Source of the DNA: Serratia plymuthica
GTDB taxonomy: Bacteria; Pseudomonadota; Gammaproteobacteria; Enterobacterales; Enterobacteriaceae
Length of the DNA: 64,000 bases
Direction of reading: 5' to 3'
Assembly (NCBI RefSeq): GCF_018336935.1
Contig: NZ_CP068771.1
Span: forward strand, 1,054,001 to 1,118,000
In this document: positions 1-64,000 of the stretch, in pieces
Position numbering within the stretch: the stretch's first letter is position 1
Layout of the letters: every line of letters begins with the position of its first letter
Position numbers and translations under genes: made by a program
The notes under the pieces: generated by a model
Told to the model about the DNA's origin: nothing
Seen by the model: the letters and a program-made list of their open reading frames with translations, nothing else
Databases searched by the model: none

Positions 1-50
1 CGTTGCAGGTGGAGCACGATCTGAAAGTGGTGGGTGGTGCCACGCATTAA
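1..50 (+). CDS. C-terminal end of an upstream gene (partial)
   Basis: Reading frame 3 is open from the window edge and ends at a TAA at 48-50, giving the tail LQVEHDLKVVGGATH. It lies 58 bases before nei on the same strand. In E. coli the gene before nei is pxpA (5-oxoprolinase subunit A), so that is the positional expectation, but fifteen residues are not enough to confirm it and I do not recognise the tail. Confidence 0.45.
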   Translation, partial: LQVEHDLKVVGGATH

Positions 51-108
51 CAGGTGTTTTTCACCGGGGCGCCCGCTGCGGTACCCCGGTTAATTCAGGA
101 GTTGCCAC

Positions 109-900
109 ATGCCGGAAGGACCGGAAATTCGCCGGGCGGCGGATGCGCTGGCTACGGCGGTGATCGATCAGCCGCTGACCGACGTCGATTTCGCTTTTCC
201 CCAGCTTAAACATTACCGCGACCGGTTAATCGGTGAGCGCATTATTGCTATCGAGCCACGCGGCAAGGCGCTGTTGACCCACTTTTCCAACGGGCTGACG
301 ATGTACAGCCACAATCAGCTGTATGGCGTATGGAAGGTGGCGGCGGCGGGGGAGACGCCGGACACCAAACGCGATTTGCGGGTGCGGCTGGAAACGGCGG
401 AGCGGGCGATTTTATTGTACAGCGCCTCGGAGATCACCCTGGGGCCGCGCGAAGAGATTGAGCAACACCCATTCTTGCAACGTATTGGGCCCGATGTGCT
501 GGATATGTCGCTGACGGTGACAACGGTGGAACAACGGCTGTTGTCGCCGGCGTTTCGCCGCCGACAATTGGGAGGAATGTTGCTCGATCAGGCGTTTCTT
601 GCCGGTTTGGGCAATTACCTGCGCGCTGAAATTCTCTGGCAGGCGGAACTGGCGCCGCAGCACCGGCCGCAAGAGCTGGCGCCGGAAGTGTTACAGCGGC
701 TGGCGGAGGCTCTGTTGGCGGTGCCGCGCCTCTCTTACCGGACACGTGGGCTGGCGGATGAGAATCGTCATCACGGCGCGCTGTTCAGCTTCAACGTGTT
801 CCATCGCAGCGGCGAGCCTTGCGGGCGCTGCGGCGTGATGATTGTCAAAACCCAGCTGTCGTCGCGGCCGTTTTATTGGTGCCCCGGTTGCCAAAAATAG
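109..900 (+). CDS. nei: Endonuclease VIII (Nei), oxidised-base DNA glycosylase/AP lyase
   Basis: Base-excision repair enzyme that removes oxidised pyrimidines and cleaves the abasic site. The protein begins [12 protein letters not shown]; after removal of Met, Pro1 is the catalytic nucleophile and the adjacent Glu is the conserved acid of the Fpg/Nei fold. The C-terminus carries the four-cysteine zinc finger (CGRCG near residue 238 and CPGC at 258-261), and the length, 263 aa, is that of the family. The ATG is preceded by AGGAG at a good distance. It faces gltA and is separated from it by a hairpin. Position before gltA matches E. coli. Confidence 0.97.
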
Positions 901-901
901 C

Positions 902-928
902 AAAAAAAACGCCGCCCAATTGGGCGGC
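902..928 (-). terminator. Rho-independent terminator of gltA
   Basis: Perfect stem GCCGCCC / GGGCGGC with an AATT loop at 911-928. On the minus strand it is followed by a run of eight T (complement of 902-909), so it fits as the gltA terminator. It sits just after the nei stop and may also slow transcripts arriving from nei. Confidence 0.85.
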
Positions 929-959
929 GCTGTGCTGCTTTATGTAGGGTAAAGCGGCG

Positions 960-2252
960 TTATTTGTTTTTCAGCTGGGATTTGAAATCACGTTCGGCAT
1001 AGCCGGTATACAGCTGACGCGGACGAGCAATTTTGATGCCTTCGTCATGCATTTCGTTCCAGTGCGCAATCCAGCCGATGGTACGGGCGATGGCAAAGAT
1101 AACGGTGAACATGGAAGAAGGGATACCCATCGCTTTCAGGATGATGCCTGAGTAGAAGTCGACGTTCGGGTACAGTTTCTTCTCGATGAAGTACGGGTCG
1201 TTCAGCGCGATGTGTTCCAGCTCCATCGCCACTTCCAACAGGTTGTCGTCCTTCTTGTTCAGCTCTTTCAGCACTTCGTGACAGGTTTCACGCATCACGG
1301 TGGCGCGCGGATCGTAGTTCTTGTACACGCGGTGGCCAAAGCCCATCAGACGGAACGAATCGTTTTTGTCTTTCGCGCGCTTGATGAACTCTGGGATGTG
1401 CTCAACGGTTTTGATCTCTTCGAGCATCTTCAGCGCGGCTTCGTTGGCGCCGCCGTGCGCCGGCCCCCACAGAGAGGCGATACCGGCCGCGATACAGGCA
1501 AACGGGTTAGCGCCTGAAGAACCTGCGGTACGTACGGTAGACGTGGAGGCGTTTTGCTCGTGGTCGGCGTGCAGGATCAGGATGCGATCCATTGCGCGTT
1601 CCAGCACCGGGTTCACCACGTATTCTTCACATGGGGTAGCGAACATCATGTGCAGGAAGTTGCCGGCGTAGGACAGATCGTTACGTGGGTAAACGAACGG
1701 CTGGCCCAGGGAATATTTGTAACACATCGCCGCCACGGTAGGCATTTTGGACAGCAGACGGAATGCGGTGATCTCGCGGTGACGCTCGTTGTTCACATCC
1801 AGCGCGTCGTGGTAGAACGCCGCCAGCGCACCGGTTACGCCGCACAGCACCGCCATAGGGTGCGAGTCGCGACGGAAGCCACGGAACAGATGGGTGATCT
1901 GGTCGTGGATCATGGTGTGGCGGGTCACGGTAGTTTTGAAGGTCTCGAACTCTTCTGCGGTCGGGGTCTCGCCGTACAACAGGATGTAGCACACTTCCAG
2001 GTAGGAAGACTCTTTCGCCAGTTGTTCGATCGGGAAGCCACGGTGCAGCAGCACGCCTTTGTCACCGTCGATAAAGGTGATTTTGGATTCGCAGGAAGCG
2101 GTAGAAGTAAAGCCGGGATCAAATGTGAAATAACCTTTGGAGCCCAGAGCGCGGACGTCGAGGACATCGGGGCCCAGCGTCGGGGATAATACGCCCAGTT
2201 CGATCGGAGCTTCGCCATCGTTAATGGTTAGCGTCGCTTTCTTATCAGTCAT
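960..2252 (-). CDS. gltA: Citrate synthase (type II, NADH-sensitive family)
   Basis: Condenses oxaloacetate and acetyl-CoA to citrate, the first step of the TCA cycle, in the cytoplasm. The 430-residue protein has the citrate synthase signatures [14 protein letters not shown] and [14 protein letters not shown], which contain active-site histidines, and matches the E. coli hexameric enzyme in length (427 aa). The start is supported by AAGGAG upstream of the ATG. It is divergent from sdhCDAB across a 735-base regulatory interval and ends at a strong terminator. Confidence 0.98.
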
Positions 2253-2485
2253 TTACTGTCTCCTTAGCGCCTTATTTTAAAAACCTCTAACAACTGAAAT
2301 ACCTTAATTCTCCGCAGGTTGCCCGCAAAAAATGGAGCGGGCGCTAACTCTGTGAGCGACTGCGCAATTGCGCGGGTAGGGTACAGAGTGCTAACCAGGC
2401 GAACGAGGCGGGTGACCAGTTGTTAACGATTCATCGGAATTCGTTATATTCTGTTAATCGTACCTACGACGTGTTCGGGGGTTTT

Positions 2486-2557
2486 ATGAACCTATCCCAA
2501 TATGCTGTTTTATTTGCCTTATTTGCTTTTACCTGCGGTGGTTTGTTGCAAACATGA
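2486..2557 (+). CDS. Possible 23-residue hydrophobic small protein
   Basis: ATG at 2486 to TGA at 2555-2557. The peptide starts MNLSQYAVLFALFAFTCGG and continues LLQT; it is almost entirely hydrophobic and could be one short membrane span. A G-rich stretch (2477-2481) lies 4 bases before the ATG. Upstream, TTGTTA at 2420-2425 and TATATT at 2445-2450 could form a promoter, with a rather wide 19-base spacer. Codons 2-6 form the left arm of a perfect inverted repeat whose right arm follows the stop. I do not recognise it; it could be chance or a leader peptide. Confidence 0.33.
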   Translation: MNLSQYAVLFALFAFTCGGLLQT

Positions 2558-2586
2558 CCGGCAAAAACGGTTATTGGGATAGGTTC
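2488..2586. repeat. Perfect 15-base inverted repeat bracketing the small ORF
   Basis: GAACCTATCCCAATA at 2488-2502 is the exact reverse complement of TATTGGGATAGGTTC at 2572-2586, with 69 bases between the arms. In RNA the right arm would pair with codons 2-6 of the small ORF. There is no T-run after the right arm, so it is not a standard terminator, and no obvious target duplication flanks it. Confidence 0.8.
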
Positions 2587-2733
2587 TGCCAAATACACTG
2601 TTGCATATCTTGAACACTGGGGGAAGTGTATCTGCTGACCTATAGCGCATCATAGGACCGTTTGTGCCCCTATATGTAATGGAAATGTTGATCTCTTGTC
2701 AAATCAGATAATTAATTTTGTGCTAATTGTGAA

Positions 2734-2755
2734 ATCCGTGATCTCAATCACTGTT
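2734..2755 (+). promoter_or_regulatory. CRP-like binding site upstream of sdhC
   Basis: GTGA-TCTCAA-TCAC at 2738-2751 is a symmetrical match to the CRP core TGTGA-N6-TCACA, centred about 80 bases before the predicted sdhC transcription start. E. coli sdh is CRP-activated, so the placement is sensible. Confidence 0.6.
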
Positions 2756-2789
2756 CGGGGGAAATGTTACCAAACAGATTGTATGGGAA

Positions 2790-2818
2790 TTGTAATCAGA
2801 ATGTGATCCTCCTATACT
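2790..2818 (+). promoter_or_regulatory. Sigma-70 promoter of sdhCDAB
   Basis: TTGTAA at 2790-2795 and TATACT at 2813-2818 with a 17-base spacer. It is the best promoter-like match in the interval and points at sdhC. Confidence 0.65.
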
Positions 2819-2987
2819 GCCGCCAGGTCTCCGGATTACCCTGAAGTAGGAGCACCCAGCGTTATAAATGCGCGCCGTTTAAGCACAGAGGATGTTGATG
2901 TTTGAGCGCGTGACGTGTAAGGGTTTTGGCTCTTAACGCTGTCTGATCCCCACCCAGGCCCGGAGGAAGGAAAATAATAAGAGCTGT

Positions 2988-3377
2988 GTGGGCAAAAACG
3001 TGAAAAAACAAAGACCTGTCAACCTGGATCTGCAAACGATTCAGTTTCCCGTAACTGCGATAGCGTCCATTTTACACCGAGTCTCTGGCGTAATTACCTT
3101 CGTTGCCGTAGGTATCCTCCTCTGGCTGCTGGGCCTGTCTCTCTCTTCCCAAGAGGGTTTCATGCAGGCTGCTGCCATCATGAATAGCTTCATCGTTAAA
3201 TTCATATTTTGGGGCATCCTCACGGCGTTGGCCTATCACATTTGCGGTGGCATCCGTCACTTGTTAATGGATTTTGGCTATATCGAAGAGAGTTTAGCCG
3301 TAGGTCAACGTTCTGCCCAAGTGGCGATCGGTCTGACCGTCGTGCTGTCAGTTCTGGCTGGAGTCCTCGTATGGTAA
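2988..3377 (+). CDS. sdhC: Succinate dehydrogenase cytochrome b556 subunit
   Basis: Membrane anchor of complex II that binds haem b and ubiquinone together with SdhD. The 129-residue protein has three membrane spans, the haem-ligand His84 (in LAYHICGG) and the quinone-site residues Ser27 and Arg31. A GTG at 2988 gives the exact E. coli length; a GGAGG at 2962-2966 is too far for it, so initiation may use the weaker AAGAG at 2979-2983. Its stop overlaps the sdhD start by 7 bases. Confidence 0.96.
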
Positions 3378-3718
3378 ACAATGTTTCTGCATTAGGGCGC
3401 AATGGCGTACACGATTGGTTGTTATTGCGTGCTTCCGCTATCGTCATCACCCTGTACGTGCTGTATATCCTGGGCTTCTTCGTCACGGCTCCGGATCTCA
3501 CCTATGAAATCTGGCGCGGTTTCTTCGCCACCTCTATTACGAAAGTGTTCACGCTGCTGACGCTGCTGTCGATTCTGGTTCACGCCTGGGTCGGTTTGTG
3601 GCAGGTGCTGACGGATTACGTCAAACCGCTGGCAGTGCGTCTGGTATTGCAACTGGCGATCGTTGTCGTGTTGCTGGTCTATTTACTGTACGGAACAATC
3701 GTAGTGTGGGGTGTGTAA
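3371..3718 (+). CDS. sdhD: Succinate dehydrogenase membrane anchor subunit
   Basis: Second membrane anchor of complex II. It starts at the ATG at 3371, overlapping the end of sdhC in the sequence ATGGTAA, and gives [10 protein letters not shown] and 115 residues, the family length. His71, Asp82 and Tyr83 (HAWVG, LTDY) match the haem and ubiquinone site of E. coli SdhD. Three hydrophobic spans are visible. The stop is immediately followed by the sdhA ATG, so all four subunits are tightly coupled. Confidence 0.96.
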
Positions 3719-5485
3719 ATGAAGCTGCCGGTCAGAGAGTTTGATGCAGTAGTTATCGGTGCTGGCGGTGCAGGTATGCGCGCTGCACTGCAGATTTCTC
3801 AAGCGGGCTCAACTTGTGCCCTGCTATCCAAAGTATTCCCGACCCGTTCCCATACCGTGTCTGCGCAGGGCGGCATTACCGTAGCCCTGGGCAATAACCA
3901 CGATGATAACTGGGAATGGCATATGTATGACACGGTGAAAGGTTCCGATTATATCGGTGACCAGGACGCCATTGAATATATGTGTAAAACCGGCCCGGAA
4001 GCGGTTCTGGAACTGGAGCATATGGGGTTGCCGTTCTCCCGTACGGACGAAGGCCGCATTTATCAGCGCCCGTTCGGCGGCCAGTCACTGAACTTTGGTG
4101 GCGAGCAGGCGGCACGCACCGCGGCGGCGGCTGACCGTACCGGTCACGCCCTGTTGCACACCCTGTATCAACAGAACCTGAAAAACCACACCACTATTTT
4201 CTCCGAGTGGTATGCGCTGGATCTGGTGAAAAACCAGGATGGCGCGGTAGTGGGTACCACGGCTATCTGCATTGAAACCGGTGAAGTGGTTTACTTCAAA
4301 GCCAAAGCCACCGTGCTGGCGACCGGCGGTGCAGGCCGTATTTACCAGTCCACCACCAACGCGCATATCAATACCGGCGACGGTGTCGGCATGGCGCTGC
4401 GCGCCGGCGTGCCGGTGCAGGACATGGAAATGTGGCAGTTCCACCCGACCGGCATTGCCGGCGCCGGGGTTCTGGTGACGGAAGGTTGTCGTGGCGAAGG
4501 CGGTTACCTGCTGAACAAACACGGCGAGCGTTTCATGGAGCGCTATGCGCCGAACGCCAAAGACCTGGCAGGCCGTGATGTGGTTGCCCGTTCGATCATG
4601 ATTGAAATCCGCGAAGGCCGCGGCTGTGACGGTCCGTGGGGGCCACACGTCAAGCTGAAGCTGGATCACCTGGGTAAAGAGGTGCTGGAATCCCGCCTGC
4701 CGGGCATTCTGGAACTGTCGCGCACTTTCGCGCACGTCGATCCGGTCAAAGAGCCGATCCCGGTTATCCCGACCTGTCACTACATGATGGGCGGCATTCC
4801 GACCAAGGTGACCGGCCAGGCACTGACCGTGAACGAGAAAGGCGAAGACGTGGTGATCCCGGGTCTGTTTGCCGTGGGCGAAATCGCCTGCGTATCGGTA
4901 CACGGCGCCAACCGCCTGGGCGGCAACTCACTGCTGGATCTGGTAGTGTTCGGGCGTGCTGCCGGCATGCATTTGCAGGAGTCACTCGCGGAGCAGGGCG
5001 AAAGCCGTGACGCCAGTGAGTCGGATGTGGAAGCGTCGCTTGATCGTCTGAACCGTTGGAACAATACCCGTTCCGGCGAAGATCCGGTTGAAATTCGCAA
5101 GGCGCTGCAAGCCTGTATGCAGCACAACTTCTCGGTATTCCGTGAAGGTGATGCCATGGCGAAAGGGCTGGCAGAGTTGAAAGAGATCCGTGAACGTCTG
5201 AAGAACGCACGCCTGGACGATACCTCCAGCGAATTCAACACCCAGCGCATCGAATGCCTGGAGTTGGATAACCTGATGGAGACTGCGTTTTCCACCGCCG
5301 TGTCGGCCAACTTCCGTACCGAGAGCCGTGGGGCGCATAGCCGCTTCGACTTCCCGGATCGCGATGACGCCAACTGGTTGTGCCATTCGCTGTATCAGCC
5401 GCAATCGGAAAGCATGACGCGTCGTGAAGTGAACATGCAACCGAAGCTGCGCCCGGCATTCCCACCGAAAGTGCGTTCCTACTGA
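3719..5485 (+). CDS. sdhA: Succinate dehydrogenase flavoprotein subunit
   Basis: Oxidises succinate to fumarate with a covalently bound FAD on the cytoplasmic face of complex II. The N-terminal dinucleotide fold [13 protein letters not shown] is followed by His45 in [10 protein letters not shown], the residue that carries FAD. The 588 residues equal the E. coli length. The gene starts directly after the sdhD stop and is followed 16 bases later by sdhB. Confidence 0.98.
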
Positions 5486-5501
5486 TCGCGGAGATCGATT
5501 G

Positions 5502-6218
5502 ATGAAACTCGAATTCTCAATATATCGCTATAACCCGGATGTCGATGACGCTCCGCATATGCAGGATTACACCCTGGAAGCGGAAGAAGGCCGGGACATG
5601 ATGCTGCTGGATGCGTTAATCCAGTTGAAAGAGAAAGATCCGACCCTGTCGTTCCGCCGTTCGTGCCGTGAGGGCGTGTGCGGTTCCGATGGTCTGAACA
5701 TGAACGGTAAAAACGGTCTGGCGTGCATTACCCCCGTCTCGGCGTTGCGCAAAGGCAACAACAAGATTGTGATCCGTCCTCTGCCTGGGTTGCCGGTGGT
5801 GCGGGATCTGGTGGTTGATATGGGCCAGTTCTATACCCAGTATGAAAAGATCAAACCTTACCTGCAGAACGACGGCAAGAATCCTCCGGCGCGCGAACAC
5901 CTGCAATCGCCGGAACAACGGGCTAAACTGGACGGTTTGTATGAATGTATCCTGTGCGCCTGTTGCTCGACGTCTTGCCCATCGTTCTGGTGGAATCCTG
6001 ACAAGTTCATAGGGCCGGCCGGTCTGTTGGCGGCGTATCGCTTCCTGATCGACAGCCGTGACACGGAAACGGAAGAACGTTTAGACGATCTGGACGACGC
6101 TTTCAGTGTTTTCCGCTGCCATAGCATTATGAATTGTGTCAGTGTATGCCCTAAAGGCTTGAACCCGACGCGTGCGATCGGTCATATCAAGTCTATGCTG
6201 CTGCAACGCGGCGCATAA
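5502..6218 (+). CDS. sdhB: Succinate dehydrogenase iron-sulfur subunit
   Basis: Carries electrons from SdhA to quinone through three Fe-S clusters. The [2Fe-2S] ligands are Cys55, Cys60, Asp63 and Cys75; the [4Fe-4S] motif is CILCACC and the [3Fe-4S] motif is CHSIMNCVSVCP. I chose the ATG at 5502 (MKLEFSIYRY, 238 aa, E. coli length) because GGAGA lies at a proper distance; a TTG just upstream would add one residue. Confidence 0.97.
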   Translation: MKLEFSIYRYNPDVDDAPHMQDYTLEAEEGRDMMLLDALIQLKEKDPTLSFRRSCREGVCGSDGLNMNGKNGLACITPVSALRKGNNKIVIRPLPGLPVVRDLVVDMGQFYTQYEKIKPYLQNDGKNPPAREHLQSPEQRAKLDGLYECILCACCSTSCPSFWWNPDKFIGPAGLLAAYRFLIDSRDTETEERLDDLDDAFSVFRCHSIMNCVSVCPKGLNPTRAIGHIKSMLLQRGA

Positions 6219-6232
6219 GCGAAACGAGATGC

Positions 6233-6255
6233 TGCGCCGGGCAGGTCCCGGCGCA
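6233..6255 (+). other. Stable hairpin just after sdhB
   Basis: TGCGCCGGG and CCCGGCGCA (6233-6241 and 6247-6255) form a 9-base-pair stem with a 5-base loop, 14 bases after the sdhB stop. No T-run follows, so it may protect or pause the sdh transcript rather than end it. Confidence 0.6.
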
Positions 6256-6268
6256 CATCGCAAAGGAG

Positions 6269-6340
6269 GGAGCCTCTAAAAACTGACCCGCGGCTGCGGC
6301 GCTATGCAGCCTGGTTCGCCCGCCGGTTTTTAGAGGTTCC
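6269..6340. repeat. 72-base imperfect palindrome between sdhB and sucA
   Basis: The 15-base arms at 6269-6283 and 6326-6340 (core CCTCTAAAAAC / GTTTTTAGAGG) pair with a single G-U wobble around a 42-base GC-rich centre. It lies between sdhB and an ERIC copy. It is not an ERIC by sequence and I do not recognise the family. Confidence 0.7.
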
Positions 6341-6388
6341 TTGTAAGGGACCGCAAGGTCCATAACAAAACGTATCAGGCCATAATGG

Positions 6389-6502
6389 CATACCCTATGA
6401 TTTTCGAGTTGCAGCCAGGCGACCGGTTCGCGAGTCCCCATGTAAGTTACTGGGGGGAGCGAACGCAGGCAACAACGCTGCGGCTTGAAAGGCGACGGGT
6501 AT
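6389..6502. repeat. ERIC element, copy A (sdhB-sucA)
   Basis: Begins ATACCCTATGATTTTCGAG and ends AAGGCGACGGGTAT, with the ERIC core around GTAAGTTACTGGGGGGAGCG. Ends are inverted (TACCC / GGGTA). It is transcribed as part of the sdh-suc message, about 100 bases before sucA. Confidence 0.85.
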
Positions 6503-6602
6503 TAAGTACGTCGAGTGAACCGTTTCTACGGCAAACCGTATCCATCACGGTAATTATGTTAACCACGGCGAAAACTAAAGCTTCAAAGCTTAAGGGATCA
6601 TG

Positions 6603-9410
6603 ATGCAGAACGGCGCAATGAAGGCCTGGCTGGATTCCTCCTATCTGGCGGGCGCGAACCAGTCTTACATAGAACAGCTCTATGAAGACTTCTTAACCGA
6701 TCCGGGCTCCGTTGAAGATAGCTGGCGTTCCATTTTTCAACAGCTACCAACCGCGGGTGTTAAACCCGATCAGCTTCACTCTCAAACGCGTGACTACTTC
6801 CGCCGCCTGGCGAAAGACTCTGCGCGTTACAACACCACCATCAACGATCCAGACACCGACGCCAAACAGGTCAAGGTACTGCAGCTGATCAACGCCTTCC
6901 GTTTCCGCGGACATCAGCATGCCAACCTCGACCCGCTCGGTCTGTGGCAACAAGAGACCGTTGCCGATCTCGATCCCGCTTACCACAATCTGACCGACGC
7001 AGACTTCCAGGAAACCTTCAACGTGGGTTCATTTGCCATCGGCAAAGAGACCATGAAGCTGGGCGATCTGTATGCCGCGCTGAAGCAGACTTACTGCGGT
7101 TCGATCGGTGCGGAATACATGCACATCACCAATACCGAAGAGAAACGCTGGATCCAACAGCGCATCGAATCGGTAGCGGGGCGCGCCAGCTTTACCAACG
7201 AAGAGAAACGCCGTTTCCTGAACGAGCTGACCGCAGCGGAAGGTCTGGAACGCTATCTCGGCGCTAAATTCCCGGGAGCGAAACGCTTCTCTCTGGAAGG
7301 CGGCGATGCGCTGGTGCCTATGTTGAAAGAGATGGTTCGCCACGCCGGCAAGAACGGCACGCGCGAAGTGGTGCTGGGCATGGCTCACCGCGGCCGTCTG
7401 AACGTGTTGATCAACGTGCTGGGCAAAAAACCGGCCGACCTGTTCGACGAGTTTGCCGGCAAGCATAAAGAACACCTCGGCACCGGTGACGTAAAATATC
7501 ACCAGGGCTTCTCCTCCGACGTCGAAACCGAAGGCGGCATGGTTCACCTGGCGCTGGCGTTCAACCCGTCGCACCTGGAGATCGTCAGCCCGGTGGTGAT
7601 GGGCTCCGTACGTGCCCGCCGCGATCGTCTGGACGAAGCGCGCAGCAACATGGTGCTGCCAATCACCATCCACGGTGACGCCGCTATTACCGGCCAGGGC
7701 GTGGTTCAGGAAACCCTGAACATGTCGCAGGCTCGCGGTTACGAAGTGGGCGGCACGGTGCGTATCGTCATCAACAACCAGGTTGGTTTCACCACCTCCA
7801 ACCCGTTGGATGCGCGTTCGACCCAATACTGTACCGATATCGCCAAAATGGTGCAGTCGCCGATCTTCCACGTCAATGCCGACGATCCGGAAGCGGTGGC
7901 GTTCGTTACCCGCCTGGCGTTGGATTTCCGTAACACCTTCAAACGCGATGTGATGATCGATCTGGTCTGCTACCGTCGTCATGGGCATAACGAGGCCGAC
8001 GAGCCAAGTGCAACCCAGCCGGTGATGTACCAGAAAATCAAAAAACATCCGACGCCGCGCAAGCTTTATGCTGACGTTCTCACCGAACAGAAAGTCGCGA
8101 GCCTGGAAGATGCCACGGAAATGGTCAACCTGTATCGCGATGCGCTCGATCGCGGCGATTGCGTGGTTGAAGAATGGCGTCCGATGAATCTGCATTCCTT
8201 TACCTGGTCGCCGTACCTGAACCACGAGTGGGACGAAGAGTACCCAAGCAAGGTTGAGATGAAGCGCTTGCAGGAACTGGCTCGTCGCATCAGCACCGTC
8301 CCGGAAGCGATCGAAATGCAGTCGCGCGTAGCGAAAATCTACGGCGACCGTGCAGAGATGGCCGCAGGCAACAAAGCGTTCGATTGGGGCGCGGCTGAAA
8401 CGCTGGCCTACGCCACTATGGTCGATGAAGGCATTCCGATTCGCATTTCCGGTGAAGATGCCGGGCGCGGGACCTTCTTCCACCGTCATGCAGTGGTGCA
8501 TAACCAGAAAAACGGTTCGGTCTACGTTCCGCTGGCGAATGTGCACAGCGGGCAGGGCGAGTTTAAAGTCTGGGACTCCGTGCTGTCTGAAGAAGCGGTG
8601 CTGGCGTTCGAATACGGCTACGCCACTGCGGAACCGCGCACCCTGACCATCTGGGAAGCGCAGTTCGGTGACTTCGCCAACGGCGCTCAGGTGGTGATCG
8701 ATCAGTTCATCAGCTCCGGCGAGCAGAAATGGGGCCGTATGTGTGGCCTGGTGATGCTGTTGCCGCACGGCTACGAAGGCCAGGGTCCGGAGCACTCCTC
8801 CGCGCGTCTGGAGCGTTACCTGCAGCTGTGCGCAGAACAGAATATGCAGGTGTGCATCCCGTCCACCCCGGCACAGGTTTACCATATGCTGCGTCGTCAG
8901 GCGCTGCGCGGTATGCGCCGTCCGTTGGTGGTGATGTCACCGAAATCCCTGCTGCGTCATCCGCTGGCGGTTTCTTCCCTGGACGAACTGGCTAACGGCA
9001 CCTTCCTGCCGGCTATCGGCGAGATCGACGAGCTGGATCCGAAAGCGGTCAAACGCGTGGTGATGTGCTCCGGCAAGGTGTATTACGACCTGCTGGAACA
9101 GCGCCGCAAGAACGACCAGAAAGACGTGGCTATCGTACGCATCGAGCAGCTGTACCCGTTCCCGCACCAGGCCGTTCAGGCCGTGCTGGAGAAGTATGCT
9201 CACGTGCATGATTTCGTCTGGTGCCAGGAAGAGCCGCTGAACCAGGGCGCCTGGTACTGCAGCCAACACAATTTCCGTGAAGTCGTGCCGTTCGGGGCTT
9301 CTTTACGTTACGCCGGACGTCCAGCCTCCGCCTCTCCGGCGGTCGGTTATATGTCCGTACACCAGAAGCAGCAACAGGCTCTGGTTAATGACGCGCTGAA
9401 TATTGAATAA
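6603..9410 (+). CDS. sucA: 2-oxoglutarate dehydrogenase E1 component
   Basis: Thiamine-diphosphate enzyme that decarboxylates 2-oxoglutarate and transfers the succinyl group to SucB lipoate. The protein starts MQNGAMKAWLDSSYLAGANQ and has 935 residues, close to E. coli (933). Motifs include AHRGRLNVLINVLGK and the ThDP-binding GDAAITGQGVVQE region. Tandem ATGs occur at 6600 and 6603; AGGGA at 6593-6597 favours the second. sucB follows after 18 bases. Confidence 0.98.
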   Translation: MQNGAMKAWLDSSYLAGANQSYIEQLYEDFLTDPGSVEDSWRSIFQQLPTAGVKPDQLHSQTRDYFRRLAKDSARYNTTINDPDTDAKQVKVLQLINAFRFRGHQHANLDPLGLWQQETVADLDPAYHNLTDADFQETFNVGSFAIGKETMKLGDLYAALKQTYCGSIGAEYMHITNTEEKRWIQQRIESVAGRASFTNEEKRRFLNELTAAEGLERYLGAKFPGAKRFSLEGGDALVPMLKEMVRHAGKNGTREVVLGMAHRGRLNVLINVLGKKPADLFDEFAGKHKEHLGTGDVKYHQGFSSDVETEGGMVHLALAFNPSHLEIVSPVVMGSVRARRDRLDEARSNMVLPITIHGDAAITGQGVVQETLNMSQARGYEVGGTVRIVINNQVGFTTSNPLDARSTQYCTDIAKMVQSPIFHVNADDPEAVAFVTRLALDFRNTFKRDVMIDLVCYRRHGHNEADEPSATQPVMYQKIKKHPTPRKLYADVLTEQKVASLEDATEMVNLYRDALDRGDCVVEEWRPMNLHSFTWSPYLNHEWDEEYPSKVEMKRLQELARRISTVPEAIEMQSRVAKIYGDRAEMAAGNKAFDWGAAETLAYATMVDEGIPIRISGEDAGRGTFFHRHAVVHNQKNGSVYVPLANVHSGQGEFKVWDSVLSEEAVLAFEYGYATAEPRTLTIWEAQFGDFANGAQVVIDQFISSGEQKWGRMCGLVMLLPHGYEGQGPEHSSARLERYLQLCAEQNMQVCIPSTPAQVYHMLRRQALRGMRRPLVVMSPKSLLRHPLAVSSLDELANGTFLPAIGEIDELDPKAVKRVVMCSGKVYYDLLEQRRKNDQKDVAIVRIEQLYPFPHQAVQAVLEKYAHVHDFVWCQEEPLNQGAWYCSQHNFREVVPFGASLRYAGRPASASPAVGYMSVHQKQQQALVNDALNIE

Positions 9411-9428
9411 AGATTAAAGGAAAGCTAA

Positions 9429-10649
9429 ATGAGTAGCGTAGATATTCTGGTTCCTGACCTTCCTGAATCGGTTGCCGATGCGACCGTAGCCACCTGGCAC
9501 AAGAAACCAGGCGACAGCGTCCAGCGTGACGAAGTGCTGGTTGAAATCGAAACTGACAAAGTTGTGTTGGAAGTGCCGGCCAGCGAAGCAGGTATTCTTG
9601 ATGCGATCGTGGAAGAAGAGGGCGCAACCGTGCTTTCTCGCCAGATCCTCGGCCGTATTCGCCCGGGCAACAGCTCTGGCAAGCCGACCGAAGAGAAAAG
9701 CCAGGCTAAAGAAGCCACTCCGGCACAGCGCGCAACCGCCAGCCTGGAAGAAGAGAGCAACGATGCGCTCAGCCCGGCGATCCGCCGCCTGATTGCTGAA
9801 CACGATCTCGACGCTGCAGCCATCAAAGGCAGCGGCGTGGGTGGCCGCATCACTCGCGAAGACGTGGAAGCGCATCTGGCTAACGGCAAGAAAGCCGACA
9901 AGCCGGCCGCAGCCGCAGTTGAAGCCGCACCGCAGCCTGCTCTGAGCAACCGCAGCGAAAAACGCGTGCCGATGACCCGTCTGCGCAAGCGCGTGGCTGA
10001 GCGTCTGTTGGAAGCGAAGAACAGCACTGCGATGCTGACGACCTTCAACGAAATCAACATGCAGCCGATCATGGACCTGCGCAAGCAGTACGGTGAAGCC
10101 TTCGAAAAACGCCACGGTGTACGTCTGGGCTTCATGTCCTTCTACATCAAGGCGGTGGTTGAAGCGCTGAAACGCTTCCCGGAAGTGAACGCTTCCATCG
10201 ACGGCACCGACGTGGTCTACCACAACTACTTCGATATCAGCATTGCGGTATCTACTCCACGCGGCCTGGTGACCCCGGTTCTGCGCGATGTGGACAGCAT
10301 GAGCATGGCGGATATCGAGAAGAAAATCAAAGAGCTGGCGGTCAAAGGCCGTGACGGTAAATTGACCGTGGAAGAACTGACCGGCGGTAACTTCACCATT
10401 ACCAACGGCGGCGTATTCGGCTCATTGATGTCTACCCCGATCATCAACCCGCCGCAGAGCGCGATCCTGGGCATGCACGCCATTAAAGATCGCCCAATGG
10501 CGGTGAATGGCCAGGTTGTGATCCAGCCAATGATGTATCTGGCGCTTTCTTACGATCACCGCCTGATCGACGGCAAAGAGTCCGTTGGTTACCTGGTGAC
10601 GGTGAAAGAGATGCTGGAAGATCCGGCTCGTCTGCTGCTGGACGTATAA
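9429..10649 (+). CDS. sucB: Dihydrolipoyl succinyltransferase (2-oxoglutarate dehydrogenase E2)
   Basis: Core of the 2-oxoglutarate dehydrogenase complex; accepts succinyl on lipoate and passes it to CoA. Domains in order: lipoyl domain (residues 1-77, lipoyl-Lys44 in ETDKVVLEV), peripheral subunit-binding domain (about 112-150, [14 protein letters not shown]), and acyltransferase domain ending with the catalytic [11 protein letters not shown]. Length 406 aa against 405 in E. coli. Has a good SD AAAGGAAAG. Confidence 0.98.
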
Positions 10650-10666
10650 CCCTGATGGGCGCGCGA

Positions 10667-10786
10667 CCTTAAATAATTGAAGTTGCATCGCGGCGGCAAC
10701 GGAACGAATCCCCAGGAACATAGCGAACTATGTGACTGGGGTGAGAGAAGGCAGCCAACAAAGATGCAGCTTCAAGTATGACGGGT
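10667..10786. repeat. ERIC element, copy B (sucB-sucC)
   Basis: Contains GAATCCCCAGGA and GACTGGGGTGAGAG, close to the ERIC consensus, and ends CAAGTATGACGGGTA. The left boundary is uncertain; the match is clear from about 10676 (TTGAAGTTGCAT). It occupies half of the 238-base gap inside the suc operon. Confidence 0.85.
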
Positions 10787-10887
10787 ACGCCGCGTCCACA
10801 CTCTGTGCTATGTGGCCGACTAAAGTCATGCGGTTTTCCGCCAAAATGGCTCGGCTAAAACCTTCAGAACTGAATGGATAGAACATC

Positions 10888-12054
10888 ATGAATTTACACG
10901 AATATCAGGCAAAACAGCTGTTTGCTCGGTATGGCATGCCGGCACCAACCGGTTACGCCTGTACCACACCGCGTGAAGCAGAAGAAGCCGCATCCAAAAT
11001 CGGCTCAGGCCCGTGGGTGGTAAAATGTCAGGTTCATGCTGGCGGTCGCGGTAAAGCTGGCGGCGTTAAAGTGGTTAACAGCAAAGAAGACATCCGTGCT
11101 TTCGCTGAAGCCTGGCTGGGCAAGCGTCTGGTGACCTACCAGACTGACGCGCTGGGCCAACCGGTTCACCAGATCCTGGTAGAAGCGGCGACCGACATCG
11201 ATAAAGAACTGTACCTGGGCGCGGTGGTCGATCGCGCAAGCCGTCGCGTGGTGTTTATGGCATCCACCGAAGGTGGCGTTGAGATTGAAAAAGTTGCGGA
11301 AGAAACCCCGGAACTGATCCACAAAATGACCATCGACCCACTGGCAGGCCCACAGCCTTATCAGGGCCGTGAGCTGGCCTTCAAACTGGGCCTGACCGGC
11401 AAGCAAGTCGGCCAGTTCGCCAAGATCTTCATGGGTCTGGCGACGCTGTTCCTGGAGCGCGACCTGGCGATGGTTGAGATCAACCCGCTGGTAGTGACCA
11501 AGCAGGGCGATCTGATCTGCCTGGACGGCAAACTGGGCGCCGACGGCAACGCACTGTTCCGCCAGTCTGAACTGCGCGAAATGCGTGACCCTTCTCAGGA
11601 AGATGAGCGTGAATCTCGCGCTGCGCAGTGGGAGCTGAACTACGTTGCTCTCGACGGCAACATCGGCTGCATGGTTAACGGCGCCGGTCTGGCGATGGGC
11701 ACCATGGACATCGTTAAACTGCACGGCGGCGAACCGGCCAACTTCCTCGACGTAGGCGGCGGCGCGACCAAAGAACGCGTGACCGAAGCGTTCAAAATCA
11801 TTCTGTCCGACGACAAGGTGAAAGCGGTTCTGGTCAACATTTTCGGTGGTATCGTACGCTGCGATCTGATCGCCGACGGCATCATTGGCGCAGTCGCCGA
11901 AGTGGGCGTTAACGTCCCTGTGGTCGTGCGCCTGGAAGGGAACAATGCCGAACTGGGCGCCAAGAAACTGGCGGACAGCGGTCTGAATATCATTGCTGCG
12001 ACCAGCCTGACTGATGCGGCTCAGCAAGTTGTTGCGGCAGTGGAGGGTAAATAA
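10888..12054 (+). CDS. sucC: Succinyl-CoA synthetase beta subunit
   Basis: ADP-forming succinyl-CoA ligase subunit with the ATP-grasp fold, converting succinyl-CoA to succinate with ATP synthesis. [12 protein letters not shown] start and 388 residues match E. coli exactly in length. The nucleotide-binding region [18 protein letters not shown] is intact. TAA overlaps the sucD ATG by one base, giving translational coupling of the two subunits. Confidence 0.98.
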
Positions 12055-12926
12055 TGTCCATTTTAATCGATAAGAACACCAAAGTAATTTGCCAGGGCTT
12101 CACCGGTAGCCAGGGGACCTTCCACTCCGAGCAGGCTATCGCTTACGGCACCAAAATGGTCGGTGGCGTTACGCCGGGCAAAGGCGGCACTCAACACCTG
12201 GGTCTGCCGGTGTTCAACACCGTGCGCGAAGCGGTAGAAGCCACCGGCGCCACTGCGTCCGTGATCTACGTCCCGGCGCCGTTCTGCAAAGATTCCATTC
12301 TGGAAGCTATCGATGCAGGCATCAAACTGATCATCACCATCACCGAAGGCATCCCGACGCTGGATATGCTGACCGTGAAAGTGAAGCTGGATGAAGCCGG
12401 CGTGCGCATGATTGGCCCGAACTGCCCTGGCGTTATCACTCCGGGCGAGTGCAAAATCGGCATCATGCCAGGCCACATCCACCTGCCGGGCAAAGTGGGC
12501 ATCGTTTCCCGCTCCGGTACCCTGACTTATGAAGCGGTTAAGCAAACCACCGATACCGGTCTGGGCCAGTCTACCTGTGTGGGCATCGGCGGCGACCCGA
12601 TCCCTGGCTCCAACTTCATCGATATCCTGAAAATGTTCCAGGAAGATCCGCAGACTGAAGCGATTGTGATGATCGGCGAGATCGGCGGTAGCGCGGAAGA
12701 AGAAGCGGCTGCTTACATCAAAGAACACGTCACCAAGCCGGTCGTGGGTTACATTGCTGGCGTTACCGCGCCGAAAGGCAAACGTATGGGCCACGCGGGC
12801 GCAATCATCGCCGGCGGTAAAGGCACTGCGGACGAAAAATTCGCCGCGCTGGAAGCGGCCGGGGTTAAAACCGTGCGCAGCCTGGCTGACATCGGTGAAG
12901 CGGTAAAAGCGGTATTGAATCGCTGA
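12054..12926 (+). CDS. sucD: Succinyl-CoA synthetase alpha subunit
   Basis: CoA-binding and phosphohistidine-carrying subunit. The N-terminal CoA-binding fold ([17 protein letters not shown]) and the phosphorylated His in [13 protein letters not shown] are present. The length is 290 aa (289 in E. coli). It is the last gene of the sdh-suc block and ends shortly before a strong terminator. Confidence 0.98.
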
Positions 12927-12952
12927 TACGGCAAGACTCTCTCGATATGATT

Positions 12953-12978
12953 GGCCACCCTTTGGGGTGGCCTTTTTT
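12953..12978 (+). terminator. Terminator of the sdh-suc operon
   Basis: GGCCACC-CTTTGG-GGTGGCC stem (12953-12972) followed by six T. In E. coli the sucD 3' UTR yields the small RNA SdhX; whether the about 50 bases between the sucD stop and this hairpin do the same here cannot be told from sequence. Confidence 0.9.
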
Positions 12979-12989
12979 ATGGCAAGGGA

Positions 12990-14888
12990 TCAGAAGCTGT
13001 TGAGTGCCTTGATCAGCGCGATGTGATCCTGCAGACGTTGTTTTTGCATTGCGTCGTTGCCGGTTCTCCGTTGCTTTTCGAGCGAGGAGAGAGCGGCGTT
13101 ATAGCCGGCGGCGTCACTGAATAATGCGTCTTTGACGTTGATCGAGGCCACGTTGGTATAACGGCCATCATCGGTGGTGGGAACGCGGATGATACCTTGA
13201 TTTAACAGACTTTTAACGATCGCCCGTTGGGGTTCATAACCTTCCATGCCCACCAGTTTCCAGCGTTGCTGCGGCTGCCCTTGATATTGTCCTTTTTTCA
13301 CTTCCGTCAGATAACGCAGGGTGAGATTGCGAATGGTGCCTTCTTCCTCGCCGTATTGCGCCTTGCTGTCGGACAGTATCGGGAAGGATTGTCCCTCCAG
13401 CGCGCCGCCTTTTTGCGTCAGATGCCCCATGCGATAGCTGTTCATGCCCAGGCGAATCGGCATCTCGTCGGTGACCGGGGTGCCATCGGCCAGGCGTAAA
13501 TCGGTAATGCGCGAACCGGCGGGTTGGCGCAGATCGATGCTGTAGGTGACGCCGTCGAAAAAGTCGTTGGTGGAGTATTTGGAGGCGCGACGCGCCGGGT
13601 TAAAGCTGTAGGTGACGTCACCCGGCTTAAGCTGGTTAAAGTAGCCGGCGGACCATTCCATATACTGCCTTAACGCTTTGCCGTTGAGCTGATAAACGGT
13701 GATTTCGCCGCCGGCGTATTGATAGTTAAACGCGATATCCTTGGCCTTGATTTCACCGACATCGAGTTTGGCGGAGTCATTATCGATCTGCAGGGCGATC
13801 ACCTGCGCCTGCGGCGCGTAATAACGGGCGGCCTGCTGGAACAGGGCGCTGATGCCGGTATCCTGAATATGCACCTGCGGAATGCCCTTGATCTCGTCGG
13901 CAGGCACCAGGTCGCTGCCGGTCAGCGTCGCCACCACCCGATTGGCATTGGCGCGCAGGATATCGTGATACGGCTGGTAGAGGGCCAGCATGCCGCTATC
14001 GGGCGTGATGCCCTTAATCGGGTAGGTAAAACTGTCTTTATTGATCAGGGCGAATTTGCCGTCGCGCCGTTCAAACTGCAGATCGATGCGCGATAGCGCG
14101 CGGCCATATTTATCCGGCTCGGTAATAATGACGCCGTTGACCACCGCCTTGTCGATTTTTACATGCATATGCCCGGCGACGATTGCCGCCAGCTGCGGGT
14201 TGGCGTTGGCAATGTCGGCCACGCCGGTGCCTGGTCGCTGGTTTTCGTTATCGATACCCATATGCGCCACCAGAACGATGGCGTCGACCTGGCCGTCAAT
14301 CTCGCTGATTACGTTCTTCACCGCTTGCACAGGGTCGGTAAAGTTCAGCCCTTTGGTGCGATCGGTGCCCTTGGCAAACTCGGCGGTCATTGGCGTATCC
14401 ATGCCGATAATGCCGATTTTAACGCCCTGGCGTTCGACAATTTTGTACGCCGGCAGGAACGGCTTGCCGTTATCCCAGAAAATATTGCCCGCCAGCGCGG
14501 TGCCTTCAAACTGTTTTAGCGGTGTCGCCAACACCGGCAGACCGAAATCGAACTCATGGTTGCCCATCACCCAGACGTCGTACCTGAGCGCGTTGAAGCC
14601 CAGCATCATCGGGCTGATGGCTTCATGTTTGAAGGTTTCGACAAAGTTGCCCTGTATGGTGTCGCCGGCGTCAACCAGGATCAGGTTGGGCTGCTCGGCG
14701 CGCAGTTTTTTAATCTGAGTGGCGATCTGGCTCAGGCTACCTGCCAGGTTTTCGGTATCGCTGGCGTAGTCCCAGGGCACGAAGGTGCCGTGCAGGTCAG
14801 AGGTGCCCAGCAACGTAATATTCACCGTTTCCGCGGCAATGGCGCTCCCTGAGAGTCCAAGAACAGAGGCAAAAAGAATTTTTTTCAT
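12990..14888 (-). CDS. Periplasmic bifunctional metallophosphatase / 5'-nucleotidase
   Basis: Secreted phosphoesterase of the UshA/CpdB/YfkN family, expected to release phosphate from nucleotides or UDP-sugars in the periplasm. The first 18 residues (MKKILFASVLGLSGSAIA) are a signal peptide. Metal-binding motifs in order are SDLHG, DAGDTIQG, GNHEFDFG and GHMH in the first 250 residues; a 5'-nucleotidase C-terminal domain follows at about 330-510. Length 632 aa. It converges on the suc operon and is absent from this position in E. coli. The exact substrate is not evident. Confidence 0.88.
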   Translation of the reverse strand: MKKILFASVLGLSGSAIAAETVNITLLGTSDLHGTFVPWDYASDTENLAGSLSQIATQIKKLRAEQPNLILVDAGDTIQGNFVETFKHEAISPMMLGFNALRYDVWVMGNHEFDFGLPVLATPLKQFEGTALAGNIFWDNGKPFLPAYKIVERQGVKIGIIGMDTPMTAEFAKGTDRTKGLNFTDPVQAVKNVISEIDGQVDAIVLVAHMGIDNENQRPGTGVADIANANPQLAAIVAGHMHVKIDKAVVNGVIITEPDKYGRALSRIDLQFERRDGKFALINKDSFTYPIKGITPDSGMLALYQPYHDILRANANRVVATLTGSDLVPADEIKGIPQVHIQDTGISALFQQAARYYAPQAQVIALQIDNDSAKLDVGEIKAKDIAFNYQYAGGEITVYQLNGKALRQYMEWSAGYFNQLKPGDVTYSFNPARRASKYSTNDFFDGVTYSIDLRQPAGSRITDLRLADGTPVTDEMPIRLGMNSYRMGHLTQKGGALEGQSFPILSDSKAQYGEEEGTIRNLTLRYLTEVKKGQYQGQPQQRWKLVGMEGYEPQRAIVKSLLNQGIIRVPTTDDGRYTNVASINVKDALFSDAAGYNAALSSLEKQRRTGNDAMQKQRLQDHIALIKALNSF

Positions 14889-15521
14889 AAGTTATTGTAG
14901 GCCAAAGATTTTCTATACAAGATTTTATTTTGCTACAAAAATGCAACCTTTACGATCAAATAGCTAAAAATAGACTAATATTGGAGAGAGTTTTTTGCTT
15001 TTGTGACTGAAATCACTGTGTTCGATTATTGGAAATAAAAAGTTAATTATGTCGCATAATAAGCGCGTAATAATACAATGGTGCCGCTTTTAAATTACAT
15101 TTATTTAACACAAAAATATCATTAAAAAACAATTAAACCATTGCGCAACATGACCCTAAGAAAATTATGAGAAATGTGCTGATGAATATGGAAATAATAC
15201 TGAGATAGGCTTAAATTGTTTCAGATCAAATTAGCCTGGAGTCCCTCTTTTGGCCAGGATTTGACCTGTAACCAAAAGTCTAACCCACATCACGCAAAAA
15301 CCTATTTATTGTGTGGGATTGGGCGAGTATCATCCATGTTGTGATTATGGATGGTTGATCTTGTTGCATTTGTTACCCGTTGTCGGTTTTCAGTGGTGTG
15401 CTTGACGTTGGCCCGCAGGGCCTTGCGGTGAGTGTGCGGTTGAAAGCGGAGAAGCTGGATCAAATTTGTTGTTTTTAAGGGCATTCACTGCGGGGCGTTA
15501 CCGGCAGCTTTGAAAAAAGTC
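14889..15521. promoter_or_regulatory. AT-rich interval upstream of cydA
   Basis: About 630 bases of AT-rich DNA between the divergent nucleotidase and cydABX, before an ERIC copy. I see no convincing ORF, only weak promoter-like A/T stretches and one FNR-like box. It probably holds the oxygen-responsive promoters of cyd, as in E. coli, but I cannot place them with confidence. Confidence 0.5.
15216..15229. promoter_or_regulatory. Candidate FNR box upstream of cydA
   Basis: TTGTT-TCAG-ATCAA differs by one base from the FNR consensus TTGAT-N4-ATCAA. E. coli cydAB is controlled by FNR and ArcA, which makes it plausible, but it lies about 480 bases from the cydA start and a short motif can arise by chance. 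Confidence 0.35.
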
Positions 15522-15646
15522 ATACCCTGAATAATGGATGTTGCATCACTACGGCAAGAGCGTGAGTTCCTGGGAGTTTACTTAAGTAAGCGATCGGGGT
15601 GAGCGTTCGCAGCCAACACAGATGCAGCTTCAAGTATGACGGGTAT
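15522..15646. repeat. ERIC element, copy C (upstream of cydA)
   Basis: 125 bases from ATACCCTGAATAATGGATG to CAAGTATGACGGGTAT, with the consensus core TTACTTAAGTAAGCGAT and GGGGTGAGCG. It is full-length and ends 51 bases before the cydA ATG, so it probably lies in the cyd mRNA leader. Confidence 0.93.
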
Positions 15647-15696
15647 ATGCCGATAACCGCATGTCGGAGTCTTCCTGCGAGGAGCAAGGAGTCAAG

Positions 15697-17265
15697 ATGT
15701 TTGATATTGTCGAACTGTCGCGCTTACAGTTTGCTTTAACGGCTATGTACCATTTCTTATTTGTCCCATTAACGCTAGGCATGGCGTTTTTGCTGGCAAT
15801 TATGGAAACGGTATATGTGCTGTCTGGCAAACAAATCTATAAAGACATGACCAAATTCTGGGGCAAGTTATTTGCAATTAACTTTGCTCTGGGTGTGGCC
15901 ACCGGTTTGACCATGGAGTTCCAGTTCGGGACCAACTGGTCATATTTCTCCCATTACGTCGGTGATATTTTCGGGGCCCCGCTGGCCATCGAAGGTCTGA
16001 TGGCGTTCTTCCTGGAATCGACGCTGGTCGGCCTGTTCTTCTTCGGCTGGGATCGTCTGAGCAAAGTGCAGCACATGGCGGTAACCTGGCTTGTGGCGCT
16101 GGGCTCGAACTTCTCCGCACTGTGGATCCTGGTTGCCAACGGCTGGATGCAGAACCCGATCGCCTCTGACTTCAACTTCGAAACCATGCGCATGGAGATG
16201 CTCAGCTTCTCCGAATTGGTGCTCAACCCGGTTGCGCAGGTGAAGTTTGTGCACACCGTGGCTGCCGGCTACACCTGTGGCGCGATGTTCGTTCTGGGTA
16301 TCAGCTCTTACTATCTGTTGAAAGGCCGCGATGTCGCCTTTGCCAAGCGCTCCTTCGCCATTGCCGCCAGTTTCGGTATGGCTGCCGTATTGTCCGTTAT
16401 CGTGCTGGGTGATGAATCCGGTTACGAAATGGGCGACGTGCAGAAAACCAAACTGGCCGCTATCGAAGCCGAGTGGGAAACCCAACCGGCTCCGGCCGCC
16501 TTTACCCTGTTCGGGATCCCGAATCAGGATAAAATGGAAAACTCCTACGCGATTCAAATCCCTTACGCGCTCGGGCTGATTGCGACTCGCTCAACGGACA
16601 CCCAGGTCACCGGCCTGAAAGATCTGATGGCGCAGCATGAAGTGCGTATCCGCAACGGCATGAAAGCTTACCAACTGCTCGAAGAGCTGCGTGGCGGCAA
16701 TACCGATCCGGCCGTGCGTGCCGAGTTCAATAAAGCCAAGCAGGATCTGGGCTACGGTCTGTTGCTGAAGCGTTATACCCCGAACGTCACCGACGCGACG
16801 GAAGCGCAAATCCAGCAAGCGACCAAAGACTCCATCCCACGCGTGGCGCCGCTGTACTTCGCCTTCCGCATCATGGTGGCCTGTGGCGTGCTGATGCTGT
16901 TTATTATCGGTCTGTCGTTCTGGAGCGTGATTCGCGGTCGCATCGGTCAGAGAAAATGGCTGCATCGCGCGGCGCTGTACGGCTTGCCGCTGCCCTGGAT
17001 TGCGATCGAAGCCGGCTGGTTTGTGGCTGAATACGGTCGTCAACCCTGGGCGATCGGTGAGGTGCTGCCGACGGCTGTCGCCAACTCTTCACTGACTGCG
17101 GGCGACATTCTGTTCTCGATGGGGCTGATTTGCGGCTTGTACACCCTGTTCCTGGTGGCTGAGATGTACCTGATGTTCAAATTTGCGCGTCTGGGTCCAA
17201 GCAGCCTGAAAACTGGCCGCTACCACTTTGAACAACCGACTGCCGCCGTGCAGGAAGCGCGCTAA
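15697..17265 (+). CDS. cydA: Cytochrome bd-I ubiquinol oxidase subunit I
   Basis: Quinol-oxidising subunit of the high-affinity terminal oxidase in the inner membrane, carrying haems b558, b595 and d. [20 protein letters not shown] start, 522 residues, equal to E. coli. The Q-loop region ([15 protein letters not shown] to about residue 330) and [13 protein letters not shown] are intact. The ATG at 15697 has AAGGAG 5 bases upstream; a longer in-frame start at 15661 would add 12 non-conserved residues and is rejected. Confidence 0.98.
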
Positions 17266-17279
17266 ACAGGAGTCCACGT

Positions 17280-18419
17280 ATGTTTGACTATGAAGTACTG
17301 CGATTTATCTGGTGGGCTCTGATTGGCGTATTGCTGATCGGTTTCGCCGTCACCGACGGTTTCGACATGGGCGTCGGCATTCTGCTGCGCATTATCGGCA
17401 AAACCGATACTGAGCGCCGGGTGATGATCAACGCCATCGCTCCGCACTGGGACGGTAACCAGGTGTGGCTGATCACCGCGGGTGGCGCCCTGTTCGCCGC
17501 CTGGCCGATGGTCTATGCGGCGGCGTTCTCCGGTTTCTACGTCGCGATGATCCTGGTGCTGTCAGCCTTGTTCTTCCGCCCGGTCGGTTTTGACTACCGT
17601 TCGAAGCTGGAAAACAGCCGCTGGCGCAACATGTGGGACTGGGGCATTTTCATCGGCAGCTTCGTGCCGGCCTTGGTGTTCGGCGTGGCGTTCGGCAACC
17701 TGTTGCAGGGCGTGCCGTTCCACATGGACGAATACATGCGTCTGTTCTACACCGGCAACTTCTTCCAACTGCTGAACCCGTTCGGCCTGTTGGCGGGCGT
17801 GGTCAGCCTGACCATGCTGGTGACGCAAGGGGCAACTTATCTGCAGATGCGTACCTCCGGCGAGATCCACCTGCGCGCACGCGCTGCGGCGCAGATCTCC
17901 ACGCTGGTGATGGCGGTATGCTTCCTGTTGGGCGGCGTATGGCTGGTGAAAGGCATCGATGGGTATGTGATTACCTCGGCGCTGAATACCATGGCGGAGT
18001 CTAACCCGATGCGTAAAGAAGTGGCGCATCAGGCGGGTGCCTGGTTGATTAACTTCAACAAGTTCCCGGCTCTGTGGGCGCTGCCTGCATTGGGCGTCGT
18101 GCTGCCGTTGTTCACCGCGCTGTTCTCGCGCTTGCAGAAAGACGCGTTGGCCTTCGTGTCTTCGTCGCTGACCATTGCCTGTGTGATCCTGACCGCCGGG
18201 GTAACCATGTTCCCGTTCGTGATGCCGTCAAGCACCGTGCCTAACGTTAGCCTGACCATGTGGGACGCGACGTCCAGCCTGTTTACGCTAGAAGTGATGA
18301 CCGTTGTTGCGGCGATCTTCGTGCCTATCGTTCTGGCGTACACCAGTTGGTCGTACTACAAAATGTTTGGCCGTCTCGACAAGAACTTCATCGAGAACAA
18401 CAAGCATTCGCTGTATTAA
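17280..18419 (+). CDS. cydB: Cytochrome bd-I ubiquinol oxidase subunit II
   Basis: Second large membrane subunit of cytochrome bd. 379 residues as in E. coli, starting MFDYEVLRFIWWALIGVLLI, with about nine hydrophobic spans. It follows cydA after 14 bases with AGGAG before the ATG, and cydX follows after 17 bases. Confidence 0.98.
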   Translation: MFDYEVLRFIWWALIGVLLIGFAVTDGFDMGVGILLRIIGKTDTERRVMINAIAPHWDGNQVWLITAGGALFAAWPMVYAAAFSGFYVAMILVLSALFFRPVGFDYRSKLENSRWRNMWDWGIFIGSFVPALVFGVAFGNLLQGVPFHMDEYMRLFYTGNFFQLLNPFGLLAGVVSLTMLVTQGATYLQMRTSGEIHLRARAAAQISTLVMAVCFLLGGVWLVKGIDGYVITSALNTMAESNPMRKEVAHQAGAWLINFNKFPALWALPALGVVLPLFTALFSRLQKDALAFVSSSLTIACVILTAGVTMFPFVMPSSTVPNVSLTMWDATSSLFTLEVMTVVAAIFVPIVLAYTSWSYYKMFGRLDKNFIENNKHSLY

Positions 18420-18436
18420 GGATAAGGAGCTAAACC

Positions 18437-18550
18437 ATGTGGTATTTTGCCTGGATCCTCGGAACGCTTCTTGCCTGTGCCTTCGGTATCATTACGGCGC
18501 TGGCGCTTGAGCACCACGAAGATTCAAAAGCGCAGCAAGACGGCAAGTGA
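18437..18550 (+). CDS. cydX: Cytochrome bd-I accessory subunit CydX
   Basis: A 37-residue single-span protein, MWYFAWILGTLLACAFGIIT and a charged tail, matching the E. coli CydX pattern. It stabilises the haems of the oxidase. AAGGAG precedes the ATG and its TGA overlaps the ybgE ATG, so the genes are coupled. Confidence 0.95.
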   Translation: MWYFAWILGTLLACAFGIITALALEHHEDSKAQQDGK

Positions 18551-18846
18551 TGAGTGCGTCATTGGCTGACAAGCTGTACGCCATGACTGACAAGGGCCCG
18601 GTTCGGGCCCTTTCATTGGTGCTGGCGTTGATTTTGGCGGGCTGTATTTTCTGGGATCCGACCCGCTTTGCGGCGAAGACCAGCTCGCTGGAGATTTGGG
18701 AAGGCCTGCTGCTTATTTGGGCGGTGTGCACCGGCGTGATTCACGGCGTCGGGTTCCGGCCGCAGCGTTCGTTATGGCGCGCTTTTTTTGCGCCACTTCC
18801 GGCAATTGTGATCCTGGCCGCAGGATTATTTTACGTTTCTTTATAA
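18550..18846 (+). CDS. ybgE: Cyd operon protein YbgE
   Basis: Small inner-membrane protein of 98 residues with three hydrophobic segments and the conserved GCIFWDPTRFAAKTS and VIHGVGFRPQ stretches of the YbgE family. It is conserved in cyd operons but its role is not well defined. The ATG at 18550 overlaps the cydX stop (TGATG); a GTG three bases upstream is also in frame. Confidence 0.92.
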   Translation: MSASLADKLYAMTDKGPVRALSLVLALILAGCIFWDPTRFAAKTSSLEIWEGLLLIWAVCTGVIHGVGFRPQRSLWRAFFAPLPAIVILAAGLFYVSL

Positions 18847-18865
18847 TCTCCGTTATATCCCCGTG

Positions 18866-18894
18866 TTATGGGCCGTTCAGGCCCATAATTATTT
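18866..18894 (+). terminator. Probable terminator after ybgE
   Basis: TTATGGGCC-GTTCA-GGCCCATAA stem of 9 base pairs (18866-18888) followed by the T-rich TTATTTT. It separates the cyd genes from the Tol operon. Confidence 0.7.
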
Positions 18895-18976
18895 TCGTTC
18901 CCTTCTTGTAACCCATTCCCAACCCGATCCGTCTTGCGTATAGTAGCACCGTTAAATTGCATTGCTGGGAAGTAGA

Positions 18977-20061
<1,085 letters not shown>

Positions 20062-20073
20062 GTAGGAGGTAGC

Positions 20074-20502
20074 ATGGCGAGAGTTCGTGGACGCAATCGG
20101 CGCGAGCTGAAGTCCGAAATTAACATAGTTCCGTTGCTCGACGTGTTGCTGGTGCTGTTGCTGATCTTTATGGCAACCGCGCCGATCATCACCCAGAGCG
20201 TTGAGGTTGATCTGCCTGATGCCACCGATTCCAAGGCGGTGTCCAGTGACGATAACCCGCCGGTGATCCTCGAGGTTTCCGGTGTCGGTCAATATACGCT
20301 GGTGGTGGATCACAACCGCATGGAGTTGTTGCCGCCGGAGCAGGTTGCAGCCGAAGCCAAGTCGCGTTTAGCGGCTAACCCGAAGACGGTCTTTTTGATC
20401 GGCGGGGCGAAGGAAGTACCCTACGATGAGATTATCAAGGCATTGAATATTCTTCATCAGGCGGGCGTCGCTTCCGTGGGGCTGATGACCCAGCCAATCT
20501 GA
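20074..20502 (+). CDS. tolR: Tol-Pal system protein TolR
   Basis: ExbD-type subunit of the TolQR motor, 142 residues, with one membrane span near residues 18-38 and the essential aspartate in IVPLLDVLLVLLLIFM. The rest is periplasmic. AGGAGG precedes the ATG. Confidence 0.97.
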   Translation: MARVRGRNRRELKSEINIVPLLDVLLVLLLIFMATAPIITQSVEVDLPDATDSKAVSSDDNPPVILEVSGVGQYTLVVDHNRMELLPPEQVAAEAKSRLAANPKTVFLIGGAKEVPYDEIIKALNILHQAGVASVGLMTQPI

Positions 20503-20523
20503 CCACAAGGTTAGAGGCAACCC

Positions 20524-20549
20524 GGTTCCTGTGCTGCGGCGCAGGAACC
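20524..20549 (+). other. Hairpin in the tolR-tolA gap
   Basis: GGTTCCTG at 20524-20531 and CAGGAACC at 20542-20549 form an 8-base-pair stem, extendable in the loop, without a T-run. It may tune tolA expression or mRNA stability. Confidence 0.5.
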
Positions 20550-20583
20550 CCGTATAAGCAACACCAGTTTTTGGGAATCTATT

Positions 20584-21921
20584 TTGGTAAAGGCAACTGA
20601 GCAAAACGATAAGCTGAACCGCGCCGTTATTGTTTCGGTCGTTCTGCACTTCATATTGATTGCCCTGCTGATTTGGGGATCGCTGCAAGAAAACGTCAAC
20701 ATGGACAGCGCCGGCGGTGGCGGCGAAGGTTCGGTCGTCGGTGCAGTGATGGTCGATCCTGGGGCAGTGGTGGAGCAGTACAACCGCCAGCAACAGCAGA
20801 GTAACGACGCGCAGCGTGCTGAAAAGCAGCGCCAGAAAAAAGCGGAGCAACAGGCCGAAGAACTTCAGCAGAAGCAGGCGGCGGAACAACAACGCCTGAA
20901 AGAGCTGGAGAAAGAGCGTTTGACCGCGCAGGAAAAAGCGGCGCAGGACGCGAAAGAACAGGCTGAACAGCAAAAGCAGGCCGCAGAGCAGCAAAAGCAA
21001 GCGGCAGAACAGCAGAAACAGGCCGCCGAGCAACAAAAGCAGGCCGCTGAACAGCAAAAAGTAGCCGAGAAGGCTGCGGAGAAAGCCAAAGAACAACAGA
21101 AAGTAGCGGAAGCCGCCGCCGCCAAGGCCAAGGCCGAAGCGGATAAAGTTGCCAAGGCACAGGCGGACGCGCAGAAGAAAGCGGAAGCTGAAGCCAAGAA
21201 AGAAGCCGCCGCTGCCGCTGCCGCCAAGAAACAGGCGGAAGAAGCGAAGAAAGCGGCTGCCGCTGAGCAAAAAGCGACTGAAGCCGCAGAGAAAAAAGCG
21301 GCTGCTGACGCCGAGAAGAAAGCCGCAGCGGAAGCTGAGAAGAAAGCTGCAGCGGAAGCCGAGAAAGCCGAGAAAAAGGCAGCGGCTGACGCCGAAAAGA
21401 AAGCGGCCGCAGAGGCTGAGAAAAAAGCGGCTGCCGCCGAGAAGGCCGCAGCCAAGAAAGCCGCAGCGGATGCCAAGAAGAAGGCGGCTGCCGCCGCTGC
21501 TGAGCAGTCTTCCGATGTGAACGATCTGTTTGGCGACCTGGCGGACGGTAAGAACGCACCGAAAGGCGGCGGCGCCAAGTCTGGCGGCGCTAAGTCGAAG
21601 GGCGACGGTAAACCTGCCGGTCAGGGCAATGCCAAGACTGCAGGGGCCAGTGGGGCTGATATTAATGGTTATAAAAGTCAAATTCAGGCAGCTATAAAGA
21701 GCAAGTTCTACGGTGCTTCGGATTACAGTGGGAAAACCTGCGATCTGCGTATCCGCTTGGCTCCTGATGGTTTATTGATTAGCGTTCAGGCGGCGGGTGG
21801 CGATCCTGCCTTATGTCAGGCAGCGGTAGCAGCAGCAAGATCGGCAAATATTCCTAAACCGCCGAGCGATGCCGTTTATCAGCAATTTAAGAGTTCTATT
21901 CTTGAATTTAAACCACAGTAA
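20584..21921 (+). CDS. tolA: Tol-Pal system protein TolA
   Basis: Bridges the inner membrane to Pal and TolB; also the usual entry point for group A colicins and filamentous phages. 445 residues: N-terminal membrane anchor (VSVVLHFILIALLIWG, about 17-33), a long Ala/Lys/Glu/Gln helical domain (about 70-310), and the C-terminal domain III with ADINGYKSQIQAAIKSKFY and two cysteines (KTCDLRI, ALCQAA). It begins with TTG; the E. coli gene begins with GTG at the same place. Confidence 0.95.
   Translation: MVKATEQNDKLNRAVIVSVVLHFILIALLIWGSLQENVNMDSAGGGGEGSVVGAVMVDPGAVVEQYNRQQQQSNDAQRAEKQRQKKAEQQAEELQQKQAAEQQRLKELEKERLTAQEKAAQDAKEQAEQQKQAAEQQKQAAEQQKQAAEQQKQAAEQQKVAEKAAEKAKEQQKVAEAAAAKAKAEADKVAKAQADAQKKAEAEAKKEAAAAAAAKKQAEEAKKAAAAEQKATEAAEKKAAADAEKKAAAEAEKKAAAEAEKAEKKAAADAEKKAAAEAEKKAAAAEKAAAKKAAADAKKKAAAAAAEQSSDVNDLFGDLADGKNAPKGGGAKSGGAKSKGDGKPAGQGNAKTAGASGADINGYKSQIQAAIKSKFYGASDYSGKTCDLRIRLAPDGLLISVQAAGGDPALCQAAVAAARSANIPKPPSDAVYQQFKSSILEFKPQ
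20961..21060 (+). repeat. 21-base tandem repeat in tolA coding for QQKQAAE
   Basis: About four and a half copies of a 21-base unit encode QQKQAAE inside the TolA helical domain. Third positions differ between copies, so the repeat is ageing rather than freshly expanded. Copy number probably varies among strains. Confidence 0.8.
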
Positions 21922-22054
21922 TGGTTGTCTGAGCTAAGTCATATCGCAGGGATGTACTAAGGTAACCAACAGGGATTATGTAGTTTTGTTTGCGTTGGTT
22001 TGTTAAAATTCTGCTAATTTATCGCAGGCATCCCGCCTGGATAAGGGAGATGAG

Positions 22055-23347
22055 ATGAAGCAGGCATTTCGAGTAGCGTTAGGTTTTTTAATACTGTGGG
22101 CGTCCGTTCTTCACGCGGAAGTTCGCATCGAAATCACCCAAGGGGTCGACTCCGCTCGTCCTATTGGCGTGGTACCGTTTAAATGGGCTGGCCCAGGCAC
22201 GCCTCCGGAAGATATTGGCAAGATTGTCGGCGCAGATTTGCGCAACAGCGGCAAATTCAACCCTATTGACGTGGCGCGCATGCCGCAGCAACCGACCTCC
22301 GCGTCTGAAGTGACGCCGGCGGCCTGGACTGCATTGGGCATTGACGCGGTCGTGGTCGGCCAGGTGCAACCTGGTGCAGACGGCGGCTACCTGATCTCCT
22401 ATCAGCTGGTGGACACTTCAGGTTCACCGGGCACCGTATTGGCGCAAAACCAGTATAAAGTGACCAAACAATGGTTACGTTATTCTGCACACACCGCCAG
22501 TGATGAAGTGTTCGAGAAGCTGACCGGTATCAAGGGCGCATTCCGTACCCGTATCGCTTACGTAGTGCAGACCAACGGCGGGAAATTCCCGTACGAGCTG
22601 CGCGTAGCGGATTACGACGGTTACAACCAGTTTGTGGTACACCGTTCACCGGAGCCGCTGATGTCCCCGGCCTGGTCGCCGGATGGCAGCAAACTGGCGT
22701 ACGTGACCTTTGAAAGCGGCCGTTCTGCGCTGGTCGTACAGACCCTGGCTAATGGTGCTATCCGTCAGATCGCTTCGTTCCCGCGTCACAACGGTGCACC
22801 GGCGTTCTCACCGGACGGCAGCCGTCTGGCCTTCGCGCTGTCTAAAAGCGGCAGCCTGAACCTGTACGTGATGAATCTCGGCTCTGGCCAGATCACGCAA
22901 ATCACCGACGGGCGCAGCAACAATACCGAACCGACCTGGTTCCCGGATGGCCAGTCTCTGGCATATACCTCCGATCAGGGCGGCCGACCGCAGATTTATA
23001 AAGTCAGTGCCAGTGGCGGTGCGTCACAGCGTCTGACGTGGGAAGGCTCTCAGAATCAGGATTCTGAAGTCAGCTCTGATGGTAAATTCCTGGTGATGGT
23101 GAGCTCCAATGGCGGCGCTCAGCATATCGCCAAACAAGATCTTGGATCGGGAGCCGTTCAAGTTTTAACGGGCACGTTCCTGGACGAAACGCCTAGTATT
23201 GCGCCAAATGGCACCATGGTGATCTATAGCTCCACGCAAGGTATGGGCTCCGTGCTGCAACTGGTATCGACTGATGGGCGTTTCAAAGCGCGTCTTCCGG
23301 CAACTGATGGACAGGTCAAATTCCCTGCCTGGTCGCCGTATCTGTGA
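22055..23347 (+). CDS. tolB: Tol-Pal system beta-propeller protein TolB
   Basis: Periplasmic protein that binds Pal and TolA. 430 residues as in E. coli; the signal peptide runs to about residue 21 ([10 protein letters not shown]), and the six-bladed propeller shows repeated [27 protein letters not shown] motifs. The preceding gap after tolA is 133 bases and may hold a separate promoter. Overlaps nothing; pal follows after 44 bases. Confidence 0.97.
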
Positions 23348-23391
23348 TGCATGTGTAAATATGTATGGCAAACTATAAAAGGATCAAAGAA

Positions 23392-23907
23392 ATGCAACTG
23401 AACAAAGTGCTGAAAGGGCTTCTGCTGGCACTGCCAGTTCTGGCTGTAGCGGCTTGTAGTTCTAACAAAAGCGCAAACAACGACCAATCTGGTCTGGGCG
23501 CTGGCGCTGGCACTGGTACAGAAAACGGCAGCAGCAACCTGTCTTCTGAAGAACAAGCTCGTCTGCAGATGCAAGAACTGCAGAAGAACAACATTGTTTA
23601 CTTCGGCCTGGACAAGTATGACGTGAGCTCCGAGTTCGCTCAGATGCTGGACGCACACTCTGCATTCCTGCGTAACAACCCGTCTTACAAAGTGACCGTT
23701 GAAGGCCACGCGGACGAACGCGGCACGCCGGAATACAACATCGCTCTGGGCGAGCGTCGTGCTAACGCAGTTAAAATGTACCTGCAAGGCAAAGGCGTTT
23801 CAGCTGACCAGATCTCTATCGTTTCTTACGGTAAAGAAAAACCAGCAGTACTGGGCCACGACGAAGCGGCTTATGCTAAAAACCGTCGTGCCGTTCTGGT
23901 TTACTAA
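23392..23907 (+). CDS. pal: Peptidoglycan-associated lipoprotein Pal
   Basis: Outer-membrane lipoprotein that tethers the outer membrane to peptidoglycan and recruits Tol to division sites. 171 residues; the lipobox LAVAAC gives lipidated Cys22, followed by a Gly/Ala linker and an OmpA-like domain with [21 protein letters not shown]. The ATG at 23392 has AAGGA upstream; an earlier in-frame ATG at 23365 would disrupt the signal peptide. Confidence 0.97.
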
Positions 23908-23916
23908 GAGAATCGC

Positions 23917-24717
23917 ATGAACAGTAACTTCAGACGTCACTTGTTGAGTCTGTCGTTACTGGTTGGCGTAGCGGTCCCATGGGCCGCTACTGCCCAAGCG
24001 CCAATCAGTAATGTCGGCTCCGGCTCGGTCGAAGACCGTGTCACTTCACTTGAGCGTATCTCCAATGCTCAGGGCCAGCTTTTAAACCAACTCCAGCAAC
24101 AACTCTCTGACAACCAGCGCGATATTGATTCTCTCCGCGGGCAAATCCAGGAAAGCCAATATCAACTGAATCAGGTTGTTGAACGCCAAAAGCAGATCTA
24201 TCAACAGATGGATAGCATCAGCCAGGGCGGCGCTCAGAGCTCCGCAGCCGCTGCGGGTGCCGCAGGTGGGGCAGCAGCGGCTGCCTCTACCGACGGCGCT
24301 GACAGCGCGTCTGCGGGCGCCTCAGCGGCTGCTCCGGCCAGTACGGGCGATGAAAACAGCGACTACAACGCCGCTGTTTCATTGGCGCTGGAAAAAAAAC
24401 AGTATGATCAGGCGATCGCCGCTTTTCAGACCTTCGTAAAACAGTACCCAAAGTCTACTTACCAACCCAACGCCAATTATTGGCTGGGGCAGTTGTTCTA
24501 CAACAAGGGTAAGAAAGACGATGCGGCCTACTATTTTGCCGTCGTGGTGAAGAATTACGCAAAGTCACCTAAGGCGCCGGACGCAATGTACAAGGTGGGT
24601 ATCATCATGCAGGAAAAAGGGCAGGCCGATAAAGCCAAAGCCGTGTTCCAGCAGGTGATTAAACAATACCCAACCAGTGCTGCGGCCAAACAGGCGAAAA
24701 GTCGCGTTGCCGGTTAA
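23917..24717 (+). CDS. cpoB: Cell division coordinator CpoB
   Basis: Periplasmic protein (formerly YbgF) that coordinates PBP1B with Tol during division. 266 residues: signal peptide to about residue 28, a coiled coil (RVTSLERISNAQGQLLNQLQ onwards) that trimerises, an Ala/Ser-rich linker (about 108-145), and TPR repeats in the C-terminal half. Ten bases after pal; last gene of the Tol-Pal operon. Confidence 0.95.
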   Translation: MNSNFRRHLLSLSLLVGVAVPWAATAQAPISNVGSGSVEDRVTSLERISNAQGQLLNQLQQQLSDNQRDIDSLRGQIQESQYQLNQVVERQKQIYQQMDSISQGGAQSSAAAAGAAGGAAAAASTDGADSASAGASAAAPASTGDENSDYNAAVSLALEKKQYDQAIAAFQTFVKQYPKSTYQPNANYWLGQLFYNKGKKDDAAYYFAVVVKNYAKSPKAPDAMYKVGIIMQEKGQADKAKAVFQQVIKQYPTSAAAKQAKSRVAG

Positions 24718-24729
24718 CAAGCAAAAAAA

Positions 24730-24770
24730 TGAGCCCAGAAATTAGTCTATCTGACCGCTTTCTGGGCTCA
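24730..24770. terminator. Hairpin after cpoB
   Basis: Twelve-base-pair stem TGAGCCCAGAAA / TTTCTGGGCTCA with a 17-base loop. The A-run lies upstream, so the poly-T would be on the minus strand, but it is the only candidate end for the Tol-Pal transcript. Confidence 0.55.
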
Positions 24771-24816
24771 TTCGTGTGAAGAACAAGCAGTTGAACCACT
24801 TGTTTTAAAATTTAAG

Positions 24817-24844
24817 TTGCGCTGCCAAGATAAATTAGTAATAT
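24817..24844 (+). promoter_or_regulatory. Promoter of the tRNA cluster
   Basis: TTGCGC at 24817-24822 and TAATAT at 24839-24844, 16-base spacer, followed by the GC-rich discriminator GCCGCCG that is typical of stringently controlled stable-RNA promoters. Confidence 0.55.
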
Positions 24845-24895
24845 ATGCCGCCGTTGCCAAGACATCTTGCAAGATGTTAAAGCAGCTAGGAAATT

Positions 24896-24971
24896 GGGTC
24901 GTTAGCTCAGTTGGTAGAGCAGTTGACTTTTAATCAATTGGTCGCAGGTTCGAATCCCGCACGACCCACCA
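24896..24971 (+). tRNA. tRNA-Lys (anticodon TTT), copy 1
   Basis: 76 bases with CCA encoded. Acceptor GGGTCGT pairs with ACGACCC; anticodon loop CTTTTAA gives TTT. Identical to the three later Lys copies. Confidence 0.97.
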
Positions 24972-25003
24972 ATTTCTGAAGTAGTAGCAGTAACCACACT
25001 AGT

Positions 25004-25079
25004 GGGTGATTAGCTCAGTTGGTAGAGCATCTCCTTTACACGGAGGGGGTCGGCGGTTCGAGCCCGTCATCACCCACCA
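25004..25079 (+). tRNA. tRNA-Val (anticodon TAC)
   Basis: 76 bases with encoded CCA. Acceptor GGGTGAT pairs with ATCACCC; the anticodon stem CTCCT/CGGAG encloses TTTACAC, giving TAC. Lys-Val adjacency matches the E. coli lysT-valT cluster. Confidence 0.97.
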
Positions 25080-25086
25080 CTGCTGT

Positions 25087-25162
25087 GGGTCGTTAGCTCA
25101 GTTGGTAGAGCAGTTGACTTTTAATCAATTGGTCGCAGGTTCGAATCCCGCACGACCCACCA
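25087..25162 (+). tRNA. tRNA-Lys (anticodon TTT), copy 2
   Basis: Same 76-base sequence as copy 1, only seven bases after the tRNA-Val CCA. Followed directly by the first RtT-like unit. Confidence 0.97.
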
Positions 25163-25297
25163 TTTTTAGATGTGATTACGATGTGGAATCGTAAGGGTGA
25201 GAACCGTAAAGGTTCGAGTCTCGCAAAGCGAGACAACATCACGCAGTGATGGCCCAAAGGGTGAGGCGCAAGCCGAATAATCCCGCACGACCCACCA
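25163..25297 (+). repeat. RtT-like repeat unit 1 with tRNA-Lys 3' tail
   Basis: 135-base spacer containing GTGAGAACC, CTCGCAAAGCGAG and CAGTGATGGCCC hairpin-like elements, and ending (25279-25297) with AATCCCGCACGACCCACCA, an exact copy of the last 19 bases of tRNA-Lys. The same design, a spacer repeat ending in 19 bases of the preceding tRNA, is known from the E. coli tyrT locus (RtT RNA). Confidence 0.8.
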
Positions 25298-25368
25298 TTT
25301 CAGAGTTGTTTTTCCGCAATACAAATCCTCGGTTTTGTATTCATAGTTCAGCAGTAAACCACGTCAGT

Positions 25369-25444
25369 GGGTCGTTAGCTCAGTTGGTAGAGCAGTTGAC
25401 TTTTAATCAATTGGTCGCAGGTTCGAATCCCGCACGACCCACCA
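25369..25444 (+). tRNA. tRNA-Lys (anticodon TTT), copy 3
   Basis: Same 76-base sequence as the other Lys copies; preceded by the short leader motif CAGTAAACCACGTCAGT shared with copy 4. Confidence 0.97.
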
Positions 25445-25579
25445 TTTTAGACGTGATTACGATGTGGAATCGTAAGGGTGAGAACCGTAAAGGTTCGAGT
25501 CTCGCAAAGCGAGACAACATCACGCAGTGATGGCCCGAAGGGTGAGGCTGAAAGCCGAATAATCCCGCACGACCCACCA
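25445..25579 (+). repeat. RtT-like repeat unit 2 with tRNA-Lys 3' tail
   Basis: 135 bases, nearly identical to unit 1, ending at 25561-25579 with the same 19-base tRNA-Lys tail. The high identity suggests a recent duplication of the tRNA-plus-spacer module. Confidence 0.8.
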
Positions 25580-25637
25580 TTGTTATTGCAGCGAGTCTCT
25601 CTCCTGCTTACGCAGTTCAGCAGTAAACCACATCAGT

Positions 25638-25713
25638 GGGTCGTTAGCTCAGTTGGTAGAGCAGTTGACTTTTAATCAATTGGTCGCAGGTTCGAATCCC
25701 GCACGACCCACCA
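25638..25713 (+). tRNA. tRNA-Lys (anticodon TTT), copy 4
   Basis: Same 76-base sequence, preceded by CAGTAAACCACATCAGT. Last intact tRNA of the cluster. Confidence 0.97.
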
Positions 25714-25881
25714 TTTCTCAAAGTACTTCAGCACTTTTCCCAAACTCAAATATTACATAACGCACGAATCGTGTGGGTGAGACCCTGCGTTCAGGTTCGA
25801 GCATCGCGCAGCGATACGACAACGCGTAGCGTTGCCCGAAGGGTGAGGCCAAAGGCCGAATCAATCCCGCACGACCCACCA
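25714..25881 (+). repeat. RtT-like repeat unit 3, diverged, with tRNA-Lys 3' tail
   Basis: 168 bases. The second half keeps the GTGGGTGAGACC, CGCGCAGCG and GCCCGAAGGGTGAGGC elements but the first half differs from units 1 and 2. It again ends (25863-25881) with the exact 19-base tRNA-Lys tail. No tRNA follows. Confidence 0.72.
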
Positions 25882-26014
25882 TCTAATCCGTTCCCTTTCT
25901 CCTCAGGAATGCATTTTGCTTCCAGCAGACTCTCTGCTTTTATCAAAAATTCAATCCATTAAACGCTATAAACGTAATAGTGAAAATATCAGCGGACTTT
26001 TGGCGTATTTTTAG

Positions 26015-27166
<1,152 letters not shown>

Positions 27167-27192
27167 GTTAACTCTTTGATAAGGAAGAACAG

Positions 27193-27918
27193 ATGAGCTT
27201 TTTCAGTACCAGCAATATCTTGGTGCACATCCCGCTGGGGGCGGGCGGTTACGATCTGTCATGGATTGAAGCCATAGGGACCTTGTTCGGCCTGCTATGC
27301 ATCTGGTACGCCAGCAAAGAGAAAATTATCAACTATCTGTTTGGCCTGATTAACGTCACGCTGTTTGCGGTGATTTTCTTTCAGATCCAGCTTTACGCCA
27401 GCCTATTGCTGCAGCTGTTCTTTTTTGTCGCCAATATTTACGGCTGGTATGCCTGGAGCCGCCAAACCCAGGACAATCAGGCCGAGCTGCAAATCCGCTG
27501 GCTGCCGTTACCGAAAGCGCTGGCTTGGGCGGCGGTGTGCGTTATCGGCATTGCCCTGATGACCTTCAATATCGACAGCGTCTTTGCCTGGCTGACGCAG
27601 CTTGCGGTGACGGTAATGCAGGGAGTAGGCCTTAACGTGCAGATGCCGCAACTGCAACCGGATGCTTTCCCGTTCTGGGACTCGGCGATGATGGTGTTGT
27701 CGATTGTGGCGATGATTTTGATGACGCGCAAATACGTGGAAAACTGGCTGTTGTGGGTGGTGATTGACGTCATCAGCGTGGCGATTTTCGCCTATCAGGG
27801 TGTGTACGCCATGGCGCTGGAATACGTGATCCTGACGCTGATTGCGCTGAACGGTTCCTGGTTGTGGATCAAAAGTGCAGGTCGCAACCATTCCCTGCCG
27901 TTATCTTCCTCGCAATAA
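27193..27918 (+). CDS. pnuC: Nicotinamide riboside transporter PnuC
   Basis: Inner-membrane facilitator for nicotinamide riboside. 241 residues, about seven to eight hydrophobic spans, with the WIEAIGTLFGLLCIWYASKE opening and LRxNWLLWVVIDVISV-type motif (ENWLLWVVIDVISVAIFAYQ). Good AAGGA before the ATG. Cotranscribed with nadA, so synthesis and salvage of NAD share control. Confidence 0.95.
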   Translation: MSFFSTSNILVHIPLGAGGYDLSWIEAIGTLFGLLCIWYASKEKIINYLFGLINVTLFAVIFFQIQLYASLLLQLFFFVANIYGWYAWSRQTQDNQAELQIRWLPLPKALAWAAVCVIGIALMTFNIDSVFAWLTQLAVTVMQGVGLNVQMPQLQPDAFPFWDSAMMVLSIVAMILMTRKYVENWLLWVVIDVISVAIFAYQGVYAMALEYVILTLIALNGSWLWIKSAGRNHSLPLSSSQ

Positions 27919-27955
27919 CAAACGCAGAGGGCGCCAAACTGGCGCCCTCGTACTT

Positions 27956-28918
27956 TTAGTGGTGATGACCCAGATGTGAATGCGAGCCGGAATGTGAGTG
28001 GTCACTCGGCTCGGGTGCCCGATTAATCCCGCAGTCCGGAGTATCGCAGTGCTGATATTCCATCTGAATGGTGACATGGCCGATCCGGTAGTGTTCCAGC
28101 AGATAAGCCTGAATGCGGCGCAGCAGGCCATCGTGGTCGTTTGGCGGTATCACCTGCGCATGCAGCGTCATCAGTTTCTGTTCGCCAATCTGCCAGACGT
28201 GAACGTGATGGATATTGCGCACTTCAGGGATATTCAGGCACAGGTCTTTTTGCAGTTTGTTGATATCTACCTCCTGCGGCGTGCCTTCCAGCAACTCGTG
28301 GAAGCTCTCTTTCAGCAGCCGCCAGGCGCTGCGTACCACCAGACAGGACACCAGAACCGACAGTATCGGGTCAATCGGCGTCCAGCCGGTGCTCAGGATC
28401 ACAATGGCGGCAACGATGGCCCCCACCGAGCCCAGCAAATCCCCCAACACGTGCAACGCAGCGGCCCGCACGTTGATGTTCTTCTCTTCCGTACCGCGGT
28501 GCAGCAGCCAGAAGGCGAACAGGTTAGCCAGAAGCCCCGCTATGGCGATGATCAGCATCGGCACACCCATCACCGGCTGTGGCTCGAAGAAACGCCGTAT
28601 CGCTTCCCACAGGATGAATACCACGATCACCAACAGGGCGGCGGCATTGAGAAACGCCGCCAGCGTGGTCAGGCGCAAATAGCCGAAGGTATGGCGTGCG
28701 TTGGGTTTACGCTGTGAAAAGTGTACCGCCATCAGCGCCACCAGCAGCGCCGCCGCGTCGGTGAGCATATGGCCGGCGTCGGCCAGCAGCGCCAGCGAGC
28801 CGGAAATCAGCCCGCCTGCCACTTCGGCGATCATAAATACCGCAGTGACTAAAAAAGCGGTCAGTAGGCGTTTACTATTACTGTTTTTTGGCTGATGTGC
28901 CTGTGGGGAGTCCGTCAT
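27956..28918 (-). CDS. zitB: Zinc exporter ZitB (cation diffusion facilitator)
   Basis: Proton-driven efflux of zinc from the cytoplasm. 320 residues with six membrane spans, metal-site motifs [15 protein letters not shown] and HVLGDLLGS, a cytoplasmic C-terminal domain, and a His-rich tail ([16 protein letters not shown]). The ATG overlaps the TAA of the upstream sensor kinase gene (TAATG) and is preceded by AAGGA, so it is the third gene of a two-component operon. In E. coli zitB stands without such a partner. Confidence 0.95.
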
Positions 28919-31900
28919 TATTTATCCTTATGTATAGCGAAATACGGCGCGTCAGTGGTGACCAGTCCGTCCAGTTCTATCAGTATCTGTTCTACCAACG
29001 CGCTCAGTTCAGTATAGGCGGCCTGAGCCAATACCCCTTCACGGCCGCTTTCCACCAATAATTGGCACAGGTTTGCCGTCTCCGGCCGCTGCAACATCAG
29101 CAGGCTGCCCTTGATGCGATGTGCGGCCTGCCCAAGGCTCGGCCAGTCTTCGCTCTCCGCCGCCTGGTCAAGTCGTTGCCGGTCTTGTCGCAGCGTGGAG
29201 ATCAGCGTGGTGGCCAGGCGTTGCGCCATCAGCCGATCATTGCCGGCCATATCGCCCAGCACCCGTTTTAGGTCAGTAAGGGCTAACTGCCGTTCCAGCG
29301 CCTGCGGTTGCTGCGGTAACGCCTGGGCAATGGCGGCCAGTGAAATCGGTTTGGTCAAAAAGCGATCGACAAACGCCCGTCCCTGCGGAATGCGGGTAAA
29401 TTCCTGCACGTCTGCCGAACAGAGAATAATCTGGCAGGCCGGGCGACGATAGCGCTGTTCATCGCGGCGTATCAGTCGCGCCAATGTCAGGCCGTCCGGG
29501 CGCGGCATGTTGTAATCGATGAACAGCAGATCAAACGGCTGCCTGCGGTGAACTTTCAGCAGTGCATAACCGTGTTCGAACAGTGCCGGCTGCAGGCCGA
29601 AGTGACGCAGTTGCCGTTCCATCAGCAGCAGGTTGGTCGGGTGATCGTCAATCAGCGCCACGCGCAGCGTGGAGGGCGACGGCAGGCTGAGCGGTGGGTC
29701 GGTCTGGCGGAGGGGAGCGGTATCCAGGGGGGCCTGGGTAACCGGCACCGAAACCTTGACCTGCGTACCTATGCCGGGTTGCGATTGCAGCTCAATCCGG
29801 CCGCCCATTTGCTCGATAATTTCCTTGCAGATAGACAATCCCAGCCCGGTACCCTGTACCGATACGCGCTGTGCGCCGCGGGCGCGGTAGAAGGGTTGGA
29901 ACAGTTTGCCGATCTCATCGGGGGCGATACCACAGCCGCTATCGGTCACCGTCAGTAACAACTCGCCCTGTTGTTTATCCTGCTCGCGCCAGCCGATATT
30001 GACCTGAATGCTGCCGCGCGGAGTGAATTTAATGGCGTTATTTATCAGGTTGTTAGCTACCTGAAGTAAACGCTCACCATCAATAACAACGGCGGCAGGA
30101 AGTGGGTGGCCGGCGGTAACGCTCAAGGTTACCGGGCGTTCGCCGATCAGCGGCTGATACAGCGCGCTGATATGGGCTAGCCAGGGTTGCAGCGCCAGGG
30201 GCTTTGGCGCCAGCGTCAAGGTTCCGGTTTCCAGCCGGGCGTAATCTTGTAAATCATTAAGCAGATTGAGCAAGGATGACGCCGAACTGTAAATCACCGG
30301 CAGCCCCTCCGGCATTGGCCGGCGTTTCAGCTCCAGTTCCAGCAGGCCGAGTATGGCGTGCATGGGCGTGCGCAGTTCATGGCTGATGGTGGCCAGAAAC
30401 TTGCTTTTCATCCTGTTCTCGGCTTCGGCCTGGCGGCGTGCCTGCTCGATCACTTCACGCTCGCGCTTTTCCCTGCGCTGCAAAATAAACCGGCGCAATG
30501 TCAGCGCCAGCAGCAGCAGGATCGCCGCTGCGAGTAGCGCCAGCAGCCAGGTAGTTTGCGGCTGCATGCGGTTGTCGTTCACCGCGTCAATCAGGTTGCT
30601 GCGATCGACAATCCACTCATCGCGCAGCGATTGCAGGGTTTCCGAGGGGATCTGCATCAGGTTTTTATCGAGGATAGCCAGCAGCAGCGGCTGATCCTGG
30701 CGCACGCCGAACGCCACCGGATAGGCGACGTTATTGGCGGCGAACGCCAGTTTTATTGCCCCGGAATAACGTGACAGGGCGATAAAGTTCGCCGAGATCA
30801 CGTTATCCACCAGCGCATCCAACTGGCCGTTGGCCAGGGCGTCGTACATGGCCTTGCTATCGGCAAAGCGCACCGGCTCTTCGTGCGGAGGGACCAGCCC
30901 CTGCGCCAGATCGCCTTGCAGTACGCCGATGCGCTTGCCGGCCAGATCGTTCCAGGTAGAAATCCCGTTGGCATACTGACCTACATAAACCCCCCACAAC
31001 GAACGGTGAATCGGCATGCTGGTGCTGTAACGTGCCTTAACGCCGCGCGCCAGCGGCAGAGCGGTGCGGAAACTGGCCTGGCCGGACAACACCAGTTGAT
31101 CTGCCTGTTCGGCATTGCGCGCCCATAGCGGAGCAAAACGCAGCCCGGTGTTTTGCGCAATGATATTGAGTATGTCGATAGCGTAGCCGCGCGGTTGGTT
31201 GTCGGAGCCGCGATAGGCGAACGGGAAGTTATCCTCTATGGCGGCGTAATAGACGGTGGGGTGTTTTGCTACCCAGTTTTTTTCCATCTGCGTCAGATCG
31301 GCGTTGCCGGTATCGAGATAACTGGGGATCTTTTTGCTCCAGCGGCTTTGAATGGCGTTCATCAACTCCATGGGCGTATCGGCGATGGCGACGTTGAGGG
31401 TGTCGATCAGCGCCGGGTTGTCGGCGGCGAAGACGAAAGACAGGTTACCGAGATTGACCGTGCTTTCGATCTGATAAAGCTGGCCGAGCTGCAACTGGTC
31501 AATAATAAAGCTGGCGCTGGCTTCGTCGGCAATAAAGTAATCGCTGCTGCCGTTCAGCAAGGCATACACCGCCTGCAGGTTATTGTCATAACGCTGCACG
31601 TGGGAAGACACCGCCTTCAGCGCGTTGCCGGCCTGCATATCGGTCAGGGTACTGATCGCCACTCGCGCATCGGCGGAGTTCAGCATCACCTGGCGGTCAT
31701 TGCTCCGATCGCGCAGTACGCGCAGGTTGCTGACGTAATAAGGCTGGGAGATTTTCAGATCCTCCAGCGCCTCATTCTGCGGAATGCCGTACACCAGATC
31801 GATAACGCCGCTGTGCAGCGCCTGTTCGAGCTGCGGCAAATCGGCGAAGCCGTAAATCTGAAAGCGGATGCCGGTAACTTGCTGGATATAACCGAGGTAG

Positions 31901-32127
31901 TCGGCGTTCAGCCCGTACAGATCGTCGTCCACAATAATGTTATAGGGGCTGGCATTCTCGCTGATGATACCCACACGCAGCGTAGCGTCGCGCCAGGGAT
32001 TTTTCTCGCTGGCAATCAGCATATCCGCCGGAATATTCAGGCTGCTGACCAACCGATAAGGCACCGGTTGCGCCGCGTAGGCGAGGTTGCACAGCATCGC
32101 CAATAGCAGCAGAACGCCACGCATCAT
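28918..32127 (-). CDS. BvgS/EvgS-type hybrid sensor histidine kinase without PAS domain
   Basis: Membrane sensor that passes phosphate His-Asp-His-Asp to the adjacent regulator. 1069 residues: signal peptide 1-19; two periplasmic SBP_bac_3 (venus-flytrap) domains at about 50-265 and 290-510; membrane span about 526-547; short coiled linker; HisKA with His583 ([10 protein letters not shown]); ATPase with NNLINNAIK (692-700) and [10 protein letters not shown]; receiver with Asp871 (LLFIDYNMP); Hpt with His1003 ([10 protein letters not shown]). BvgS and EvgS have a PAS domain between the span and HisKA; here only about 30 residues lie there. Overlaps the regulator gene by 4 bases and zitB by 1. 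Confidence 0.93.
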
Positions 32128-32741
32128 GGCGTCAGTTCTCTAAATACCGCCACCAGTTCCAACAGGTTGCCGGCGCCGGTTTTGCGCAGAATATTCTTCT
32201 TGTGGGTGCTGACGGTTTTGTTGCTGATGTTCAGCATCTCGGCAATTTGCAGATTGGACAGCCCCTTGCTGAGCAGGCCGAGGACTTGCAGTTCTTTGGG
32301 TGTCAGTAGCGTTCCCTCCGCCGATTGCGTTTCTTCCGCCATCGCGCCGGCGGGAAAACTCGGCTCCCCGGCCAGCACGGTTTCAATTGCCTGCACCAAT
32401 TGTTCAAGCCGGCTGCCTTTATGCACAAACCCGTTAGCGCCGGCCGCCCAGGCCATGCGCGCGTAGATCTCTTCTTCCTGCGCGGTGTAGATCAGGATCG
32501 GTTGTTGCGGGTAGTGGCGGCGGATCTTTTTCAGCAGTTGCAAGCCGTCTACCTGCGGCAGGCCGATATCCAGAATGACCAGCGAAAAATCGGCGCTGGC
32601 CAATTGGGCCAAGGCCTGAACATCGTCCTGTACCGCCTGCAGGCTATAAGGGCAGGAAGACTTCATTAGCGCCGCTTCCAGTGCGACATGAACCACCGGG
32701 TGGTCATCAACTAATAACAGAGAAGGCATGGTTTGGCTCAA
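32124..32741 (-). CDS. EvgA/BvgA-like response regulator (NarL/FixJ type)
   Basis: Transcription factor partner of the hybrid kinase. Receiver domain with acidic pocket Asp12-Asp13 and phospho-acceptor Asp58 (VILDIGLPQ), then a LuxR-type HTH at about 143-200 (LTPKELQVLGLLSKGLSNLQ). The reading frame opens with TTG at 32741, which has AGGA about nine bases upstream; an ATG at 32729 (MPSLLLVDDHP) would give 201 residues and has no clear ribosome site. Its end overlaps the kinase start as ATGA. Its targets are unknown; zitB in the same operon is an obvious candidate. Confidence 0.9.
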   Translation of the reverse strand: MSQTMPSLLLVDDHPVVHVALEAALMKSSCPYSLQAVQDDVQALAQLASADFSLVILDIGLPQVDGLQLLKKIRRHYPQQPILIYTAQEEEIYARMAWAAGANGFVHKGSRLEQLVQAIETVLAGEPSFPAGAMAEETQSAEGTLLTPKELQVLGLLSKGLSNLQIAEMLNISNKTVSTHKKNILRKTGAGNLLELVAVFRELTP

Positions 32742-32892
32742 GTAGCGGTATCCTGATCGCTAGCATAGCGAAAAAGGAGCCACTGCGCTCTCCCGATGAA
32801 ACAGCACAATCTACTGATAACTTGGTCGTTCAGCCGCGAGGCGGCTAAGGTGATTTACAGCGCTACCCTCACAGGCTAAATTGGTTGGATCT
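32742..32892. promoter_or_regulatory. Divergent interval between the two-component operon and aroG
   Basis: About 150 bases of unique sequence before ERIC copy D. It must carry the promoter of the regulator-kinase-zitB operon leftwards and probably that of aroG rightwards. I found no clear TyrR box pair and no well-formed zinc-regulator site by eye. A small GC stem, GCCGCGAGGCGGC (32834-32846), is present. Confidence 0.45.
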
Positions 32893-33017
32893 ATACCCGT
32901 CGCCTTTCAAGTCGCAGCGTTGTTACCTGCACTCACTCACCCCAGTTACTTACTTAAGTAAGCGCCTGGGAATGAGTGAACTGGGCGCCTAGCTGCAACT
33001 TGAAATTCATAGGGTAT
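32893..33017. repeat. ERIC element, copy D (upstream of aroG)
   Basis: 125 bases from ATACCCGTCGCCTTTCAAG to AATTCATAGGGTAT, containing CACCCCAGTTACTTACTTAAG of the ERIC core. It ends 43 bases before the aroG ATG, so the aroG promoter either lies upstream of it or is formed by its right end. Confidence 0.93.
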
Positions 33018-33060
33018 GCGCTTTGTGAAATACCGCCCCTCGATACCGAATGGAAAAGTT

Positions 33061-34113
33061 ATGAATTACCAAAATGATGATCTACGCATTAAAGAAATTA
33101 AGGAACTCCTGCCACCGGTGGCCCTGTTAGAGAAGTTTCCGGCCACTGAACGTGCAGCTGAGACGGTGTCCCTGGCGCGCAGTGCAATTCACAAGATCCT
33201 TCGCGGTAACGACGATCGCCTGCTGGTGGTTATCGGCCCATGCTCGATCCACGATACCAAAGCGGCAAAAGAGTATGCCGAGCGCTTGCTGACGCTGCGC
33301 CAGGAACTGAGCGGCGAACTGGAAGTGGTGATGCGCGTTTACTTTGAAAAACCGCGTACCACCGTGGGCTGGAAAGGGCTGATCAACGATCCGCTGATGG
33401 ATAACAGCTTCCAGATCAACGACGGTCTGCGCCTTGCCCGTAAGCTGCTGTTGGATATCAACGATAGCGGTTTGCCGGCTGCGGGGGAATTCCTCGACAT
33501 GATCACCCCGCAGTACCTGGCGGATCTGATGAGCTGGGGCGCGATCGGCGCACGTACCACGGAATCCCAGGTGCACCGCGAGCTGTCTTCCGGCCTGTCT
33601 TGCCCGGTTGGTTTCAAGAACGGCACCGACGGCACCATTAAAGTGGCGATTGACGCCATCAACGCGGCCAGCGCACCGCACTGTTTCCTGTCGGTGACCA
33701 AATGGGGCCACTCGGCGATCGTTAACACCAGCGGTAACGGCGATTGCCACATTATTCTGCGCGGCGGCAAAGAGCCGAACTACAGCGCGGCGCACGTGAA
33801 AGAAGTCAAAGACGGGCTGGTCAAAGCGGGCCTGCCGGCGCAGGTGATGATCGACTTCAGCCACGCCAACAGCAGCAAGCAGTTCAAAAAGCAGTTGGAC
33901 GTGAATGCGGACGTGTGCAAACAGGTCGCCGGCGGTGAAAAAGCGATTATCGGCGTGATGATCGAAAGCCATCTGGTGGAAGGCAACCAGAATCTGGAAA
34001 GCGGCGAGCCGCTGGTCTATGGCAAGAGCGTGACAGACGCTTGCATCGGCTGGGAAGACACGGAAACCGTGCTGCGTGAGTTGGCGGCAGCCGTGAAAGC
34101 GCGCCGCGCCTAA
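33061..34113 (+). CDS. aroG: 3-deoxy-7-phosphoheptulonate synthase, Phe-sensitive
   Basis: First enzyme of the shikimate pathway, joining phosphoenolpyruvate and erythrose 4-phosphate. MNYQNDDLRIKEIKELLPPV start and 350 residues match E. coli AroG. Motifs VVIGPCSIHD and ALMxWGAIGARTTESQ-type region (DLMSWGAIGARTTESQVHRE) are intact. The longer in-frame start at 33016 lies within the ERIC copy and is rejected. Confidence 0.97.
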   Translation: MNYQNDDLRIKEIKELLPPVALLEKFPATERAAETVSLARSAIHKILRGNDDRLLVVIGPCSIHDTKAAKEYAERLLTLRQELSGELEVVMRVYFEKPRTTVGWKGLINDPLMDNSFQINDGLRLARKLLLDINDSGLPAAGEFLDMITPQYLADLMSWGAIGARTTESQVHRELSSGLSCPVGFKNGTDGTIKVAIDAINAASAPHCFLSVTKWGHSAIVNTSGNGDCHIILRGGKEPNYSAAHVKEVKDGLVKAGLPAQVMIDFSHANSSKQFKKQLDVNADVCKQVAGGEKAIIGVMIESHLVEGNQNLESGEPLVYGKSVTDACIGWEDTETVLRELAAAVKARRA

Positions 34114-34315
34114 TATCCCCGTCGTCTTTCAAGCCGCAGCGTTGTTACCTGCTTACAAGGTCCATCCATGGACCTTGCCCTTTCAGGGCCGCTGCTGGCA
34201 GCGTTCAAATCTGTTCCCGACAGATTTGTCGCTCACCCCAGTTACTTACTCAAGTAAGCGCCTGGGGATGAGCGAGCTGGCCGCCTGGCTGCAACTTGAA
34301 AGCCATAGGGGATAG
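34113..34315. repeat. ERIC element, copy E, with about 75-base insertion
   Basis: The outer parts match ERIC (CTTTCAAGCCGCAGCGTTGT ... CACCCCAGTTACTTACTCAAG ... CTGCAACTTGAAAGC), but about 75-80 extra bases sit between 34152 and 34231. The insert holds palindromes: CAAGGTCCAT/ATGGACCTTG at 34156-34177 and AAATCTGT/ACAGATTT at 34207-34227. ERIC copies with an internal insertion of similar size are known in Yersinia and relatives. Confidence 0.88.
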
Positions 34316-34332
34316 GATGTGGAGTTTCTTAA

Positions 34333-34368
34333 TAAAAAAAAGCCCCCGGCCAAAACCGGGGGCTTTTT
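34333..34368. terminator. Bidirectional terminator between aroG and gpmA
   Basis: AGCCCCCGG and CCGGGGGCT stem at 34341-34364, flanked by an A-run on the left and a T-run on the right, so it works for both convergent genes. Confidence 0.95.
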
Positions 34369-34385
34369 AGATCAACGGGCGAAAA

Positions 34386-35138
34386 TTACTTCGCTTTACC
34401 CTGGTTTGCCACGGCGGCCGCTTTAGCAGCGATCTCGTCGGCATTACCCAGATAGTAACGTTTGATTGGCTTGAAGTTTTCGTCGAATTCATACACCAAC
34501 GGCACGCCGGTTGGGATGTTCAGTTCGAGGATCTCATCTTCGCTCAGCTTATCCAGGTATTTCACCAGCGCACGCAGCGAGTTGCCGTGAGCGGCAACGA
34601 TAACGCGCTCACCGCTTTTGATGCGTGGCAGAATTTCTTCGTCCCAGTAAGGGATCACGCGATCGATGGTCAGCGCCAGGCTTTCGGTCAGCGGCAGCTC
34701 TTTTTCGGTCAGCGCCGAGTAACGTGGATCGTGGCCCGGGTAACGCTCATCATCTTTGGTCAGCTCTGGTGGGGTAACGGCGAAGCCGCGACGCCATTGC
34801 TTAACCTGCTCGTCACCGTATTTTTCAGCGGTTTCAGCCTTGTTCAGACCCTGCAGCGCACCGTAGTGGCGTTCGTTCAGCTTCCAGGATTTTTCAGTCG
34901 GCAGCCAGGCCTGATCCAGTTCGTCCAGAATGTTCCACAGGGTATGGATCGCGCGCTTCAGTACGGAGGTGTAAGCAAAGTCAAAAGAGAAACCTTCATC
35001 TTTCAACAGCTTGCCTGCAGCTTTCGCTTCGGTGCGACCTTTGTCGGACAAATCAACATCATACCAACCGGTAAAGCGGTTTTCGTTGTTCCACTGGCTT
35101 TCGCCGTGACGCACCAGAACCAGCTTAGTTACAGCCAT
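34386..35138 (-). CDS. gpmA: Phosphoglycerate mutase, 2,3-bisphosphoglycerate-dependent
   Basis: Interconverts 3- and 2-phosphoglycerate in glycolysis. 250 residues, [20 protein letters not shown] with the phosphohistidine in RHGES and the second active-site histidine in [14 protein letters not shown]. Length equals E. coli. Ribosome site AAGGAG precedes the ATG, and a Fur box lies about 35-50 bases upstream. Confidence 0.98.
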
Positions 35139-35170
35139 AGCTTAACTCCTTAATAATCTGACATTTCAAT

Positions 35171-35189
35171 GATAACGAAAATCATTATA
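35171..35189. promoter_or_regulatory. Fur box upstream of gpmA
   Basis: GATAACGAAAATCATTATA matches 16 of 19 bases of the Fur consensus GATAATGATAATCATTATC. E. coli gpmA is reported as Fur-regulated, consistent with the placement. It lies 33 bases before the ATG. Confidence 0.78.
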
Positions 35190-35307
35190 TTGCCGCGGCC
35201 GGTGGCTCGGCAATCGATAGTGTCTAACCATAGCCAATTTCTTGCCGCAAAGTAAGTACTGTTCTGAGGAAAAGCTGAATCGATCAGGCGGGCGTCACGG
35301 GGGAAAC

Positions 35308-35338
35308 CGGCACGGCGGAATCAGATCCGGCCGTGCCG
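35308..35338 (-). terminator. Possible terminator after psiF homologue
   Basis: CGGCACGG at 35308-35315 pairs with CCGTGCCG at 35331-35338. On the minus strand only three T follow, so it is a weak candidate. Confidence 0.35.
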
Positions 35339-35352
35339 CTGGCGAAGGGCAA

Positions 35353-35697
35353 TCAGGCTGATTTTTTCAGACAGTTGCTCATAAAGGTTTTACGCTCGTC
35401 GCCTTTCAGGCTTTTAGCTTTGGCGTCGGCGTTGCAGGTTTTCATTTTCTGCTGTTGCGGCGTCAGGGTTTTCGCTGCGGTGGAACCTTCTGCCTTCAGG
35501 CAGGTGCTCATGAAGGTGGAACGGTCCGCGCCTTTCAGCGTTTTGGAGGAGGCTTGTTGATTACAATCAGTCATGCGCTTTTGCTGTGCAGCCTGCGCCG
35601 GCGAAGGCGTTTTTGCTGCGGTTGCGGTATCGGCAGCCATCAGGTTGGTGCTCAGCAGTAAACCCGCCAGTAATGGGAGTGCAGTAATCAGACGCAT
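35353..35697 (-). CDS. psiF: PsiF-family small periplasmic protein
   Basis: 114 residues: signal peptide to about residue 22 (MRLITALPLLAGLLLSTNLM AA), then two PsiF repeats, each with a C-x-A/Q...K-x-LKG-x-x-R-x-x-FM-x-x-CLK pattern (MTDCNQQASSKTLKGADR and MKTCNADAKAKSLKGDER). Very similar to E. coli PsiF, which is phosphate-starvation induced and lies next to phoA there; here it stands between gpmA and gal. The function is unknown. The ATG at 35697 has AAGGAACAC upstream; an earlier in-frame start lacks support. Confidence 0.85.
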   Translation of the reverse strand: MRLITALPLLAGLLLSTNLMAADTATAAKTPSPAQAAQQKRMTDCNQQASSKTLKGADRSTFMSTCLKAEGSTAAKTLTPQQQKMKTCNADAKAKSLKGDERKTFMSNCLKKSA

Positions 35698-35863
35698 AGG
35701 TGTTCCTTCAGCTATTGACCGGCCAGAGATGGCCGAAAATTGTGACGCAGCACAAGAGGTTGTGCTTATCACCGTAGCCTGATTCTAGTGTGCGCTTTGG
35801 AATAAGGAAAGGCAGGTGCCGGTGGGGCCGGCGTGTAAAAAGGTAAGCATTTATAACAAAGGG

Positions 35864-35885
35864 CCCCTGGCCGCATGGCAAGGGG
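35864..35885 (-). terminator. Hairpin after galM
   Basis: CCCCTGGCC-GCAT-GGCAAGGGG with one mismatch, nine bases beyond the galM stop. On the minus strand it is followed by GCCCTTTGTTAT, so T-richness is modest. Confidence 0.45.
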
Positions 35886-35894
35886 CGCGACGGG

Positions 35895-36938
35895 TCAGAT
35901 AGGATAAAACTGATAATGGGTGGCGCTTTGATATTGCTGCCCCGGTTTGAGCCAACAGTCCGGCTGCGGCCATTCCGGGTGGTGCGGGCTGTCCGGCAAA
36001 AACTCGCTTTCCAGCGCTATGCCGGCGTAACTGGCATAGTTGCCGCCATCACGTGCCGGCGTGCCGTCCAGGTAATTGCCGCTGTACAGTTGCAGCGCCG
36101 GAGCGCTGGTGAATACGCTCATCTGCACCTGACCGTCCGCCGACCACAGGTGCGCCGCCGGGCAGTCCAGAGCGCCGCAGGTACGGTGCAGCAGATAGGC
36201 ATGATCGTAGCCTTTTACCCGCTGCTGATCGCGGTCGCGCAGGAAATCCTGCAGCAGCGTTTTCGGGTGGCGAAAATCCATGCCGCTGCCGTCTACCGGC
36301 GTGAGTTCGGCGTTGGGTATGCCCTCGCTGTCGACCGGCAGATAACGGTCGGCAAACAGTTGCAGCCGTTGCCGGCGGGCGTCGGTGCCGGCGCCATCCA
36401 GGTTGAAATAAGCGTGGTTGGTCAGATTGACCGGGCAGGCGCGATCGGTCCGGGCCTGATAACTGATTTCCAGCCGGTTATCGGCAGTGAGCCGGTAATT
36501 GACCTCAACCTCGAGATTGCCGGGAAATCCCTGGTCGCCGTCGGGTGAATGCAACGCGTAGCTCACCTGCTGCGCATCTTGCCGAACAATCCGCCAGCGG
36601 CGGGCGTTGAAGCCTTCCGGCCCGCCATGCAGTTGGTGCTCCCCTTGGTTGGCGAGCAGCGGATGCGGCTTGTTGCCGATCAGCAGACTGGCGTAACCGA
36701 TGCGGTTGGCATAGCGCCCGACGGTGGCGCCAAGATAGGCCGCCTGCCGCTGATAGTCCGCCGGAGTCCGGCAGCCCAACAGCAGTTCACGCGTTTCGCC
36801 CGATTTCAGCGGCAGCACGGCGGAAAGCCAGGTGGCGCCCCAATCCATCAGCGTGACCGTCATCCCACCGGCGTTTTGCAACCGGGTTAGCTGGTAAGGC
36901 TGGCCATCAGGGGCCAGTTGCAGGCTGTCTGTCAGCAT
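35895..36938 (-). CDS. galM: Aldose 1-epimerase (mutarotase)
   Basis: Interconverts alpha and beta anomers of galactose so that GalK receives its substrate. 347 residues; [20 protein letters not shown] start aligned with E. coli. Active-site histidine in [10 protein letters not shown] and catalytic glutamate in [19 protein letters not shown]. Its ATG overlaps the galK stop (ATGCTGA). The nine-residue upstream extension is not conserved. Confidence 0.96.
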
Positions 36939-38083
36939 ATTCCGGCCCCCGCTGATGCCTTGCAAACGTAAAAGGTTTCTTTCAGTCCGTTGGTTTGCAA
37001 TGGATATTCGCGCGTCACCGTCTCGCGCACCGGCTCCACCAGCTCTTGCGGCATCAGCGCCACGATGCAGCCGCCAAAGCCGCCGCCGGTCATGCGCACG
37101 CCGCCGCGATCGCCGATAACGCTTTTGACGATCTCAACCAATTGGTCGATCGGCGGTACGGTAATGGCAAAGTCATCCCGCATTGAAGCGTGAGATTCCG
37201 CCATCAGCCTGCCCATCAGTTTCATATCGCCCGCCGCCAAGGCATCTGCGGCGGCCAGGGTGCGATCGTTTTCAGTGATCACGTGGCGCGCTCGCTTGGC
37301 GACGATCGGATCCAATTCATGCTGGATCGGGAAGAACAGTTCCGGGCTGACGTCGCGCAGCGCCTTGACGCCGAAGAAGCGTGCGGCGGCTTCGCATTGT
37401 TCGCGACGGGTGTTGTATTCGCTGTCCACCAGCCCGCGCTTCACGTTGGAGTTGATGATGACCACGGCAATATTTTCCGGCACCGACACCGCACGGGTCT
37501 CCAGTGAACGACAGTCGATCAGTAAGGCATGATCCTGTTCACCGAGCGCGGAAATCAGCTGATCCATGATCCCGCAATTGCAGCCGACGAACTGGTTCTC
37601 CGCCTCCTGGCCATTCAAAGCCAGCGCTACGCCATCGAGCGGCAGTTCATACAGTGCCTGCATCACCTGGCCAACGGCCACTTCCAGTGAGGCGGAAGAG
37701 CTGAGGCCGGCGCCTTGCGGCACGTTGCCGGCGATCACCAGATCCGCGCCGCCAAAATTGGCGTTGCGCAGTTGCAGGTGTTTGATTACGCCGCGCACGT
37801 AATCGGACCAAAGCTGATTCGGGTGGCTGACGATCGGATCGTCGAGCGAAAATTGATCCAGTTGGCCATCGTAATCGGCCGCGATCACGCGTATCTGGCG
37901 ATCGTCACGCCTGGCACCGGCGATCACCGTCTGGTAATCAATGGCGCACGGCAACACGAAACCGTCGTTATAGTCGGTATGTTCACCGATCAAATTCACT
38001 CGTCCAGGCGCTTGAATGGTCAGTGCGGGCGCGTAGCCAAAACGTTCGGTAAAAATGGCGTGGGTAATATTTTTCAAACTCAT
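36932..38083 (-). CDS. galK: Galactokinase
   Basis: Phosphorylates galactose to galactose 1-phosphate (GHMP kinase). 383 residues from the ATG at 38083 ([11 protein letters not shown]). Signatures [19 protein letters not shown], the ATP-binding [18 protein letters not shown] and [11 protein letters not shown] are intact. Its start overlaps the galT stop by one base. Confidence 0.98.
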
Positions 38084-39132
38084 CATTCGGCTCCGGCTTC
38101 ACGGTAATGAATGTCGTTAACGGCGCGCAGACGTTCTGCCGCCTGTTCTGCAGTCAGATCTCGCTGGGTTTCCGCCAGCATCTCGTAACCCACCATAAAT
38201 TTGCGCACCGTGGCGGAGCGCAGCAGCGGCGGATAGAAATGCGCATGCAACTGCCAGTGGCGGTTATCCGCATCATTGAACGGCGCACCGTGCCAGCCCA
38301 TGGAATAAGGGAAAGAACACTGGAACAGATTGTCGTAGCGGCTGGTCAGTTTTTTCAGCGCGACGGCCAGGTCGCTGCTCTGTGCGGCGCTCAGATCGGT
38401 AATGCGTTGCACGGCGGCCTTCGGCAGCAGCAGCGTTTCAAACGGCCAGGCGGCCCAATAGGGCACCACGGCCAGCCAGTGCTCGGTTTCTACTACCGTC
38501 CGGCTGCCGTCCGCGAGTTCGCGCTGTACGTAGTCCACCAGCAGGGGGGACTGGTGTTGTTGGAAATATTCGCGCTGCAAGCGATCTTCATGCTCGACTT
38601 CGTTCGGCAGGAAGCTGTTGGCCCATACTTGTCCATGCGGGTGCGGGTTGGAGCATCCCATCGCCGCCCCTTTGTTTTCAAATACCTGTACCCACGGATA
38701 GCTGCGCCCGAGATCGGCAGTTTGCTCCTGCCAGGTGGCAATCACCCGTTCCAGTGCCGCAAGCGTCAGTTCCGGCAGGGTTTTACTGTGATCGGGGGAG
38801 AAACAGATGACCCGGCTGGTGCCGCGCGCGCTCTGGCAGCGCATGAGCGGATCCCGGCTTTCCGGTGCCTGCGGCGTATCCGTCATCAGCGCGGCGAAGT
38901 CATTGGTGAATACATAGGTGTTCTGATAATCCGGGTTTTTATCGCCGGTAACGCGGGTATTGCCTGGGCAGAGGAAGCAGTCCGGATCGTGCTGCGGCAG
39001 CGTTTCCTGCTGCGCGGGTTCCTGTTGACCCTGCCATGGGCGCTTGGCGCGGTGCGGCGACACCAGTACCCATTGACCGGTCAGCGGGTTATAGCGGCGA
39101 TGGGGATGATCGATGGGATTAAAATCCGTCAT
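38083..39132 (-). CDS. galT: Galactose-1-phosphate uridylyltransferase
   Basis: Transfers UMP from UDP-glucose to galactose 1-phosphate (Leloir pathway). 349 residues from [20 protein letters not shown]; the uridylylated His lies in [11 protein letters not shown] and zinc ligands are in the CFLCPGN segment. AAGGAA precedes the ATG at 39132; a longer frame from 39195 runs through the internal gal operator. Here it is the first gene of the operon because galE is missing. Confidence 0.97.
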
Positions 39133-39164
39133 TGCGGTTCCTTTTTCTTGGCCGGCGCGGCTGA

Positions 39165-39180
39165 ATGTAATCGCTTTCAT
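39165..39180. promoter_or_regulatory. Internal gal operator (OI)
   Basis: ATGTAATCGCTTTCAT fits the GalR/GalS consensus GTGNAANCGNTTNCAC except at the outermost bases. Its centre is about +50 relative to the predicted start, and 110 bases from the external operator (about 113 in E. coli). In E. coli OI lies inside galE; here it lies in the galT leader. Confidence 0.75.
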
Positions 39181-39227
39181 CAATGCCAGGCGCACCCTTT
39201 ACAGATTAAAATAGATAACGATGCGCA

Positions 39228-39238
39228 AAAAGATAGCA
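39228..39238 (-). promoter_or_regulatory. gal P1-like extended -10 promoter
   Basis: On the minus strand TG-C-TATCTT (39238-39230) is an extended -10, at the same distance from OE as the E. coli P1 element TGCTATGGT. A TGGATCAC stretch between OE and the -10 could be the CRP half-site. Confidence 0.6.
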
Positions 39239-39274
39239 TGCCCGACAGAGCAAAAAGGTGATCCAGAGCGAAAA

Positions 39275-39290
39275 ATGGAATCGTTTACAC
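39275..39290. promoter_or_regulatory. External gal operator (OE)
   Basis: ATGGAATCGTTTACAC differs from the E. coli OE (GTGGAATCGTTTACAC) only at the first base. It is centred near -60 relative to the predicted gal start, as in E. coli. Confidence 0.88.
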
Positions 39291-39418
39291 TTGGGTGCGA
39301 CAAGAAGGGATACAGGTAACACAACAGGGGTTACAGAACGGAGCGGGTAGGGTGAGAAACAGGATGATAGCGTTTTCATCCATATCGCCGGCAGGAGGAT
39401 CCCTGCCGGCTGATAACG

Positions 39419-40237
39419 TCAGGGATGTTGATACAGTGGATAAGTGAATAACAGCAGATGCGTGAGGTTAAGCCCGAAATGGAACAGGATCGGCACCCAC
39501 AGGCGGCCGCTCCACATCCATGCCAGGCCGTAAATCAAACCGGCAAGCGTGGCAAATACCACCATCAGCATGCCGCCGGCCAGATGCGCGGCGCCAAACA
39601 CCAGTGCTGCGATAATCAAGGCCGGCCAGGCGCCCAACCACTGGCTAAGGCGCTGTTGCAAATAACCGCGGAACAGCGCTTCTTCCGCCATACAGACAAA
39701 GAACAGGTTGGCCATCACAAACGCCAGGATCCAGCCCGGTGCATGCGGTTCAATCTTCAAGCCGCCGAGCGCCACCGCCACCAGCAGTAAGGCAGGCACT
39801 GCGGCTATCAGCGCGATCCAACCGGTTTTACCGACGCTTTTGCCGGTTTCAGCGGCAAATAATGTCGGCAGGCAGGCAAACAACAGGAATGGCACCAGCG
39901 CTTTGTCGAAATTGTAATACATGGTGAACGGCGCGCTGAGCGGACCGGGTTTTTCACCGTCGATCATCAACTGATTATGGAACCCCGGCACCAGATGCAG
40001 GAATAGCGCCACGCAGCTTGCCACCACCAGCACTTCCAGCGGCATTGCCAGATTACGTTGGGCGCGGTAATGGTGTCGCAGGCCGGCCAGTGCAGCAATG
40101 ACCAACACGCAGCCCAGGCTGATCGGGGTCAATATCCCGTGATACATCCCCATGCCCGCCGATGCGGCCAGAAATAACCAGGCAATCAGCCGGTTAAATG
40201 GCAAAAAGAATAACGAAATCGAAAGTACGCCCCACAT
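39419..40237 (-). CDS. CPBP-family intramembrane glutamic endopeptidase
   Basis: Integral membrane protein of 272 residues with about eight hydrophobic spans. The C-terminal half has the CPBP/CAAX-protease motifs: EEALFRG (catalytic Glu-Glu and Arg), FGAAH, and HFGLNLTHLL. Family members process prenylated proteins or bacteriocin-related peptides, or act in stress; the substrate here is unknown. It lies upstream of the gal regulatory region on the same strand; readthrough is possible but the gal promoter is separate. Confidence 0.85.
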   Translation of the reverse strand: MWGVLSISLFFLPFNRLIAWLFLAASAGMGMYHGILTPISLGCVLVIAALAGLRHHYRAQRNLAMPLEVLVVASCVALFLHLVPGFHNQLMIDGEKPGPLSAPFTMYYNFDKALVPFLLFACLPTLFAAETGKSVGKTGWIALIAAVPALLLVAVALGGLKIEPHAPGWILAFVMANLFFVCMAEEALFRGYLQQRLSQWLGAWPALIIAALVFGAAHLAGGMLMVVFATLAGLIYGLAWMWSGRLWVPILFHFGLNLTHLLLFTYPLYQHP

Positions 40238-40391
40238 AACTCTATCCCTTTAAAATATGCACACAGCGCTCAGTGCCTGTGCGGCGTGTGAGTATGGCGA
40301 AGTTGAGCGCTATGGCGAATAGTAACATAGAGAGGTTACAGCAAAGGTCCGGACAGTGATCTGAAGCGAGTTTATTCGGCAACTGTCTGAT

Positions 40392-40964
40392 TTAGCCTTT
40401 CATCCAGGCCTGCGAACGGGTGATTTCCGCCAGGTTTTGCAAGATATCCAGGCTTTGCTGGTGTATCTCCTCGCTCGCTGCGGCGCACAAATCCTGCAAT
40501 ACGGTGACCTGAAAACCGGCATCGTGCGCCTGTCGCGCAGTGCTTTCAATTGCCAGCGGGGTGCTGACGCCCCCCAGCAACAGGTGATGGCAACGATGCT
40601 GCTGCAACCAGGCTAACAAATTGTTACCGGCAAAGGCGGAAACGGCATGCTTTTCGAATTGAAAATCCACCGGCAATACCTGTAACGCCTTGTCCCATTG
40701 GCAACCGGGGCTGCTCAAACGCAGGGCGCCTATCTGTTTAAGGTGGTTGAACAAGGGAGAGTGGGGAGGGATATCGTGATAATCGTCGGCAAACCCCACG
40801 CGTACCCAAATCACCGGAATTTTGCGTACGCGCGCGTAGGCCGCGGCAGCGTTGGTGTTGGCAATCAGGTTATGCGCCACCACCTGTTCACGGCAGTGAT
40901 TCGCGCGCCCCTTGGGGCCAATCAGATCCTCAATCAGATCGATAATAATCAGTGCAGCGGACAT
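40392..40964 (-). CDS. Isochorismatase-like hydrolase homologue lacking the catalytic cysteine
   Basis: 190 residues with the isochorismatase fold. Asp9 (LIIIDLIEDL) and Lys105 (QFEKHAVSAF) of the usual Asp-Lys-Cys triad are present, as is the cis-peptide-like GGVST segment, but the position of the Cys in the common GVxTxxCVxxTAR motif is Ala138 (GGVSTPLAIESTARQA). Amidases and nicotinamidases need that Cys; true isochorismate hydrolases do without. There are no siderophore genes next to it, so the reaction is unclear. Confidence 0.82.
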   Translation of the reverse strand: MSAALIIIDLIEDLIGPKGRANHCREQVVAHNLIANTNAAAAYARVRKIPVIWVRVGFADDYHDIPPHSPLFNHLKQIGALRLSSPGCQWDKALQVLPVDFQFEKHAVSAFAGNNLLAWLQQHRCHHLLLGGVSTPLAIESTARQAHDAGFQVTVLQDLCAAASEEIHQQSLDILQNLAEITRSQAWMKG

Positions 40965-41095
40965 GGCCTCTCCAAAAATGAATCCCTCATCCCCTTATGA
41001 TAAAAGGCCCACTGCGATGTGTTGCGGAGGAAGTGTTGCCGGATATGTCGTCGGAGGAGTGCCGGGGCCGCCCCTCCGCAGGATAATCCGGGATA

Positions 41096-42568
41096 TCAGG
41101 CCAACCGATCGTGCTGATAGCGGTAACCGTCGCCGTCGGGCAAAAAGCTCAGGCGGTGAGTAATGCACTGTGGCGCGTCTTCCGCATGGTGGGAAACAAA
41201 CAGCAACTGGGTGGTGCCCTGGCCGATCAGCACGTCGATAAAGCGGCGCACCAACTGGCGATTGAGCGGATCCAGGCCTTGCAGCGGTTCGTCGAGGATC
41301 AGCAATGTCGGATGCTTGACCAGCGCACGGGCAATCAACGCCAGCCGTTGTTGACCCCAGGACAAACTGTGAAACGGCATATCGCCGCGTGAACCGCCCA
41401 ACCCCAATAGCGCCAACCATTGGTCGGCCAACTGCCGCTGCCGGTCAGACACGGCCTGATAGATGCCGATGGAGTCGAAAAAGCCGGACAGGATCACGTT
41501 GCGTACGTTCGAGCTGACGCGATAGTCCAGATGCAGGCTGCTGCTGACGTAGCCGATATGGCGCTTGATGTCCCAGATGGTTTCTCCGCTGCCGCGACGG
41601 CGGCCGAACAGGGTAAGATCGTTGCTGTAGCCCTGTGGGTGATCGCCGGTGATCAGGCTGAGCAGGGTAGATTTACCGGCACCGTTCGGGCCGACGATTT
41701 GCCAGTGCTCACCGGGATTGACCTGCCAGTCGAGATGATTAAGGATGGGGCGATCGTTGTAACTGACCACGCCGTCACGCAGCATGATTAACGGTTGATC
41801 CGCCGGCAAGGTGGGTTTCTGGGCCGGATCCTCGGTTTCCGGCAGCGCCAGGCCATGCAGATTTTCGCTGTGCGCCAATTGCGCCACCAGCGCGTCCGCC
41901 ATCACCTGTTGGCGCGAGCCCTGGCTTGCCAGAGTGCAATCCGCCAGCACCCCCACCTGCCGGATAAAGTCCGGCACCTCGTCAAAACGGTTGAGCACCA
42001 GCACCAGGGTGTAACCCTGTTCGGAGAGAGAGCTCAGCAGCGCAGCCAATTGCGCGCGGGAATTCACGTCCAGGCCGTCGAAGGGTTCATCCAGGATCAG
42101 CAAGTCGGGCTGCGGCATTAATGCCCGGCACAGCAAGGTCTTGCGTGTTTCGCCCGTGGAAAGGTACTTGAAACGACGCGTCAGCAGCGGAGTGATGCCG
42201 AACTGTGCGGCCAGTTGCGCGCAGCGCTCCGGGTCTTTCACTTCTTCTTGAATGATTTCCGCCGCGGTGCGGCCGGTGTCTTCTTCGCCGGGGCTGAGCA
42301 GGTCGGTATTGTTGCGTTGCCATTCGTCGCTGACCAGTTTTTGCAACTGCTCGAAGGAGATGCGCACCTGGCGGCTGAAATCGCTGCGACGTTCGCCACT
42401 CAGCAACACCAGCTCATCGGCCAGCGCACGCGCCAGGGCGGATTTTCCGCTGCCGTTGGCGCCGACAAAGGCCCAGCTGTCGCCAGACTGAATCTCCAGC
42501 GCATCCAGCGTCAGGGTTCGGGTATCGCTTAAGCGAAATGAACCTTGCGAAATGTGCAACGATGACAT
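41096..42568 (-). CDS. modF: ABC ATPase-like protein ModF (PhrA)
   Basis: Cytoplasmic protein of 490 residues with two fused ABC ATPase domains: Walker A GANGSGKSALA (about 37) and GPNGAGKSTLL (about 291), Walker B LLILDEPFDGLD and LLILDEPLQGLD. Its role in molybdate metabolism is not firmly established; in E. coli it lies directly after modE as here. modE is 90 bases upstream with a terminator-like hairpin between. Confidence 0.94.
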   Translation of the reverse strand: MSSLHISQGSFRLSDTRTLTLDALEIQSGDSWAFVGANGSGKSALARALADELVLLSGERRSDFSRQVRISFEQLQKLVSDEWQRNNTDLLSPGEEDTGRTAAEIIQEEVKDPERCAQLAAQFGITPLLTRRFKYLSTGETRKTLLCRALMPQPDLLILDEPFDGLDVNSRAQLAALLSSLSEQGYTLVLVLNRFDEVPDFIRQVGVLADCTLASQGSRQQVMADALVAQLAHSENLHGLALPETEDPAQKPTLPADQPLIMLRDGVVSYNDRPILNHLDWQVNPGEHWQIVGPNGAGKSTLLSLITGDHPQGYSNDLTLFGRRRGSGETIWDIKRHIGYVSSSLHLDYRVSSNVRNVILSGFFDSIGIYQAVSDRQRQLADQWLALLGLGGSRGDMPFHSLSWGQQRLALIARALVKHPTLLILDEPLQGLDPLNRQLVRRFIDVLIGQGTTQLLFVSHHAEDAPQCITHRLSFLPDGDGYRYQHDRLA

Positions 42569-42637
42569 TACCTATTCCTTATTGTGCAATTATTTGATTT
42601 AGAAATAGGCGTATTGCCGTATGAAGTCAATCGGCAA

Positions 42638-42660
42638 AAACGCAACGTTACGTTGCGTTT
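42638..42660 (-). terminator. Terminator/attenuator at the end of modE
   Basis: AAACGCAACG-TTA-CGTTGCGTTT, a perfect 10-base-pair stem overlapping the modE stop codon, followed on the minus strand by five T. It may limit readthrough into modF. Confidence 0.7.
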
Positions 42661-43450
42661 AACACAACGTGGCGACAATCACCCGATCGGCGTTAAACAG
42701 GGCGTGTACCGCGCTGCCGGGCTGCAGTTTAAGCTGCTGCAGTTCCTGGTTGGCCACCGTGGCGCACAGGGTTTCGCCGCCAGTCAGCGTCACCAGCACT
42801 TCGCTGTGATCGGCGCCTGGCTGGATGCTGGCCACCACGCCCGCCAGCGCATTGTCCGCCGCCCCGGCGAGGGCCGGATCGCTATTCAGTTTCACCCATG
42901 GCGCTTTAATCAGCGCCAACACTTCCTTGCCGGGGGCGAGCTGCAACCGGTCGGCGCTCTGTTGGGTAAGGGCCGCGCTGAGACGGGTTTTGCCATCGCT
43001 CAGTAAAATCTCCAGATGCTGCTGCACCTGCCGATGGTCGCGCTCGATGACGGTGCCGAAGAACTGATTACGCGCGCTGGTTTGCAGCGAAAAGCGTGAA
43101 ATTGCCGCCAGCAGGCTGTCGAGCGGCAGGTTGTCTTGCTGCAATACGTCGAAGGCCTTTTGCTGGATTTGGCCCAGCAGATCGTAAAGCTGGATCAGCC
43201 GTTCACCGTAGTGAGTGACCTGAGCGCCGCCGCCGCCTTTGCCGCCGGTGGCGCGTTCCACCACCGTTTGTTCCGCCAGTTGGTTCATTTCATTGATGGC
43301 GTCCCAGGCACTTTTATAGCTGATGCCCGCCAGTTTGGCGCCCTGGCTGATGGAGCCGGTGTGCCGGACCTGCTTGAGCAGCGCGATGCGGCGTGGATCG
43401 GCGAACAGTTTCTGCTGGAGTTTTAGGGTAAGGAGGATTTCGGCCTGCAT
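42659..43450 (-). CDS. modE: Molybdate-responsive transcriptional regulator ModE
   Basis: Represses modABC when bound to molybdate. 263 residues from MQAEILLTLKLQQKLFADPR: N-terminal winged HTH (GSISQGAKLAGISYKSAWDA, about 32-51), then two TOBE/Mop ligand-binding domains (about 125-260, including SARNQFFGTV). The upstream in-frame extension to 43516 is not conserved. Divergent from acrZ-modABC. Confidence 0.96.
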   Translation of the reverse strand: MQAEILLTLKLQQKLFADPRRIALLKQVRHTGSISQGAKLAGISYKSAWDAINEMNQLAEQTVVERATGGKGGGGAQVTHYGERLIQLYDLLGQIQQKAFDVLQQDNLPLDSLLAAISRFSLQTSARNQFFGTVIERDHRQVQQHLEILLSDGKTRLSAALTQQSADRLQLAPGKEVLALIKAPWVKLNSDPALAGAADNALAGVVASIQPGADHSEVLVTLTGGETLCATVANQELQQLKLQPGSAVHALFNADRVIVATLC

Positions 43451-43640
43451 AACGCGTCCTGTCGGCTGCAAAAGCCTTATTGTCGCCGATTTGCCGGCAA
43501 AGCGCCAAAATGGCACGTTTGGCCGGTTACAAATTTCACCCGATGTTTAAAATAGCTGCGTTTTAGCGGCTATTTTGGTTTAAAATAGCGCTACGTAGCG
43601 GTGTCAATTACCGCTCAATGGGCAGTTAAGTGAGGCTACC

Positions 43641-43790
43641 ATGTTGGAATTATTAAAAAGTTTGCTGTTCGCTGTGGTAATGGTGCCGGTGGTCATGGCG
43701 ATCATCCTCGGCCTGATCTACGGTTTGGCGGAAGTGTTCAACATTTTCTCCAAAGTGGGCCGCTCGAAAGAAAACCGCACTCAGCACTGA
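43641..43790 (+). CDS. acrZ: AcrAB-TolC efflux pump accessory protein AcrZ
   Basis: 49-residue single-span membrane protein, [20 protein letters not shown] and the tail [19 protein letters not shown], nearly identical to E. coli AcrZ in the membrane part. It binds AcrB and alters its substrate range. It lies between modE and modA as in E. coli. An inverted AAATAGC/GCTATTT pair at about 43550-43575 marks the promoter area. Confidence 0.94.
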
Positions 43791-43893
43791 TCGTCACCCA
43801 TTTCCCTCTCAATGCCCGCCGGCGCCGTTCGGCGGGTGTTTCTCAAGATATGTCCTCCCCTGCCGATAAACCGCATGACAAGCTTCTGCGCAA

Positions 43894-43917
43894 CGTTATA
43901 TTATTTTTTATATAACG
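43894..43917. promoter_or_regulatory. ModE operator upstream of modA
   Basis: CGTTATAT-N8-ATATAACG is a perfect palindrome and a close match to the ModE site. It lies 37 bases before the modA start, where repression by molybdate-bound ModE would be expected. Confidence 0.88.
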
Positions 43918-43953
43918 AAGGGCAATATTACACATTAATTTGCGGAGAACACC

Positions 43954-44727
43954 ATGAAACAGCAATGGACGAAATGGATCGGCGGTATTGTATTGGCATC
44001 AGGTATGGTCATGCAGGCGTCTGCGGCAGAGAAAATTACCGTTTTTGCAGCGGCATCGCTGACTAACGCGCTGCAGGATATCGCGACCCAGTATCAGAAA
44101 GGCAAGGATGTGCAGGTGGTTCCTTCATTCGCCTCGTCTTCTACGCTGGCACGCCAGATTGAACAGGGCGCTCCGGCCGATCTGTTTATTTCCGCCGATC
44201 AGCAGTGGATGGACTACGCCATCGACAAACAGCAGATGGTCAAAGAGACTCGGTATACGCTGTTGGGCAACGAACTGGTCCTGATCGCCGCCAAAGACGG
44301 CAAGCAGGGTAACGTTACGCTTAACAAACAGACCGACTGGGCGAAGCTGTTGAACGGCGGCCGCCTGGCGGTGGGCGATCCGGACCACGTACCGGCGGGG
44401 ATCTACGCCAAAGAAGCGTTGCAGAATCTCGGCGTTTGGGCCGCGCTGGAGCCTAAACTGGCGCGGGCCAACAACGTACGCAGCGCAATGGCGCTGGTGG
44501 AGCGCGGCGAGGCGCCGTTGGGCATTGTGTATGGCTCGGATGCGGTGGCCAGTGATAAAGTCAGCGTGGTGGGCATCTTCCCGGAAGACAGCCACAAACC
44601 GGTCGAATACCCGATGGCGGTGGTTAAAGGCCATCAGACACCGGCCGTCAGCGCTTTTTATAACTACCTGAAAAGCCCGGAAGCGGCGGCTATTTTTCAC
44701 CATTATGGATTCTCCCCGCGTAAATGA
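43954..44727 (+). CDS. modA: Molybdate ABC transporter periplasmic binding protein
   Basis: Captures molybdate or tungstate in the periplasm for ModBC. 257 residues; signal peptide to about residue 24 (MQASA-AEKITVFAAASL), ligand-binding Ser in FAAASLTNAL and FASSSTLARQ. GGAG precedes the ATG; the stop overlaps modB by four bases. Confidence 0.97.
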   Translation: MKQQWTKWIGGIVLASGMVMQASAAEKITVFAAASLTNALQDIATQYQKGKDVQVVPSFASSSTLARQIEQGAPADLFISADQQWMDYAIDKQQMVKETRYTLLGNELVLIAAKDGKQGNVTLNKQTDWAKLLNGGRLAVGDPDHVPAGIYAKEALQNLGVWAALEPKLARANNVRSAMALVERGEAPLGIVYGSDAVASDKVSVVGIFPEDSHKPVEYPMAVVKGHQTPAVSAFYNYLKSPEAAAIFHHYGFSPRK

Positions 44728-45413
44728 TTCTGAGTGAGTACGAGTGGCAGGCCGTTGAACTGAGCCTGAAAGTGTCCGCCGTGGCGGTAGTTTGCAGCTT
44801 GCCTTTCGGCATTCTGATGGCCTGGATCCTGGTGCGCTGCCGCTTCCCCGGCAAATCGCTGCTGGATAGTCTTATCCACCTGCCGCTGGTGCTGCCGCCG
44901 GTGGTGGTCGGCTATATATTGCTGATCGCCATGGGGCGGCGCGGGGTGATTGGCGAATGGCTGTATGACTGGTTCGGTTTCAGTTTCAGCTTTAGCTGGC
45001 GCGGTGCGGCGTTGGCGTCCGCCGTGGTGGCGTTTCCGCTGATGGTGCGTGCCATCCGTCTGGCGTTGGAGGCGGTGGATACCCGCCTCGAACAGGCCGC
45101 CCGCACTCTGGGCGCCAGCCCGTGGCGGGTGTTTTTCACCATTACGCTGCCGCTGTCACTGCCTGGGGTCATCGTCGGCGTGGTGCTGGGTTTTGCCCGT
45201 TCGTTGGGGGAGTTCGGCGCTACCATTACCTTTGTGTCCAATATTCCCGGCGAAACGCGCACCATTCCGCTGGCGATGTATACCCTGATTGAAACGCCGG
45301 GAGCGGAAGCCGCCGCCGCGCGCCTGTGCATAATTGCCATAGTGTTGTCGCTGGTTTCACTGATGGTTTCCGAGTGGCTGGCCCGCTGGGGCCGCAAACG
45401 TATGGGTATCTAA
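44724..45413 (+). CDS. modB: Molybdate ABC transporter permease
   Basis: Inner-membrane channel, 229 residues and about five spans, with the ATPase-coupling motif EQAARTLGASPWRVFFTITL. Starts in the modA stop (ATGA) and ends immediately before the modC ATG. Confidence 0.97.
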   Translation: MILSEYEWQAVELSLKVSAVAVVCSLPFGILMAWILVRCRFPGKSLLDSLIHLPLVLPPVVVGYILLIAMGRRGVIGEWLYDWFGFSFSFSWRGAALASAVVAFPLMVRAIRLALEAVDTRLEQAARTLGASPWRVFFTITLPLSLPGVIVGVVLGFARSLGEFGATITFVSNIPGETRTIPLAMYTLIETPGAEAAAARLCIIAIVLSLVSLMVSEWLARWGRKRMGI

Positions 45414-46481
45414 ATGCTGGAGCTGGATTTTTCCCAACGCCTTGGCGATCTCAACCTCAACGTGCGTGCGGATCTGCCCGCTCAGGGCATTACCGCCATT
45501 TTTGGCCTGTCCGGCGCCGGTAAAACCTCACTAATCAACGCCATCGGCGGCCTGACGCGTTTGCAGCAGGGGCGCATAGCGCTCAATGGCCGCACGCTGG
45601 TGGACACCGCCAGTGGCCTGTGTCTGCCGCCGGAAAAACGCCGCATCGGCTACGTGTTTCAGGACGCGCGCCTGTTCCCGCATTACCGGGTGCGCGGCAA
45701 CCTGCAATACGGCATGGCGGCCGGCATGCGCGCGCAATTCGACGGTATCGTTGAACTGTTGGGTATCGGCCCCTTGCTCAACCGCCTGCCGTTGACCTTG
45801 TCCGGCGGTGAAAAACAGCGGGTGGCGATTGGTCGCGCCTTGCTGACCGCCCCGGAACTGCTGTTGATGGACGAACCGCTGGCGTCGTTGGATCTGCCGC
45901 GCAAGCGCGAACTGCTGCCCTACCTGGAGCGGCTGGCGCAGGACGTCAATATCCCGATCCTCTACGTCAGCCACAGCATGGATGAAATCCTGCGCCTGGC
46001 GGAACAGGTGATGGTGCTGGATAACGGCCAGGTGCGGGCATTCGGCGGGCTGGAAGAGGTTTGGGCCAGCAGCGCGCTGCGGCCCTGGCTACAGCGCGAA
46101 GATCAAAGCAGCGTGTTGCGCGTCAGCGTGATCGAGCATCATTCTCGTTATGCCATGACCGCGCTGGCGCTGGGCGATCAACGCCTGTGGGTCAGCGGTG
46201 TCGATGCTCCACTGGGGGCGCAACTGCGTATCCGCATCAACGCCGCCGACGTGTCGCTGGTCTTGCAGCCGCCGGTTAACAGCAGCATTCGCAACGTCTT
46301 GCCGGCCAGGGTGACCGAGTGTCTGGAAGTCGACGGGCAGGTGGAAGTGAAGCTGGCGGTGGGGGAAAGCGTGTTGTGGGCGCGCATTACGCCGTGGGCG
46401 CGTGACGAGCTGGCGATCAGACCGGGGCAGTGGCTGTACGCGCAGGTGAAAAGCGTGTCGATCAGTCGCGAGGCGCGCTGA
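45414..46481 (+). CDS. modC: Molybdate ABC transporter ATP-binding protein
   Basis: ATPase of the molybdate importer, 355 residues. Walker [17 protein letters not shown], signature [16 protein letters not shown], Walker [13 protein letters not shown], and a C-terminal Mop/TOBE domain (about 290-352, [12 protein letters not shown]) that binds molybdate and can inhibit transport. Confidence 0.97.
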
Positions 46482-46486
46482 ATACG

Positions 46487-46506
46487 GCCCTCCCGCAGGG
46501 GAGGGC
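46487..46506. terminator. Hairpin between modC and ybhA
   Basis: GCCCTCCC-GCAG-GGGAGGGC, 8 base pairs, between the convergent genes. Without a T-run it is only a probable terminator. Confidence 0.5.
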
Positions 46507-46513
46507 GAGGGGG

Positions 46514-47338
46514 TTACCGGCCCAGCACCCGCGTGCGGATCACGTCGGCGATGCCTGGCTGCAGGTGATCGGCGATCACCAGATCGGCGCGCTGTTTGAT
46601 AGCGTCATCGGCGTTGCCCATGGCTACGCCCAGACCGGCCGCTTCCAGCATGCTGAGATCGTTGTAGTTATCCCCGAAGGCCACCACTTGATCCATGCTC
46701 AGCCCCTGAGACTCGACCCACTGTTGCAGGCGTTTGCCCTTGCTGTTGCCGCCTTTGGCGATATCGACCTGATCGTGCCATGACCATTCACACGCCAGCC
46801 CCAGCTCTTTTTCCACCGTTTCGGCAAAGCTGCGCAGCGCGGGAATATCGTCGTGCGAGGTCGCGAACTTCCAGATCGACTGCACCTCGTCCACCGCCTG
46901 AACCAGGCTGTCGACGTGAAGCAGCGTCGGGCGTTGCGCCGGGGGCAGGGTTTCCGTCCAGGCCAGCGAGCGGGTGATGTGGCCGCTGGTGTCCTGATAC
47001 AGCATGGCGTCGTCTACGTACATCAGGCCGTGAATGCCGCTTTGTTTCAGCATTTGCAGCACCAACCTGGCCTGCTCTTTTGGCAGCGGATCGGCAGCCA
47101 GCACCTTTTTCTGCTGGAAGTCATACAAATAGGTGCCGTTGCAGCAGATCGCCGGCGTGTCTATTTCCAGCGCCTGGTAGAACGGGTGGATCGCCACGTG
47201 ATGGCGACCGGTGGCCACCACCACTTTGATACCGGCGGCGCGTGCTTCAGCCAGGGCTGCCAGCGACTGCGGCAAAATGCGTTTTTGGTTGTCCAGCAGG
47301 GTGCCGTCCAGATCGAGGGCAATGACGCGGTAGCTCAT
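46514..47338 (-). CDS. ybhA: HAD-family sugar/pyridoxal phosphatase YbhA
   Basis: Cof-type haloacid-dehalogenase phosphatase, 274 residues, MSYRVIALDLDGTLLDNQ with the catalytic aspartates, VVVATGRHH, and VVAFGDNYNDLSML. The E. coli enzyme acts on pyridoxal 5'-phosphate and some sugar phosphates. The ATG at 47338 is preferred to an earlier frame start because the extension is not conserved. Confidence 0.94.
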   Translation of the reverse strand: MSYRVIALDLDGTLLDNQKRILPQSLAALAEARAAGIKVVVATGRHHVAIHPFYQALEIDTPAICCNGTYLYDFQQKKVLAADPLPKEQARLVLQMLKQSGIHGLMYVDDAMLYQDTSGHITRSLAWTETLPPAQRPTLLHVDSLVQAVDEVQSIWKFATSHDDIPALRSFAETVEKELGLACEWSWHDQVDIAKGGNSKGKRLQQWVESQGLSMDQVVAFGDNYNDLSMLEAAGLGVAMGNADDAIKQRADLVIADHLQPGIADVIRTRVLGR

Positions 47339-47516
47339 AGGGATCTCATTATCGTTAGCAACAAAACTAACCCGATGGTACACCGGATAAGCGATGGATA
47401 AAACCGCACATATTTCATCTGCAACCCGGGGTTGTTATGTCACCGATGTGAGGTAAGCTAAGGGAAACCGAAAAACCTGAAACCGGTTTCTCTTTTACTC
47501 TCTTCAAGGAGAACAC

Positions 47517-48512
47517 ATGAAGCAAATCGTTTATGTCGCCAGCCCGGAAAGCCAGCAAATCCACGTGTGGCAGTTAAATGACACCGGCGCACTGGATCTG
47601 CTGCAGACCGTCGACGTACCGGGCCAGGTACAACCGATGGCGATCCACCCGGATAAAACGCACCTCTACGTTGGCGTGCGCCCGGCCTTCGGGATCGTCA
47701 GCTACCGCATTGAGGCGGACGGCAAGCTGCAACAGGCCGGCATGGCACCGCTGCCGGGCAGCCCGACCCATATTTCCACCGATTTGCAGGGCCGCTATCT
47801 GTTCTCCGCGTCTTACAGCGGCAACTGCGCCAGCGTCAGCCCGATCGGCCATGACGGCGTGGTAGTGGCGCCCCTTCAGCAGATCGACGGTTTAACCGCG
47901 CCGCACTCGGCCAATATCGACCCGACCAATCAGCTGCTGCTGGTTCCCTGCCTGAAAGAAGATCGCATCCGCCTGTTCAACCTGAGTCTGGAAGGCAAAC
48001 TGACGCCGCACGCGCAGGACGCGGTGGCTACCGCAACCGGCGCCGGCCCGCGTCATATGGCGTTCCATCACAATGACAACTATGCCTACTGCGTGAACGA
48101 GCTGGACGGCACAGTAGACGTGTTCGTCATCACTGAAAACGGCAGCAAATACACCCTGACGCAGACGGTGAACATCATGCCGGACGATTTCGACGGCACC
48201 CGCTGGGCGGCGGATATCCACATCACGCCGAATGGCCGCTTCCTGTACACCAGCGACCGCACCGCCAGCATCCTGACGATTTTCAGAGTGTCCGAAGACG
48301 GCAGCACCCTGTCGCCGGTCGGCCATCATCCGATCGAAGAGCAGCCACGCGGTTTCAATATCGACCACAGCGGCCGCTTCGTGATTGCCGCAGGTCAGAA
48401 ATCCGATCATATCGGCGTCTATGAAATCGACCAGACCAACGGCAAATTGACCACGTTGGCGCGTTATCCGGTAGGTAAAGGCCCGATGTGGGTCAGCGTA
48501 TTAGCCAGGTAA
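47517..48512 (+). CDS. pgl: 6-phosphogluconolactonase
   Basis: Hydrolyses 6-phosphogluconolactone in the oxidative pentose phosphate pathway. 331 residues, equal to E. coli Pgl, seven-bladed propeller type, [20 protein letters not shown]. Motifs [10 protein letters not shown] and [10 protein letters not shown] typical of this lactonase. AAGGAG precedes the ATG. Confidence 0.97.
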
Positions 48513-48519
48513 ACAGTAG

Positions 48520-48539
48520 GGGGCGAATACATTCGCCCC
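48520..48539 (+). terminator. Hairpin after pgl
   Basis: GGGGCGAAT and ATTCGCCCC pair with a minimal loop eight bases after the pgl stop. No clear T-run. The remaining bases to 48656 contain further short GC stems and no ORF. Confidence 0.5.
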
Positions 48540-48656
48540 GATTAAAGCGGGCGCGGCATGCAGCGCCCCTCGGTGCGCCAGGCCCGGGTATCTCGGGCTA
48601 AAAAACGACTTTTGTCATCAAACGCAGGCTCGGAAGAGCTTTTTATTTGCCAAAAA

Positions 48657-49139
48657 TCAGCTGTACGTCACCGTCAGCGTGGCGCTGCCGAGGCTGTGGA
48701 AGTGCACGTTAAAGCCGACCAGCGCGCCGCTGGAACCTTCATCCACCTCAATGCTCTCCACATCCAATGCATGAATCGTGAAGTGATAGCGATGGCTTTC
48801 ACCCTGTGGGGGCGCCGCGCCGCCGTAGCCGGCTGAGCCGAAATCGGTGCGGGTCTGGATGGCGCCGAGCGGCAGGCCGCCTTTGCCGGAGCCTGCGCCC
48901 TGAGGCAGTTCGCGCGTCTGCGCCGGGATATTGGCCACCACCCAGTGCCACCAGCCGGAGCCGGTCGGGGCATCGGGATCGTACACCGAAATCACGAAAC
49001 TTTTGGTGCCCTCCGGCACGCCATCCCAGGCCAGGTGCGGCGACAGGTTCTCGCCCTGATAGCCCATGCCGTTAAACACCTGGCGCTCCGGCATTTTCGC
49101 GCCGTCTTGCAGATCGTTGCTGTACAAACGAAAGTTCAT
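48657..49139 (-). CDS. ybhB: YbhB/YbcL-family Raf kinase inhibitor-like (PEBP) protein
   Basis: 160 residues with the PEBP fold motifs DPDAPTGSGWWHWVV and the YGGAAPPQGESHRYHF segment. Bacterial members are cytoplasmic and their ligand and function are unresolved. The ATG at 49139 (MNFRLYSND) aligns with E. coli and has GGAG upstream; the longer frame is not supported. Confidence 0.93.
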   Translation of the reverse strand: MNFRLYSNDLQDGAKMPERQVFNGMGYQGENLSPHLAWDGVPEGTKSFVISVYDPDAPTGSGWWHWVVANIPAQTRELPQGAGSGKGGLPLGAIQTRTDFGSAGYGGAAPPQGESHRYHFTIHALDVESIEVDEGSSGALVGFNVHFHSLGSATLTVTYS

Positions 49140-49304
49140 GATGACTCCATTGGTCGGTAAAAGCGGAATGCCTAAGCCAGAGCTTTTTGGCGCGATAACA
49201 CAAGCGTCATTGCATCTCGCCAGCGGCTTCACCTATGAGTTACCATAGTTAACGCCGAAGCTACATATGCGACATCAATAATTCACAGATCGATAAAAGC
49301 AATC

Positions 49305-49706
49305 ATGATTTCATTCAAAAAACGCACGCCGTGGTTTGGCTGGCTGCGCCGCTGGGCCAAGGGCATCAAGCGCGACATCTATGCACTGTGGCTGGCGGCC
49401 CGCGATCGGCGCACGCCCTGGTACGCCAAACTGGTAGCCCTGCTGGTGGCGGGTTATGCGGTGTCGCCTATCGATTTGATTCCGGACTTTATTCCGGTGT
49501 TGGGCTATCTGGACGACGTGATCATCGTGCCGTTGGGCATCATGCTGGCGGTGCGCCTGATCCCCAGGCCGCTGATGGCGGAACTGCGGGAGAAGGCGCA
49601 ACGGCGTATCGATAATCCCACCGGCCGCATGGCGGCGGTGATGATCATTTTATTGTGGGTGTTGTGTCTGGTGTTGCTGGCCCGCTATCTGGACCAGCAC
49701 TGGTAA
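49305..49706 (+). CDS. YkvA family (DUF1232) membrane protein
   Basis: 133 residues with the family signature [20 protein letters not shown] (about 52-71) and a C-terminal membrane span ([18 protein letters not shown]). A basic N-terminus suggests the rest is cytoplasmic. The function is unknown. It stands alone between ybhB and bioA and converges on bioA with only four bases between the stops. Confidence 0.88.
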
Positions 49707-49710
49707 GCCG

Positions 49711-50985
49711 TTAGCTCGCCGCTGCGGCCACGGCGGCGGTCAACCGGCTGAGTTGATCGGGCTGAATGATGTAAGGCGGCATCAGGTAAATCAGCTTGCC
49801 GAATGGCCGGATCCACACTCCGCGCTCGACAAAACCGCGCTGCAACTGCGCCACGTCCACCGGTTCGCGCATTTCCACCACGCCAATCGCCCCCAGCACT
49901 CGCACATCCGCCACTTTTGGCAGCGACAGGAGCGGCAATAGCTGCTGTTTTAGCTGAGTTTCGATGGCGGCGACCTGCTGCTGCCAATGGTTTTCCGCCA
50001 ACAGCGACAGGCTGGCTTCGGCCACCGCGCAGGCCAGCGGGTTACCCATAAAGGTCGGCCCGTGCATAAAGCAGCCTGCCGCGCCGTTGCTGATGGTTTC
50101 CGCCACGTGGCGGGTGGTCAGGGTAGCCGACAGCGTCATATAACCGCCGGTCAGCGCCTTGCCCAGGCAGAGAATATCCGGTACCACCGCCGCGTGCTCA
50201 CAGGCAAACAGCTTGCCGGTGCGGCCAAAACCGGTGGCGATTTCATCGGCAATCAGCAGGATCTGGTGCTGGTCGCACAGCTCGCGCACCCGCTTGAGGT
50301 AGGTCGGGTGGTAAATGCGCATCCCACCTGCGCCTTGCACCACCGGCTCCAGAATCACTGCGGCGATCTCCCCGGCATGCTGTTCCAGCAGCGCGGCGAA
50401 CGGCGCAATGTCGTTTTCATTCCACGGCTCATCAAAACGGCACTGCGGCGCGGTGGCGAACAGGTGCGGCGCGAGATAGCCCTGATACAGGCTGTGCATC
50501 GAGTTGTCCGGATCGCACACCGACATCGCGCCGAAGGTATCGCCGTGATAGCCGTGACGCAGGGTCAGAATACGCTGCCGCCGCTCCCCGCGCGCCTGCC
50601 AGTATTGCAGCGCCATCTTCAGCGCCACTTCGACGGCCACCGAGCCGGAATCCGCCAGAAACACGCATTGCAGCGCCTCCGGCGTCATCTCCACCAGCCT
50701 GCGGCACAGTGCGATAGCGGCGGGATGGGTGATGCCGCCGAACATCACGTGCGACATTTTTTCCAACTGCCGGGTGGCGGCCAGATTCAGCTGCGGGTGG
50801 TTATAGCCGTGGATCGCCGCCCACCAGGAAGACATGCCGTCTACCAGACGCCGGCCATCGGCCAATTGCAGTTCGACGCCGCTGGCGGCCTCTACCGGAT
50901 AGCAGGGCAATGGATGGCTCATGGAGGTGTAGGGGTGCCAGATATGGCGCTGGTCGAATTCAAGGTCGGAGGCGCTGATAGACAT
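49711..50985 (-). CDS. bioA: Adenosylmethionine-8-amino-7-oxononanoate aminotransferase
   Basis: PLP enzyme that makes 7,8-diaminopelargonate, using S-adenosylmethionine as amino donor. 424 residues from [20 protein letters not shown]. The PLP lysine is in [15 protein letters not shown], with [20 protein letters not shown] upstream. It is divergent from bioBFCD; the start is almost inside the BirA operator region. A longer frame upstream crosses the operator and is rejected. Confidence 0.97.
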
Positions 50986-50987
50986 TC

Positions 50988-51021
50988 TTGTAAACCAAAT
51001 CATATTCGTAATGGTTGACAG
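50988..51021. promoter_or_regulatory. Biotin operator (BirA site)
   Basis: TTGTAAACC-N16-GGTTGACAG, an inverted repeat with the E. coli bio operator spacing. It sits between bioA and bioB so that biotinyl-AMP-bound BirA can shut both directions. Confidence 0.9.
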
Positions 51022-51042
51022 TATATCCACAATATCTACACT
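51015..51042 (+). promoter_or_regulatory. Promoter of bioBFCD
   Basis: TTGACA at 51015-51020, a perfect -35, lies in the right half of the BirA operator; TACACT at 51037-51042 follows after 16 bases. Confidence 0.7.
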
Positions 51043-51075
51043 GATGACACTTTTTTCATTTTTGGAGACGCCGTA

Positions 51076-52113
51076 ATGGCCGATCGCATTCACTGGACAG
51101 TAGGTCTTGCCCAGACCTTATTTGATAAACCGTTACTTGAGCTGCTGTTTGAAGCCCAGACCGTTCACCGTCAGCATTTTGACCCGCGCCAGGTGCAGGT
51201 GAGTACGCTGTTATCAATCAAAACCGGCGCCTGTCCGGAAGACTGCAAATACTGCCCGCAAAGTTCACGCTACAAAACCGGTCTTGAGTCCGAGCGGCTG
51301 ATGCAGGTGGAACAGGTGCTGGAATCGGCGCGCAAGGCCAAAGCGAATGGATCGACCCGCTTCTGCATGGGGGCGGCGTGGAAGAATCCGCACGAGCGCG
51401 ATATGCCTTATCTGCAACAGATGGTGCAGGGGGTGAAGGCGATGGGCATGGAAACCTGCATGACGTTGGGCACGCTTGACCACACCCAGGCAGAACGGCT
51501 GGCGGACGCCGGGCTGGATTATTACAACCACAATCTGGACACTTCGCCGGAGTTCTACGGCAACATCATCACCACCCGCAGCTATCAGGAACGTCTGGAC
51601 ACGCTGGACAAGGTGCGCGGGGCGGGCATTAAAGTCTGTTCCGGCGGCATCGTCGGGCTGGGCGAGACGGTGCGTGACCGCGCGGGGCTGCTGGTGCAGC
51701 TGGCTAACCTGCCGACACCGCCGGAGAGCGTGCCGATCAACATGCTGGTGAAGGTAAAAGGCACGCCGCTGGCGGATAACGATGACGTCGATCCGTTCGA
51801 TTTCATCCGCACCATCGCGGTGGCGCGCATCATGATGCCGGCCTCTTACGTCCGCCTTTCCGCCGGTCGCGAACAAATGAACGAGCAAACTCAGGCGATG
51901 TGCTTTATGGCCGGCGCCAACTCTATCTTCTATGGCTGCAAACTGCTGACCACGCCAAATCCGGAAGAAGACAAAGATCTGCAACTGTTCCGCAAACTGG
52001 GCCTCAACCCGCAGCAGACCGCAACCGAGCACGGCGACAACCAGCAGCAACAGGTACTGGCGGAGCAACTGCTGCATGCCGATACCGCTGAGTTTTACAA
52101 CGCGGCGCTGTAA
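51076..52113 (+). CDS. bioB: Biotin synthase
   Basis: Radical-SAM enzyme that inserts sulfur into dethiobiotin. 345 residues with the cluster motif [12 protein letters not shown] (C-x3-C-x2-C) at about residue 55, and [15 protein letters not shown] precedes the ATG; TAA overlaps the bioF ATG by one base. Confidence 0.98.
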
Positions 52114-53264
52114 TGAGCTGGCAACAACGTATTGAACAGGCGCTGGAGGAGCGGCAGCAGAATGCCGCTTACCGTCGTCGCCAGGTGAATCAGGGCGGCA
52201 ATGGCCGCCATATTCAGCTCAACGGCGAGCGCTACCTGAACTTTTCCGGCAACGACTATCTTGGCCTGAGCCAGGATCCGCAGGTGATCGCCGCCTGGCA
52301 GCAGGGCGCCGAGCAGTATGGCGTCGGCAGTGGCGGCTCCGGGCACGTCACCGGGTTCAGTGCGGCGCATCAGGCGCTGGAACAGCAACTGGCGGAGTGG
52401 CTCGGTTACCCGCGTGCGCTGCTGTTTATCTCCGGCTATGCCGCCAATCAGGCATTGCTGGCGGCGCTGATGCAGGCGGACGATCGCATCTTGGCGGACC
52501 GGCTCAGCCACGCGTCGCTGCTGGAGGCGGCCGCCCATTCACCGGCCCAACTGCGTCGCTTTCGCCACAATCAGCCGCAGGCGCTGGCCGGTCTGCTGGC
52601 AAAATCCTGCGGTGGCCAGATGCTGGCGGTGACCGAAGGGGTGTTCAGCATGGACGGCGACAGCGCACCGCTGGCGGAGCTGCATCGCCTGACCCAAGCG
52701 GCGGGAGCCTGGCTGATGGTCGATGACGCGCACGGCATCGGCGTTCATGGCGAACAGGGGCGCGGCAGTTGCTGGCAGCAGGGCGTGCGGCCCGAACTGC
52801 TGGTGGTCACCTTTGGCAAAGCCTTTGGCGTCAGCGGCGCGGCCGTGCTGTGCGACGAGGCCACGGCGGAATATCTGCTGCAGTTTGCCCGCCATTTGAT
52901 TTACAGCACCTCAATGCCGCCGGCGCAGGCTTGCGCCTTGCAGACGGCGTTGCAGCGCATCCAGCAGGGTGACGAATTGCGCGCCCGGCTGCAGGACAAT
53001 ATTCAGCGCTTCCGGCAAGGTGCGGCCCAGTTGCCATTAGCCCTGACGGCGTCGGTGACCGCCATTCAGCCGCTGCTGGTGGGTGACAACCAGCGTACGC
53101 TCGATCTGGCGCAGCAACTGCGTGACCAGGGGTTGTGGGTGAGCGCCATTCGCCCGCCAACGGTGCCGCCGGGCGGCGCGCGCCTGCGCATTACCCTGAC
53201 GGCGGCGCATCAGCCGCAGGATATCGATCGCCTGCTGGAGGTATTGCATGACGTCAGCCTTTGA
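52113..53264 (+). CDS. bioF: 8-amino-7-oxononanoate synthase
   Basis: PLP enzyme that joins pimeloyl-ACP (or CoA) and alanine. 383 residues; PLP lysine in [14 protein letters not shown], with [16 protein letters not shown] before it. The first codons overlap the bioB stop, the last 17 bases overlap bioC. Confidence 0.97.
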
Positions 53265-54015
53265 GCCGGTCAACAAGCAGGCGGTAGCCTCGGCCTTCAG
53301 CCGCGCGGCGGGCAGTTATGATTCGGCGGCGGTGCTGCAACGTGACGTCGGTGAGCGCTTGCTGGGGATGGGGGCGGAGCATCGGGGCGAACAGCTGCTC
53401 GACGCAGGCTGCGGCACCGGGCACTTCAGCCGCCGTTGGCGCGAACGGGGGAAACAGGTCACCGCGCTCGATCTGGCGCCGGGCATGCTGGCATTCGCCC
53501 GCCAGCAGCAGGCTGCGGACCATTATTTGCTGGGGGATATCGAAAATGTGCCGTTGCCAGCTGCTGCGGTGGATATCTGTTTCAGCAGCCTGGTGGTGCA
53601 ATGGTGCAGTGATTTACCGCGCGCTTTGGCGGAGCTGTACCGCGTCACCCGGCCGGGTGGCGTGATTTTGTTTTCTACGCTGGCGGAAGGTTCGCTGCAG
53701 GAGCTGGGCGATGCCTGGCAGCAGGTAGACGGCGAGCGTCACGTGAACGACTTTCTGCCGCTGGCGCAGATCGACGCGGCCTGCGCCGGCTATCGCCACC
53801 GTCTGGAGACGGAGCGGAAAACCCTGCATTATCCTGATGTGATGGCGCTGATGCGATCGCTCAAGGGGATCGGCGCCACCCATTTGCATCAGGGGCGCGA
53901 AGCCGGTTTGCTGTCCCGCCGGCGGCTTGCCGCCTTGCAGGCGGCCTATCCGCGCCGGGGCGGGGAATTTCCGCTCAGCTATCATCTGGTTTATGGAGTG
54001 ATTTATCGTGATTAA
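53248..54015 (+). CDS. bioC: Malonyl-ACP O-methyltransferase
   Basis: SAM-dependent methyltransferase that primes pimelate synthesis by methylating malonyl-ACP. 255 residues; SAM motif [15 protein letters not shown] at about 48-62 and [12 protein letters not shown]. It overlaps both neighbours, a sign of coupled translation. Confidence 0.95.
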
Positions 54016-54688
54016 GCGTTGGTTCGTCACCGGTACCGATACCGAAGTGGGTAAAACCGTGGCCAGCAGCGCCTTGTTGCAGGCGGCCACTTCGGCGGGG
54101 TATCGCACGGCCGGTTACAAGCCGGTCGCTTCCGGCAGCGAGATGACGGCCGAAGGGCTGCGCAACGGCGATGCGTTGGCATTGCAGGCCAACAGCGCCG
54201 TGGCGCTGAGCTACGAGGAAGTGAATCCTTATGTGTTTGCCGAACCGACTTCGCCGCACATTGTCAGTGCCGACGAAGGGCGGCCAATCGAGCTGGCCCA
54301 GCTTTCCGCCGGTCTGCGCCACCTGGAGCAAAGGGCCGACTGGTTGTTGGTCGAGGGGGCCGGCGGTTGGTTTACGCCGCTTTCCGGGCAGCATACCTTC
54401 GCCGACTGGGTACAGCGGGAACAACTGCCGGTGATCTTGGTGGTGGGCATCAAACTGGGCTGCATTAACCATGCCGTGCTGACCGCGCAGGCGATCCAGC
54501 AGGCGGGGTTGCAGCTTGCCGGGTGGATTGCCAACGACGTTACCGCACCGGGCCGCCGTCATCAGGAATATTTGGCTACGCTGCGCCGTATGCTGCCTGC
54601 GCCAATGCTGGGGGAGATCCCGCATCTGCCGCAACCTGAACGGCAGGCGCTGGGAACGTACCTGGATTTGAGCGCTTTATCCCACTGA
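54008..54688 (+). CDS. bioD: ATP-dependent dethiobiotin synthetase
   Basis: Closes the ureido ring of dethiobiotin. 226 residues; P-loop VTGTDTEVGKTVASSALL, KPVASGSE and VEGAGGWFTPL motifs. Starts with GTG at 54008, inside the end of bioC. Last gene of the bio operon. Confidence 0.95.
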   Translation: MIKRWFVTGTDTEVGKTVASSALLQAATSAGYRTAGYKPVASGSEMTAEGLRNGDALALQANSAVALSYEEVNPYVFAEPTSPHIVSADEGRPIELAQLSAGLRHLEQRADWLLVEGAGGWFTPLSGQHTFADWVQREQLPVILVVGIKLGCINHAVLTAQAIQQAGLQLAGWIANDVTAPGRRHQEYLATLRRMLPAPMLGEIPHLPQPERQALGTYLDLSALSH

Positions 54689-54700
54689 TCGTCGAGTCGT

Positions 54701-54726
54701 CCGTCCACGGCATTTGCCGTGGACGG
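54701..54726. terminator. Terminator-like hairpin after bioD
   Basis: CCGTCCACGGCA-TT-TGCCGTGGACGG, a perfect 12-base-pair stem, between bioD and the convergent beta-helix gene. A second, weaker stem (CATGTGA/TCACATG, 54731-54754) overlaps the stop of the convergent gene. Confidence 0.65.
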
Positions 54727-54747
54727 GGATCATGTGACTTGTCGTTT

Positions 54748-56394
54748 TCACATGGCAGTAACACAGGCATTATCGAAGTACAGAACGCCATTTTTCGCTA
54801 AAGCATACAAATTGAAAGACAGGATGACGTGGGTTGCCCAAACCGGCACTTTTCGTCTGTTGCTGTTGAAACGGTACTCTTTGAACTGAGCATAATCATT
54901 GGCGTTTAGGGTGCCATCCCAGGCGGCGGCATCAGATTTGGCGATGATCGACACGCCATTGCTTTCTGTTTCCTGAATGCAGACATAACGAAGCGTGGCA
55001 AATAAATTGCCGGACCCGCCATTCAGCGTTTTCAGAGTAAAGCAGGCCCCCAACTGTTCATATTGCGATACCGGAACAACCACCCTCAGACCGGCGTTGG
55101 TATTGGTATTGCCCAGTTTGGTCACTTTTAACGCATTGCTGCCGTTAACGCCCGCACCGGTTTCAATGGCAAGGGTAATGGCATCCGAGGTAAAAGGATC
55201 GCTGACGTTACCGCCGGAAACCTCCCAACCTAAGGGTTTGGTGCTGAATGCGAAACTGCCGTCCTTGATTTTATTATTATTCGCGGTAGTTAAAGTTTGA
55301 AGGCCTTTACCCCCGCCGCCGCCATCGAGCCGGCTGTTATTAATCACAAAGTCGCCAGTGCCGCCGAAATAACGCCCTGTCGCGGTTCTTACACCGTAAA
55401 ATTTAACGTTTTCGACGATAATTCCACTGCTGCCCGCTTCGGCAAAAAAACAGTAATCTTTGGTCAGAGGGCCTTCCAGCGTAATAATCTCACCTCCCTG
55501 AATAAGCAATGAAGCATTTTGGTTGGCGCTACAACGGAAGGGGAAATCGGTGAGTGGGCTATTTTCATTATTGAACTCGATATGGCAACCGTGCAGTTCG
55601 ACGCTCCCTGCTTGCACATTCACGATAGCGCCAGCGTAATCTATTGATGTACCGAAGAAACGAAAAGCGCCATTCGGGTTCTGGTTGCCGATGGCCAGCC
55701 CTTGCGAGTTACCGAGCGTGCCGCCAAAGAAGTTGATCCCTTCACCAAAATTTTTAGCACCGGATTCAGCAGTGGGCATGTGCACGCACTCATGGCAGCG
55801 GATGATCTCGCAGGCATAGTGATGCCCAATATAGGCGTTGGTGCCAAAATACATGCCGTAATAAAAACCGGAGACATATACATTACTAACGGAGAAATTT
55901 CCCAGCAGGCTTTCTGGTGAATCAAATAAAATCCCGTCAATAAAGTTGTATTCGGGTTTTTCTTCATCGGCTACAGTAGTCGGTGTGGGTTGTTTCTTTG
56001 CACCGATCCCTTTGACGGTAAAGTTTCTTAAGATTGGCGCTGGTCGAATTGGGACACCATTATCCAACGCGAGGGCGGTCGTGTAGCAACGCATAAAATA
56101 ATTGTGATCGTCTTCAGTGCCACTCGGAATATTAGCGGTTATATTTACGCCGTTGCCGTCGATATAAACGAAACCCACGTCGATATCGGTCTTGGGCGCT
56201 ACCCATACCTCAAAGGGGGCAGTGAATTTGACGATTGCCGGTCGTTTTAATGTGTCTTTAATGAAGGTTTGCGCTTTGATCAGCTCATCGCGTGACTTGA
56301 CGTAAATGCCCCCGATATCGAGACGTTCTTTCAGGGTCCAGGTCTTCGTGTTCAGGTCGCTATATTGAATAAATGCTGCGTCGTTATCGGCCAT
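54748..56394 (-). CDS. Unrecognised 548-residue protein with a right-handed beta-helix pattern
   Basis: No signal peptide or membrane span. Residues about 50-130 (VGFVYIDGNGVNITANIPSG) and 150-370 show short alternating beta strands with Gly/Asn turns (NFSVSNVYVSGFYYGMYFGT, GSVELHGCHIEFNNENS, FVINNSRLDGGGGGKG), typical of pectate-lyase-like beta helices. The last about 170 residues (GWEVSGGNVSDPF onwards) resemble a carbohydrate-binding sandwich. This order is common in phage tailspikes and some secreted polysaccharidases. Base composition is visibly more AT-rich than the bio genes. GAGGAG precedes the ATG. Function unknown. Confidence 0.7.
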   Translation of the reverse strand: MADNDAAFIQYSDLNTKTWTLKERLDIGGIYVKSRDELIKAQTFIKDTLKRPAIVKFTAPFEVWVAPKTDIDVGFVYIDGNGVNITANIPSGTEDDHNYFMRCYTTALALDNGVPIRPAPILRNFTVKGIGAKKQPTPTTVADEEKPEYNFIDGILFDSPESLLGNFSVSNVYVSGFYYGMYFGTNAYIGHHYACEIIRCHECVHMPTAESGAKNFGEGINFFGGTLGNSQGLAIGNQNPNGAFRFFGTSIDYAGAIVNVQAGSVELHGCHIEFNNENSPLTDFPFRCSANQNASLLIQGGEIITLEGPLTKDYCFFAEAGSSGIIVENVKFYGVRTATGRYFGGTGDFVINNSRLDGGGGGKGLQTLTTANNNKIKDGSFAFSTKPLGWEVSGGNVSDPFTSDAITLAIETGAGVNGSNALKVTKLGNTNTNAGLRVVVPVSQYEQLGACFTLKTLNGGSGNLFATLRYVCIQETESNGVSIIAKSDAAAWDGTLNANDYAQFKEYRFNSNRRKVPVWATHVILSFNLYALAKNGVLYFDNACVTAM

Positions 56395-56538
56395 TGTCCA
56401 CTCCTCAGTAAGGTCAATCGGTATGAAAGCCCATTGAGTATGGAAGGCGCACAGACTCGTTCACAGCAATGCAGGCTCTGTCCTGGCTGGTACAACTCAG
56501 GAGCAGAGAAAGGGGATCAACCGGCGCGAACGAGAGCA

Positions 56539-56560
56539 GGGGCGCAATACTCCGCGCCCC
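56539..56560 (-). terminator. Hairpin after the urtE-like gene
   Basis: GGGGCGC-AATACTCC-GCGCCCC just beyond the stop of the ATPase gene. No T-run on either strand. Confidence 0.45.
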
Positions 56561-56565
56561 GCCAG

Positions 56566-57276
56566 TTACACTGCCAGATAGGCATTGATCAACTCCTCGT
56601 CCAACTGCTCCAGCGTGCCGTTCGCCACGCTGCGGCCCTGATCCATCAGGCAAAAGCGATCCGCCACGCGGCGTACAAACGGCAATTTGTGTTCCACCAG
56701 CAGGATCGTCATGCCCAGCTCGCGGTTCAGCTTGCGGATCGCGTTGCCGATATCGGCGGCGATCGAAGGTTGTACCCCGCTGGTAGGTTCATCAAGGATC
56801 AGCAACTCCGGCTCCAGCACCAGCGCCCGGCCAATCGCCAGTTGCTGCTGCTCGCCATCGCACAAATCACCGGCCCGGCGGCTGCGCATTTCTCGCAGGT
56901 TGGGGAACAGGCTGTAAATGAGCGGCGGAATGCGCCGGGTTTTGTCCCGGCCGGCCATCAGCGCCACCTGCAGGTTCTCTTCCACGCTGAGCTGCGAGAA
57001 TATTTGCCTCCCTTGCGGCACGTAGCTGATGCCCAGCGCCGCCCGGTTTTCCATCGGCTGTTGCAGCAGATTCTGCGGAGGTTCATCCGCCAACTGCCAG
57101 GTCATACTGCCGCTGACGACCGGCAAATGCCCCATAATGCAGTTGACCAACGTGGTTTTGCCCACGCCGTTGCGACCGATAAGCACCGTGCACTGGCCGC
57201 GCGGCAACTCCAGGTTAATATCCCACAGGGTATGATTTTGCCCGTAGAACTGGTTCACTGACCTTAAACTCAACAT
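56566..57276 (-). CDS. Lone UrtE-like ABC ATPase with altered signature motif
   Basis: 236 residues resembling the urea/branched-chain amino acid transporter ATPase UrtE/LivF. Walker A GRNGVGKTT (34-42), Q-loop Q88, Walker B LLILDEP (158-164) and H-loop His196 are normal, but the ABC signature, LSGGQ in the family, reads LCDGE (138-142). No urtABCD partner is present: upstream is 1.3 kb without a transporter gene, downstream the beta-helix gene. AGGAG precedes the ATG. It may be a remnant, or serve another transporter in trans. Confidence 0.75.
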   Translation of the reverse strand: MLSLRSVNQFYGQNHTLWDINLELPRGQCTVLIGRNGVGKTTLVNCIMGHLPVVSGSMTWQLADEPPQNLLQQPMENRAALGISYVPQGRQIFSQLSVEENLQVALMAGRDKTRRIPPLIYSLFPNLREMRSRRAGDLCDGEQQQLAIGRALVLEPELLILDEPTSGVQPSIAADIGNAIRKLNRELGMTILLVEHKLPFVRRVADRFCLMDQGRSVANGTLEQLDEELINAYLAV

Positions 57277-57422
57277 CCGGCACTCTCCTCAAAGACCCGT
57301 ATTCCACTCGTGGATGTGCGCCCTGATGGGCGCAGGCGTAACGCGTTCTCTGTTAAAGACCGCACTGATTTCACCGGGCGGCATTTGTGCAGGAACGGCA
57401 ATCAAACGTCTACTTCCCTGCG

Positions 57423-57500
57423 TTATCCACTCCTTACTGCTCGAACCGCCTTAGCGGTTTCTTTCCCGAGTGTCTTAATGTCCAGAATAAAATGCTGCAT
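57423..57500 (-). CDS. Possible 25-residue basic small ORF
   Basis: Minus-strand ATG at 57500 to TAA at 57423-57425, peptide MQHFILDIKTLGKETAKAVR followed by AVRSG: amphipathic and basic. AAAGG lies 6 bases before the ATG and within a 6-base-pair hairpin (CTACCT/AGGTAG, 57503-57520) that could hide it. A second stem, AACCGC/GCGGTT, falls within the coding part. I do not recognise it. Confidence 0.25.
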   Translation of the reverse strand: MQHFILDIKTLGKETAKAVRAVRSG

Positions 57501-58084
57501 GGCTACCTTTAACGAGGTAGTTCAGGTTCAGGAAAAACAAACGATTTACAGGTAAAAATGGCCGTTAATGGCGGTTTATCAGCGCTCTCTCGCCTTTATC
57601 TCGACATTGCCAGTTATTTAGCCCCATGCCGACGCCGAGCGAGGAGCAGGTAATCCTGCCGTGCCTGCACGGATATTTCACCCGGTCGCACTTTTGTCGT
57701 TAAACGTTATTGCAACTCTCAGGCCAACTTTTTCAATCCGGAAAAAAAGGGGAATGTTATTGCCATGTTAACCATTTGGCAGGCATGAGCTGGCCTCGCG
57801 GCCTGGATGAAAATAAGGTGGAAAGTTAACGCGGACGATTTTTGCACTGTTGCAGTGCTGTGAGGAAAAGCGATGGTGCAAACTATTTTACCGGTTGCGG
57901 CAAGATGCAGCGCATGAGCGCGATAATGGGATAAATGTGTTTTTGGCAATGGGGATTTTTAGCACTAATCGGCATAAACAAAGCGATATTTTTGTGAAAA
58001 AATAACTAAAAAAGCCGTTTCGGCGAGGTGAAACGCCAAAAAGCGTTCTTTCTGCAACTCCCGTCACGGGCGGGGCGGTGGGAG

Positions 58085-58107
58085 TTATCCACTATTCCTG
58101 TGGATAA
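58085..58107. promoter_or_regulatory. Inverted pair of DnaA boxes upstream of uvrB
   Basis: TTATCCACT at 58085-58093 (8 of 9) and TGTGGATAA at 58099-58107 (perfect TTATCCACA on the minus strand), symmetric around a five-to-seven base centre. E. coli uvrB also has DnaA-box sequence in its upstream control region, as far as I recall. Confidence 0.7.
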
Positions 58108-58467
58108 CCTTGTGCATTAGATTTAGAAAAGCGGTTTAAAGCGAGAGCGGGCGCGGGTTTTGTTCGCGTTGACCGCATTCTCATCTTTTTATTAATTGTG
58201 TTTTATATCAATAAATTAACTAAAATCAAGACGCCGATGTATTGATGCGGTTCCTATGTATGATTTTTCACCGCAGTGCTATCAATAAGTTAATTTTTGA
58301 CGGATTTTGGGGATAAATCAGTTATTGACAATAAAAATGTCACGCGGCTGTAACCCTGTCGGTGCATCCGCGCCCCGCCGATGCGCATCAGGGGGCGCTT
58401 TGCTATTGCGCGTCGGCGCGGGGGCCAACAGCGGGATGCATTATCTTGAGCAACGAATCGCTTGAAG

Positions 58468-58483
58468 CTGGTTTTATATCCAG
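58468..58483. promoter_or_regulatory. LexA (SOS) box of uvrB
   Basis: CTG-GTTTTATATC-CAG fits CTG-N10-CAG with an AT-rich centre and closely resembles the E. coli uvrB SOS box. It lies 112 bases before the uvrB ATG, next to a TATCATA -10-like stretch. Confidence 0.88.
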
Positions 58484-58595
58484 TATCATAGGCACTGGCG
58501 AAAATCGCCGGGGCTTTCCATAATTAGGGGCCATTCGTCGAGCATCCGCTCCATGGCCGCCTGAGCGCGCGCATCTCCACAGGGTAGCCGAGTCA

Positions 58596-60608
58596 ATGAG
58601 TAAAATTTTCAAACTGCATTCCGATTTCAAACCGGCCGGCGATCAGCCGGAAGCCATTCGCAAGCTGGAAGAGGGCCTGGAAGACGGTCTGGCGCATCAA
58701 ACGCTGCTGGGCGTTACCGGTTCGGGCAAGACATTTACCGTCGCCAACGTCATCGCCGATCTAAACCGGCCGACCATGGTGCTGGCGCCAAACAAGACGC
58801 TGGCGGCGCAGCTGTATGGCGAGATGAAAGAGTTCTTCCCCGAGAATGCGGTTGAGTATTTTGTCTCGTACTACGACTACTACCAGCCGGAAGCCTATGT
58901 CCCCAGCTCCGACACCTTTATTGAAAAAGACTCCGCGGTGAACGAGCACATCGAACAAATGCGCCTTTCAGCCACCAAAGCGCTGCTGGAACGCCGCGAC
59001 GTCGTGGTGGTGGCATCGGTGTCGGCCATCTACGGCCTGGGCGATCCGGAGCTGTATCTGAAGATGATGCTGCACCTGACCAAGGGCATGATCATCGATC
59101 AACGTTCGATCCTGCGGCGTTTGACGGAGCTGCAATATTCCCGCAACGATCAGGCTTTCCAGCGCGCCACCTTCCGCGTGCGCGGCGAGGTGATCGACAT
59201 CTTCCCGGCAGAGTCGGACGAGCTGGCGTTGCGCATCGAGCTGTTTGATGAAGAAGTCGAGCGGCTTTCGCTGTTCGATCCCTTGACCGGCCAGATCGAG
59301 CAGGTGGTACAGCGTTTTACCATTTACCCGAAGTCGCACTACGTGACGCCGCGCGAGCGGATCCTGCAGGCGATGGAAGAGATCAAGGTGGATCTGGCCG
59401 AGCGACGCAAGGTGCTGCTGGCCAACAACAAGCTGCTGGAAGAACAGCGTCTGACGCAGCGTACCCAGTTTGATTTGGAGATGATGAACGAACTGGGTTA
59501 CTGCTCCGGCATCGAAAACTACTCGCGCTATCTGTCCGGGCGCAGCGAGGGTGAGCCGCCACCGACGCTGTTTGACTATCTGCCGGCGGATGGCCTGCTG
59601 GTGGTCGATGAATCGCACGTCACCATTCCGCAAATCGGCGGCATGTACAAAGGTGACCGTTCGCGCAAGGAAACGCTGGTGGAATACGGTTTCCGCCTGC
59701 CGTCGGCGCTGGATAACCGCCCGATGCGTTTTGAAGAGTTCGAAGCGCTGGCGCCGCAGACAATCTACGTGTCCGCCACGCCGGGCAAATATGAGCTGGA
59801 GAAATCCGGCGGCGACATTGTCGATCAGGTCGTACGGCCTACCGGGCTGCTGGATCCGATAGTGGAAGTACGGCCGGTCACCACCCAGGTGGACGACCTG
59901 CTTTCCGAGATCCGCAAGCGGGTGGCGGTCAAGGAACGCGTGTTGGTCACTACTCTGACCAAGCGCATGGCGGAAGATCTGACCGAATATCTGGAAGAGC
60001 ACGGCGAGCGCGTGCGCTATCTGCACTCGGACATCGATACCGTGGAACGCGTCGAAATCATTCGTGACCTGCGCCTGGGCGAGTTTGACGTGCTGGTGGG
60101 CATCAACCTGTTGCGCGAGGGGCTGGACATGCCTGAGGTGTCGCTGGTGGCGATTCTGGACGCAGACAAGGAAGGCTTCCTGCGCTCCGAACGTTCTCTG
60201 ATCCAAACCATCGGCCGTGCGGCGCGTAACCTCAACGGCAAGGCGATCCTCTACGGCGACAGAATTACCGACTCGATGGCCAGGGCGATTGGCGAGACCG
60301 AACGCCGCCGCGCCAAACAGCAGGCGTTCAACGAAGAAAACGGCATCGTGCCTAAAGGCCTGAACAAGAAAGTGTCCGATATCCTGCAGCTCGGCCAACC
60401 GGGCAACCGCAGCAAGGGCCGAGGGAAGGGCAAGGCCGCAGAAAGCGCCGCCCAGTATCAGCACCTGACGCCAAAAGCGCTGGATCAGAAAATCCGCGAG
60501 CTGGAAGCGCAGATGTATACCCACGCGCAGAATCTGGAGTTCGAGCTGGCTGCCGGTTTGCGTGACGAAATCCATCAGCTGCGCGAGCAGTTTATCGCCA
60601 TCTCGTGA
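58596..60608 (+). CDS. uvrB: Excinuclease ABC subunit B
   Basis: Damage-verification helicase of nucleotide excision repair. 670 residues: Walker [16 protein letters not shown] at about 39, beta-hairpin [12 protein letters not shown] at about 92-103, helicase motifs VVDESH and [12 protein letters not shown], and the C-terminal UVR domain ([20 protein letters not shown]) that contacts UvrC. E. coli has 673 residues. AGGGTAG lies upstream of the ATG. Confidence 0.98.
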
Positions 60609-60636
60609 GTCGTTAAGACAGCGGATGTTGTTCAGG

Positions 60637-60701
60637 TTTATCCCCAATGGATTTCAAGCTGCAGCCGACAATGCTGCAGTTTGAAAGACGAAGGGGATAA
60701 A
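60637..60701. repeat. Short ERIC-like derivative, copy F (after uvrB)
   Basis: 65 bases with inverted ends TTTATCCCC/GGGGATAAA and inner TTTCAAGCTGCAG/CTGCAGTTTGAAA. It keeps both ERIC ends but lacks the central core, so the whole unit folds as one hairpin. Confidence 0.7.
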
Positions 60702-60767
60702 TTTCTTGTCGCCTGCGCCAAAGCTGATTATGGTGTGCGGCCAATTGACTAACGCGAGCCAAAGACC

Positions 60768-61025
60768 ATGACCGAACACCAGTCCAAAGACCCGTTGCAC
60801 GGCGTCACTCTGGAACAACTTTTAACTAAGCTGGTGGAGAGCTATGGCTGGTCAGGGCTGGCCGAACGCATTCGCATCAACTGTTTCAGCAGCGATCCCA
60901 GCATCAAGTCCAGCCTGAAGTTTTTGCGCCGCACGCCGTGGGCGCGCAAGCAGGTGGAAGATCTCTATATCGATATGGTCAACAGCGCCGCCAGCGACAA
61001 CCCGTGGCTGCGCGGGCGCGATTAA
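60768..61025 (+). CDS. VF530 family (DUF2132) DNA-binding protein
   Basis: 85 residues: [40 protein letters not shown] and [14 protein letters not shown] are the conserved VF530 blocks. The family is small, helical and proposed to bind nucleic acid; the biological role is unknown. It lies between uvrB and the convergent ybhK. Confidence 0.88.
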
Positions 61026-61040
61026 CCGGCCGCGATTAAA

Positions 61041-61958
61041 TCAGGCGCGAGTACCCAATTCTATCAGCGCCTGATCCAGCGCCTGGCGCAGCAGTTGACG
61101 ATCGTGGCGGTAAGGAATATCTGCGGCTTCCAGCGGTTGCTGAATCACTACCCGATCTTGCACCGCTCCGGTATCCGCCGCCGGGCCGACAATCAGCGCA
61201 TCAATCATCTTGCGGCCAATCCGCTCTTCCATCAGCTCCAACTTATCCTTCAGCGACAATGCCGCCGCCGCGACGCTCAGTTCGCGCCCCAGATTGCCGA
61301 TGTAGATCATATTGGCGCTGCTGCGACGCAGAGCCTGGGTAAGATCGTCGAGCAATAACAGCGGCATCAGGCTGGTGAGAAAACTGCCCGGCCCAATCAG
61401 GATCACGTCGGCCTGCGCAATGGCATCCAGCGCTTCACGCGTGGCGTGGACGTGCGGTGACAGCATCAGCTCCTGCGGCATATGGGTAAGCTGGTCGATG
61501 TTTACCTCACCGTAAACCTGGTGGCCTTCGTGATCGTGCGCCATCAGATCCACCGGCTGCTCGGACATCGGGATCAGCGCCGCATCTACTTTCAGCAGGC
61601 TGCGCACCAGATTGATCGCTTCCAGCGGGCGCACGCTGAGGTGATCCAACGCTTTCAACATCAGATTGCCGAGATTGTGCCCTGACAGCTCGCCGTTGCC
61701 GCTGAAGCGGTATTCGAACATCGCGGAGGCGACGCTCGGTTCGGTGATCAGTTGATTGAGACAGTTGCGGGTATCGCCCCAGGCAATGCCGCCTTCCGAG
61801 CGGCGGATGCGACCGGTGGAACCGCCATTATCGGTGGTGGTAACAATGCCGGTTAAACGGGAGCCTAAAGACGACAGGGAAGACATCACGCGACCAAGAC
61901 CGTGGCCGCCACCTAATGCCACCACCCGATCGAGATCGGCCAGGGTACGATTACGCAT
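61041..61958 (-). CDS. ybhK: YvcK/CofD-like gluconeogenesis factor
   Basis: 305 residues, [33 protein letters not shown] and DTRNCLNQL motifs of the CofD/YvcK fold, which binds UDP-sugars in Gram-positives and is needed for growth on gluconeogenic carbon sources. Position between uvrB and moaA matches E. coli ybhK. Confidence 0.93.
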
Positions 61959-62227
61959 AAATTTCCTTACAAAGGGGCTGAACTGCCCGCATAAAATAGC
62001 GGATCTGGCGTAAAAACGCGAAAAAGAGTGTGATATGCGTGATTCCGGTCAATTCGTCTGCGTAAAGGACGTTTATCATGGTTTACCAGATTTGGAAGCG
62101 CGTAAAAACGCTGTATACACAATTATATAGCGAAATTGCGGGTTGGCTATCGCGTTTATTTAGCGCTAGTATTCTGGTGAAAACCACGGTTTCGTTCCGG
62201 CTATTCAAGCAGCGGGAACTGAGACCA
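61959..62227. promoter_or_regulatory. moaA upstream region
   Basis: Divergent interval between ybhK and the Moco riboswitch. AT-rich DNA with several promoter-like elements. An open frame starting ATG at 62078 behind AAGGA runs through the riboswitch; I treat it as non-coding. Confidence 0.5.
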
Positions 62228-62345
62228 AAACTCCTAGCCTCTGGGCCTACGTTGTTCCTGCGAACAATATGGCGCTTGGGCCGTGGCGAAGTCAGCCACC
62301 AGGGTGCAGAGTGGAAACGCTTGCATCTCCCGACTTTGGAAAGGT
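62228..62345 (+). ncRNA. Moco riboswitch (molybdenum/tungsten cofactor motif)
   Basis: Contains the conserved blocks of the moaA leader: CTCCTAGCCTCTGGGCC (62231-62247), CCGTGGCGAAGTCAGCCACC (62281-62300), AGGGTGC and CCGACTTTGGAAAGGTG (62330-62346) that reaches the moaA ribosome site. In E. coli this RNA reduces moaA expression when Moco is present. The boundaries are approximate. Confidence 0.9.
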
Positions 62346-62348
62346 GTT

Positions 62349-63335
62349 ATGGTGCCGCAACTCATTGATGCTTATGAGCGTAAGTTCTATTACTTGCGCC
62401 TGTCGATCACCGACGTGTGCAACTTCCGTTGCACCTACTGCTTGCCTGACGGTTACCAGCCTAAAGGCAGCCCGAAAACCTTCCTGTCGCTGGATGAAAT
62501 CCGGCGCGTCAGCCGCGCATTCGCCGAACTGGGTACTGAAAAGGTCCGCCTTACCGGCGGTGAACCTTCGCTGCGCCGCGATTTTACCGAGATCATCGCC
62601 GCCGTGCGTGAAAACCCGGCCATCCGTACCCTAGCGGTCACCACCAACGGTTACCGCCTGGCGCGCGACGTTGCCCAGTGGCGCGACGCCGGCCTGACGG
62701 CGATCAATGTCAGCGTCGACAGTCTGGACGCCCGCCAGTTTCACGCCATTACCGGCCAGGACAAGTTCCGCCAGGTGATGGACGGCATCGATGCCGCGTT
62801 TGCCGCCGGGTTCGACAAGGTCAAGGTCAATGCGGTGCTGATGCGTGACGTCAATCATCAGCAACTGGGCGCATTCCTGCACTGGATCAAAGACCGCCCG
62901 ATCCAACTGCGTTTTATCGAACTGATGGAAACCGGTGAGGGTGGCGAGCTGTTTCGCCGGCACCACGTGTCCGGCGAAGTGATTCGTTTGCAACTGGAGC
63001 GGCAGGGCTGGCAACGGCAACCGCGCGGCCGCAGCGACGGCCCGGCGCAGGTGTTCAGCCACCCCGATTACCAGGGTGAAGTGGGGTTGATCATGCCGTA
63101 CGAAAAAGATTTCTGCGCCAGTTGCAACCGGCTGCGGGTTTCCGCTATCGGCAATCTGCACCTGTGCCTGTTCGGCGAGCAGGGCATCACGCTGCGCGAT
63201 CTGCTGGCGGACGACGGCCAGCTCGAGGCATTGAAGCAACGTATCCAGGGCGGATTGCTGAGCAAAAAACAGACCCATTTCCTGCATCAAAACAACACCG
63301 GCATTACCCAGAACCTGTCGTTTATCGGCGGCTGA
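62349..63335 (+). CDS. moaA: GTP 3',8-cyclase (Moco synthesis)
   Basis: Radical-SAM enzyme making 3',8-cH2GTP, the first Moco intermediate. 328 residues from [21 protein letters not shown]-terminal cluster motif CNFRCTYC and C-terminal second cluster ([10 protein letters not shown] ... LCLFGE). It ends with the conserved double glycine FIGG. A longer in-frame start at 62283 lies in the riboswitch and is rejected. Confidence 0.97.
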
Positions 63336-63413
63336 CACCCTGCGTATTTCAACGCGCAGCGTTGTCGGTTGCACGCGGTCACCCCTGATGACGGCCGGGA
63401 ATCTATTGGGTAT
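63336..63413. repeat. Degenerate partial ERIC, copy G (moaA-moaB)
   Basis: ACCCTGCGTATTTCAACGCG, CGCAGCGTTGT, TCACCCC and the end ATTGGGTAT align with the ends of copy D, but the centre is shortened and diverged. It lies inside the moa operon. Confidence 0.55.
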
Positions 63414-63438
63414 CCAACGAAGAGGAGCATCGTTAACA

Positions 63439-63951
63439 ATGAGCCATGCCAGCAGTGAATTCATTCCGGCGCACATCGCCATTCTGACCGTCTCGGACAG
63501 CCGCGGCGAAGAGGAAGACACCTCAGGCCAGTATCTGCAGGAAGCGGCGCAGGAGGCGGGCCATCGGGTGGTGGATCGCGCCATCGTCAAAGACGATAAA
63601 TACCAGATCCGCGCGCGGGTTTCCGCGTGGATTGCCGATGAAGGCGTGCAGGCGGTGCTGATCACCGGCGGTACCGGTTTTACTGCCCGCGACAACACCC
63701 CGGAAGCGCTGCTGCCGCTGTTTGACCGCGAGGTCGAAGGGTTCGGCGAGCTGTTCCGCATGGTGTCCTACGAAGAAATCGGCACCGCCACTATCCAGTC
63801 GCGCGCGCTGGCCGGCATCGCCAACCGGACGGTGATTTTCGCCATGCCGGGTTCGACCCGCGCCTGCCGCACCGCCTGGGAGCGCATTATTGAAGAGCAG
63901 TTGGACGCGCGCCACCGCCCGTGCAACTTCCAGCCTCATCTGAAGAGATAA
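63439..63951 (+). CDS. moaB: Molybdenum cofactor biosynthesis protein B
   Basis: 170 residues of the MogA/MoaB fold: FIPAHIAILTVSDSRGEEED, LITGGTGFTARDNTPEAL and FAMPGSTRACRTAWE. Proposed to adenylylate molybdopterin in some organisms; in E. coli largely redundant with MogA. GAGGAG lies upstream of the ATG at 63439, which aligns with the E. coli start. Confidence 0.95.
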   Translation: MSHASSEFIPAHIAILTVSDSRGEEEDTSGQYLQEAAQEAGHRVVDRAIVKDDKYQIRARVSAWIADEGVQAVLITGGTGFTARDNTPEALLPLFDREVEGFGELFRMVSYEEIGTATIQSRALAGIANRTVIFAMPGSTRACRTAWERIIEEQLDARHRPCNFQPHLKR

Positions 63952-63956
63952 GATCC

Positions 63957-64000
63957 ATGACGCAGCTAACCCATATTAACGCCGCGGGCGAAGCCCATAT
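63957..64000 (+). CDS. moaC: Cyclic pyranopterin monophosphate synthase (partial)
   Basis: The frame MTQLTHINAAGEAH opens 5 bases after the moaB stop and runs off the window. These residues are those of the E. coli MoaC N-terminus, and the moaABC order is standard. Confidence 0.93.
   Translation, partial: MTQLTHINAAGEAH

Follow-up and report, generated by a model that had tools for sequence, protein, structure and literature searches.

Why should a two-component system of the BvgS/EvgS type lie directly in front of the gene of a zinc exporter, and is the exporter part of what it controls? In a 64,000-nucleotide stretch of the Serratia plymuthica genome (the window; contig NZ_CP068771.1, positions 1,054,001 to 1,118,000), a NarL/FixJ-type regulator, a BvgS/EvgS-type hybrid kinase and zitB follow one another head to tail on the minus strand. 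An earlier note had described this arrangement as operon-like, and coordinates and sequence agree: regulator and sensor overlap by 4 bases (ATGA), sensor and zitB by 1 base (TAATG). For the regulator we use the ATG at 32729, where the mechanical open reading frame begins instead at a TTG (32741); this Met aligns with the start codon in 19 aligned regulators, whose starts were chosen by script to fit it, and D54 is invariant in 19/19. On the minus strand, the terminator scan left both gene junctions free of terminator-like sites and listed such sites at two places within the sensor gene, around 30500 and 31550. Rfam at gathering scores found nothing between 27000 and 34400.

Table 1. Features of the zitB locus (positions within the window).
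Feature	Position	Strand	Description and basis
Response regulator	32124..32729	-	201 aa; receiver and LuxR/GerE helix-turn-helix (Pfam Response_reg and GerE)
Hybrid sensor kinase	28918..32127	-	1069 aa; signal peptide, two Venus flytrap domains (VFT1, VFT2), transmembrane segment (TM), linker, DHp/CA, receiver, Hpt
zitB, CDF zinc exporter	27956..28918	-	320 aa; NCBIfam NF002923 equivalog, 578.3 bits against a cut-off of 408
TATGCT, probable -10 element of the operon's promoter	32762..32767	-	TAT[GT]CT conservation, alignments
Imperfect hairpin and T-tract	32771..32793	-	Just upstream of the promoter; sequence and alignments; not listed by the terminator scan
AAGGA, likely zitB ribosome-binding site	28925..28929	-	Within the final codons of the sensor gene
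10-pair hairpin between zitB and convergent pnuC	27927..27949	both	Terminator scan

The linkage proved to be widely conserved. In a search of 295 sampled genomes, with at most 4 candidates scored per genome, sensor and regulator adjoined zitB in all 19 clear sensor orthologues among the matches listed, and the pair adjoined zitB in 63 of 65 named loci, which two short peptide patterns had picked up and which are not a census. Such loci occur in Serratia, some Yersinia, Ewingella, Rouxiella, Pantoea, Erwinia and Mixta. The gene-order comparison proposed in the earlier note thus upheld its claim, and the opposite pattern, a pair regularly separate from zitB, was looked for across relatives and not seen. 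The junctions vary in detail: an ATG or GTG that could serve as start codon lies at -4 or -1 of the regulator-sensor junction in 18/19 loci, and in the 18 loci free of frame breaks the sensor-zitB distance runs from -38 to +84, with an overlap in 10, the exact TAATG junction being found in Serratia only among the loci compared. In the tree, the zitB-linked sensors form one group (support 100/100), and over 18 loci the sensor distances correlate with those of zitB (0.93) and aroG (0.87), with 0/2000 permutations as high. Judged from these sequences, the zitB-linked sensors share one origin. In the open-access literature, we found no paper describing the sensor/regulator pair together with zitB.

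Upstream of the regulator, TAT[GT]CT occurs at 18-75 bases in 57 of 61 loci, against a shuffled expectation of 0.05 per sequence (shuffles in this test, as in the promoter and remnant tests below, preserve base composition only); the four loci without it include all three Yersinia. A strict promoter scan of 27900-33200 returned no minus-strand promoter, including none at the proposed TATGCT, and no clear -35 element accompanies it within the window. The hairpin just upstream occupies the place of the ybgS terminator in relatives that retain ybgS, and YbgS-family open reading frames lie upstream of the locus in L074, L070 and L079. By eye, no regulator site conserved across families was seen in the upstream alignments, one of which displayed selected loci (24 and 10); a palindrome over the Serratia -10 element was set aside because it is missing in the Pantoea group and broken in S. 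quinivorans.

Traces of the same promoter were also sought in genomes without the pair. In one of them (L038), the stretch before zitB retains the promoter together with a remnant of the regulator's start, scoring 57 in a pooled DNA test in which 30 shuffles reached at most 38; as DNA, the remnant was above shuffles against 4/7 single orthologues, and as protein (50, shuffle 58) it was not. Across 18 genomes without the pair, the promoter comparison was above shuffles in 6 and not in 12, and two of the six matches (L042 and L049) turned out to be the ybgS terminator and not the promoter. A TTGCAA-like/TAT-like pattern lies upstream of zitB in 7/18 pair-less genomes, a count without a control for the pattern. 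A candidate sensor remnant in L037 was rejected: as protein it scored 51 where shuffles reached 50, its DNA matched the aroG promoter side only, and the pooled test gave nothing.

Because of the linkage, the single sensor group, the tracking of distances, the -10 element and the promoter with its remnant in L038, we consider it very likely that regulator, sensor and zitB are carried on a shared transcript. That zitB instead has a promoter of its own inside the sensor gene, uncoupled from transcription of the pair, seems very unlikely. The gap between sensor and zitB, which reaches 84 bases in some genera, and the terminator-like sites inside the sensor gene would suit such a promoter, but the scan gave no minus-strand sigma-70-like site (it misses the proposed operon promoter too), and of the final 69 sensor codons only the last 19, at the ribosome-binding site, show raised synonymous constraint; there four-fold-site identity peaks at 0.91 against 0.47-0.85 (43 windows, 13 Serratia sensors).

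Do pair and exporter, then, share this slot by history alone, without common physiology? We doubt it, while granting the idea appreciable weight. The zitB-pnuC-aroG neighbourhood occurs without the pair in E. coli and other sampled genomes, and zitB is retained where the pair is gone. E. coli has the same exporter and the same neighbours, and differs in having no two-component genes between ybgS and zitB; strain 7/2, with the order aroG, ybgS, zitB, pnuC, agrees with the earlier note on this point. Against history alone, however, selection for co-expression is suggested by the tight overlaps and by an adjacency that holds in 19/19 and 63/65 loci. Individual losses go both ways. zitB is open in 9/9 loci where the sensor is broken and no contig end is near, and the reverse case, a broken zitB beside an open sensor frame, is seen in two loci (L082, L092); in draft genomes, frame breaks of either kind may be sequencing errors. 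zitB is deleted beside the pair once among the 65 loci (L093), and Yersinia ruckeri keeps the pair, with zitB looked for and not found. These natural experiments, pair lost with zitB kept and zitB lost with pair kept, make the function testable.

In the sensor, Pfam finds two SBP_bac_3 stretches, HisKA, HATPase_c, receiver and Hpt, while signal peptide and TM were judged from sequence; the phosphosites H583 and D871 are present in 54/54 sensors and H1003 in 53/54, the Hpt histidine position being T in one. The two tandem periplasmic flytrap domains of the earlier note are confirmed by Pfam, by an AlphaFold model of the periplasmic part (mean pLDDT 82, pTM 0.54) and by Foldseek, whose best matches were BvgS (4q0c, top, E 1.3e-38) and then EvgS (9ilw); with these two domains, the sensor stands closer to BvgS/EvgS than to the metal kinases. 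D201 and D441, at the lobe 2 position that we take to be that of the ligand Asp in amino-acid-binding family 3 solute-binding proteins (SBPs), are kept in 54/54 sensors. The lobe 1 Arg that binds the carboxylate has no conserved counterpart: in columns 114-131 and 352-371 the best Arg is R354, present in 21/54 sensors, and an alignment with GlnPQ was compared as well. VFT1 of EvgS likewise lacks this Arg, according to a passage of PMC5573083. The helical linker runs straight from TM to DHp and leaves no space for a PAS domain: counted from the RR that follows the TM up to the phospho-His, it measures 38, 31 and 42 residues in 26, 26 and 2 of the 54 sensors, the 42-residue linkers not being a heptad step from 38 or 31. 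Pfam gave no PAS match at 0.001, a result that is weak alone because a longer sister sensor (L147) gave none either, and the short linker agrees with it. PAS-less BvgS homologues with linkers differing in heptad number are known from a part of PMC5829827, and the sensor is most likely a PAS-less BvgS-family phosphorelay.

The earlier note had suggested that the sensor responds to a metal or to a compound mobilising zinc, with room for a metal-chelate or peptide ligand, and that ZitB output is part of the response; the analysis did not show this. The full form of such a dedicated response, in which the sensor would detect a metal, a metal complex or a metal-mobilising compound and the regulator would activate its own operon, is unlikely in our judgement. 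In its favour are the adjacency maintained over large divergence, the rarity of zitB deletion beside the pair, and residues compatible with a metal site, namely His289 (in 45/54 sensors, 83%) and eight Asp/Glu kept at 97% among the 54 sensors. Against it, none of the periplasmic His or Cys positions reaches 97% conservation in these 54 sensors, and the score for the heavy-metal kinases (CzcS/SilS/CopS; NCBIfam TIGR01386) is 109.9 bits, far under the cut-off of 292.55; the sensor does not look like a zinc sensor. The persistence of zitB beside broken or lost sensors, the Y. ruckeri pair and the lack of a visible cross-family regulator site argue in the same direction. A BvgS-family module of metal homeostasis, in which the flytraps would read a periplasmic metal complex or an amine-type chelator while ZitB sets the level that is read, as feedback, is very unlikely.

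We therefore favour, as probable on the comparison of loci, an old operon of promoter, regulator, PAS-less BvgS-family sensor and zitB, with a wider regulon and ZitB co-expressed. Counting against this reading are the blank promoter scan, the terminator-like sites within the sensor gene, the pair-less genomes not above shuffles, the missing -10 element in the Yersinia loci, the two broken zitB genes beside open sensor frames, and the lack of the pair in 144 of 163 sampled genomes that have zitB at 1e-40 (among the matches listed). The flytrap domains would read a periplasmic ligand or condition and shift the coiled coil of the linker, phosphate would pass His-Asp-His-Asp to the regulator, and the regulator would act on a regulon whose main target need not be zitB. 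ZitB would be made from the pair's transcript through its own ribosome-binding site at the end of the sensor gene, and would follow the signal only if the operon promoter is under the regulator's own control. The outcome would be a basal level of zinc export accompanying the signalling proteins, as with E. coli zitB, which is called constitutive in a passage of PMC3852070. Hence, in Serratia and Pantoea, a gene so described in E. coli would stand in a different transcriptional setting.

Among known systems, BvgS of Bordetella and its PAS-less homologues share the tandem flytraps, the TM leading into a helical linker, DHp/CA, receiver and Hpt, and the BvgAS family shares the NarL/FixJ-type regulator; unlike BvgS, the Serratia sensor has no room for PAS, shows 22 per cent periplasmic identity and has zitB as operon partner. 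EvgS/EvgA of E. coli shares the layout apart from PAS, and scores for the NCBIfam EvgS and EvgA equivalogs lay under the cut-offs (244.8 of 1995 and 103.4 of 251 bits). EepR/EepS (BetR-Reg1-Reg2) of Serratia marcescens is likewise a two-component system in Serratia; its description in a part of PMC7618870 gives a BetR-family regulator, three genes including a periplasmic protein, and a Reg2 drawn as needing a separate Hpt. Identity with it was rejected, Pfam finding in our regulator Response_reg, GerE and a sub-threshold HTH_23 only. Nearest to the zitB-linked sensors in the midpoint-rooted tree are the longer sister sensors L020-L022 (open frames of 1232-1286 aa; flytrap region 29-30 per cent identical), which, unlike them, lie away from zitB among the matches listed. 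A PAS domain had been assumed in these sisters from their length; the Pfam scan of the one longer sister examined, L147, showed SBP_bac_3, HisKA, HATPase_c, receiver and Hpt but no PAS, and the assumption was dropped. The L147 sensor gene adjoins usher and PapD-type chaperone genes.

In the window, pnuC (convergent) and aroG (divergent) flank the regulator, sensor, and zitB genes, and the zitB-pnuC interval contains a 10-pair hairpin. The window sequence bears out the overlaps that an earlier note had described, i.e., ATGA between regulator and sensor and TAATG between sensor and zitB, and its remark on Escherichia coli holds for strain 7/2, which carries ybgS and zitB at the same place and lacks the pair. 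Its sequence places the genome in Serratia, near S. inhibens and S. plymuthica; compared with these two, zitB is 99% identical and the sensor 95 and 93%.

Genes and sequence elements at the zitB locus (window positions)
Feature	Position	Strand
Regulator	32124-32729	minus
Sensor (1069 aa)	28918-32127	minus
zitB	27956-28918	minus
Near-palindrome across the -10	32761-32771	
Repeat between operon promoter and aroG	32888-33016	

Searching 295 genomes of the GTDB family with the sensor flytrap region yielded 19 clear orthologues (E below 1e-100), all of which adjoin zitB; the next matches reached at most 32% identity, and no weaker match among those listed with a zitB position adjoined zitB. The pair is flanked by aroG and zitB in 19 of 19 cases (the window and 18 fetched regions), with pnuC in 16. 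A zitB match at 1e-40 occurred in 163 of the 295 genomes, 144 of them without the pair. An order-wide sample of 345 genomes gave seven matches that passed 1e-60, all from the same family (five above 750 bits, two at 258-267 bits). A scan of named records gave 65 loci (Serratia, Ewingella, Rouxiella, Pantoea, Mixta, Winslowiella, Izhakiella, Erwinia, Yersinia [ruckeri, nurmii, and aldovae], and a few other labels), with zitB after the sensor in 63; the remaining two were a contig end and Y. ruckeri. At 60 of the 65 loci, aroG was present. In two Pantoea loci (L126 and L129), aroG and gpmA were not found upstream in a stretch long enough to hold them.

In a tree with 11 other BvgS-like sensors, the 19 zitB-linked sensors grouped together (support 100/100). 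With a frame-broken locus (L066) excluded, sensor protein distances correlated with those of zitB (0.93, 18 loci), pnuC (0.93, 15 loci), and aroG (0.87, 18 loci), values reached by 0 of 2000 permutations. Vertical inheritance with many losses would best fit the history of the pair. All three genes had open frames of expected length in 50 of the 65 named loci. The sensor was broken away from contig ends in nine, with zitB open in all nine, and zitB was broken with an open sensor in two (L082 and L092); decay or draft error may underlie either class. The rest of the 15 incomplete loci are contig ends and Y. ruckeri; the Y. ruckeri locus no longer has zitB, and the closest match in other parts of that genome is 29% identical. 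In Y. ruckeri ATCC 29473 (L093, 5941-9854), which lacks zitB, the sensor gene has 1063 codons and overlaps the terminal part of pnuC, which converges on it. In three loci, from Candidatus Pantoea haifensis, from a Pantoea symbiont of a stinkbug, and from Mixta mediterraneensis (L135, L137, and L145), zitB is open and the pair broken, the stinkbug symbiont keeping an open regulator frame beside its broken sensor. S. rubidaea NCTC12971 (L091/L092 entry) has frame breaks in the sensor end and in zitB.

A possible start lies at -4 or -1 of the regulator/sensor junction in 18 of 19 loci, and the sensor-zitB distance ranges from -38 to +84 across 18 unbroken loci. Over the last 19 sensor codons of 13 Serratia, identity at four-fold sites was 0.91, the top of 43 windows, as would match a ribosome-binding site at that position, and values for the preceding 50 codons were ordinary (0.68 and 0.72). 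Together, junction spacing and codon identity favor a shared transcript over an internal promoter near the sensor gene end; counting against a shared transcript, a scan lists terminator-like sites at two minus-strand places within the sensor gene. Judged from sequence, regulator, sensor, and zitB very likely constitute one operon.

At 57 of 61 loci, a TAT[GT]CT element lies 18-75 bases upstream of the regulator; the loci without it are those of Y. ruckeri, Y. nurmii, Y. aldovae, and Serratia sp. M24T3; its -10 context presumably resembles sigma-S promoters. A YbgS-like gene separates regulator and aroG in 44 of the 61 loci (Pfam YbgS was confirmed in all three such frames scanned from relatives); the window, 13 named Serratia, and the three Yersinia make up the other 17. 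Unlike those 13 named Serratia loci, Serratia sp. AKBS12 (L091/L092 entry) retains a YbgS-like gene. Pantoea-type loci have the -10 a short way downstream of the hairpin that comes after ybgS; in Serratia, where ybgS is mostly absent, a hairpin-like stretch occupies its terminator place. Across the -10, Serratia loci carry a near-palindrome in which some species show matched changes. The ~120-base repeat upstream, which looks like a small mobile repeat, has at least 47 matches in its own genome, self and partial pieces counted (40 of 131 candidates scored); at this site it is present in Serratia sp. PL17 and absent in S. inhibens, S. plymuthica, and others.

We compared this promoter with 18 genomes lacking the pair, using 30 shuffles each. 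One (L038) has the same -35/-10 upstream of zitB, followed by a vestige of the start of the regulator gene (57 versus a shuffle maximum of 38). Weaker promoter alignments came from L041 (47 versus 34), L040 (41 versus 34), and L048 (38 versus 32), while only the ybgS terminator matched in L042 (38 versus 37) and L049 (54 versus 29); L044 equaled the maximum of its shuffles, with the remaining 11 below theirs. L049, of the same genus as two pair carriers, aligns as a loss between ybgS terminator and sensor stop. Overall, we favor with fair confidence an old operon with a PAS-less BvgS-family sensor, in which ZitB is co-expressed; this confidence is lowered slightly by the Yersinia loci without the shared -10, by two of the six above-shuffle matches being terminator, and by the terminator-like sites within the sensor gene.

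The sensor comprises two SBP_bac_3 stretches, HisKA, HATPase_c, receiver, and Hpt, in line with the two periplasmic flytraps previously read from it; an AlphaFold model of residues 1-540, built from 19 sequences (mean pLDDT 82, pTM 0.54), matched BvgS best and EvgS second. Among 54 sensors, the phosphorelay residues H583 (54/54), D871 (54/54), and H1003 (53/54) are conserved, as is regulator D54 (19/19). From the RR after the transmembrane segment to the phospho-histidine there are only 38 (26/54), 31 (26/54), or 42 (2/54) residues, differing mostly by one heptad, which leaves no space for a PAS domain. PMC5829827 describes BvgS homologues without PAS and with linkers of such kind, and the zitB-tied sensor is a well-conserved member of this PAS-less family. 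In the open-access literature searched, we found no description of the pair with zitB.

The same 54 sensors share 83 periplasmic positions conserved to at least 97%, eight of them Asp or Glu and none His or Cys; below that level, His occurs at positions 289 (45/54), 175 (33/54), and 459 (27/54). Both flytraps retain the lobe-2 Asp of amino-acid-binding proteins (D201 and D441), and no conserved Arg was found at the carboxylate position of either, a likeness to VFT1 of EvgS, which also lacks it according to PMC5573083. With no His or Cys at the 97% level, and with the Asp kept without the Arg, the sensors support a classical site for neither zinc nor amino acids. Of the earlier proposal, the operon is supported by conserved order and close junctions, while a zinc response by the pair is possible, with support from neither sensor make-up nor loss pattern. 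An amine or a physical condition as input would be a guess. Next to a longer relative of the pair (L147, 1042-9927) lie genes for an outer-membrane usher and a PapD-type chaperone.
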